Below, piece after piece: positions 1-32,344 of a stretch of 32,344 nucleotides of DNA. A program made the translations under genes and the position numbers. The DNA is from Alphaproteobacteria bacterium (GTDB taxonomy: Bacteria; Pseudomonadota; Alphaproteobacteria; RF32; CAG-239), in NCBI GenBank assembly GCA_017939155.1, contig JAGAZZ010000024.1, forward strand, positions 1-32,344. Reading direction: 5' to 3'. How positions within the stretch are numbered: the first letter of the stretch is position 1; the number at the start of each line of letters is the position of its first letter. The notes under the pieces were generated by a model. It searched no databases. It was not told where the DNA came from and was given only the letters and a program-made list of their open reading frames with translations.

Positions 1-183
1 AAATAAAAATGGTATAGTGGAGATGTAAAAAGTATGATTAGGTTTTTGAATTATTGTGGGAGATTGTGAATTTTAGTCCGTAAAAGGGTAAAAGTTAGCA
101 TATTCTGCGGTTATGAAAAACCTTTTCATTACTTTTTTGTGTGAAATAAAATAAAAAAAATAACAAATAAAAAACAAAGAAAA

Positions 184-1200
184 ATGAAAAAGTTAGTATT
201 TTTAGCCGCACTTTGTGTGGCTTTTTTTGCTGTTTTTACAGCTAGTGCCCAGAACGTTGTCACAAATATTTCTACAAGCGACTTTAGCACTTGCAAAAAA
301 TATTTGGATGTTCACCCGACAGACACCATTAAGAGTGCCCAGAGTGCTGATATTACTGCTGAATTGGCTGAAAAGGCTAAGAAGGCAGGTCTTGACACAA
401 GTGAAGGGCTTTTTTGTGTCGTTTCAGTTTTTAAGCTGAGCGATGGCAAAATTGCTCGTCATATAGCATATACGTCAACGTCTCCTGTTGAGCCGTTGCC
501 TATTGTGTTAGCCCCAACGCCTCGTCAGGAGGTTAATGTGGTTAAGGTTGTTAAGACTGAAAGCCGTGTCGGCGCCGTGACGTCTAAAAAAGATACTTTG
601 TGGTATGACAGAACGTCAGCCGCAAATGTGTCTTTTAATGACAAAGTTGCGGTGAATCGCGGGGAAAAAGTAGCCGTTGACCCGCACCACAAAGATTTGG
701 AGGGAAAGTTCCGCCATCGGGTTTATATGTCAGCCCTTGGAGGAGCTATCCTGACGAACAAGGGTGATTTTCATCCCGTGTTTGGTGGTCGCCTCGGTTA
801 TGAGACTTGTCACTTCCTCTTTGAATTAGAGGGAGTGTACAGCCAACAGAACTATACCGATGTTGCGGAAGTAACGGGACGGTATAACACTTTTGCCGCT
901 TATCTGACGGCAGGGTGGAAGTTCTGGCAGTCGCCGCTGTATCGCAGCTATTTAGCTGTGGGGGCTTCCGGAGGCTTTGCTTACCAGAAGACCGACATGG
1001 AGGACGCTGAGTTCTACAGCTCTAATTATGGAGCTGCCGGCAAAGTGTTTTTGCGTGGCCTTTGGGGATTGAATCGTAATTTCGGTTTGGTCTTCGAGGG
1101 TGGTTACAACCTGCTTCCGTGGGTTGAACACTACGGCGGTGAGCAGGAATGGAACCACGGTGGGGCTTACCTACAGGCTGGTATAAACTATAAGTTTTAG
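184..1200 (+). CDS. Outer-membrane beta-barrel protein, Bacteroidota-like
   Basis: A 338-residue secreted protein of unknown exact role. Residues 1-22 form a signal peptide (MKK, a hydrophobic core, then TASAQ), with cleavage expected before Gln. The C-terminal half, from about residue 180, alternates aromatic and small residues as in transmembrane beta strands and ends in NYKF, a terminal aromatic as outer-membrane barrels have. The middle (residues 100-170) is Lys/Val-rich and may be a periplasmic linker. The start is preceded by an A-rich leader without a Shine-Dalgarno sequence, unlike most genes here. The second half is visibly richer in G+C (one 60-base line, 961-1020, is about 58%) than the neighbours. 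These traits and the SAQ cleavage site suggest acquisition from Bacteroidota, which is inference. A hairpin terminator follows. No specific family was recognised. Confidence 0.7.
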   Translation: MKKLVFLAALCVAFFAVFTASAQNVVTNISTSDFSTCKKYLDVHPTDTIKSAQSADITAELAEKAKKAGLDTSEGLFCVVSVFKLSDGKIARHIAYTSTSPVEPLPIVLAPTPRQEVNVVKVVKTESRVGAVTSKKDTLWYDRTSAANVSFNDKVAVNRGEKVAVDPHHKDLEGKFRHRVYMSALGGAILTNKGDFHPVFGGRLGYETCHFLFELEGVYSQQNYTDVAEVTGRYNTFAAYLTAGWKFWQSPLYRSYLAVGASGGFAYQKTDMEDAEFYSSNYGAAGKVFLRGLWGLNRNFGLVFEGGYNLLPWVEHYGGEQEWNHGGAYLQAGINYKF

Positions 1201-1223
1201 CAGCGGGCGGACTAAAAAGAATT

Positions 1224-1275
1224 AACAGAGAAAGATGGGGGCTATGTATGTAGCTTCCGCTTTCTCTGTTTTTTT
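1224..1275 (+). terminator. Rho-independent terminator of the barrel gene
   Basis: The arms AACAGAGAAAG and CTTTCTCTGTT pair, with an inner helix GGGGGCT/AGCTTCC containing G-T pairs, followed by a T run at 1269-1275. It lies 24 bases after the stop codon. Confidence 0.85.
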
Positions 1276-1277
1276 AT

Positions 1278-1404
1278 AAGAAGTGTGAAATTTTGTGAAT
1301 TGACTCGCGGATGGAAGCCCGACCCTAAATGCTCACGTACTTCTATGTACGCTCCGCTTTAGGGCAGGACATCTGCGGTCACTTCGCAAAATTTTGCACT
1401 TCTT
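1278..1404. repeat. 127-bp imperfect palindromic repeat element
   Basis: The left arm (about 1278-1340) and right arm (about 1347-1404) are imperfect inverted copies around a 6-base centre (TTCTAT). Matching blocks include AAGAAGTG/CACTTCTT at the tips, AATTTTG and its complement, CCCTAAA/TTTAGGG, and CGTAC/GTACG at the centre. The whole could fold into one long hairpin. It holds no gene and looks like a REP- or MITE-type mobile intergenic element. Part of the left arm recurs at 1416-1440. Confidence 0.75.
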
Positions 1405-1415
1405 TTTTGTGGCTA

Positions 1416-1440
1416 TTTGTGAATTGACTCGCGGATGGAA
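1416..1440 (+). repeat. 25-bp direct repeat of the palindrome's left arm
   Basis: Bases 1416-1440 are identical to 1292-1316 (core GAATTGACTCGCGGATGGAA). This is a truncated second copy of the palindromic element lying just downstream of it. The rest of the gap up to 1541 holds nothing recognisable apart from the ribosome binding site of the next gene. Confidence 0.8.
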
Positions 1441-1541
1441 AGAGTTTTTTTAGGTTGTATTAAAGTGTTTGGGGGCGTGGTGTTGAAAGATGGTGTGTTC
1501 GGATTATATTAGAGCTGTCAAATTCAATTATGGAGGATGTT

Positions 1542-1853
1542 ATGAATAAATTTTTTATGGGATGTTTATCCGTGGCGGCGCTGGCTTTGATGATTGGGCA
1601 GGCTATTGCCGAATCTAATAGTGCCGGAGCTGTTAATGCCGCTCAGGCGGCCGCTAATGCGCAAGATAACGGCGGTGTTGTGATTATTGAAACTTACAGT
1701 GCTTCTGCCGTTACCGTGCCTTCAAATAATAATGATATGCAACCGCTTCCGGGCGACCCGGGGGTTGAAGTTGCACCGCTTGATTCTTCTGCGGCTCAGC
1801 CTGTTATGGTGGAAGAAGATATGTTGATTGAAGAAACAGAAGATGGTGAATAA
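1542..1853 (+). CDS. Small secreted acidic hypothetical protein
   Basis: A 103-residue protein of unknown function. It starts with a clear signal peptide (MNKFFMGCLSVAALALMIG, then QAIAES), so it is exported. The mature part is low-complexity: an Ala/Asn-rich stretch (about residues 25-42), a Val/Ser stretch, a Pro/Asp segment and an acidic tail ending EEDMLIEETEDGE. An in-frame ATG at 1530 contains the Shine-Dalgarno sequence GGAGG (1532-1536), so translation must start at 1542, five bases after it. It stands alone between the palindromic repeat and a bidirectional terminator. No domain, enzyme motif or membrane anchor beyond the signal is visible. Confidence 0.65.
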   Translation: MNKFFMGCLSVAALALMIGQAIAESNSAGAVNAAQAAANAQDNGGVVIIETYSASAVTVPSNNNDMQPLPGDPGVEVAPLDSSAAQPVMVEEDMLIEETEDGE

Positions 1854-1885
1854 GTTTAAATACACCGTTTAAAAACACCGTTAAA

Positions 1886-1920
1886 AAAACTCCCTAAACC
1901 GTGAGATTTAGGGAGTTTTT
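1886..1920. terminator. Bidirectional terminator between the acidic-protein gene and rpsA
   Basis: The stem ACTCCCTAAA / TTTAGGGAGT (1889-1898 with 1907-1916) encloses an 8-base loop and is flanked by an A run on the left and a T run on the right, so it can serve the plus-strand gene and the convergent rpsA. Confidence 0.85.
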
Positions 1921-1934
1921 GATGTAGAATAAAA

Positions 1935-3617
1935 TTATTCTTTATTCTTCAAAGCTTCACCTAAAGCGTCGCCCAAGGTTGAGCCGGAAGATTGAGAATT
2001 AGAATATTCTTCAAGAGCTTTCTTTTCTTCTTCAATCTCGAAAGCTTTAACCGAAACGCCGAGTTTAGCGTTTTTGCGGTCAACAGAGGTTAATTTTGCT
2101 TCCAAAATGTCACCCTCTTTGTAGCTTAACGGGTCATTGTTTTCTTTAGAAAGGTCTGCTTTTTTGATTGTTGCGGCAATGCCTTGAACGTTAACAGAAA
2201 CGCCTTTTTCATCAGCGCCTGTTACAACAGCTTTAACAATGTCACCTTTTTTCAAAGATTCTAAAGTCATGGCAATGTTGTTTTCAGACATTTGCTTAAT
2301 ACCTAAGCTAATGCGCTCTTTTTCAACATCTACGTCAATGATTTTAGCTTCAATTGTTTGACCTTTGGTGTAATCTTTAACGGCTTCTTCACCGGATTTT
2401 TCCCAAGAAATATCAGACAAGTGAATCATACCGTCGATTTCATCAGACAAACCGATGAACAAACCGAATTCGGTGATGTTTTTGATTTTGCCTTCAATGA
2501 TTGAACCCATCGGGTGTTCTTCAACATAAGCAGCCCAAGGATTCGGGGTGCATTGTTTAATACCCAAGCTGATACGACGTTTGTCAGCATCAACTTCCAA
2601 AACCTTAACTTCAACTTCTTGAGAAGTAGAAACGATTTTGCCCGGGTGAACATTTTTGCGAGTCCAGCTCATTTCTGATACATGAACAAGACCTTCAATG
2701 CCGTCTTCAAGTTCAATAAATGCGCCGTAATCGGTGATGTTGGTGACTTTACCGGTGTAGATTTCACCGATTTTGTATTTGTCAGCAACTTCTTGCCACG
2801 GGTCATTTTCAAGTTGTTTCATACCAAGGCTGATACGTTGTGTATCTTCGTTGAATTTGATAACTTGAACTTTAACAGTTTGACCGAGAGATAAAACCTC
2901 AGCAGGGTGGTTAATTCTCTTCCAAGAAATGTCGGTAACGTGCAATAAGCCGTCTACACCGCCCAAATCAATGAATGCGCCGTATTCAGTAAGGTTTTTA
3001 ACAATACCTTCAAGGATAGCGCCTTCTTTGATTGTGTCAATTAACTCAGCGCGAGCCGCAGAACGGGTTTCTTCAAGAACAACACGACGAGAAACAACGA
3101 TGTTGCCACGAACTTTGTCCATCTTTAAGATTTGGAAAGGTTGAGAAATGCCCATTAACGGAGAAATGTCTTTAATCGGGCGAATGTCAATCTGAGAACC
3201 AGGCAAGAAAGCAATAGCGCCGTTTAAGTCAACCGTAAAGCCGCCTTTAACGCGTCCGAAGATAACGCCGTTTACTCTTTCGTTGTTGTTCATCATCTTC
3301 TCGAGGTCTTGCCATACTTCTTCACGGCGAGCTTTTTCACGAGATAAAACGATATTGCCGTCTTTGTCTTCGTATCTGTCAACCAAAACTTCAACAACAT
3401 CGCCAACTTTTAATTCGTCATTTTTACCGAATTCGCGCAACGGAATACGACCTTCAGACTTTAAGCCAACATCAACAGTGGCGAAGTCATCAGTTACACG
3501 AATAACAGTACCCTTCATAACCGTGCCGACAATGCCTTTGCTGCCGAACTGTTCGTTCAACAGGTCTTCAAAATTTTCGGTCATTTCAGGGATTTTAATT
3601 TCTGCAGTATTTGCCAT
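1935..3617 (-). CDS. rpsA: 30S ribosomal protein S1
   Basis: Ribosomal protein S1 binds mRNA on the 30S subunit and helps structured or weak-SD messages to initiate. The protein has 560 residues, close to the 557 of Escherichia coli S1, and six S1 RNA-binding repeats are readable at roughly residues 20-90, 105-175, 193-262, 278-350, 365-436 and 452-520. Repeats 3-5 carry the classic pattern G-x-V-x-N-[IL]-T-[ED]-[YF]-G-A/L-F-I-x-L followed by GL-hH-x-S-[DE]-[IM]-S-W. The first and last repeats are more divergent, as usual. The open frame extends upstream to 3698, but I chose the ATG at 3617 because MANTAEIKIPEMTENFEDLL matches the family start. It has no strong Shine-Dalgarno, which is also typical of rpsA, a self-regulated message. 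It normally follows cmk; here cmk is about 23 kb away on the other strand. Confidence 0.97.
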   Translation of the reverse strand: MANTAEIKIPEMTENFEDLLNEQFGSKGIVGTVMKGTVIRVTDDFATVDVGLKSEGRIPLREFGKNDELKVGDVVEVLVDRYEDKDGNIVLSREKARREEVWQDLEKMMNNNERVNGVIFGRVKGGFTVDLNGAIAFLPGSQIDIRPIKDISPLMGISQPFQILKMDKVRGNIVVSRRVVLEETRSAARAELIDTIKEGAILEGIVKNLTEYGAFIDLGGVDGLLHVTDISWKRINHPAEVLSLGQTVKVQVIKFNEDTQRISLGMKQLENDPWQEVADKYKIGEIYTGKVTNITDYGAFIELEDGIEGLVHVSEMSWTRKNVHPGKIVSTSQEVEVKVLEVDADKRRISLGIKQCTPNPWAAYVEEHPMGSIIEGKIKNITEFGLFIGLSDEIDGMIHLSDISWEKSGEEAVKDYTKGQTIEAKIIDVDVEKERISLGIKQMSENNIAMTLESLKKGDIVKAVVTGADEKGVSVNVQGIAATIKKADLSKENNDPLSYKEGDILEAKLTSVDRKNAKLGVSVKAFEIEEEKKALEEYSNSQSSGSTLGDALGEALKNKE

Positions 3618-3770
3618 TATATTTATATTTTCAAAAAAATGCCAGACCCTCGTAGATGAGGCGGACTTGTGCGAGGTTAAGCCCTTCTTTTGCCGCACCG
3701 CATAAAGAATTGGTTGATATTTAGGCGAAAAGAGCTAAAAAGTCAAGAAAAAAGTGATAAAACAAAGGGG

Positions 3771-4532
3771 TTAAGCTTTGTTTGGCAGGTGTTTATATAT
3801 CAAATCACTTAAAAAATTAGGCAAAATGCTTATAAACCAAGAAGCGAATCGCATCGGGAAAGGGAAAGAGATTAAGCCGATATTTTTTTCAATACGATTG
3901 GCAATCAGCGCGGCGGCGGGGGCTGCTTCCATAAAAAACGGCATAGGACAGGTGTTTTTGTCTGTAATGCGAGAGCGAACGAAGCCGGGGCAGATGGTGT
4001 TGACTTGTATATTGTAGGGCAGGAGGCTTAAGCGCAAGGCTTCGCCATAGGCTTTGACACAAGCTTTTGAAGCGCTGTATGAGGGACAAGTCGGCAAACC
4101 GTGGTATCCGGCAATGGAGGCGGTTATGGCGATAATTTTATTTTTATCCTGACGTTTTTTATAAAGCTCAACAACTGGTGTTACGGTGTTTATAACGCCC
4201 ATAACGTTGGTGTTAAAGGTATTAAAAATATTTTGAGGGGTTTCTTCTAAAGTGGCGACACCGGCGTTAGCAAAAACAAGATTTAAATACGCTGTTTTTT
4301 CGGCTTCGTTTATCCAGTTTTCTACGGCGGTTTTATCTGTTATATCAAGGATTTTGGTGTATATTTTAGCGGAGCCTTGGTTTTGACAGGCTTTTTTTAC
4401 GGCTTCTAAACGTTCTGAATTTCTGGCGCAAAGAAAAAGGTTTTCGGTTTGGGGAAGCTTGGCATAATGAAGCGCCAAGGCTTCGCCTATTCCTGAAGAG
4501 GCGCCGGTTATTAAAATATTTTTGATAATCAT
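3771..4532 (-). CDS. Short-chain dehydrogenase/reductase (SDR)
   Basis: A 253-residue NAD(P)-dependent oxidoreductase of the classical SDR family; the substrate cannot be read from sequence. The Rossmann cofactor motif TGASSGIG is at residues 9-16, the NAG motif at 89-91, and the catalytic set Asn109, Ser139, Tyr152 and Lys156 (YSASK) is complete, so the enzyme should be active. The sequence PGFVRSRIT follows the active site as in related proteins. The C-terminal 40 residues are hydrophobic (FPFPMRFASWFISILPNFL), which suggests contact with the membrane or a lipid-like substrate. It is transcribed away from gmk, with 96 bases between the two starts, and lies behind rpsA on the same strand. 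Confidence 0.9.
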   Translation of the reverse strand: MIIKNILITGASSGIGEALALHYAKLPQTENLFLCARNSERLEAVKKACQNQGSAKIYTKILDITDKTAVENWINEAEKTAYLNLVFANAGVATLEETPQNIFNTFNTNVMGVINTVTPVVELYKKRQDKNKIIAITASIAGYHGLPTCPSYSASKACVKAYGEALRLSLLPYNIQVNTICPGFVRSRITDKNTCPMPFFMEAAPAAALIANRIEKNIGLISFPFPMRFASWFISILPNFLSDLIYKHLPNKA

Positions 4533-4628
4533 GGTGTAATCCTTGAAATAAAGCTTTATTTATGTCTTTTATAGTATATATTGAGGTAAAAATTTGTAAA
4601 GGCTTGTTGCTTTGGAAAGGGTATAAAA

Positions 4629-5267
4629 ATGTCAAAAGGAATAAAAAGACAAGGGTTGATGTTTATTTTTTCGGCACCGAGCGGTGGTGGAAAAAGCTCG
4701 GTTATTAAAAGGCTTTTGAGCGAGCTTGATAATTTGGTGCATTCCGTTTCTGTGACGACCAGAGCAAAACGTGACGGAGAAGTTGAGGGAAAAGACTATT
4801 ATTTTGTCAGTGAAGAAAAGTTTAAGGAAATGATTGCGCAAAAGGCGTTTTATGAGTATGTCGATTCTGATTTCGGACCGAAATATGGGACGCCTAAGGG
4901 GGCAGTTGATAAATTGCTGTGCGAAGGGAAAGACGTTATTTTAGATTTGGATTATCCGGGAGTGGTGCAACTTCGGGCGCTGGCAGGGGACAGAATTAAA
5001 GCTATTTGTTTTTTACCGCCGTCCTTAGCGATTTTACGCCAAAGGCTTGTTAACAGAGGGACTGATTCGCCTGAGGTGATTGAAAAAAGAATGAGCCAGG
5101 CAGAAAAAAGGGTTAAAGAGTGTGTGCATTATGACTATGTTGTGGTTAATGATGATTTAAATACAGCGGTTGAAGAAGCTAAAGCGATTATTTTGGCGGC
5201 AAGGGCAGAGAGGCGGACGCTTTGCGGTTTGGATGATTTTGTTAATCAGGTTGTGGAGAAAAAATAG
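4629..5267 (+). CDS. gmk: Guanylate kinase
   Basis: Phosphorylates GMP to GDP with ATP, a required step of guanine nucleotide synthesis in the cytoplasm. The 212-residue length is normal. The P-loop APSGGGKSS lies at residues 16-24, followed by the GMP-binding segment VSVTTRAKRDGEVEGKDYYFV, the DLDYPG motif (family DIDxQG; the central Ile and Gln are replaced by Leu and Tyr-Pro) and the lid segment RGTDSPEVIEKRM. The start ATG has GGAAAGG about ten bases upstream. It is the first gene of a packed plus-strand run with cysK, lptG and a lipoprotein; its TAG stop directly abuts the ATG of cysK, so the two are probably cotranscribed. Confidence 0.96.
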   Translation: MSKGIKRQGLMFIFSAPSGGGKSSVIKRLLSELDNLVHSVSVTTRAKRDGEVEGKDYYFVSEEKFKEMIAQKAFYEYVDSDFGPKYGTPKGAVDKLLCEGKDVILDLDYPGVVQLRALAGDRIKAICFLPPSLAILRQRLVNRGTDSPEVIEKRMSQAEKRVKECVHYDYVVVNDDLNTAVEEAKAIILAARAERRTLCGLDDFVNQVVEKK

Positions 5268-6191
5268 ATGGCGGAAATTTATAATTCAATTACCGAACTT
5301 GTGGGGCACACACCGTTATTGCGGTTAGGCAATTTGATGACAAAATTGCGATTAAAGGCGGAAATTGTTGCCAAGTGTGAGATGTATAATCCGCTGTTTT
5401 CGGTTAAAGACAGGATTGCTTTGGCTATGCTTGAAAAGGCGGAGAAAGAGGGCATTAATAAAGATACGATTTTTGTTGAGGCAACGTCAGGCAATACGGG
5501 AATCGCACTTTGTGCAATGTGTGCGGCTAAAGGGTATAAAATTATTATCGTTATGCCGGAAAATATGTCACAAGAAAGAATCAGCCTGATGAAACATCTG
5601 GGGGCTGAGGTGATTTTGACTCCTGCCGAAGATGGAATGAGCGGGGCTATTCATAAAGCAGAGATGTTAAAGGAACGCGACCCGAATGTTGTTATTTTAA
5701 GTCAGTTTAATAATGAAGCGAATCCTATGGCTCATCGTTTGGGGACGGCAATGGAGATTTTAGAAGACAGCGGGGGAGAGTTTGATGCTTTTGTTGCCGG
5801 TGTTGGAACATCGGGGACATTAACGGGGACGGCTTCAGTTTTAAGGACATATAATCCGGATTTGTTTGTGGCGGCGGTAGAACCTCTCAGCAGCGCGGTT
5901 TTAAGCGGTGAGGCTAAAGGAAAACACCAAATTCAGGGAATCGGTGCAGGATTTGTTCCGCCGTTTTATGATAAAGATTTAGTTGATGAGGTTTTGAAAA
6001 TAAGCAATGAAGCGGCTATTGAAACGGCAAAACTTGTGGCTAAAACCGAAGGGCTGCCGATTGGCATTTCTGCCGGTGCGGCTGTTGCCGGTGCGATTGA
6101 GCTTGCGAAGCGTGCGGAATTTTTTAATAAACGGATTATTGTTATTTTGCCGGATAGTGTGGAACGTTATTTATCAACCGGAAATTTTTAG
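5268..6191 (+). CDS. cysK: Cysteine synthase (O-acetylserine sulfhydrylase)
   Basis: A PLP enzyme that makes L-cysteine from O-acetylserine and sulfide. At 307 residues it has the usual length. The PLP lysine is Lys47 in SVKDR; the substrate loop TSGNTG is at residues 73-78; the phosphate-binding glycine loop GVGTSGT is at 178-184; and a late SAGAAVAGA motif corresponds to the usual SSGA segment. It ends YLSTGNF, near the normal C terminus. The residues before the lysine read NPLF where most family members have NPxG, a small variation. The ATG follows the gmk stop with no gap, and lptG begins 12 bases after its own stop. CysK and CysM are hard to separate by eye. Confidence 0.94.
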   Translation: MAEIYNSITELVGHTPLLRLGNLMTKLRLKAEIVAKCEMYNPLFSVKDRIALAMLEKAEKEGINKDTIFVEATSGNTGIALCAMCAAKGYKIIIVMPENMSQERISLMKHLGAEVILTPAEDGMSGAIHKAEMLKERDPNVVILSQFNNEANPMAHRLGTAMEILEDSGGEFDAFVAGVGTSGTLTGTASVLRTYNPDLFVAAVEPLSSAVLSGEAKGKHQIQGIGAGFVPPFYDKDLVDEVLKISNEAAIETAKLVAKTEGLPIGISAGAAVAGAIELAKRAEFFNKRIIVILPDSVERYLSTGNF

Positions 6192-6203
6192 GATATATGG
6201 ACG

Positions 6204-7310
6204 ATGATGAAACCAAATTCTATTTTAGGGTCTTATTTGATTAAGCAGACGATATTAAGCTTTTTGTATGTGCTGGCGGTTATTTGTGCTATTATCATGA
6301 TGTTTGATATGATTGAGATTTTGCGCAGAACATCAGGAAGACATGAGGTTTCGGTCGGGTTTTTATTGCAATATGTGATTGCAAAGCTGCCGGAAACGGT
6401 TGATAAGGTTATTCCGTTTATTGTGATGGTGGCGACGATGATAACTTTTTGGAAGATAAGCAAAACAAATGAGTTTGTTATTATCAGGGCGGCCGGCGTT
6501 TCTATTTGGGGTGTGCTGACGCCGGTATTGCTCGCGGTTTTTGCTATCGGTATGTTTTGGGTGGCGGTTATTAATCCGATTTCGGCAAAACTTTTTGAAG
6601 TTAAAGAAACGTTGTCTTACAGGCTTAAAACGGATAATCCGAACGCGTTTTTGTTTTCAAATAAAGGGCTATGGATTAGAGAGGGAAAAGGACAAGATGT
6701 TGTGGCGATTATTAATGCCAACGGTTTGAATTTGCAGGATAATATTTTATGGCTTCAAGATGTCAGCATTATGGAAACAGATGAAAAAATGCAGGTTATC
6801 CGGCGGATTGAAGCCTTTGTGGCAACACTTGAAGACGGTGTTCTTAATTTGAAAGATGTACGAATTTATAAATCAGGCCAAAAAGCGGAAATTATAAACA
6901 GTCTGGCTTATCCGACAGAAATGAATTTGCAGCGGATTAAGGACAATTTTGTTGATCCGGAAGCGATTTCTATTTGGAATTTGCCGGATACCATTCGTTT
7001 TTATGAAACTTCGGGGTTTTCGGTTTTGAGATACCAGATGAGATATTTGAGTTTGCTTGCGTTGCCGTTTTTGTTGATGGCGATGGTGTTGGTGGCGGGG
7101 ATTTTTTCGCTTAAAGCCAGCCAGCGGCAGGGCGGTGTGCTTTGGATGATTATTTTTGGTATTGTGACAGGGTTTGCGGTTTATTTCACGTCGCAGGTTA
7201 TTTCCGCTTTTGGGATTAATGCTTATATTCCGGTGTGGTTTGCGGTGTGGGCGCCGGCAATTGTTGTGGCGTCGTTGAGTGTTTCGGTTTATCTGCATAG
7301 AGAAGAGTAA
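6204..7310 (+). CDS. lptG: LPS export system permease LptG
   Basis: Inner-membrane half of the LptB2FG transporter, which extracts lipopolysaccharide from the inner membrane and passes it to the LptC-LptA bridge. The 368 residues fit the LptF/LptG family and its topology: three N-terminal membrane helices (about residues 15-34, 62-84, 100-122), a periplasmic beta-rich domain (about 130-265), and three C-terminal helices (about 275-297, 307-327, 340-362). The coupling segment DMIEILRR after helix 1 favours LptG over LptF. Two adjacent ATG codons (6204 and 6207) are possible starts. No lptF partner is in this window; in many genomes the two genes are adjacent. It sits between cysK and a lipoprotein gene, within one likely operon. 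Confidence 0.9.
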   Translation: MMKPNSILGSYLIKQTILSFLYVLAVICAIIMMFDMIEILRRTSGRHEVSVGFLLQYVIAKLPETVDKVIPFIVMVATMITFWKISKTNEFVIIRAAGVSIWGVLTPVLLAVFAIGMFWVAVINPISAKLFEVKETLSYRLKTDNPNAFLFSNKGLWIREGKGQDVVAIINANGLNLQDNILWLQDVSIMETDEKMQVIRRIEAFVATLEDGVLNLKDVRIYKSGQKAEIINSLAYPTEMNLQRIKDNFVDPEAISIWNLPDTIRFYETSGFSVLRYQMRYLSLLALPFLLMAMVLVAGIFSLKASQRQGGVLWMIIFGIVTGFAVYFTSQVISAFGINAYIPVWFAVWAPAIVVASLSVSVYLHREE

Positions 7311-7315
7311 GCAAT

Positions 7316-7972
7316 TTGCAAAAGGGCTTTCGCATTTTAAATACATTGTTCTTGGTGTTGTGTTTGACGGGTTGCGGGGTTAGCGCTTTACGCCATCGTG
7401 AATATATTACTTTTTTGCCGGTGGATAATGATAATAAGCAAGAGATAGAACGTGAAACATTTGTTGCGAAGGGTGCTTTTTTTAGAAAGGTTTTTACAAA
7501 TCAGAACAGCCGTTCGGTTGGTGAAACAAAAGAGCTTGTTAATGAAAGTGTAATGATTGATTTTCCTCTAAAAACAGGTGGTCTTGGCGGGGCTTTTCCG
7601 CTTGTTCCGCCACCACCGGTTTTTCCGATATTCTTAAATGATATGACGCCGGTTTGTCCGGTGCGTGAAGATGTTATGATGACTGTTCGCTTGCGTTCTG
7701 AAAGTGCAGGAAATATTAAAACTTATGTGAAAGAAAAAGAAGTCAGCAAAATTTATTTGATTAACGATGATGGCAGAGTGGTTTTGCCAAGGCAGGTCTT
7801 TGATGGCGGCGAGGTGTATTTTGTTTGTTTTCCGTTAAACAGGGAAGATGTTGATGGGTATGTGGTGACTGGTGAAATGCTCAATGGGGCGTGGCGGTTG
7901 AGGTATTACAATGATTATGTTTTGGTTATGGGATATTCGGGAAATCCGTTATTGTATGAAGATAGTGATTAG
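7316..7972 (+). CDS. Lipoprotein of unknown function, TTG start
   Basis: A 218-residue lipoprotein. The N terminus MQKGFRILNTLFLVLCLTGCG is a type II signal peptide with lipobox LTGC, so Cys20 would be lipidated. No ATG is available upstream; the TTG at 7316 follows the lptG stop by five bases, with the purine-rich AGAGAAGAG just before it as a likely ribosome binding site overlapping the lptG end. The mature protein has a Pro-rich stretch (PLVPPPPVFPIF, about residues 98-109) and a mixed beta-type remainder, with two isolated cysteines. I recognise no domain. Its position after lptG suggests a cell-envelope role, but that is only an inference from linkage. Confidence 0.7.
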   Translation: MQKGFRILNTLFLVLCLTGCGVSALRHREYITFLPVDNDNKQEIERETFVAKGAFFRKVFTNQNSRSVGETKELVNESVMIDFPLKTGGLGGAFPLVPPPPVFPIFLNDMTPVCPVREDVMMTVRLRSESAGNIKTYVKEKEVSKIYLINDDGRVVLPRQVFDGGEVYFVCFPLNREDVDGYVVTGEMLNGAWRLRYYNDYVLVMGYSGNPLLYEDSD

Positions 7973-7990
7973 TTTGTGGAGGAAAAGAGA

Positions 7991-8121
7991 ACTCTCCATA
8001 AAGGTTGGTCTATTTTACATATCAGATTTTAAAAATACGTTAAGACTGAGTTTTGCTAAGTTATTGAAATAAAGCAAACGACACTACTTTTGTAAAATTA
8101 ATTTTCGACTCTCCATAAAGG
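7991..8121 (+). repeat. Pair of 14-bp direct repeats before the pilin-like gene
   Basis: The sequence ACTCTCCATAAAGG occurs at 7991-8004 and again at 8108-8121, 117 bases apart, in the gap between the lipoprotein gene and the pilin-like gene. Between the copies lies AT-rich sequence with no gene. Just after the second copy, at 8129-8149, is a six-codon ORF (MKTKGT) with its own purine-rich site. Confidence 0.6.
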
Positions 8122-8151
8122 AAGGTTTATGAAGACAAAAGGAACTTAATT

Positions 8152-8817
8152 ATGACGATAAGATGTGGTGGTTTTGGGAGTGAGCTTGGGCGGTCGATGA
8201 TTGAGATGTTAGGGGTGTTGGCGATTGTTGGGGTGTTATCTATCGGGGGAATATCGGCATTTCAGAAAGCGATGAACAAACATAAAATTAATCAGGTGAC
8301 GGAAGAATTATCTCTATTTATTAATGAGCTGCTGCGGTATTCGGCGGATTGGCAACGGATGCTTGTTAATAATGGGGCGACGATTATGACTCTTTCTTCG
8401 GAGCTTGATTATTTTGTGCCGGCAAAGTGGAAAAGGGTAGGGACTATGGTATACGATGGGATGGGAAATAGAATTGCAGTTCGACTACATAAGCAAGTGG
8501 TAGGACGCCGACCAATGTTGGGCATTATTTATGTTTTTTATCTGAGTGGTGTTGATAAAGCTAAGGTAGATTTGTGTATGGCGTGTTTTGATAGGATAAG
8601 GTCTTATGCGGACAGCTTAGGGGGGATGATGACTTGGCGGAGAGTTTCTGATAAGCCGGGAAAGGGTCTTTGGGTTTATGGTAATGCTTATTGTGATGGG
8701 AAGACTAAAAAATGTTTGAAAGATTTAACACTTAAAGAGATGAGAGAAATGTGCAGTATTTTTCAGGGTGACGATGATGATAAAGTTAATAGTTTTGAAA
8801 TTTATTTTCCGCTTTAA
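8152..8817 (+). CDS. Type IV pilin-like protein
   Basis: A 221-residue protein with a prepilin-type N terminus. After a short basic leader (MTIRCGGFGSELG), the sequence RSMIEMLGVLAIVGVLSIGG has the conserved Glu at +5 and the hydrophobic alpha-1 helix of type IV pilins, so prepilin peptidase should cleave after the Gly of ELG. The +1 residue is Arg rather than the usual Phe or Met. The body contains five cysteines (CMAC, YCDGKTKKC and EMC) that could form the disulfide of the pilin D-region, plus an acidic DDDD stretch near the C terminus. It could be a major or minor pilin or a pseudopilin. No pilus assembly gene is adjacent. The ribosome binding site GGAA lies 8 bases upstream. Confidence 0.75.
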   Translation: MTIRCGGFGSELGRSMIEMLGVLAIVGVLSIGGISAFQKAMNKHKINQVTEELSLFINELLRYSADWQRMLVNNGATIMTLSSELDYFVPAKWKRVGTMVYDGMGNRIAVRLHKQVVGRRPMLGIIYVFYLSGVDKAKVDLCMACFDRIRSYADSLGGMMTWRRVSDKPGKGLWVYGNAYCDGKTKKCLKDLTLKEMREMCSIFQGDDDDKVNSFEIYFPL

Positions 8818-8832
8818 AAAAATTGTGTTTTT

Positions 8833-8895
8833 TAAGATGAAAAGTCGGGATCGTTAAAAACGGGGGCGGTAACTTATGGTAGGCAGCTCATCTTA
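8833..8895. terminator. Weak inverted repeat between convergent genes
   Basis: TAAGATGA (8833-8840) pairs with TCATCTTA (8888-8895) across a 47-base loop and is followed by TATTTATT. It lies between the pilin-like gene and the convergent ybgC. The long loop makes a terminator role uncertain. Confidence 0.35.
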
Positions 8896-8898
8896 TAT

Positions 8899-9336
8899 TT
8901 ATTGTAAAAGGGAGGAAATTTCCGGTGGAATTTTGGTCGGACGCATTGCGGGTAAGGATAAAAAGACCAGAGTGATTTCTATTTCTGATAAAACGGTATC
9001 ATCACGATAGAGCTTTTGTTCCATTTTTAAGGAAACGCCTTTTAGTTCTGTTACTTTACAGGTGATGTTTAGGGCGTCGTCCAGTTTAGCGGGGGATTTA
9101 TAGCTGATATGACAATCGCGCACGACAAAGCCCTGACCTTTGTTTTTTAACATATCTTCCTGATTTATGCCAAGATGGCGTAAAAATTCGGTGCGGGCGC
9201 GCTCGGCATATTTTAAATAGTTGGCATAATAGACAATTCCTCCGGCGTCGGTGTCTTCATAGTATATGCGAATCGGGAATGAAAATGTTTTGTCTTCAAA
9301 TAATTTGCCTTTAATTGCGGGTGTTTCGTATGTCAT
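8899..9336 (-). CDS. ybgC: Acyl-CoA thioesterase YbgC (Tol-Pal associated)
   Basis: A hotdog-fold thioesterase of the 4-hydroxybenzoyl-CoA thioesterase type. YbgC acts on acyl-CoA or acyl-ACP at the inner membrane and usually travels with the tol-pal genes. The 145 residues include the active-site segment YYEDTDAGGIVYYANYLKYAERARTEFLR (starting at residue 25), with catalytic Asp30. Where the E. coli protein has His in VVYHANY, this one has Tyr37. It follows ruvB with a 2-base gap, so they are cotranscribed. This is the alphaproteobacterial ruv-ybgC order, but tolQ does not follow: the next gene is convergent and pilin-like. Confidence 0.9.
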   Translation of the reverse strand: MTYETPAIKGKLFEDKTFSFPIRIYYEDTDAGGIVYYANYLKYAERARTEFLRHLGINQEDMLKNKGQGFVVRDCHISYKSPAKLDDALNITCKVTELKGVSLKMEQKLYRDDTVLSEIEITLVFLSLPAMRPTKIPPEISSLLQ

Positions 9337-9338
9337 GG

Positions 9339-10397
9339 TTAAATTCCTAAATCATCCATAAAACTGAATTGGTTATTGTTGTTTTTAAATTTACTGATGC
9401 CTAAATATTTGCAACCTTGTTCTGAAAGGATACGTCCGCGCGGGGTGCGTTGCAAAAAGCCGAGTTTTAAAAGATATGGCTCGATGACCTCTTCGATTGT
9501 GTCACGTTCTTCGGAGAGAGCGGCGGCAAGCGTGTCTGCACCAACGGGACCGCCACCGTAATTTTTGGCGATACAGTTTAGGTAACGGCGGTCAAATTCA
9601 TCCAGACCGTAAGCGTCAACGTCTAACAGGCGCAGAGCTTTATCTGCAATGGTCGAATCGATTTCAACAGAGCCGGCAACCGCGCCAAAATCCCGCACAC
9701 GTTTAAGCAACCGACCGGCAATACGCGGGGTACCGCGGGAACGCTTGGCGATTTCCATAGCGCCGTCGTTTGAAATGGGCATATTTAACAAATGAGCGCC
9801 CCGAAGAACAATCTTTTGCAAGTCTTCATGGTTATAGAAGTCCATCCTTAAAGGAATGCCGAAACGTTCGCGCAAAGGGGTGGAAACTAAGCCCGAGCGA
9901 GTTGTTGCGCCAACGAGCGTGAATGGTTGCAAGTCTATTTTGACCGAACGGGCAGAGGGACCTTCGCCGATGATAATATCGAGCTGAAAATCCTCCATTG
10001 CAGAATATAAAACTTCTTCAATAGCGGGATTGAGGCGATGAATTTCATCAATAAAGAGGACATCGCGTGCTTCAAGATTAGTTAAAATTGCCGCTAAATC
10101 ACCTGAGCGGGTTATCATCGGGGCGGAGGTTGCTTTAAACCCGACACCTAACTCTTTCGAGATAATGTTTGACAGAGTTGTTTTGCCAAGACCGGGGGGG
10201 CCATATAAAAGTACATGGTCTAAAACCTCGCCACGGCTTTTGGCGGATTGTATAAAAACTTTTAAGTTCTGACAAACTTTATCCTGCCCGACAAATTCAT
10301 CTAATGTTGACGGGCGTAAATTAACGGCTACGGCGGAATTGGCTTCATCGGTTGAGAGCTTTTGTGCGCTGACTATTCTTTCTTTATCTTCGGACAT
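9339..10397 (-). CDS. ruvB: Holliday junction branch migration ATPase RuvB
   Basis: The hexameric AAA+ motor that drives branch migration of Holliday junctions with RuvA. The 352-residue length is standard. The Walker A motif GPPGLGKT is at residues 66-73, Walker B LFIDEIH ends at about 120, the sensor segment LVGATTRSG and arginine-finger segment PLRERFG follow, and the C-terminal winged helix contains the RTPRGR motif near residue 320. All key residues are present. The N terminus begins with about 20 variable residues before the conserved [12 protein letters not shown]. It lies 9 bases after ruvA and 2 bases before ybgC in one operon. Confidence 0.98.
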
Positions 10398-10406
10398 TGT
10401 TTTCTC

Positions 10407-11063
10407 CTATTGATTAAACTCTTTAAGAGCCAGACGGATAAGCGAGCCTAAATCTTTATCAGGGTTGTTTAAGCAGACTTCAGAAGCAACCCGATAAGCT
10501 TCAATTTTTTGATAACCCAGGTTGGTCAGGGCGGAGGTCACGTCTTCGGTTAAGGTGTATGTTGAATCCGGTTCTTCGGGAGAAGAGGTTTTTGTGCTTG
10601 GGGCGGTTTCTTGTTCGTCAGCTATTGTGTTTAAATCAGCGCCTGACATATATTCGACAGGGATTGTGACGATTTTATCTTTTAGCTCGGTGACAAGACG
10701 GGCGGCCAGCTTGGGGCCAACTCCTGCAGCGCGCAGAAAAGAACTTTTGTCTTGAGCGGCAACGGCTTGGGAGAGCTGAGCTGGGGAGAGGGCACTTAAA
10801 ATGTTTAAGCAGACTTTACCGCCGACACCTTGAATTTTGGTTAAAGTGTTAAACCATTCTTTTTCCCACGGGGTTTGAAAACCAAAAAGGGTTATGCTGT
10901 CTTCTTTTATGACGGTTTCGATAAGCAGGGACGCGTGTTCATTTTGTTTTAGTTTTGAGAGTGAACGAGAAGACATATTGACGAGATAGCCGACACCGTT
11001 TACGTCAATAATGCAGCAATCTTCACCGATGTTGTCGATTATACCTTTTAGTTTTGCTATCAT
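10407..11063 (-). CDS. ruvA: Holliday junction DNA helicase subunit RuvA
   Basis: Tetrameric protein that binds Holliday junctions and loads RuvB. The frame opens at 11111, but I chose the ATG at 11063 because MIAKLKGIIDNIGEDCCIIDVNGVGYLV is the normal family start and AAGGAT lies about 8 bases before it. The resulting 218 residues comprise the N-terminal OB domain (1-65), the helix-hairpin-helix region (about 70-140, with IQGVGGKVCLNIL and AAGVGPKLAARLVTELKDK) and, after an acidic Ser/Thr-rich linker (about 150-175), the C-terminal domain III that contacts RuvB. ruvC, often first in this operon, is absent from the window. Confidence 0.96.
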   Translation of the reverse strand: MIAKLKGIIDNIGEDCCIIDVNGVGYLVNMSSRSLSKLKQNEHASLLIETVIKEDSITLFGFQTPWEKEWFNTLTKIQGVGGKVCLNILSALSPAQLSQAVAAQDKSSFLRAAGVGPKLAARLVTELKDKIVTIPVEYMSGADLNTIADEQETAPSTKTSSPEEPDSTYTLTEDVTSALTNLGYQKIEAYRVASEVCLNNPDKDLGSLIRLALKEFNQ

Positions 11064-11202
11064 TTGAAAATCCTTTATAAAGTGTAATGTATTGTAGTCT
11101 TGTAAAAACAATGCGGCAAGAGCTTTTTTTGAAAAGCCCCCTTTTTTTCGCAGATAAAGTGGTTATGTCTTGGGTTGTGTTTGTATAACCAAAGGGTGAA
11201 AG

Positions 11203-12345
11203 ATGAAAAGTTATAAAATTTTTTTATTAGCGGCGCTTCTTTTTAATACAGGAAATGTGAAAGCAGAGGCGCGTTTTGACAGTTATCAGGATTTTAAGAA
11301 CTATTTAGATAAAAAATACGGGTTTGATTATAACTTTGATGTGTCTGTTTTGGCGCAGAGGAGCAGTCCAAACGGAGAGCATAACGCTGTTCAGGCTTAT
11401 CTTTATCCGTCTTTTATGTGGACAACGTTTAACAATGAATATGGTGTGGGAGCGCTAAATTTTGCTTATACGATTATTCGTTATGGCAATCACGATGCTA
11501 GCGATTTGGGGGCAAATTCCGGTTTTGTTACGCCGATTAACGATTATCCGGCAAATCAAAATGAATTTTCGGAATTATATTATACTTATCAGCCGAGCGG
11601 AAAGTGGAATTGGCTGACGTTGGGGGTGGGACAGTTTCCGATTTATAATTTTGACGGGACGGATTATGACGCAAACCAACAAGTTAACTTTTTAAATGAT
11701 TCGCTGGCACAAAATGCGTCGGCTTCATATACGCAGGCAGGAATTGGCGCATACGCGCAAATAACGCCAAATGATAGGTGGAGTTTTGCTTTTGGTGGGC
11801 AGGACGCGACAAATGTTGACGCGGTGAGTGTTCGGTTTAACCATTTAGATGAAAAGCATTATACAACATTTGGTTATGCGGCTTATACGCCGACAATTAA
11901 AGGTGTCGGGGATACGGAAATTTCTATTTTAGTTTATAATCAGCCGGGAGTTACGGCACAGCCGCAAACAACTAACGGCTGGTCGCTTAATATATCTCAA
12001 GATATAGGTAAAAAGCTTAGTTTATTTGCCAGAGTTAATGAAGTAAGCGGTAGTGTTGAAGAAATAAGGCAGTCCTGGGTTTTGGGCGGGGTATATAATA
12101 ATCCGCTTAACAGAAATTCTTTAGACCAGATTGGGCTGGCGTATGCTTATAATAAACTTGATGAAGCGGCAGTTGGGGAAAAGCTTAACCATAAGGCTGA
12201 ACAGATTATTGAAGCGTATTGGGCATGGGGAATCGGCGATATGCTGACGATAACGCCGGATGTTCAGATGTATATTAACCCGGGGCTTAATCAAAAATCT
12301 GATTACGGGTTTGCAACCAGCTTGCGGGCAACAGTGTTTTTCTAA
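11203..12345 (+). CDS. OprB-like carbohydrate porin
   Basis: A 380-residue outer-membrane porin, most like the OprB carbohydrate-selective family, which lets sugars diffuse across the outer membrane. It has a signal peptide (residues 1-22, ending VKAEA), then a segment with aromatic-rich beta strands throughout (for example FSELYYTYQPSGKWNWLTLGVGQFPI, then WSLNISQDIGKKLSLFARVNE) and ends with ATVFF, the terminal Phe recognised by the BAM machinery. The order of strands, including the GVGQFP and DVQMYINPG type segments, resembles OprB. Family assignment is by eye, and substrate is unknown. The start has the purine-rich site AAAGGGTGAAAG directly upstream. It is a single-gene unit, bounded by the divergent ruvA and a hairpin terminator. 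Confidence 0.75.
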   Translation: MKSYKIFLLAALLFNTGNVKAEARFDSYQDFKNYLDKKYGFDYNFDVSVLAQRSSPNGEHNAVQAYLYPSFMWTTFNNEYGVGALNFAYTIIRYGNHDASDLGANSGFVTPINDYPANQNEFSELYYTYQPSGKWNWLTLGVGQFPIYNFDGTDYDANQQVNFLNDSLAQNASASYTQAGIGAYAQITPNDRWSFAFGGQDATNVDAVSVRFNHLDEKHYTTFGYAAYTPTIKGVGDTEISILVYNQPGVTAQPQTTNGWSLNISQDIGKKLSLFARVNEVSGSVEEIRQSWVLGGVYNNPLNRNSLDQIGLAYAYNKLDEAAVGEKLNHKAEQIIEAYWAWGIGDMLTITPDVQMYINPGLNQKSDYGFATSLRATVFF

Positions 12346-12373
12346 GGAAATTTGAAACAGGTTGAAAATGAAG

Positions 12374-12403
12374 CGGAGCGGAAAAGGCTCCGTTTTATTT
12401 TTT
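12374..12403 (+). terminator. Terminator of the porin gene
   Basis: CGGAGC (12374-12379) pairs with GCTCCG (12387-12392) around a 7-base purine loop and is followed by TTTTATTTTTTT. It lies 28 bases after the porin stop. Confidence 0.85.
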
Positions 12404-12554
12404 TAAATACATTGTTTAAATACGCTGTATTTTTAAAAACATTTGTTCATAGCGTTTTTCGTTGTGCATTAGTTTGAATTTATTGATGTTTATTTGAGTA
12501 AAGTGCTTACAATGCGGCATAACGATTATTGATTTTAAGAAGGTTTAAGAGCAG

Positions 12555-13085
12555 ATGAAAAAGTTTTTTTTATTAGCGTTTTTATTGACAGTTTCAGCCT
12601 GCAAGTCTGAGCAGGTGATTGTTCCGGCAGTGGTTCATAATGTTAATACCACTCAGGAGATTGTGGTGGAGAAAGCGCATTTGCCGATTATCGGCGAAGT
12701 GGAGCCGATTTATTTTCTGCCGATGAAATCTCCCTTTTATGCCAGAATTGACACGGGAGCGACAACCTCAGCGCTTGATTGTCAAAATGTTGAATATTTT
12801 GAACGGGACGGCGAAAAATGGGTTGCTTTTAAGCTGAAAAACAGAAAGAGCGGCGAAGAACATATTTTTGAGAAAAAAATTGAGAGAACGTTTAGAGTTA
12901 GACGTGTCGGGGAAGATGAAAGCCGTAAGGCGGTTAAGATGGATGTCAAGATGGGAGGAGAAACTTTCAGTGCCGTCTTTTCAATTGCTGACCGTTCGGG
13001 TTTTGACTATCAAGGGTTAATCGGACGTAATATTTTAACGGGACGATTTATTGTTGATACGTCTACTTCTTATACGTTGAACTGA
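12555..13085 (+). CDS. Retropepsin-like aspartic protease lipoprotein (Zn_protease/RimB family)
   Basis: A 176-residue lipoprotein: MKKFFLLAFLLTVSAC is a signal peptide with lipobox VSAC (Cys16). The body carries the retropepsin active-site motif DTGATTS (Asp66-Thr-Gly-Ala) and the later segment YQGLIGRNIL that plays the role of the flap/psi-loop end. It belongs to the family annotated as ATP-dependent zinc protease (PF05618), which is an aspartic-protease fold rather than a true zinc enzyme. It is the first of three genes with an inactive transglutaminase/7TM protein and an ATP-grasp ligase, an association described for this family. Inferred role: an envelope peptidase that trims peptides made or handled by the partners. 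Only one catalytic Asp per subunit is expected, so it would act as a dimer. Confidence 0.85.
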   Translation: MKKFFLLAFLLTVSACKSEQVIVPAVVHNVNTTQEIVVEKAHLPIIGEVEPIYFLPMKSPFYARIDTGATTSALDCQNVEYFERDGEKWVAFKLKNRKSGEEHIFEKKIERTFRVRRVGEDESRKAVKMDVKMGGETFSAVFSIADRSGFDYQGLIGRNILTGRFIVDTSTSYTLN

Positions 13086-13103
13086 GTTTTAAGGATGTTG
13101 ACT

Positions 13104-14642
13104 ATGAAATTGGCTAATTTGTTTTCGGTTAGAAAAGTTTTGAGTTTTCTTTTAGTGCTGTCTGTTGTTTATGCTACATACAGCATTTATTATAAGGTTA
13201 AATATTGGGGGTTTTCTTTATCTCCCAAACAGGTGACGGATATTTGGACGATTGACGCAAAAGTATCTTTTGATGCAATGGGGGAAGATGTCAGGGTTTC
13301 TTTGGGTGTGCCGGCAGATAATGAAAGCTTTAAAGTGTTGAGTGAAGAAATTGTGGCAAAAAACTATGATGTTGTGCGGGATAAAGCTAAAAACAGACTG
13401 GTTATGCAGGGGCGCAAAAAGGAGGGCAAACAAAAACTCTATTATCGTTTAAATATTTATGATGATGTTCAGAACAATGCCATCAATAAAAACAAACCGG
13501 CAAAAGTTGAGCGACCGCTTTTATCTGAAGAAGAACAGATACAGATGAACAAACTTTGGGAATTAGCTAAGAACCAAGATGGTGATAAAGTTCAGGGTGT
13601 GATTGCCGCAGTTAACCAGGAAATGATGGAGCCGACGATGAGTTTGGTTTTACCGCTTAATCACACTTCTAAAGAATTTGCAGAAAAGATTATTCAGATT
13701 TTGGCTTATAAACGGATTCCGGCGCGCATAGCTCGCGCTCTCAAACTTGAAGAAGGCAAGAAGAATGACAGCTTGTCGATTATGCTTGAAGCGTATGTTG
13801 ATAATAAATGGACACTTTATGATTTGAGTACGGCAAAAATCGGGTTGCCGAAAAATTGGGTTGTTTTTCAGCGCGGCGGCGTATCTTTGCTTGATGTTCG
13901 CGGGGGTGAAAATTCTAAGGTTATGTTTTCGGTGTTAAAATCTGTTGCGACTCCTTTAAAAATGGCGGAACACAGAGCTAAGGCAAACAATGAGCTTTGG
14001 GGATATGAATATTCTATTTATACTTTGCCGCTTATGGAGCAGAACGCTTTAAAATGGTTGATGATTTTCCCGCTGGCGATATTGGTTGTGGTTATTATGC
14101 GCAACGTTATCGGCGTGACGACCATGGGGACTTTTACACCGATGTTGTTGGCAATGTCTTTGGTTAAGACAGGGTTTGTGCCGGGGTTGATTTGTTTTTC
14201 GGTTATGATTGGATTAGGCTTGATTATGCGTGCTTTGGTGGCGCGGCTTAATTTATTACTGGTACCGAGGATTTCGTTTGTGGTGATTTTTGTGATTTTA
14301 TTAATACAAGTCCTAGCGATTATCGGATATAAATTAAATTATGGCATTATCAGCTCGGCTATTTTCTTCCCGATTATTATTACCGCGTGGATTATTGAGC
14401 GCGCGTCGATTACCTGGGAAGAAGAAGGGGCTATGAATACGTTGAAGGAAATTTTTTATACTTTAGTGACGGCGGTGGTGACTTATTTTGTTATTAGTAG
14501 CGAGTATGTCCGCCATATTATGTTTGCTTTTAACGAGCTTAATTTGGTTGTTTTATTTATTGTTATGCTACTTGGCACTTATACAGGATACCGATTAACG
14601 GAATTGTCGCGTTTTGCGCCGCTTATCCGCAAAGGAGAATAA
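13104..14642 (+). CDS. Inactive transglutaminase domain fused to seven-helix membrane domain
   Basis: A 512-residue membrane protein. After one N-terminal helix (about residues 10-30) comes a soluble, probably periplasmic domain of about 300 residues that contains a transglutaminase-like region (around 180-270: ASN-HTSKEFAEKIIQILAYKRIPARIARAL then a WTLYDLSTAKIG segment) with no obvious Cys-His-Asp triad. The C-terminal third is a bundle of six or seven helices (about 315-505). This matches the Transglut_i_TM / 7TM_transglut architecture. The ORF opens at 13095, but AAGGA (13091-13095) overlaps that ATG, so the start is 13104. It follows the retropepsin gene by 18 bases and its TAA is one base from the ATP-grasp start: one operon. 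Its function is not established; a sensor or scaffold for peptide modification is a guess. Confidence 0.85.
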   Translation: MKLANLFSVRKVLSFLLVLSVVYATYSIYYKVKYWGFSLSPKQVTDIWTIDAKVSFDAMGEDVRVSLGVPADNESFKVLSEEIVAKNYDVVRDKAKNRLVMQGRKKEGKQKLYYRLNIYDDVQNNAINKNKPAKVERPLLSEEEQIQMNKLWELAKNQDGDKVQGVIAAVNQEMMEPTMSLVLPLNHTSKEFAEKIIQILAYKRIPARIARALKLEEGKKNDSLSIMLEAYVDNKWTLYDLSTAKIGLPKNWVVFQRGGVSLLDVRGGENSKVMFSVLKSVATPLKMAEHRAKANNELWGYEYSIYTLPLMEQNALKWLMIFPLAILVVVIMRNVIGVTTMGTFTPMLLAMSLVKTGFVPGLICFSVMIGLGLIMRALVARLNLLLVPRISFVVIFVILLIQVLAIIGYKLNYGIISSAIFFPIIITAWIIERASITWEEEGAMNTLKEIFYTLVTAVVTYFVISSEYVRHIMFAFNELNLVVLFIVMLLGTYTGYRLTELSRFAPLIRKGE

Positions 14643-14643
14643 G

Positions 14644-15591
14644 ATGTTTGAATGGTTTAAAACAGCAAAGTTGTTGCGTGAAAACGGTGTTTTGGGAATG
14701 AATGACCGAAATTACTCGGTTATTTCCAAATGCAACAAACGTTCGCTTTATACGTTGGTTGATGATAAAGTTAAAACCAAGCGTTTGGCAAACAGCATTT
14801 GCATTAATACGCCGAAGATGATTGGTATTATTGAGTATCAATTTCAGGTTAAAAACCTTTTAGAGATTGTCAAAGGGTATAAAACTTTTGTGATTAAACC
14901 GGCGCATGGCAGCGGCGGAAAAGGCGTCTTAGTGATTAAAGATTATGACGGCGAGAAGTTTTACAGTGCGTCAGGAGATGTTTTAAGCTTTAATGACGTT
15001 TATCAGCATATTTCAAATACGTTGAGCGGTCTGTTCAGTTTGGGCGGAAAATATGATGTGGCGTTGATTGAGGAAGCGGTTATTTTCAGCGATGTGTTTA
15101 AGAATTTCAGCTATCATGGCGTTCCTGATGTCAGAGTGATTGTGTATAAAGGCTATCCGGCGATGGCAATGATGCGTTTGGCGACTAAAGAATCGGGTGG
15201 ACGGGCTAATTTGCACCAAGGAGCGGTCGGGGTTGGTCTTGACGTTCGGACGGGACGGACTTTAAATGCGGTTATGCACAATAAACCGATTACGGTTCAT
15301 CCGGATACCGGTGCAAATTTGATGGATTTGAAAGTTCCGTTTTGGCGTGAGCATTTGATTATCGGGGCGTTAGCTTACGATATGACAGGACTCGGGTATT
15401 TGGGGGCGGATATTGTTTTGGATAAAAACAGAGGTCCGATGATGTTAGAGATTAATGCTCGTCCGGGGTTGGCTATTCAGATTGCTAACGGGCGTGGGCT
15501 TAAAACGAGATTAGAAGAGATTGAAGAAAGTTATCCTAAAGAGCTTTCTGCAGAGCAAAGAGTTGATTTTGTCTTGAATAACGGAAAATAA
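14644..15591 (+). CDS. ATP-grasp alpha-L-glutamate ligase-like protein
   Basis: A 315-residue ATP-grasp ligase related to RimK-type amidoligases (sugar-transferase/ATPgrasp_ST type, PF14397), which join an amino acid, often glutamate, to a carboxyl group with ATP. Seen motifs: FVIKPAHGSGGKGVLVI (nucleotide-binding lysine and glycine-rich loop, around residue 80), PDVRVIVYKG and MMRLATKESGGRANLHQGAVGVG (around 160-200), and LEINARPGLAIQIANGRGL with the metal-binding Glu and Asn (around 275). The ORF could open at 14614, but the strong site AAAGGAG places the start at 14644. It sits one base after the 7TM gene, completing the cluster. The substrate cannot be read from the sequence. Confidence 0.85.
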   Translation: MFEWFKTAKLLRENGVLGMNDRNYSVISKCNKRSLYTLVDDKVKTKRLANSICINTPKMIGIIEYQFQVKNLLEIVKGYKTFVIKPAHGSGGKGVLVIKDYDGEKFYSASGDVLSFNDVYQHISNTLSGLFSLGGKYDVALIEEAVIFSDVFKNFSYHGVPDVRVIVYKGYPAMAMMRLATKESGGRANLHQGAVGVGLDVRTGRTLNAVMHNKPITVHPDTGANLMDLKVPFWREHLIIGALAYDMTGLGYLGADIVLDKNRGPMMLEINARPGLAIQIANGRGLKTRLEEIEESYPKELSAEQRVDFVLNNGK

Positions 15592-15633
15592 ATTCCTAAA
15601 TAGTGCTGGAGAGAATTTTTTTAGGAGCTTGAC

Positions 15634-16239
15634 ATGGTTAATGTTTTAGGTAAAACGGAAACGAAAAGTTTGGATAAAAGCAATACAAAAACGTTATCTG
15701 CTGAAGAAAAGAAGCAGCTTGGCGTGAGCGAAACGAGAGGAAAAAAGATGAAATATTCATACGATGTTAAAGATGCCGAAAACGCATTGGTGATGAAATT
15801 AAAAGATGGTGAAGTGGTTATTGAGATGTTTCCTGAGGCGGCACCAAACCATGTTGCCAGAATAAAAGAATTAGTACGCCAAGGGTTTTATAACGGTTTG
15901 AAATTTCATCGGGTTATTGATGGCTTTATGGCGCAAACCGGTTGCCCGTTGGGTAATGGTACCGGCGGCAGCGGAAAAAAGTTAAAAGCTGAATTTAATA
16001 CGATTGCTCATGAAAGAGGGATTGTTTCTATGGCCAGAGCGATGAGTCCGGATTCTGCGGATAGTCAGTTTTTTATTTGCTATGATGATTGTCCGCATTT
16101 GAACGGTCAATATACGGTTTGGGGCAAAGTTGTTTCAGGTATGGAATTTGTTGATAAGATTAAAAAAGGCGGCGGCTATAATGGTATGGTGCATGAGCCT
16201 GATGAGATTATCAGTATGCAGGTTATTGCAGATTTATAG
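15634..16239 (+). CDS. Cyclophilin-type peptidyl-prolyl isomerase
   Basis: Catalyses cis-trans isomerisation of X-Pro bonds. The cyclophilin domain covers about residues 48-200 and retains the catalytic signature FHRVIDGFMAQTG (the Arg, Phe, Met and Gln of the active site), the SADSQFFI strand and the C-terminal NGQYTVWGKVVSGMEFVDKI segment with the Trp. No signal peptide is present, so it is cytoplasmic. The ATG at 15634 has AGGAG 7 bases upstream. A second ATG at 15748 also has a GAGAGG site, and starting there would remove a 38-residue Lys/Thr-rich extension; either start is possible. It is followed immediately by a hairpin terminator. Confidence 0.93.
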   Translation: MVNVLGKTETKSLDKSNTKTLSAEEKKQLGVSETRGKKMKYSYDVKDAENALVMKLKDGEVVIEMFPEAAPNHVARIKELVRQGFYNGLKFHRVIDGFMAQTGCPLGNGTGGSGKKLKAEFNTIAHERGIVSMARAMSPDSADSQFFICYDDCPHLNGQYTVWGKVVSGMEFVDKIKKGGGYNGMVHEPDEIISMQVIADL

Positions 16240-16242
16240 AGA

Positions 16243-16267
16243 AAAGGCGCTTTGAGCGCCTTTTTTT
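16243..16267 (+). terminator. Terminator of the cyclophilin gene
   Basis: AAAGGCGCT pairs with AGCGCCTTT around a 3-base loop, followed directly by a T run to 16267. It begins 4 bases after the stop codon. Confidence 0.92.
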
Positions 16268-16378
16268 GATTAAACGGGGGATATAATCTTTTTTGTGTTT
16301 AGTGAAACGGTGAGTGTGTTTAAGATAATATATAAAAAGTTGAGGTTTGGGAAATAAACTATTTAGAAAGGTAAGTCA

Positions 16379-16858
16379 ATGAGCGGTGATGTAGAAATTT
16401 TAACAGCTCAGTTTCGTGACGCAGATGATATTGCAAAGCTCTCGTATCAGGTGGGCAAAATGCACGATGAAGCGTTACCGGAATATTTTAAGAAAACAAA
16501 TTTGAATAATCACCAGCAAATAGTTCGTGAATTGATTTTGGATGAAAAAGTTGAAGTTTTTAAGGCAGTTAAGGATGATAAAATTTGCGGTTTTTTATTT
16601 TTGTTTGTTCCGGTTAAGCCGCGAGGCGGATATGTTCATCCTTTAACGGGGTGTGTTTTGAATCTGGGTGTTGATGAGGCGTGCCGAGGGGGTGGAATCG
16701 GAACAAAATTAATGCGAGCCACTGAGAAGTTTTTGTATGATAAAGGGATTTATGCGATTGATTTAAGCGTTTTTAAGTTTAATGAAAAAGCACATCGTTT
16801 TTATGAAAAGTTAGGTTATCAGGAACTTGAGATTAATATGCACAAGGTTTTGAAATAA
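16379..16858 (+). CDS. GNAT family N-acetyltransferase
   Basis: A 159-residue acyl-CoA-dependent acetyltransferase. Motif A, which binds the CoA pyrophosphate, is readable as LNLGVDEACRGGGIGTKLM (about residues 98-116), with the R-G-G-G-I-G core, followed by the motif-B region AIDLSVFKFNEKAHRFYEKLGYQE. The N-terminal part has the expected acceptor-side helices. The substrate (a protein N terminus, an antibiotic, a polyamine or another amine) cannot be inferred. The start has AGAAAGG 8 bases upstream. It is a single gene between two independent transcription units, and no resistance gene is nearby. Confidence 0.9.
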   Translation: MSGDVEILTAQFRDADDIAKLSYQVGKMHDEALPEYFKKTNLNNHQQIVRELILDEKVEVFKAVKDDKICGFLFLFVPVKPRGGYVHPLTGCVLNLGVDEACRGGGIGTKLMRATEKFLYDKGIYAIDLSVFKFNEKAHRFYEKLGYQELEINMHKVLK

Positions 16859-16881
16859 AAAAGTGTTTTGCGTGATAATTC

Positions 16882-16910
16882 TTGACAAAAAAGTTTTTGG
16901 GTGGTATTAA
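16882..16910 (+). promoter_or_regulatory. Strong sigma-70-type promoter of the pseudo-subtilase gene
   Basis: A consensus -35 TTGACA (16882-16887) is followed, after exactly 17 bases, by TATTAA (16905-16910). This is the best promoter in the window. It predicts a transcript starting near 16917 with a leader of about 130 bases before the ATG at 17048. Confidence 0.75.
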
Positions 16911-16915
16911 TGGAT

Positions 16916-17035
16916 ATGAGCTTGGCAAACGCTCGGAATGTCCGCCAAAGGGTTTATTGCCATAACAGTTTTTTACATAGATTTCTTGAAGCGACTTATT
17001 TTGCTTATCGGACAGGCGATATGATAAGTTGTTAG
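16916..17035 (+). CDS. Candidate 39-residue leader peptide (uORF)
   Basis: An open frame of 39 codons fills the leader of the pseudo-subtilase gene: ATG at 16916 (an alternative in-frame ATG at 16910 overlaps the -10 hexamer), TAG at 17033-17035, 12 bases before the main ATG. The peptide begins MSLANARNVRQRVYCHNS and is rich in His, Arg, Phe and Tyr. The ATG lies almost exactly at the predicted transcription start, so it would be read leaderless from this promoter; the only Shine-Dalgarno-like sequence, GGTGG, suits the 16910 start. It is too short for chance to be excluded. If translated, its stop codon next to the AAAGGA site of the main gene could couple the two genes or allow attenuation. 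I see no certain homologue. Confidence 0.4.
   Translation: MSLANARNVRQRVYCHNSFLHRFLEATYFAYRTGDMISC
16923..17029 (+). promoter_or_regulatory. Leader RNA with possible hairpins
   Basis: Within the leader, TTGGC (16922-16926) can pair with GCCAA (about 16944-16948) around the inner stem CGGA/TCCG, and ACTTAT can pair with ATAAGT close to the ribosome binding site of the main gene. This could make start-site access conditional (temperature, ligand or uORF translation). It matches no riboswitch class known to me, and the positions are approximate. Confidence 0.3.
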
Positions 17036-17047
17036 AAAGGAATTGAT

Positions 17048-18430
17048 ATGAGTGAATATCTTGAGTTCTTCCGTGTGGAAGCGAAATCTTTATTAAAAAA
17101 TTTCCGTGATAATGATAAAAATGCGATTGCCAGATGTGCGAAAGTCTTTGGCGAAAGAACAGATTTGTCTTTGATGAATATGCAACACGTTGTGGCAAAA
17201 GAATTTGGTTTTGCTAATTGGAACGAATTGCAGAGTGCTGAGCGTTGGCAGTTGGCGGCGGCTTTGATTGCTGATAAAAACAAAATGTTAAAGACGCCTT
17301 TGGCGGTGGATTATGAAGAGGGTGCCCTTTATCCTTCTTCTGAACGTAGCGTGAGAATAAGAGCTAAACTGGAAAAGAGACCAGGGCTTGATTTGGTCAA
17401 CTTTACTCAAACTTCTCGAAACGGGTTTGTGGATTCATTTTTAAGACTTAATTCTCTTGATATTTCAGAGTGTGATTTGGCAAAAATGGATGTCTTGTCT
17501 GTGACGTATGATGAATATACTATTTGGCCAAAAGAGGCAGATAAATTACCGCAAGGGTTTGACCCGGCTAAATTTATTGAAGAACGGAAAAATCTCGGGC
17601 TTGGGGTGCGGGCGTTGCATAAGCAGGGAATAAATGGGGCGAATCGGGCTGTGGCGGTTATTGATTTATCTATGCTTACGGACCATATTGAATATCATAA
17701 TAACTTAAAAGAGCATGAGATAATTGGTTGTGCGGAGAATCTCCATGGTTTGAATGGCGCGGTATTGGTTTCGGCAATAGCGGGAACAAATTGCGGCGTT
17801 GCGCCTAAGGCAGAGGTGTATTATTTTTCTGCTGACAATAGGGAAAACGGACAGCTTAGTTTGAGATATTATGCCAGAGCGTTAAATAAAATATGCGATT
17901 TGCATATTCAACTTAAAAATGATGGAAAATCCGGTATTGATACGGTTTGCATTTTGTGGGATGTGTCGAGAGAAATTGATGGCGCGGCGGAAATGAAAGC
18001 GGCATTGCAAAGAGCTGAAGAATTGGGGATTTGGGTCAATAGCGGAAATTATCGTTATAGCAATAAATTATGGCGCGCTTTTCGTATACATTGTAAAATA
18101 GGTGGTGATGTTGAAAATCCTGATGACTATGAAGTTATGCCAAATGAGCCGAAGTTTCCTGAAAGTCAGAAAGATTTGTTGCGCTCAATGCTTTGTTTTC
18201 CGGCAGGAGGAAGAACTGTTGCGCAAGCGGATAGGCTGGACGCATATCAGTTTGATGCGCCGGGGTTTTATCTTAATGCGTATGTGTGTGGTTTGTTTGT
18301 GTTGGCAAGAAGTATTTGTCCGACTTTAACGCCGGATGAGTTTTATCGGATTGGTTTGGAAACGGGGGATTTTCGTGATGGAATCGGGGTTATTGTAAAC
18401 CCGCAAAAGCTGATTGACGCTTTAAAATAG
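17048..18430 (+). CDS. Predicted pseudo-subtilase with N-terminal small helical domain
   Basis: A 460-residue protein whose central and C-terminal part (about 185-450) reads as an S8 peptidase fold that has lost catalysis. The Asp segment AVAVIDLS (Asp206), the His segment LHGLNGAVLVSAIAG (His233) followed by CGVAPKAEVYYF, and the oxyanion Asn in NSGN (Asn334) are recognisable. At the serine position, where family members have a G-[TM]-S motif, it reads APGFYLNAYVCGLFVLA, with Phe407; there is no serine from 381 to 421. The N-terminal 65 residues (a LLKNFRDNDKNAI and QHVVAKEFGFANWNELQ pattern) resemble a small domain that occurs at the N terminus of ankyrin and glyoxalase-type proteins. No signal peptide or membrane helix is present, so it is cytoplasmic. 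The start has AAAGGA 7 bases upstream. Function unknown; regulatory binding of peptides is a guess. Confidence 0.7.
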   Translation: MSEYLEFFRVEAKSLLKNFRDNDKNAIARCAKVFGERTDLSLMNMQHVVAKEFGFANWNELQSAERWQLAAALIADKNKMLKTPLAVDYEEGALYPSSERSVRIRAKLEKRPGLDLVNFTQTSRNGFVDSFLRLNSLDISECDLAKMDVLSVTYDEYTIWPKEADKLPQGFDPAKFIEERKNLGLGVRALHKQGINGANRAVAVIDLSMLTDHIEYHNNLKEHEIIGCAENLHGLNGAVLVSAIAGTNCGVAPKAEVYYFSADNRENGQLSLRYYARALNKICDLHIQLKNDGKSGIDTVCILWDVSREIDGAAEMKAALQRAEELGIWVNSGNYRYSNKLWRAFRIHCKIGGDVENPDDYEVMPNEPKFPESQKDLLRSMLCFPAGGRTVAQADRLDAYQFDAPGFYLNAYVCGLFVLARSICPTLTPDEFYRIGLETGDFRDGIGVIVNPQKLIDALK

Positions 18431-18449
18431 TTTAGGTCGTTAAAAAAGG

Positions 18450-18485
18450 AAACCGGCTTCAGAGGTGAAGCCGGTTTAAGTTTTT
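18450..18485. terminator. Bidirectional terminator between the pseudo-subtilase and hsp20 genes
   Basis: AAACCGGCTTC (18450-18460) pairs with GAAGCCGGTTT (18467-18477) around a 6-base loop. T-rich sequence follows on the plus strand and an A-rich stretch precedes it, so it can also serve the convergent hsp20. Confidence 0.85.
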
Positions 18486-18499
18486 GCAAAATGTTTAAG

Positions 18500-18967
18500 T
18501 TAAGATTTTGAAACGTTAATCTTCTTAAACTTTTGCTTTTCTGTTTGGGATTTCGGGATTGAAACGGTTAATACGCCGTTATTATATCCGGCTGTTGCCG
18601 CGTCATAATCCAAATCCCAGGGGAGTTGTATGGTACGTTTGAACATACCATACGAGATTTCAGAAAAATAATTATCTTTAGAATTTTCTTCTACTTCGTT
18701 TTTTTTCTCACCGCTGATACTTAAATAACCATCGGAAGATACCTTTAAATCAATGTCTTTTTCGTTGATTCCGGGGATTTCCGCGGTTACTTTTACCGCA
18801 TCTTTATCTTCAGTTACCTGAATTTTCGGTGATAATTCCGAAATATCAGAATTGGAATTATCCATAAAATTCCAAAAATAATTCATCAGGCTTCTGAAAT
18901 CTGTCGGATTGTGAGAAACGGATAAATCATGATTTTTCTGATTTGTGGAAGTCACCGCATTTCTCAT
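18500..18967 (-). CDS. Hsp20/alpha-crystallin small heat-shock protein
   Basis: An ATP-independent chaperone that holds unfolding proteins. The 155 residues carry the alpha-crystallin domain at about 50-145: it starts at PKIQVTEDKDAVKVTAEIPGINEKDIDLKVS and ends with the signature AGYNNGVLTVSIPK (A-x-x-x-N-G-V-L). A short C-terminal tail ends KKINVSKS, with the I-x-V motif used for oligomer contacts. The start ATG has AGGAG a few bases upstream and lies about 20 bases after a 52-codon ORF on the same strand, with which it is probably cotranscribed. A heat-shock sigma factor promoter was looked for upstream of that ORF, but none was clear. Confidence 0.95.
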   Translation of the reverse strand: MRNAVTSTNQKNHDLSVSHNPTDFRSLMNYFWNFMDNSNSDISELSPKIQVTEDKDAVKVTAEIPGINEKDIDLKVSSDGYLSISGEKKNEVEENSKDNYFSEISYGMFKRTIQLPWDLDYDAATAGYNNGVLTVSIPKSQTEKQKFKKINVSKS

Positions 18968-18986
18968 CTTATTTCTCCTTTTGGAT

Positions 18987-19145
18987 TTATTTCTCTTCTA
19001 CATCCATGATGTCAATTTCATCGATTTCATCGGAGAGCTTGGAGCCGCAGCAGCAGCCGGAATGAGATGAAGAAGATGATGAAGAAGGATTAGAAGAAGT
19101 TGACTTTGATTTTTCATTAGAAAACTTAGACTGAGAATTTTTCAT
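18987..19145 (-). CDS. 52-residue Ser-rich microprotein with Cys cluster
   Basis: A small ORF with a perfect Shine-Dalgarno (GGAGG, 6 bases before the ATG on the minus strand), which makes it a convincing gene although short. The peptide has three parts: a Lys/Ser/Asn-rich start (residues 1-19), a serine run (about 21-27) leading into HSGCCCGS (three adjacent cysteines, residues 31-33), and an acidic tail with DEIDEIDIMDVEEK. No signal peptide is present. The Cys-Cys-Cys patch could bind a metal, carry a lipid or form disulfides. Its stop is about 20 bases before hsp20, so it is probably in the same operon and may serve under protein-folding or redox stress. That role is inference. No homologue is known to me. 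Confidence 0.7.
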   Translation of the reverse strand: MKNSQSKFSNEKSKSTSSNPSSSSSSSHSGCCCGSKLSDEIDEIDIMDVEEK

Positions 19146-19294
19146 ATTTACCTCCAAATTATAAATTGTTGTAATAACCGTTTGTCTTAATTAAATTTTT
19201 GACGTGCAAGTTGAGATTTATTAAGACATAAAATCCGTCTGGCATTTTACGCCTTAAAAGATAATCAGACTTTTTATATTTTTAAGGTAAACTA

Positions 19295-19315
19295 AAGGGC
19301 AGAAGTCCTGCCCTT
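19295..19315 (-). terminator. Hairpin after accA
   Basis: AAGGGCAG (19295-19302) pairs with CTGCCCTT (19308-19315) around a 5-base loop, 5 bases past the accA stop on the minus strand. The following run (TTTAGTTT) is a weak T tract. Confidence 0.65.
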
Positions 19316-19320
19316 AATAT

Positions 19321-20295
19321 CTAAAATTCTGCGGTGATACCCCGACCCATTTTTAAGAACTTTTCAGTTCGTTGTTGTTTGAGTTCTTCAGGGGAGAGGT
19401 TCATCAGCTCTTTTAATTGTTTGAACAAAGCTTCTTTTACGGAAGAATAGGTTTGTTCGGTGTTGCGATGGGCGCCGCCTAAAGGTTCTTTTATGATTTC
19501 ATCAATAATTCCCAGAGCTTTGAGGTCTTGCGCGGTCAGCCTTAAAGCTTCTGTTGCTTCTTTAGTTTTATCGCCGGAACGCCATAAAATTGAAGCGCAC
19601 CCTTCAGGAGAAATTACCGAATATATGGAGTGTTCCAACATCAGGACACGGTTTGCCGTTGCAATGGCGATTGCGCCGCCGGAGCCGCCTTCGCCGATGA
19701 TTAAGGAAATAAGCGGCGTTTTAATCTGCAAACATTTTTCAATTGAGGAAGCGATGGCTTCAGCTTGTCCTCTGGCCTCGGCGTCAACACCGGGGTAAGC
19801 GCCTGCCGTATCAACAAAGCTGATTATTGGTAAATGAAATTTGTCGGCTAAGTCCATCATTCTTTGGGCTTTACGATAGCCTTCCGGTTTTGCCATACCG
19901 AAGTTATATTTTATACGGCTTTCAACATCATTACCTTTTTCTTGTCCGATGACGACAACGGCAATTCCTTCCAATCTGCCGATACCGCAGACCATTGCTT
20001 CATCGTCGGCAAAACGACGGTCACCTGAAAGTAAGGTAAAATCTTCAATGAAAGCGTTTATATAATCTAAACAGTGCGGACGAAGCGGGTGTCTGGCGAT
20101 TTGAGCTTTTTGCCAAGCAGATAAATTCATATAAGTACGGTTTATGTGTTGGCTGAGTTTTCTTTCCAGACGCTTAGTTTCACGCGTGATGTCCATATCT
20201 TCGTCTTTAGCTAAAAGCTTCAAATGCTCGATTTTTTCTTCAATTTCCAATATATCTTTTTCAAAATCAAGCGCTTGAGTGGTAGAATCGTTCAT
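19321..20295 (-). CDS. accA: Acetyl-CoA carboxylase carboxyltransferase alpha subunit
   Basis: With AccD it moves the carboxyl group from carboxybiotin to acetyl-CoA, giving malonyl-CoA for fatty-acid synthesis. The 324-residue length is standard. The N-terminal helical region (DILEIEEKIEHLKLLAKDEDMDITRETKRLERKL) is followed by HPLRPHCLDYINAFIEDFTLLSGDRRFADDEAMVCGIGRL, then the crotonase-fold core with FVDTAGAYPGVDAEARGQAEAIA and GEGGSGGAIAIATANRVLMLEHSIYSVISPEGCASILW, both diagnostic. The start has AAAGGTG 5 bases upstream. accD and accBC are not in the window. It is divergent from the membrane-protein gene at 20499. Confidence 0.98.
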   Translation of the reverse strand: MNDSTTQALDFEKDILEIEEKIEHLKLLAKDEDMDITRETKRLERKLSQHINRTYMNLSAWQKAQIARHPLRPHCLDYINAFIEDFTLLSGDRRFADDEAMVCGIGRLEGIAVVVIGQEKGNDVESRIKYNFGMAKPEGYRKAQRMMDLADKFHLPIISFVDTAGAYPGVDAEARGQAEAIASSIEKCLQIKTPLISLIIGEGGSGGAIAIATANRVLMLEHSIYSVISPEGCASILWRSGDKTKEATEALRLTAQDLKALGIIDEIIKEPLGGAHRNTEQTYSSVKEALFKQLKELMNLSPEELKQQRTEKFLKMGRGITAEF

Positions 20296-20441
20296 TTTTA
20301 CACCTTTGTTATGTTACTCTTTAGAGTGTTCTATAACACAAAATAAAAAAATTTCATCATATTTTTTTTATATATGCATTTAAAGCCGGTAAAACTTTTG
20401 TGCATAATCATAAAAACAGAGGTATTTTTGCTATTTTTTGT

Positions 20442-20472
20442 TTGCAAAATAAGGCGGTTACGTTAGTATAAT
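20442..20472 (+). promoter_or_regulatory. Possible promoter of the 20499 membrane protein and yej genes
   Basis: TTGCAA (20442-20447) and the consensus TATAAT (20467-20472) are 19 bases apart, a little longer than ideal. The AAAGGAG ribosome binding site follows 14 bases after the -10 box. Confidence 0.45.
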
Positions 20473-20498
20473 TAAAAAATCCTTAAAGGAGTATAGTC

Positions 20499-21611
20499 TT
20501 GTTGAATATTTCTTTTTTTATAGCAGGTTTTGCGAGTGTTTTTTGGCTGGTATTCAGTTTTAGATATATAGGAGCGGCCAGTATTGTTGCAGGAAGCGAA
20601 GGGGCTTTGTTGCAAAACATTTCGTGGTGCTTTTTTCCGTTAGCGGTTATTTGGGGAATATTTGCGGTTATAAAAGGATATTATAGCCAAAAAAAGATAT
20701 TTACAATGTTGTATAACTTATCTGAGCAAGGAAAGAAAAGCGCGGAAACGGCTTTAGCAGTCGGGCAGGCTGTTCTTGATGCTGAAGTTGAGCTGAAAAA
20801 CGGTTTTTTATTGCAACAGTTTAATTTGTTGATTTCTGATATAAATGAGATTTTATCGGATATTATTAAGCGTAGCAACTCTGTTTCGAGCACACAACTT
20901 GAACATCTTTGGAGCAGGGCTTCCGGTGGGGAGAGATGGCTGATTGCCAAGACTTTTATTGAGATAATCAATTTTCAGCCGGGGTTTTCTGAACATTTGT
21001 TGCAAAAAGCACAAAAAGATGATATTTTGCGCGGAAGCGTTTTAGAGTTTTGTTCTCGTTATAAAGATATTTGCGGGCTTTTAGATGTTTTTGATAAACA
21101 GAAAATTTTTTGCAATATTGTGGAAAATGGCGCTTTGGGCAAAGTGTTTCAAATTATAACGCCGATTGCGCAGAAATTACGGTTGTCACATAATACGGAA
21201 AAACAGCCGGAACAACGTAGCCAAGCGCCGCGTTTTAGCAGTTCTGATTTTGCTTTAAGCCAAGAACCGATGGCTTTTCCTTCTTTTTTGAGTGATAATC
21301 GTGGTGAAAAAATGGCGGAAGATAAAAAGGATTTGAGTTATTTGCAACCCGAGGAACAACGAATTGCGGAAGATAAAGCTCCGACTTTAGGGCGGGTTAC
21401 GTCTGATTTTTCGCAAACACAATCTGTTTTGCGGCAGATGAAACACCAACAGGGGAATTTATCGGATAAAAAAAGCCCTTTTAAGGAAAGAAAAACTCCG
21501 GTTATTTCTTTAGACGAGCTTGAAAAAGAGATTAATGCTACACCTGAAAACAACTATAATGAATATGCGTATCCTTTTGGAAAATTGTTTGATGATAAAA
21601 ATGATAAATAG
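20499..21611 (+). CDS. Two-helix membrane protein of unknown function, TTG start
   Basis: A 370-residue protein with two N-terminal membrane helices (about residues 4-23 and 39-60) and a large, probably cytoplasmic, remainder: helical to about 225, then Gln/Lys/Glu/Ser-rich and likely disordered. I recognise no catalytic motif. The start is a TTG at 20499 (a second TTG follows at 20502), set 7 bases after the strong site AAAGGAG; no ATG is suitable nearby. The end overlaps the start of yejA, since its TAG lies inside the yejA signal-peptide codons, which suggests coupled translation. It may be an accessory part of the peptide-uptake unit. Linkage is the only evidence for that. Confidence 0.65.
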   Translation: MLNISFFIAGFASVFWLVFSFRYIGAASIVAGSEGALLQNISWCFFPLAVIWGIFAVIKGYYSQKKIFTMLYNLSEQGKKSAETALAVGQAVLDAEVELKNGFLLQQFNLLISDINEILSDIIKRSNSVSSTQLEHLWSRASGGERWLIAKTFIEIINFQPGFSEHLLQKAQKDDILRGSVLEFCSRYKDICGLLDVFDKQKIFCNIVENGALGKVFQIITPIAQKLRLSHNTEKQPEQRSQAPRFSSSDFALSQEPMAFPSFLSDNRGEKMAEDKKDLSYLQPEEQRIAEDKAPTLGRVTSDFSQTQSVLRQMKHQQGNLSDKKSPFKERKTPVISLDELEKEINATPENNYNEYAYPFGKLFDDKNDK

Positions 21612-23418
21612 GTTTTGTGTCTTACTGCTGTTTAGTATGGTTTTGTTATATACTTCTGAGAGCTTTTCGGCAGAAAGTCCTTTGGTTAGCATAAAGGATT
21701 ATATCTCTGTTGGGGATACACCCAAGTATGCGGCGGGATTTAAGAATCTAGATTATGTTAACCCTGAAGCTCCTAAAAAGGGGAGAATTGTTTTGCCGGC
21801 TTACGGGACGTTTGATAATTTTAACCCTTATATATTTAAGGGGACGGCTTCGGCGGAAACGGCAATGTTAACGTTGGACAGTTTAGGGTTTATTCCGGAA
21901 GATGATACGGAAACGGCATATCCGCTGATTGCAGAAAAATTTGAAATTCCTGCGGATAAAAGTTTTATCGGATTTTTTATCAATCCCAACGCGCGTTTTC
22001 ATGACGGTTCGGTTATTACGGCTGATGATGTGGTTTTTAGTTTTAACTCATTGATAAAAAAAGGGTCGCCGGTTTATAAGTTTTATTATGCAGATGTTGA
22101 CAGAGTTGAAAAAGTATCACCTCGCCATGTTCGTTTTTATTTTAAACCAGAAGCCAAGAATAGAGAATTGCCGTTGATTTTGACGTCATTAAAGATTTTT
22201 TCGGCTAAAGATTTTGAACAACGTGAATATGATAAGCCATCGCTTACGGTGCCTTTGGGGAACGGACCATATATGGTTAAGGATTTTGAGGCGGGAAAAT
22301 ATATCACTTTTAAAAGGAATCCGAATTATTGGGCAAAAGATTTGCCGACGCGCAAGGGATTTTTCAATTTTGATGAAATTAAGTATGACTATTATCAAGA
22401 TACAACTGTGACGCTTCAGGCACTTTTTTCGGGAAATATTGATGTGCGGACAGAGTATATTGCCAAATCTTGGGCGACCGGCTATGACAATGAGCTGATT
22501 AAAAGAGGCAAAATCAAGAAACAGGCGGTGGTGCATAACCGACCGGCAACGACACAATTTTTTGCTTTTAATACGCGCAAAGAAAAATTTGCTGATAGGA
22601 AAGTAAGACAAGCTATCGGGTATGCGTTTAATTTCCCCTGGGCAAATAAAAATTTGTTTTATGAACAATATTTGCGTTTGGATAGCTTTTTTGCAAATAC
22701 GCGTTTTGCCGCAAGAGATGTGCCGGATGAAACCGAATTGGAAATTCTTGAAAGTTTGCGGGATTATCTGCCGGAGGAAATTTTTGACCAACCGGTTGAA
22801 AAGGTTTTCAGAGATGATTCTTTGTCTGACAGAGAAAACTTGAAAAAAGCGGTTAAACTTTTGAATGAAGCAGGGTATGATTTTGTTAATGAAAAAATGT
22901 GCAATGTTCAGACCGGAGAGCCGCTTGAGTTTGAGATTGTTATTAATTCGGCTAACGGTAACGCTTTTACACGGGTTTTGCTCCCGTTTATTGAAAACTT
23001 AAGAAAAATTGGCATAAAGGCGACAACACGCGTTTTAGAAATCAATACTTATAAAAACAAACTTGATAAATTTGATTTTGATATAATTATCGGCGGGTAT
23101 GGTGGGCTTTCTATGCCCGGTTCCGAGCAAAAAGATTTGTGGGGAAGCAAGTCTGCGGATGTGTTCGGTTCAAACAATATTATCGGTGTAAAAAATCCGG
23201 CGGTTGATATATTGGTTCAGAAATTGATTGAAACAGAAGACAATGAGCTTTATACGGCTTATGTCAGAGTGCTTGACCGCGTTTTATTGTTTAACCATTA
23301 TGTTATTTTTAATTGGTATACAAATTTTGACAGGATTGCTTATTGGGATAAATTTGCATTTCCGAAAAATAATGCCGGTGTCGGGGTTGATATTCATACT
23401 TGGTGGTTGAAAGATTAG
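21592..23418 (+). CDS. yejA: Peptide ABC transporter substrate-binding protein YejA
   Basis: A periplasmic SBP family 5 (dipeptide/oligopeptide) protein of the YejA type. In E. coli the YejABEF system imports peptides, including microcin C. The 608 residues from this start begin with MIKMINRFCVLLLFSMVLLY, a signal peptide cleaved near SFSAES. Markers of YejA include FKNLDYVNPEAPKKGRIVLPAYGTFDNFNPY after cleavage and the typical ISVGDTPKYAAGF start. The frame extends upstream to 21520, but the ATG at 21592 (or 21601) is the first to give a signal peptide; both overlap the end of the previous gene by 11-20 bases. yejB starts at the very next base after the stop. Confidence 0.9.
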   Translation: MIKMINRFCVLLLFSMVLLYTSESFSAESPLVSIKDYISVGDTPKYAAGFKNLDYVNPEAPKKGRIVLPAYGTFDNFNPYIFKGTASAETAMLTLDSLGFIPEDDTETAYPLIAEKFEIPADKSFIGFFINPNARFHDGSVITADDVVFSFNSLIKKGSPVYKFYYADVDRVEKVSPRHVRFYFKPEAKNRELPLILTSLKIFSAKDFEQREYDKPSLTVPLGNGPYMVKDFEAGKYITFKRNPNYWAKDLPTRKGFFNFDEIKYDYYQDTTVTLQALFSGNIDVRTEYIAKSWATGYDNELIKRGKIKKQAVVHNRPATTQFFAFNTRKEKFADRKVRQAIGYAFNFPWANKNLFYEQYLRLDSFFANTRFAARDVPDETELEILESLRDYLPEEIFDQPVEKVFRDDSLSDRENLKKAVKLLNEAGYDFVNEKMCNVQTGEPLEFEIVINSANGNAFTRVLLPFIENLRKIGIKATTRVLEINTYKNKLDKFDFDIIIGGYGGLSMPGSEQKDLWGSKSADVFGSNNIIGVKNPAVDILVQKLIETEDNELYTAYVRVLDRVLLFNHYVIFNWYTNFDRIAYWDKFAFPKNNAGVGVDIHTWWLKD

Positions 23419-24486
23419 ATGATGCGAGCTTATGTTATAAAAAGACTTTTACTTATTCCTGTGACGTTATTTGGTATTTTGCTGATTAATTTCAGCATTA
23501 TCCAGTTGGCTCCTGGTGGTCCGGTTGAGTATATGCTGGCGCAATATAAAGGGATGAATACATCGGCAACGGGGAATATCAACGCAGGTGTACCAAACTT
23601 GAATGAACAAAAATATCAAGGAGCGAAAGGTGTTCCCGATGATTTGGTTAAAGAACTTGAAAAACAGTTTGGGTTTGACAAGCCGGTTGGTGAGCGTTTT
23701 TTTAAGATGTTAAAAGATTATCTCTCTTTTGATTTCGGTAAAAGCTATTATAAAGACAAAACAGTTTTAGAGCTGATTAAAGAGAGATTGCCGGTTTCTA
23801 TTTCTTTAGGGTTGTGGTCGACGCTTTTGATTTATTTGATTGCTATTCCGCTTGGGATAAAAAAGGCGCGCAAAGACGGGGAAGAGTTTGATGTTGTGAC
23901 GTCGGTGATTATTTTTATCGGCTCGGCGGTTCCGGTGTTTTTGTTTGCGGTGTTATTGATTGTATTGTTTGCAGGCGGGACTTATTTTCAGTTTTTTCCG
24001 CTAAAAGGTTTGACTTCCGACGGGTGGGAAGATTTTACGCTATTGCATAAAATCGGAGATTATTTTTGGCATATTGCTTTGCCGGTGGCGTGTATTGTTA
24101 TTGGCGGAGTGGCGACATTGACGATGCTTACGAAAAATTCTTTTATGGATGAGCTGAGCAAACAGTATGTTTTGACAGCCAGGGCTAAAGGATTGTCCGA
24201 AAAAAGGATTTTGTATCACCATGTTTTTCGTAATGCGATGATGGTGATTATTGCGGGGCTTCCGGCACTCTTGATAAAAATTTTGTTTACCGGGTCGCTT
24301 TTGATAGAGATTGTATTTAGTTTAAACGGTATGGGGTTGTTGGGTTATGAGGCGATTATGACCAGAGATTATCCGGTTGTGTTCGGGACGCTTTATATTT
24401 TTGCTTTGTTGGGGTTAGTGTTGAAGCTTATCAGCGATTTAACGTATTTTTGGGTTGACCCACGGGTTAATTTTGACAAGATATAG
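23419..24486 (+). CDS. yejB: Peptide ABC transporter permease YejB
   Basis: Inner-membrane permease subunit of the Yej peptide importer, cotranscribed with yejA: its first ATG directly follows the yejA TAG, with a second ATG next to it. The 355 residues show an N-terminal helix (about 9-30), a periplasmic region with an EKQFGFDKPVGERF segment, and the BPD-type permease core with about five helices from residue 135 onward. The EAA loop ARAKGLSEKRILYHHVFRNAM (about 258-278), which contacts the ATPase, is intact. The family YejE permease and the YejF ATPase do not follow: the next gene is on the opposite strand, 5 bases away. They may be elsewhere in the genome. Confidence 0.9.
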   Translation: MMRAYVIKRLLLIPVTLFGILLINFSIIQLAPGGPVEYMLAQYKGMNTSATGNINAGVPNLNEQKYQGAKGVPDDLVKELEKQFGFDKPVGERFFKMLKDYLSFDFGKSYYKDKTVLELIKERLPVSISLGLWSTLLIYLIAIPLGIKKARKDGEEFDVVTSVIIFIGSAVPVFLFAVLLIVLFAGGTYFQFFPLKGLTSDGWEDFTLLHKIGDYFWHIALPVACIVIGGVATLTMLTKNSFMDELSKQYVLTARAKGLSEKRILYHHVFRNAMMVIIAGLPALLIKILFTGSLLIEIVFSLNGMGLLGYEAIMTRDYPVVFGTLYIFALLGLVLKLISDLTYFWVDPRVNFDKI

Positions 24487-24491
24487 TTAAA

Positions 24492-25172
24492 TTATTTATT
24501 TTTAGCGGCGACAACTTTTTGATATAAGCCTCCGAAGTATGTTTGTTTTGACCAAGTGCATTTTTCGGCTTCGGGGGTGAGGGCTTTTATGTTGTTTTTC
24601 CATAAGCTTTCGGCAAAAGGCTGATAGAGGCGGTTGATGGCGCGTATCAGATACTTTAGCGGATTGTATGAACCGGGTTGGTGGTAATCAATAAATATTA
24701 TTTTGCCGTTTGGTGTGAGTGCCTTAATGAGGTTATTGAGTATTTTAGCGCGTGTACGCGGTGGAAGCTCGTGAAGCAACATATAACAGATTATTGTATC
24801 ATAGGTTCCCTTAATTGTTTTTGAAGCGTCGGCGTTTATCCAGTTTATTTTGTGGTGAAAGTGCTTTTTTTGTTTTTTTTCAATGATATTGGGGAGAATG
24901 TCGACGATGGTATAAGAACCGTTTTGTGCGGTATCTAGGACAGAATAAGTTTTTTCTATTTGAGAGCCTAAGGTTGCGCCGATTTGGAGAATTTGCGAAT
25001 GAGGATAAATCTCTTTAGTTAATTCTTTGGTTAAGACATAATGGGCGCCTAGGGTGAGGATGTTTAATACATAGACATTATCAAGCAGGTTATAGTATTT
25101 TTCTTTTTTATAAAGCCAGCCATAGATATTTTTTAAATAAGGTGGGGTTTTGGGTTGTGAGTTTTTAGCCAT
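24492..25172 (-). CDS. rquA: Rhodoquinone biosynthesis methyltransferase RquA
   Basis: A 226-residue SAM-fold (class I methyltransferase-like) protein. The C-terminal segments IFIDYHQPGSYNPLKYLIRAIN, LYQPFAESLW and TYFGGLYQKVVAAK match what I recall of RquA, the enzyme that converts ubiquinone to rhodoquinone, an electron carrier that lets fumarate reductase run in anaerobic respiration. The SAM region reads LQIGATLGSQIEK where typical methyltransferases have a GxGxG motif, and the dispensed carboxylate VDILP follows; RquA is known to be atypical here. The N terminus PPYLKNIYGWLYKKEKYYNLLD also fits. It is the last of three minus-strand genes behind rsmE and a response regulator. UbiE-like relatives remain an alternative. 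Confidence 0.8.
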   Translation of the reverse strand: MAKNSQPKTPPYLKNIYGWLYKKEKYYNLLDNVYVLNILTLGAHYVLTKELTKEIYPHSQILQIGATLGSQIEKTYSVLDTAQNGSYTIVDILPNIIEKKQKKHFHHKINWINADASKTIKGTYDTIICYMLLHELPPRTRAKILNNLIKALTPNGKIIFIDYHQPGSYNPLKYLIRAINRLYQPFAESLWKNNIKALTPEAEKCTWSKQTYFGGLYQKVVAAKNK

Positions 25173-25181
25173 TTTTTCCTC

Positions 25182-25886
25182 TTAATTGTTGTTATTGTTG
25201 GTTATGTAGCCTCTTTTGGCGGCTTCGATGACAGCAGAAGTCCGGTTTTTAACGTTTAGGACTTTTAAGATAACGGTTATGTGTACTTTTACTGTACCTT
25301 CGGTTAAGTTTAGTTTATAGGCGATTTGTTTATTTGATAGTCCTTCGGCGATACATTTGACAATGTCAATTTGACGTTCTGTCAGCCTCTTTTCAGGAGA
25401 TTTTTGAGGTGTTAGAGAAATTTTTTCAAGATTTTTTAAGGGGGTTATATAGTCATTTTGTTTTTCATTTGAGGATGTTGCATTTTTAGCGGTGTAGAGC
25501 AGTTCGTGCGGGATATAAACGCCGCCGGCTAAGACCAGGTTTATGGCGCTTATTATCAGGTTATTTGAAGCGGTTTTGGGAATGTATCCGGCAACACCGA
25601 TGTCTAGTGTTTGTTTGAGGATTTCTTTATCAAAAACGGCAGAAATAATGATAATAGGCGTTTCGGGCAGAATTTCATGAATTTTTGTGATGGCGGTTAG
25701 CCAGTTTGCCCCGGGCATAGCAAGGTCAGTTATAATCAAATCAAAATAGTCGTTTTGGTTTAGTTGTTGAAAAATTTCGGTATAACTGTTGGCGGTGGTT
25801 ATTTGGATATTTTTGATATTTTCTTGTAAAATAAACTCCAAACCTTTTAAAAACAGTTCGTGGTCATCGGCAATCAGTATTTTCAT
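25182..25886 (-). CDS. NarL/LuxR-type two-component response regulator
   Basis: A 234-residue transcription regulator. The receiver domain (about 1-115) shows the acidic pair Asp7-Asp8, the phosphoacceptor Asp54 (IITDLAMPG), the conserved Ser in IIISAV and the Lys in GYIPKTAS. The LuxR-type helix-turn-helix (about 165-230) is RLTERQIDIVKCIAEGLSNKQIAYKLNLTEGTVKVHITVILK. The C terminus ends in five Asn codons (AAC/AAT repeats). Its first bases overlap the rsmE stop (ATGA), and rquA begins about 9 bases after its own stop, so all three form one operon. The sensor kinase is not adjacent. An anaerobic or redox signal controlling rquA is plausible inference. Confidence 0.92.
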   Translation of the reverse strand: MKILIADDHELFLKGLEFILQENIKNIQITTANSYTEIFQQLNQNDYFDLIITDLAMPGANWLTAITKIHEILPETPIIIISAVFDKEILKQTLDIGVAGYIPKTASNNLIISAINLVLAGGVYIPHELLYTAKNATSSNEKQNDYITPLKNLEKISLTPQKSPEKRLTERQIDIVKCIAEGLSNKQIAYKLNLTEGTVKVHITVILKVLNVKNRTSAVIEAAKRGYITNNNNN

Positions 25887-26617
25887 TTAAGCCTCCAATC
25901 TCCGGCTATCATTTGCCAACAGGCGAGCGCTGCGGTGGCGGCTGTTTCGGCGCGAAGAATCCTTGAGCCAAGGGTTGCTCCTTTGGCATAAGGTAATTTT
26001 CGCAAATAAGTTAATTCTTCGGGAGAAAATCCGCCTTCGGGACCGATAAGTATGGCTGCTTTTTTTGATTTATTTTGTGTTAAGAGGTCTAAGAAGTTTT
26101 GGCTTTCAAGTGTTTCATCCATAAAATATAGAATGCGGTCTTTTTCCCAGTTTTTAAGAGTATCTTTGAGTGAGGCGGGCGGAATAATTTGCGGCAGGTC
26201 GGTACGGCGGCATTGTTCGGCTGCTTCAATACTTTGGGCTATATAGCGTTCGGTTTTGATATTTGCAGTTATTGTGTGTTTGGTGATTACCGGCAAAATG
26301 GCGCGGCACCCCAGTTCGGTGGCTTTTTCTATGACGAAATCTGTTTTATCCTTTTTTAAGGGGGCAAATAATAGCCAAATATCAGGGGACTTAGTGAAGT
26401 CTTTTGTTTTTTGAAGGACGGTAAGAACTATGTTTTTTTTGTTTATTGCGCTGATTTGGCAAAGAAATTCGCCGTTTTGGTTATCAAAACAATTGAGGGT
26501 ATCGTTTAGGGTGTATTTGACGACATTTTTTAAATAGTGTGTTTGGTTTTCATTTAAGGTGATGTTTTTGCCGAGATTAAGCTCTTCTGATATGTATAAA
26601 CGAAAGTTTTTTGCCAT
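25883..26617 (-). CDS. rsmE: 16S rRNA (uracil1498-N3)-methyltransferase
   Basis: Methylates N3 of U1498 in 16S rRNA using SAM. The 244 residues fit the SPOUT family: an N-terminal PUA-like beta domain (about 1-75, HYLKNVVKYTLNDTL), then the knotted domain with LFAPLKKDKTDFVIEKATELGC, the SAM-loop ILIGPEGGFSPEEL (about 190-205) and TLGSRILRAETAATAALACW near the end, all diagnostic. Its TGA overlaps the ATG of the response regulator by four bases. It is divergent from cmk, with about 96 bases between them. Confidence 0.95.
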   Translation of the reverse strand: MAKNFRLYISEELNLGKNITLNENQTHYLKNVVKYTLNDTLNCFDNQNGEFLCQISAINKKNIVLTVLQKTKDFTKSPDIWLLFAPLKKDKTDFVIEKATELGCRAILPVITKHTITANIKTERYIAQSIEAAEQCRRTDLPQIIPPASLKDTLKNWEKDRILYFMDETLESQNFLDLLTQNKSKKAAILIGPEGGFSPEELTYLRKLPYAKGATLGSRILRAETAATAALACWQMIAGDWRLK

Positions 26618-26628
26618 GTTTTAATTCT

Positions 26629-26657
26629 TTGCATAAAGTTATTTTATGCTATGATAT
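26629..26657 (+). promoter_or_regulatory. Possible promoter of cmk
   Basis: TTGCAT (26629-26634) and TGATAT (26652-26657) are 17 bases apart; an overlapping TATGAT (26650-26655) is an alternative -10 with a 15-base spacer. It lies in the divergent gap with rsmE. Confidence 0.4.
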
Positions 26658-26713
26658 TAGCGAATATGTGTTAAAGAATAGATAAAATTTCTTAATTTAT
26701 GGACGAGGGCGGA

Positions 26714-27373
26714 ATGATTATCACGATTGATGGTCCGGCGGCGGCAGGAAAGGGTACCCTTTCACAGAAGCTGGCTGACAGGTATTGTTTGGCATATTTT
26801 GATACGGGGATGGTTTATCGGGCTGTCGGACTTTTGATGTTAAAAGGCGGCAGGGATTTAAAAAATGTGTTGGTTGCCGAGAGTGAAGCTGAAGAGTTAA
26901 CCTATTCTAAAATGATTGAATTGTCGACTGATAAAGATTTTCGTTCAGCAAAAGGGGGGCAGGCGGCGTCAATTATTTCAGGGTATCCCGGTGTGCGCGC
27001 AAGACTTTTGAGTATGCAACAAGATTTTGCCAAGAATCCGGTTTTTGAAGATGGACGACCGGCAAAAGGCGTTATTTATGATGGTAGAGATACCGGTACG
27101 GTGGTTTGCCCGCAGGCTGATGTTAAGTTTTTTATTACGGCAAAACCGGAAGTTCGGGCAAAAAGGCGGTATGACGAATTTATTAAAAAAGGGATGAAAG
27201 CCGATTATGAAGAAGTTTTAAGAGATGTAAAACAAAGAGATGAGCGTGACGCAACGAGAAAAGACGCGCCGATGAAACCGGCAGAAGACGCGATTATTTT
27301 GGATACATCTGAGATGGATATTGAGGCTGTTTTTGAAAAAGCGGCGGCTATTATTGAGAAAAAACTTAAATAA
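26714..27373 (+). CDS. cmk: (d)CMP kinase
   Basis: Phosphorylates CMP and dCMP to the diphosphates in pyrimidine nucleotide salvage. At 219 residues, the start MIITIDGPAAAGKGT is the usual Cmk start (P-loop G7-T15). An upstream ATG at 26699 reads MDEGG and overlaps the ribosome binding site GAGGG, so I chose 26714. The substrate-binding residues FDTGMVYRAVGLL, the segment YDGRDTGTVVCPQADVKFFITAKPEVRAKRR and the lid with QRDERDATRKDAPM are all family markers. A TTG-preceded flavodiiron gene follows, about 20 bases on. In alphaproteobacteria cmk is normally next to rpsA; here the two are apart and on opposite strands. Confidence 0.96.
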   Translation: MIITIDGPAAAGKGTLSQKLADRYCLAYFDTGMVYRAVGLLMLKGGRDLKNVLVAESEAEELTYSKMIELSTDKDFRSAKGGQAASIISGYPGVRARLLSMQQDFAKNPVFEDGRPAKGVIYDGRDTGTVVCPQADVKFFITAKPEVRAKRRYDEFIKKGMKADYEEVLRDVKQRDERDATRKDAPMKPAEDAIILDTSEMDIEAVFEKAAAIIEKKLK

Positions 27374-27393
27374 TTTGTTTGGGAGTAAATATA

Positions 27394-28560
27394 ATGCAAA
27401 ATAAAAAATTGACCGAAAATGTTTATTATGTCGGAGCAGATGACAAGACAATAGATTTGTTTGAAGGACAATATGTTGTGCCAAATGGCGTTTCTTATAA
27501 TTCGTATGTGATTTTGGATGAAAAAATTGCTGTTATGGATACGGTTGATGTGCGCGCAACCGAGGAATGGTTGAAAAACCTTGAAGAAGTGCTGGGGAAC
27601 AGAGAGCCGGATTATCTGGTGGTTTTGCATATGGAACCTGACCACGCGGCAAATATTGAAAAGTTTTTGAATAAATACAAAAAGGCTAAAGTGGTGACGA
27701 ATCCGAAAACTTTTAATATGATTCCGCAATTTTTTGAACATTTGGATTTAGAAGGGAGAAAAGTTGTCGTTAATGAGGGTGATGAGCTTTCTTTGGGCGA
27801 ACATAGCTTGACCTTTGTTATGGCGCCGATGGTACATTGGCCGGAAGTGATGGTGGCATACGAGAAAAAAGAGAAGATTTTGTTTTCGGCAGACGGGTTT
27901 GGCAAGTTTGGTGCGCTTGATACGGATGAGCCTTGGGATTGCGAAGCGCGGCGTTATTATATTAACATTGTTGGTAAATATGGGGCGCAAGTGCAGGCTT
28001 TGCTGAAGAAAGCGGCAACGCTTGATATTCAAAAGATTTTTCCTCTGCACGGACCGATGTTAACCGAAGATTTGGGACATTATATCGGTAAATATGATAT
28101 TTGGAGCAGCTATCGGGCGGAAGATAAAGGAATTTTTATTGCGTATGCTTCTGTTTACGGACATACGAAAGCGGCGGCTGAGAAGCTTAAGGAAGTTTTA
28201 GAGGCAAAGGGTGCGCCGAAAGTGTCTATTGCTGATTTAGCGCGCGATGATATGGCTGAAGCGGTGGAAGATGCGTTCAGATATGACAGATTGGTGTTGG
28301 CGTCTATTACATACGATGGCGGAATCTTTCCGGTGATGGAGAGCTTTATTCATCATTTGAAGAGCAAAAATTATCAAAGTCGTAAAGTCGGATTTATTGA
28401 AAACGGGTCTTGGGCGCCGATAGCCGCGAAAAAAATGCGCGCAGAGCTTGAGGGACTTAAAAATATTGTCTTTATGGATAATGTTGTATCCATCAAATCG
28501 GCGATGAAAGAGGCTGATGTGAAGCAAATTGAGGCGTTGGCTGATGAGCTGCTAAGATAA
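27394..28560 (+). CDS. fprA: FprA-type flavodiiron protein (oxygen/NO reductase)
   Basis: A 388-residue A-type flavoprotein that reduces O2 to water or NO to N2O, protecting anaerobes. The metallo-beta-lactamase domain (1-245) has all diiron ligands: His79, Glu81, Asp83 (with His84), His148, Asp167 and His219 (LHMEPDH, MVHWPE, SADGFGKFG, PLHGPM). The C-terminal flavodoxin domain (from about 250) starts IFIAYASVYGHTKAAAEKL, an FMN-binding loop. The ATG at 27394 has GGGAG 8 bases upstream; the in-frame TTG at 27379 is therefore unlikely. It is probably cotranscribed with cmk. Its last 90 bases plus terminator recur downstream, see the repeats at 29651 and 30296. Co-occurrence with rquA fits a microaerobic or anaerobic life. 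Confidence 0.95.
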   Translation: MQNKKLTENVYYVGADDKTIDLFEGQYVVPNGVSYNSYVILDEKIAVMDTVDVRATEEWLKNLEEVLGNREPDYLVVLHMEPDHAANIEKFLNKYKKAKVVTNPKTFNMIPQFFEHLDLEGRKVVVNEGDELSLGEHSLTFVMAPMVHWPEVMVAYEKKEKILFSADGFGKFGALDTDEPWDCEARRYYINIVGKYGAQVQALLKKAATLDIQKIFPLHGPMLTEDLGHYIGKYDIWSSYRAEDKGIFIAYASVYGHTKAAAEKLKEVLEAKGAPKVSIADLARDDMAEAVEDAFRYDRLVLASITYDGGIFPVMESFIHHLKSKNYQSRKVGFIENGSWAPIAAKKMRAELEGLKNIVFMDNVVSIKSAMKEADVKQIEALADELLR

Positions 28561-28583
28561 ATTTTTAGGTCGTTTTTCTATTG

Positions 28584-28610
28584 AATCGCTCCGTTTGGGG
28601 CGATTTTTTG
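28584..28610 (+). terminator. Terminator of the flavodiiron gene
   Basis: AATCGCTCC (28584-28592) pairs with GGGGCGATT (28597-28605) around GTTT, with one T-G pair, followed by T residues to 28609. A near-copy serves at 30349. Confidence 0.88.
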
Positions 28611-28633
28611 TTGTAAAACAGATTGATTTTTAT

Positions 28634-28662
28634 TTGAAAAGTGGTATTCTATTAAATATAGG
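28634..28662 (+). promoter_or_regulatory. Promoter of the ankyrin gene
   Basis: TTGAAA (28634-28639) and TATAGG (28657-28662) are 17 bases apart. The ribosome binding site AGAGGGGG lies close behind and the ATG is at 28689. Confidence 0.55.
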
Positions 28663-28688
28663 ATATTTTATTAATAGAGGGGGAAATT

Positions 28689-29642
28689 ATGAAACAAGAA
28701 GAAATTAATAAAATGTTATTAGATGCTGTTTTTGATGAAAATGTGTCGCTAAAGGATGTTAAAGCGTTGATTAGTGCCGGTGCTGATGTTAATTATCAAA
28801 ATGATTGGGGACAGACTTGTTTCGATAGGGCTTGTCGCAAAGGTAATGCTGAAATTGCAAAGTTGTTATTACAAGATGAACGGTTTGATGTCAGCAAGGT
28901 TTTTGATGAATGTTTGCATATGGCTTGTTTTATGGGGCAGGATAAGCTTGTTAAAGCAATGCTGGAAGACGGGCGTTTTGATGTTAATAAGAAAAACCAA
29001 AATGGTCAGACACCGCTGATGTGTGCTTGTGAAAAAGACAGAGCTGATGTAGTAAAATTATTACTGCAAGATGAGAAAATTGATATTAATAAAGAAGATG
29101 ATTGGGAGCGGACTTGTTTTGATATGGCTTGTCGCAAAGGTAATGCTGAAATTGCAAAGTTGTTATTACAAGATGAATGGTTTGATGTCAGTAAGGTTTT
29201 TGATGAGTGTTTGCATAAGGCTTGTTTTATGGGACAAGATAAGCTTGTTAAAGCAATGCTGGAAGACGGGCGTTTTGATGTTAATAAGAAAAATCAAAAT
29301 GGTCAGACGCCGCTGATGTGTGCTTGTGAAAAAGGCAGAGCTGATGTGGTAAAATTGTTGTTACAAGATGAAAGAACTAAGGTCGATGTGATGGACAATG
29401 AGGGTAAAATGGCGTTGGAATATTCTAATGATATGGAAATTGTAGGACTTTTTAGAAAAGCTGCAGTTAAAAAAGGTGTTGAGGAAAATAAGGATAAATA
29501 TATCAGCAATAAAGAAAAAATAAAGGATTTAAAAGCTCGTATTAGTGGTGAGCCAAAAATGAAAAAGTCTGATGAGCATAAGAGAAATCAGGAAGTTTCG
29601 TTTGTTGTTAGTATGAAATCAAATAATGTTAACGATAAATAA
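28689..29642 (+). CDS. Ankyrin-repeat protein with duplicated repeats
   Basis: A 317-residue protein of ankyrin repeats, which usually mediate protein-protein contacts; no partner is known. Repeats are spaced 33 residues and cover about residues 5-245, with repeat signatures such as GQTPLMCACEKGRADVVKLLL and VSKVFDECLHKACFMGQDKLVKAML. No signal peptide is present, so it acts in the cytoplasm unless exported by an unusual route. The C-terminal 70 residues are Lys/Glu-rich and probably disordered, with a coiled-coil-like stretch (ENKDKYISNKEKIKDLKARI). Residues 39-137 are repeated almost unchanged at 138-236 (see the 297-bp repeats), so it grew recently. It lies directly after fprA and is followed by a copy of the fprA tail. 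A host-interaction role is speculation. Confidence 0.85.
   Translation: MKQEEINKMLLDAVFDENVSLKDVKALISAGADVNYQNDWGQTCFDRACRKGNAEIAKLLLQDERFDVSKVFDECLHMACFMGQDKLVKAMLEDGRFDVNKKNQNGQTPLMCACEKDRADVVKLLLQDEKIDINKEDDWERTCFDMACRKGNAEIAKLLLQDEWFDVSKVFDECLHKACFMGQDKLVKAMLEDGRFDVNKKNQNGQTPLMCACEKGRADVVKLLLQDERTKVDVMDNEGKMALEYSNDMEIVGLFRKAAVKKGVEENKDKYISNKEKIKDLKARISGEPKMKKSDEHKRNQEVSFVVSMKSNNVNDK
28803..29396 (+). repeat. 297-bp tandem repeat inside the ankyrin gene
   Basis: Bases 28803-29099 and 29100-29396 are two near-identical in-frame units of 297 bp (99 codons, exactly three 33-residue ankyrin repeats). The few differences are scattered substitutions such as RACRKG versus MACRKG and DERF versus DEWF. 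The near identity points to a recent duplication or gene conversion. Confidence 0.9.
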
Positions 29643-29650
29643 TTTTTAAA

Positions 29651-29710
29651 GCGATGAAAGAGGCTGACGTGAAGCAAATTGAGACGTTGGCGGATGAATT
29701 GCTTGCGTGA
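29651..29710 (+). repeat. Diverged copy of the fprA 3' end (copy 2)
   Basis: Sixty bases match 28501-28560, the last 20 codons of fprA, at 50 of 60 positions. It still reads in frame as the end of FprA (AMKEADVKQIETLADELLA, then TGA). It starts nine bases after the ankyrin stop and has no terminator after it. It is a gene fragment without a start. Confidence 0.8.
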
Positions 29711-29780
29711 TTGATGTTTTATGGAATTGACGTTTCATCTTTATAGTGGGGCGTTAAGTCTTTTAGATGGAGAATATAAT

Positions 29781-30309
29781 ATGATTAAGATGTTGTTAGG
29801 GGCAGTTTTGTTGTGCGTTAGCAGCTTTTCTGTTTATGCTGAGGCGAGTGATGAAGCAGACTTTGAAGAAGGGGCGTTACAGTTGGCAAAAGAGCTTTTT
29901 TCTGGTGCTGATGTCAATAAAGATGACAGAGTATCAAAAGAGGAATATCTGCGCTTTGCTGAAAATTACAGACGAGATTACAGAAAAAATGAGCTCAGGA
30001 TATATAAAAGTTCAGACACTGATAAGGATGGGGTAGTGTCTTTTGCAGAAATACAGAATTCTTTTAGAGATGGTAGCGGAAAAGTGGTTGCCGACGTCGG
30101 AAGTAGAATAGCAGGTTTAATGGATGCTAATGGAGATGGTTTTATTTCTGAAAAAAGAATATGTTGATTATCATTCTAAAGTATATAAAACAAGGGATTT
30201 AGAGGCTTTTTATAAAATGGATATAAATAAAGACGGGGTGATTGATTTTGATGATATTTTAAATTTTTATCAAGAAATGATGAAGCAGTTTGAGGGAGGC
30301 GTTGGCTGA
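29781..30309 (+). pseudogene. Secreted EF-hand protein, frameshifted
   Basis: A signal peptide (MIKMLLGAVLLCVSSFSVYAEA) starts at the ATG 29781, which has GGAGAA 9 bases upstream; an earlier ATG at 29721 has no such site. Four EF-hand calcium loops are readable: DVNKDDRVSKEE, DTDKDGVVSFAE, DANGDGFISEKE and DINKDGVIDFDD. The frame breaks in a run of six A at about 30151-30156: as read, translation ends at 30167, but removing one A continues the third hand as ISEKEYVDYHSK and the fourth to a stop at 30309, giving about 175 residues. It may be a true mutation, a sequencing error in the homopolymer, or slippage. The 3' end runs into a copy of the fprA tail. The role of such exported calcium-binding proteins is not known. 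Confidence 0.75.
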
Positions 30310-30382
30310 TGAGTTGCTAAGATAAATTTTTAGGTTGCTTTTCTATTGAATCGCTCCGTTTGGGGCGGTTTTTTTGTTGCAA
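30296..30382 (+). repeat. Copy 3 of the fprA 3' end and its terminator
   Basis: The sequence from GAGGCGTTGGCTGATGAG onward matches fprA 28531-28613 (end of the gene, stop, spacer and terminator hairpin) with about four substitutions and a one-base insertion. It starts within the last codons of the EF-hand gene, at a place where short homology (GAAGCA then TTGAG) surrounds the join. Confidence 0.85.
30349..30375 (+). terminator. Terminator after the EF-hand gene, copy of the fprA terminator
   Basis: AATCGCTCC pairs with GGGGCGGTT around GTTT, followed by seven T. It is a near-copy of the hairpin at 28584. Confidence 0.85.
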
Positions 30383-30432
30383 AAAATTGCGAATCGGTTA
30401 TAATAGCGGAAAAATATATTATTTTTTGTATT

Positions 30433-31038
30433 ATGAGAATAGATTTTTTTATTTGCCGACATGGGCAAACAGACAAGAACGTTGAAGGCGTTTGGCAGGG
30501 ATGTAAAATAGATGTTATGCTTAATGAAACGGGGCAGAGACAAGCTGAAGAATTGGCTAAGAAGCTGCGTTTTAAGATAATGGATGTTTATTCTTCGCCG
30601 ATGGTCAGGGCTGTACAGACAGCAAATGTGATAGCAAAAACAAATGCCCGCGGGTGTGACGTTGTGATTATGCAAGACTTGCGGGAGTGTGATTTCGGTG
30701 AGGCCGAGGGCGTTTCTTTTGTGGAAATTCAACGGCAGTATGGCTTAGATTTTGTTAATAAAATTATGTGGCCGACAGAGCAGTGCGCTGATTTGTGTTT
30801 TCCGAACGGAGAAAGCAAACGGAAAGTTTTTGAACGTGTGGAGGCTTGCTTAAAGCGTATTGCACGTCAACATTCAAGCACAAATGTCAGACATAAGGTT
30901 TGTGTTGTCTGTCACGCTGGTGTTCTTAGCGCTTTGCAGTACGGACTCGGACTTAAAGATGTTTCATACGAGCATTGTTCGGTTTTGCATTTGCAGTATG
31001 ATACTGTTAAAGGTGAATTTTTACAACGTTTTGATTGA
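30433..31038 (+). CDS. Histidine phosphatase (phosphoglycerate mutase-like)
   Basis: A 201-residue phosphatase of the histidine phosphatase (branch 1) superfamily. The phosphohistidine motif CRHGQTDKN places Arg9 and His10 at the active site; Arg59 (SSPMVRAVQTA), Glu85 (LRECDFGEAEG) and His161 (CHAGV) complete the expected pocket. The substrate (a sugar phosphate, alpha-ribazole phosphate or a protein) is not determinable. The ORF could open at 30346 but that stretch covers the duplicated terminator; I chose the ATG at 30433, although its upstream site is poor. It is a single gene and is followed by its own terminator. Confidence 0.9.
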   Translation: MRIDFFICRHGQTDKNVEGVWQGCKIDVMLNETGQRQAEELAKKLRFKIMDVYSSPMVRAVQTANVIAKTNARGCDVVIMQDLRECDFGEAEGVSFVEIQRQYGLDFVNKIMWPTEQCADLCFPNGESKRKVFERVEACLKRIARQHSSTNVRHKVCVVCHAGVLSALQYGLGLKDVSYEHCSVLHLQYDTVKGEFLQRFD

Positions 31039-31042
31039 GTTT

Positions 31043-31068
31043 AAACCGTCCTTTTGAGGGCGGTTTTT
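31043..31068 (+). terminator. Terminator of the histidine phosphatase gene
   Basis: AAACCGTCC (31043-31051) pairs with GGGCGGTTT (31058-31066) around TTTTGA, followed by TT. Confidence 0.85.
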
Positions 31069-31106
31069 GCTTTATATGAAGTGTTTATCAGCAAAAGAGG
31101 GAGAAA

Positions 31107-31183
31107 TGGTGCACCCGGCGAGGTTCGAACTCGCAACCTTTGGCGTCGGAGGCCAACACTCTATCCAATTGAGCTACGGGTAC
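31107..31183 (-). tRNA. tRNA-Arg (anticodon CCG)
   Basis: On the minus strand the 77-base sequence folds as a cloverleaf: acceptor GTACCCG/CGGGTGC, D arm GCTC/GAGT, anticodon stem TTGGC/GCCAA with loop CTCCGAC, T arm GCGAG-TTCGAAC-CTCGC, discriminator A, and an encoded CCA. The anticodon CCG (genome 31147-31149) reads the arginine codon CGG. Confidence 0.95.
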
Positions 31184-31271
31184 ACGCGGCAAATATCATT
31201 TGCGAGATAAGTTTATATAACGCTTTTTTAGAAAAATCCAGTTTTTTTTAAAGTTTTTACGAAGATTTTGC

Positions 31272-31300
31272 TTGACTTATTAGGATTATGTTTGTATGTA
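31272..31300 (+). promoter_or_regulatory. Promoter of rpmB
   Basis: TTGACT (31272-31277) and TATGTA (31295-31300) are 17 bases apart, 33 bases before the rpmB start. Confidence 0.65.
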
Positions 31301-31332
31301 TAGGCAAAAGTTTTTGAGTAAAGGATAAAAAA

Positions 31333-31617
31333 ATGGCTAAGAAATGTGAAATTTCCGGCACCGGCGTTATGAGCGGTAATAATGTAAGCCACGCGAACAA
31401 CAGAACCCGCCGTCGCTTTTTGCCGAATCTGCAAGAAGTTTCGTTATTAAGTGAAGCTTTGGGCAAAGTTTATAAATTAAGAATCTGCACAAAGACTTTA
31501 CGTTCGATTGAACATAAGGGCGGTTTGGATGCTTATTTAATGGCGACTCCGGATAGCAGATTAACAGAAGAAGCTAAAAAAATTAAAAAAGTTATCGCAG
31601 GTAAAGTATCTGCTTAG
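31333..31617 (+). CDS. rpmB: 50S ribosomal protein L28
   Basis: A small basic protein of the large ribosomal subunit. The 94 residues start MAKKCEISGTGVMSGNNVSHANNRTRRRFLPNLQEV, the well-known L28 N terminus with the conserved N-x-x-S-H-A-N-N/K-x-T-x-R segment, and continue VYKLRICTKTLRSIEHKGGLDAYL. The ribosome binding site AAAGGAT lies 7 bases before the ATG. It is flanked by a promoter and its own terminator, between two tRNA genes. The C terminal tail is slightly longer than in E. coli (78 residues), as in other alphaproteobacteria. Confidence 0.97.
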   Translation: MAKKCEISGTGVMSGNNVSHANNRTRRRFLPNLQEVSLLSEALGKVYKLRICTKTLRSIEHKGGLDAYLMATPDSRLTEEAKKIKKVIAGKVSA

Positions 31618-31635
31618 GTTTTTTCTTACGACCTG

Positions 31636-31658
31636 GACCGCTTCGGCGGTCTTTTTTT
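31636..31658 (+). terminator. Terminator of rpmB
   Basis: GACCGC (31636-31641) pairs with GCGGTC (31646-31651) around TTCG, a stable tetraloop, followed by seven T. Confidence 0.95.
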
Positions 31659-31672
31659 GTTTTAAAATGAAT

Positions 31673-31703
31673 AAAAGCCTTATTCAATATGAACAAGGCT
31701 TTT
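31673..31703. terminator. Inverted repeat downstream of rpmB
   Basis: AAAAGCCTT (31673-31681) pairs with AAGGCTTTT (31695-31703) around a 13-base loop. It is A/T-flanked on both sides and could end transcription in either direction. Confidence 0.5.
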
Positions 31704-31828
31704 AATTTAAGGAAAATAAATTTCTACGTTCCAATTATGGATTTTTTGAGCTTGTAAATGTGTGTTATCAAAGTCAATAACTTTTTGCTTGCATTTTTTG
31801 TTGGGACGGTATATAGCAGTAGTGTTTT

Positions 31829-31905
31829 CGGGACGTAGTTCAGCCTGGTAGAGCGCTTGCATGGGGTGCAAGAAGTCGGAGGTTCGAATCCTCTCGTCCC
31901 GACCA
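31829..31905 (+). tRNA. tRNA-Pro (anticodon GGG)
   Basis: A 77-base cloverleaf with acceptor CGGGACG/CGTCCCG, D arm GTTC...GAGC, anticodon stem CTTGC/GCAAG with loop ATGGGGT, T arm GGAGG-TTCGAAT-CCTCT, discriminator A and encoded CCA. The anticodon GGG reads the proline codon CCC. The 19-base 3' end recurs at 32058. Confidence 0.95.
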
Positions 31906-31913
31906 TAAAAAAG

Positions 31914-31936
31914 CCACTCGAATGAGTGGTTTTTTT
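31914..31936 (+). terminator. Terminator of the tRNA-Pro gene
   Basis: CCACTC (31914-31919) pairs with GAGTGG (31924-31929) around GAAT, followed by seven T. Confidence 0.9.
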
Positions 31937-32057
31937 GTGGTTTGGGCAGAGGGATTTGAACCGGAGAGGAGGTTCGACAACAAGCGAAAGGCAGACGGGA
32001 GTATGCCGGTCAGCTGAAAGCTGATGAGCGTCCGTGCGACCGAATGAAATGAAGGTC

Positions 32058-32123
32058 AATCCTCTCGTCCCGACCAGTGCGAGGCGCACAGCCTTTAAAA
32101 GCCACTCGTTGAGTGGTTTTTTT
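32058..32123 (+). repeat. Duplicate of the tRNA-Pro 3' end and its terminator
   Basis: AATCCTCTCGTCCCGACCA (32058-32076) is identical to the last 19 bases of tRNA-Pro (31887-31905). It is followed, after about 20 inserted bases, by a second CCACTC/GAGTGG terminator (32102-32116) and T run, then a similar TGGTTTGGG sequence. This is a 3' tRNA fragment with no 5' part. The stretch 31937-32057 has no gene; it includes a fragment GGAGGTTCGA near 31970 that resembles the T arm. The stretch 32124-32337 holds the promoter below and nothing else recognised. Confidence 0.75.
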
Positions 32124-32183
32124 ATGGTTTGGGTAGAGGAATTGTCGAAATAAGGGGGAAATATAAAATCATTTAATTTTTTC

Positions 32184-32212
32184 TTGACAAAATGTTAAAA
32201 ATATGTTGTAGT
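32184..32212 (+). promoter_or_regulatory. Promoter facing the window edge
   Basis: A consensus TTGACA (32184-32189) and TGTAGT (32207-32212) are 17 bases apart. The first codons downstream (ATGAAAA, from 32338) lie about 120 bases further on, so the leader is long. Confidence 0.5.
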
Positions 32213-32337
32213 TTGTCTGAGAGATTACTTATTTTGTCATATTATTGATGTTTTCCATTTTGAGTTTAGATGTTTTACCTTTTCTCTATTGGCAAATGTT
32301 TTGTATGATTATTATTAACTTTAAAAAATTAAAAAAA

Positions 32338-32344
32338 ATGAAAA
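32338..32344 (+). CDS. Possible start of a gene cut by the window edge
   Basis: The window ends in an ATG followed by AAAA, after an A-rich leader with no Shine-Dalgarno sequence. Both features resemble the start of the barrel gene at 184. Only two codons are visible, so nothing can be said of the product. Confidence 0.3.

Follow-up and report, generated by a model that had tools for sequence, protein, structure and literature searches.

The current study indicates that a gut alphaproteobacterium encodes a 460-residue protein of subtilisin fold whose catalytic residues are degenerate, and we give a probability of roughly 60% to the reading that it is a cytoplasmic pseudoprotease, which acts by binding and is under the translational control of its own leader RNA. 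The combination of selection on a dead family and a leader that can hide the Shine-Dalgarno (SD) sequence on every copy suggests that the protein, once an enzyme, now probably serves in binding or regulation under tight control. The whole analysis, of protein and RNA alike, was computational; the window is the complete stretch of DNA that was analysed (32,344 nucleotides), and its relevant features are compiled in Table 1.

Table 1. Features of the pseudoprotease locus in the window
Feature	Position	Strand	Basis
GNAT acetyltransferase gene, recurrent neighbour	16379..16858	+	Genome matches, neighbourhoods
Promoter (TTGACA, 17 nt, TATTAA)	16882..16910	+	Sequence; counterparts upstream of homologues
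Structured 5' leader RNA	16912..17044	+	Match to model R1, 140.5 bits
Hairpin P1, GGCAA (16924-16928) / TTGCC (16957-16961)	16924..16961	+	97% of cells paired, one-sided changes only
Loop-loop pseudoknot, 6 bp, TGTCCG (16939-16944) / CGGACA (17009-17014)	16939..17014	+	100% of cells paired, one compensatory change
Anti-SD GATTTCTT (16980-16987) / Shine-Dalgarno AAGGAATT (17037-17044), enclosing P3	16980..17044	+	Minimum-energy fold
Hairpin P3, 11 bp, 16990-17000 / 17023-17033	16990..17033	+	97% of cells paired, compensatory changes at four pairs
Apical stem of P3	17003-17005/17015-17017	+	Within P3
Pseudoprotease gene, 460 aa	17048..18430	+	ORF and homologues
N-terminal four-helix module, residues 1-66	17048..17245	+	AlphaFold model
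S8-fold domain, residues 150-460	17495..18427	+	AlphaFold model, PDB alignment
Asp206, S8 Asp column	17663..17665	+	67-row alignment
Asn236, S8 His column	17753..17755	+	67-row alignment
Phe407, S8 Ser position	18266..18268	+	67-row alignment, gap-free count from G415
Bidirectional terminator-like hairpin 3' of the gene	18450..18477	.	Mechanical scan

The S8 fold of the protein

The predicted 460-residue protein was confirmed as an open reading frame (ORF), but its family membership could not be read from simple searches: the protein alone had no match in Pfam or NCBIfam, and a first phmmer search of the PDB returned subtilisins at an E value of about 1 only, so that structure and profile were required. 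AlphaFold predicted the structure with high confidence (pLDDT 92.4, pTM 0.93), and in comparisons with the PDB, for which Foldseek was also run, the best alignment of residues 150 to 460 was to Tk-subtilisin (Z 22.2, 256 residues, 3.2 A). The fold of the S8 (subtilase) superfamily is thus found both in the model and in the PDB alignment, and this structure-based check strongly supports the S8 layout that had been proposed in the first-pass annotation. At the sequence level, homology to PF00082, which the 460-residue protein does not reach alone, was established stepwise, i.e., by its match to the congeneric homologue L028 (E 1e-27), by the score of L028 above the PF00082 cut-off (30.1 bits), and by a profile of 67 family members that retrieved subtilisins from the PDB (E 3e-18). 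PHROGs gave one weak protease match for the pseudoprotease (E 0.011), and there was none in phage records.

Loss of the catalytic triad

The triad columns were read in a 67-row alignment of 21 clade members and 46 relatives outside the clade, the latter being called active solely in the sense that the triad is present. The complete Asp-His-Ser triad occurs in none of the 21 clade members versus 43 of the 46 outside relatives, and the corresponding residues of the query are D206, N236, and F407. The earlier assignments of Asp206 to the S8 Asp column and of Phe407 in place of the serine both held, the latter by gap-free counting from the conserved G415-L416, and serine is indeed absent from positions 381 to 421. 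His233, which had been taken for the catalytic histidine, had to be replaced by Asn236, three residues later in the S8 His column; position 233 varies between H, R, and S even in close orthologues. Asn334 also had to be abandoned as a landmark, being present in 2/21 clade members and 2/46 other relatives.

The loss is therefore wider than initially seen, as it comprises the histidine and, in some copies, also the aspartate. Nine residues are found at the Ser position of the clade (F, T, P, V, A, S, G, C, or R) and five at the His position (N, S, I, A, or K), while the Asp is retained in 15 of 21 members and replaced by E, S, or N in the other six. The homologue L063 has a serine at the Ser position without the histidine, and the loop ahead of the Ser position is two residues shorter than in the relatives. 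An intact motif was found in no orthologue, and a triad loss restricted to the source genome was rejected because the whole clade is affected. With no nucleophilic Ser-His pair in the protein, the predicted loss of protease activity is strongly supported, and the alignment makes it almost certain that the 460-residue protein is devoid of peptidase activity. Pseudoenzymes at times regain catalysis through migrated residues, and together with the frequent retention of Asp206 this could speak for a still-active hydrolase using other residues of the old cleft; however, we consider this highly improbable given the variability of all three triad positions and the fact that the loops rank among the most rapidly evolving segments of the protein; conservation would be expected of a new active site. 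Elsewhere in the tree, triad residues have been lost in L108, L123, and L124, all from Bacillota.

Selection and evolution of the clade

The pseudoprotease clade forms a single branch (support 100/100), whose orthologues and paralogues occur in the same genus and in one other genus of the family, and more distant relatives are spread across many phyla. Pairwise dN/dS ratios range from 0.10 to 0.27 (pooled, 0.15 to 0.16), and the gene family is maintained by purifying selection; a ratio of about 0.15 implies that the dead form itself is retained, which is consistent with a binding or regulatory role. Some copies are broken, by one stop in L022/L070 and by stops plus a frameshift in L024/L073, and L026 is an internally deleted remnant, as expected if the family were decaying and functionless, but the low dN/dS ratio, the intact state of most copies, and the conservation of promoter and leader leave this explanation hardly any probability.

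The fastest-evolving 15-residue window is the former His loop (positions 226 to 240), whose rate is 2.6 times the mean and is elevated in each of the eight groups of close relatives. Second comes the former Ser loop (401 to 415; 1.6 times the mean, elevated in six of the eight groups), practically level with windows 100-114 and 308-322, and the slowest windows are parts of the N-terminal module (0.12 to 0.34). Positive selection was not demonstrable for the former active site, since dN/dS in the two loops is 0.2 to 0.4 and at most about 0.4, indicative of weaker constraint and possibly of diversification. The faster loops would be explained equally well by relaxed constraint and by a binding surface undergoing change.

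The pair L067 and L071 is a mosaic, with 90 to 98% identity from the leader through base 590 of the gene and mostly 40 to 78% further on. In this pair and in L051/L052, the upstream flank or the core of the gene diverges while leader and N-terminal module are nearly identical, as if bodies had been swapped under a constant 5' end or as if the RNA constraint extended into the coding region.

A triad-complete paralogue is present in the same genome (C37:19566-20837; L025:1288-2559), and its close orthologues L027 and L028 come from only two further genomes of the genus. An obligate active partner protease is accordingly unsupported, as such a close paralogue exists in three genomes only. A tandem arrangement was observed at another locus (L075:2589-3488), where a shorter second S8-like gene (IIDN, SFHAS) lies ahead of a triad-complete alphaproteobacterial member.

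The N-terminal module

The N-terminal helical module of about 65 residues, noticed in the first-pass annotation, is real: the model contains four helices (positions 3 to 20, 24 to 34, 42 to 52, and 58 to 63; 64 to 66 residues in total). It starts right at the N terminus, where a signal peptide was not seen by eye, and is almost invariant within the clade. The module also heads separate proteins of about 200 to 330 amino acids in the same genus. Their C-terminal part is unrelated and without a Pfam match (C45:38887-39114 [L032] in the same genome, L182, L181, and others). Foldseek and VIA-align found no matching fold in the PDB for the module; the searched residues 1 to 78 are all helical and unlike a subtilisin-type prodomain. 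Pfam returned only subthreshold hits, e.g., OST-HTH/LOTUS (E 0.013) and Glyoxalase_8 (E 0.036), and the match to the RNA-binding LOTUS domain is a lead rather than evidence.

A structured leader RNA

TTGACA or a close variant is found upstream of nearly all homologues, with a well-conserved -35 element. Because the promoter sits just upstream, the leader RNA takes up nearly the whole 5' untranslated region. The earlier ranking of this promoter as the best in the window was not confirmed, as the mechanical scan does not list it. The leader ORF proposed previously (16916-17035) was rejected: its ATG is present in 15 of 28 leaders, its frame is disrupted by frameshifts and runs into stops within 2 to 39 codons in 25 of them, and what is conserved is the RNA structure.

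Across 21 sequences, 98.3% of the cells of P1, P3, the apical stem of P3, and the pseudoknot are paired, and six pairs change on both sides; the covariation score was reached by no shuffle, and slid structures were 26 to 48% paired. These values refer to a single bacterial family with partly closely related copies. An anti-SD pairing of 8 to 13 bp is possible in all 30 leaders, including those of broken copies, with a core that is conserved rather than covarying. The leader thus combines a conserved, covarying structure with the ability to hide the SD, as is characteristic of riboswitches and autogenous leaders, and the predicted fold makes it likely that it switches translation. Rfam contained no match at E values up to 5 for the leader and none for six related loci.

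In a search of 152 genomes of the family, the covariance model detected 30 leader copies, distributed over 19 genomes; 28 of the copies precede the pseudoprotease gene family (broken or remnant genes included). Weak matches in other genera (G083, G084, and G111; 25 to 27 bits) were dismissed as chance hits with broken or missing helices that overlap ORFs, and the triad-keeping paralogues L025, L027, and L028 carry no leader. The two orphan leaders precede an ORF for a hydrophobic peptide of 28 amino acids (MSIGFVKSIVILCCLFVAAFSEEDKKKD), followed by a methyltransferase gene and an N-module gene; they lie on the reverse strand of L151 and L153, where the ATG is at base 1642 of the reverse complement. 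In size and make-up, this peptide is reminiscent of TisB and other small type I toxins.

Confinement of the leader almost wholly to one gene family would be expected more often where the gene product or a dedicated ligand exerts control than in a general metabolite switch, and autogenous control through the leader may be entertained as a tentative proposal. An RNA thermometer appears a rather unlikely substitute for a ligand or protein switch: the SD is hidden by a U-rich strand, and an hsp20 gene is a neighbour in the window, L048, L064 to L066, L068 to L070, L072, and L073, but hsp20 is missing from the remaining sites, and a thermometer needs neither a strictly conserved P1 nor a loop-loop pseudoknot away from the SD.

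Gene neighbourhood

The GNAT family of the window is located upstream of the pseudoprotease gene in the window and L048 and closely downstream in L049 to L057 and L071, hence on either side; the pairing recurs at several unrelated chromosomal sites. Other GNAT genes are immediate neighbours in L059, L060, L062, L065, and L066, and no GNAT is adjacent in L063, L064, L067 to L070, L072, and L073. A pseudo-S8 gene or its remnant adjoins nine of the 12 genome matches of the window GNAT. In G001, the two genes seem to be separated by a single ORF that is truncated at contig ends, G010 has a solitary GNAT at a ribosomal-protein site, and one further match is fragmentary. From this gene order, the chances that the GNAT is a partner of the pseudoprotease appear about even.

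GNAT toxins exist, and the recurrent pairing at different sites and on either side, as well as the mosaic, duplicated, and decaying copies, would also suit a toxin-antitoxin-like or selfish pair with the GNAT as toxin, the pseudoprotease as neutraliser, and the leader setting their ratio. Against this stand the solitary GNAT of G010, the many pseudoprotease copies without a GNAT neighbour, a protein exceeding the usual antitoxin size, and the absence of a match for the pseudoprotease in the defence library PADLOC, so that we regard such a pair as unlikely, albeit slightly less so than a thermometer.

The remnant L026 / L154 (G002 C85) encodes 80 amino acids and consists of the leader, the start of the N-terminal module, and the C-terminal tail; its entire core is deleted, and it still adjoins a GNAT gene. 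A further row of genes in the window (12555-15591) encodes a Zn_protease (PF05618), an inactive transglutaminase-7TM fusion (PF14400, PF14402), and a sugar-transfer ATP-grasp protein (PF14397).

Proposed function

In the model of a binding pseudoprotease, the S8 fold would have been kept and its chemistry lost, with a peptide, a protein, or a small ligand bound in or around the former substrate cleft and the fixed N-terminal module serving as a docking or output part; binding is probably the function of the protein. The leader would be closed when the anti-SD helix hides the SD and the pseudoknot joins the two hairpin loops, and a bound factor, perhaps the pseudoprotease itself, might shift it between closed and open states, so that the protein would be made when the SD is opened. 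The neighbouring GNAT acetyltransferase would be the likeliest functional partner. A more far-reaching and rather doubtful possibility is a new class of regulators, namely, a pseudoprotease receptor with the rim of the former active site as a variable recognition surface, the invariant N-terminal module together with a partner acetyltransferase as output, and a dedicated leader RNA that would set its synthesis by sensing the pseudoprotease itself or its ligand.

The leader RNA is new with respect to Rfam and has a complete, testable layout of two hairpins, a loop-loop pseudoknot, and an anti-SD helix; as it goes with one gene family, the hypotheses of autogenous control and of a specific ligand are open to direct testing. 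In addition, the dead-site sequences of the family form a natural series in which the conversion of an enzyme cleft to another use can be studied.

Comparison with known systems

With respect to the RNA, autogenous ribosomal-protein leaders, e.g., of S15 (PMC4137082), and riboswitches likewise present a structured, covarying leader beside the start codon of one gene family. Unlike these described families, the leader of the current study is without a counterpart in Rfam, and its binding of a ligand or protein is hypothetical. Translation of the tisB mRNA of Escherichia coli is governed by a 5' pseudoknot and starts from a sequestered site (PMC7708055). The sequestered ribosome-binding site and the 5' pseudoknot are shared in layout, not in sequence, and the position of the two orphan leaders ahead of the 28-residue hydrophobic ORF is a tisB-like hint; standby binding and an antisense RNA belong to the tisB system (PMC7708055) and not to what is predicted for the present leader.

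The S8 relatives L074 to L126 from Bacillota, Planctomycetota, Elusimicrobiota, Chloroflexota, and other phyla share the catalytic-domain family (26 to 34% identity to the query) and the motifs E-x-GKNPGLGIR, IAIID, and GVAP with the query, but differ from it by the usual presence of the triad and by an N-terminal module in none of the aligned proteins; many of them begin with hydrophobic stretches that resemble signal peptides by eye. The congeneric homologues L025, L027, and L028 are apparently cytoplasmic like the query, but they have the triad motifs IIDEG, YHGSG, and GGYSW and lack both N-terminal module and leader.

Few bacterial S8 pseudoproteases have a known role, and CspC and CspA, the clear case found, are the closest known parallel for the protein (PMC6636752). 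CspC of Clostridioides difficile has a degenerate triad (Asp105, Thr170, and Gly485) and is a germination regulator that responds to bile acids among other signals (PMC6636752). Both systems combine the S8 fold with a degenerate triad, of which CspC keeps the Asp and has lost two residues, and the regulatory or sensory role of CspC and CspA would be the one that we infer here. CspC functions in spore germination and contains a jelly-roll insertion in addition to its prodomain, whereas the pseudoprotease of the gut alphaproteobacterium is equipped with a helical N-terminal module and preceded by a structured leader.
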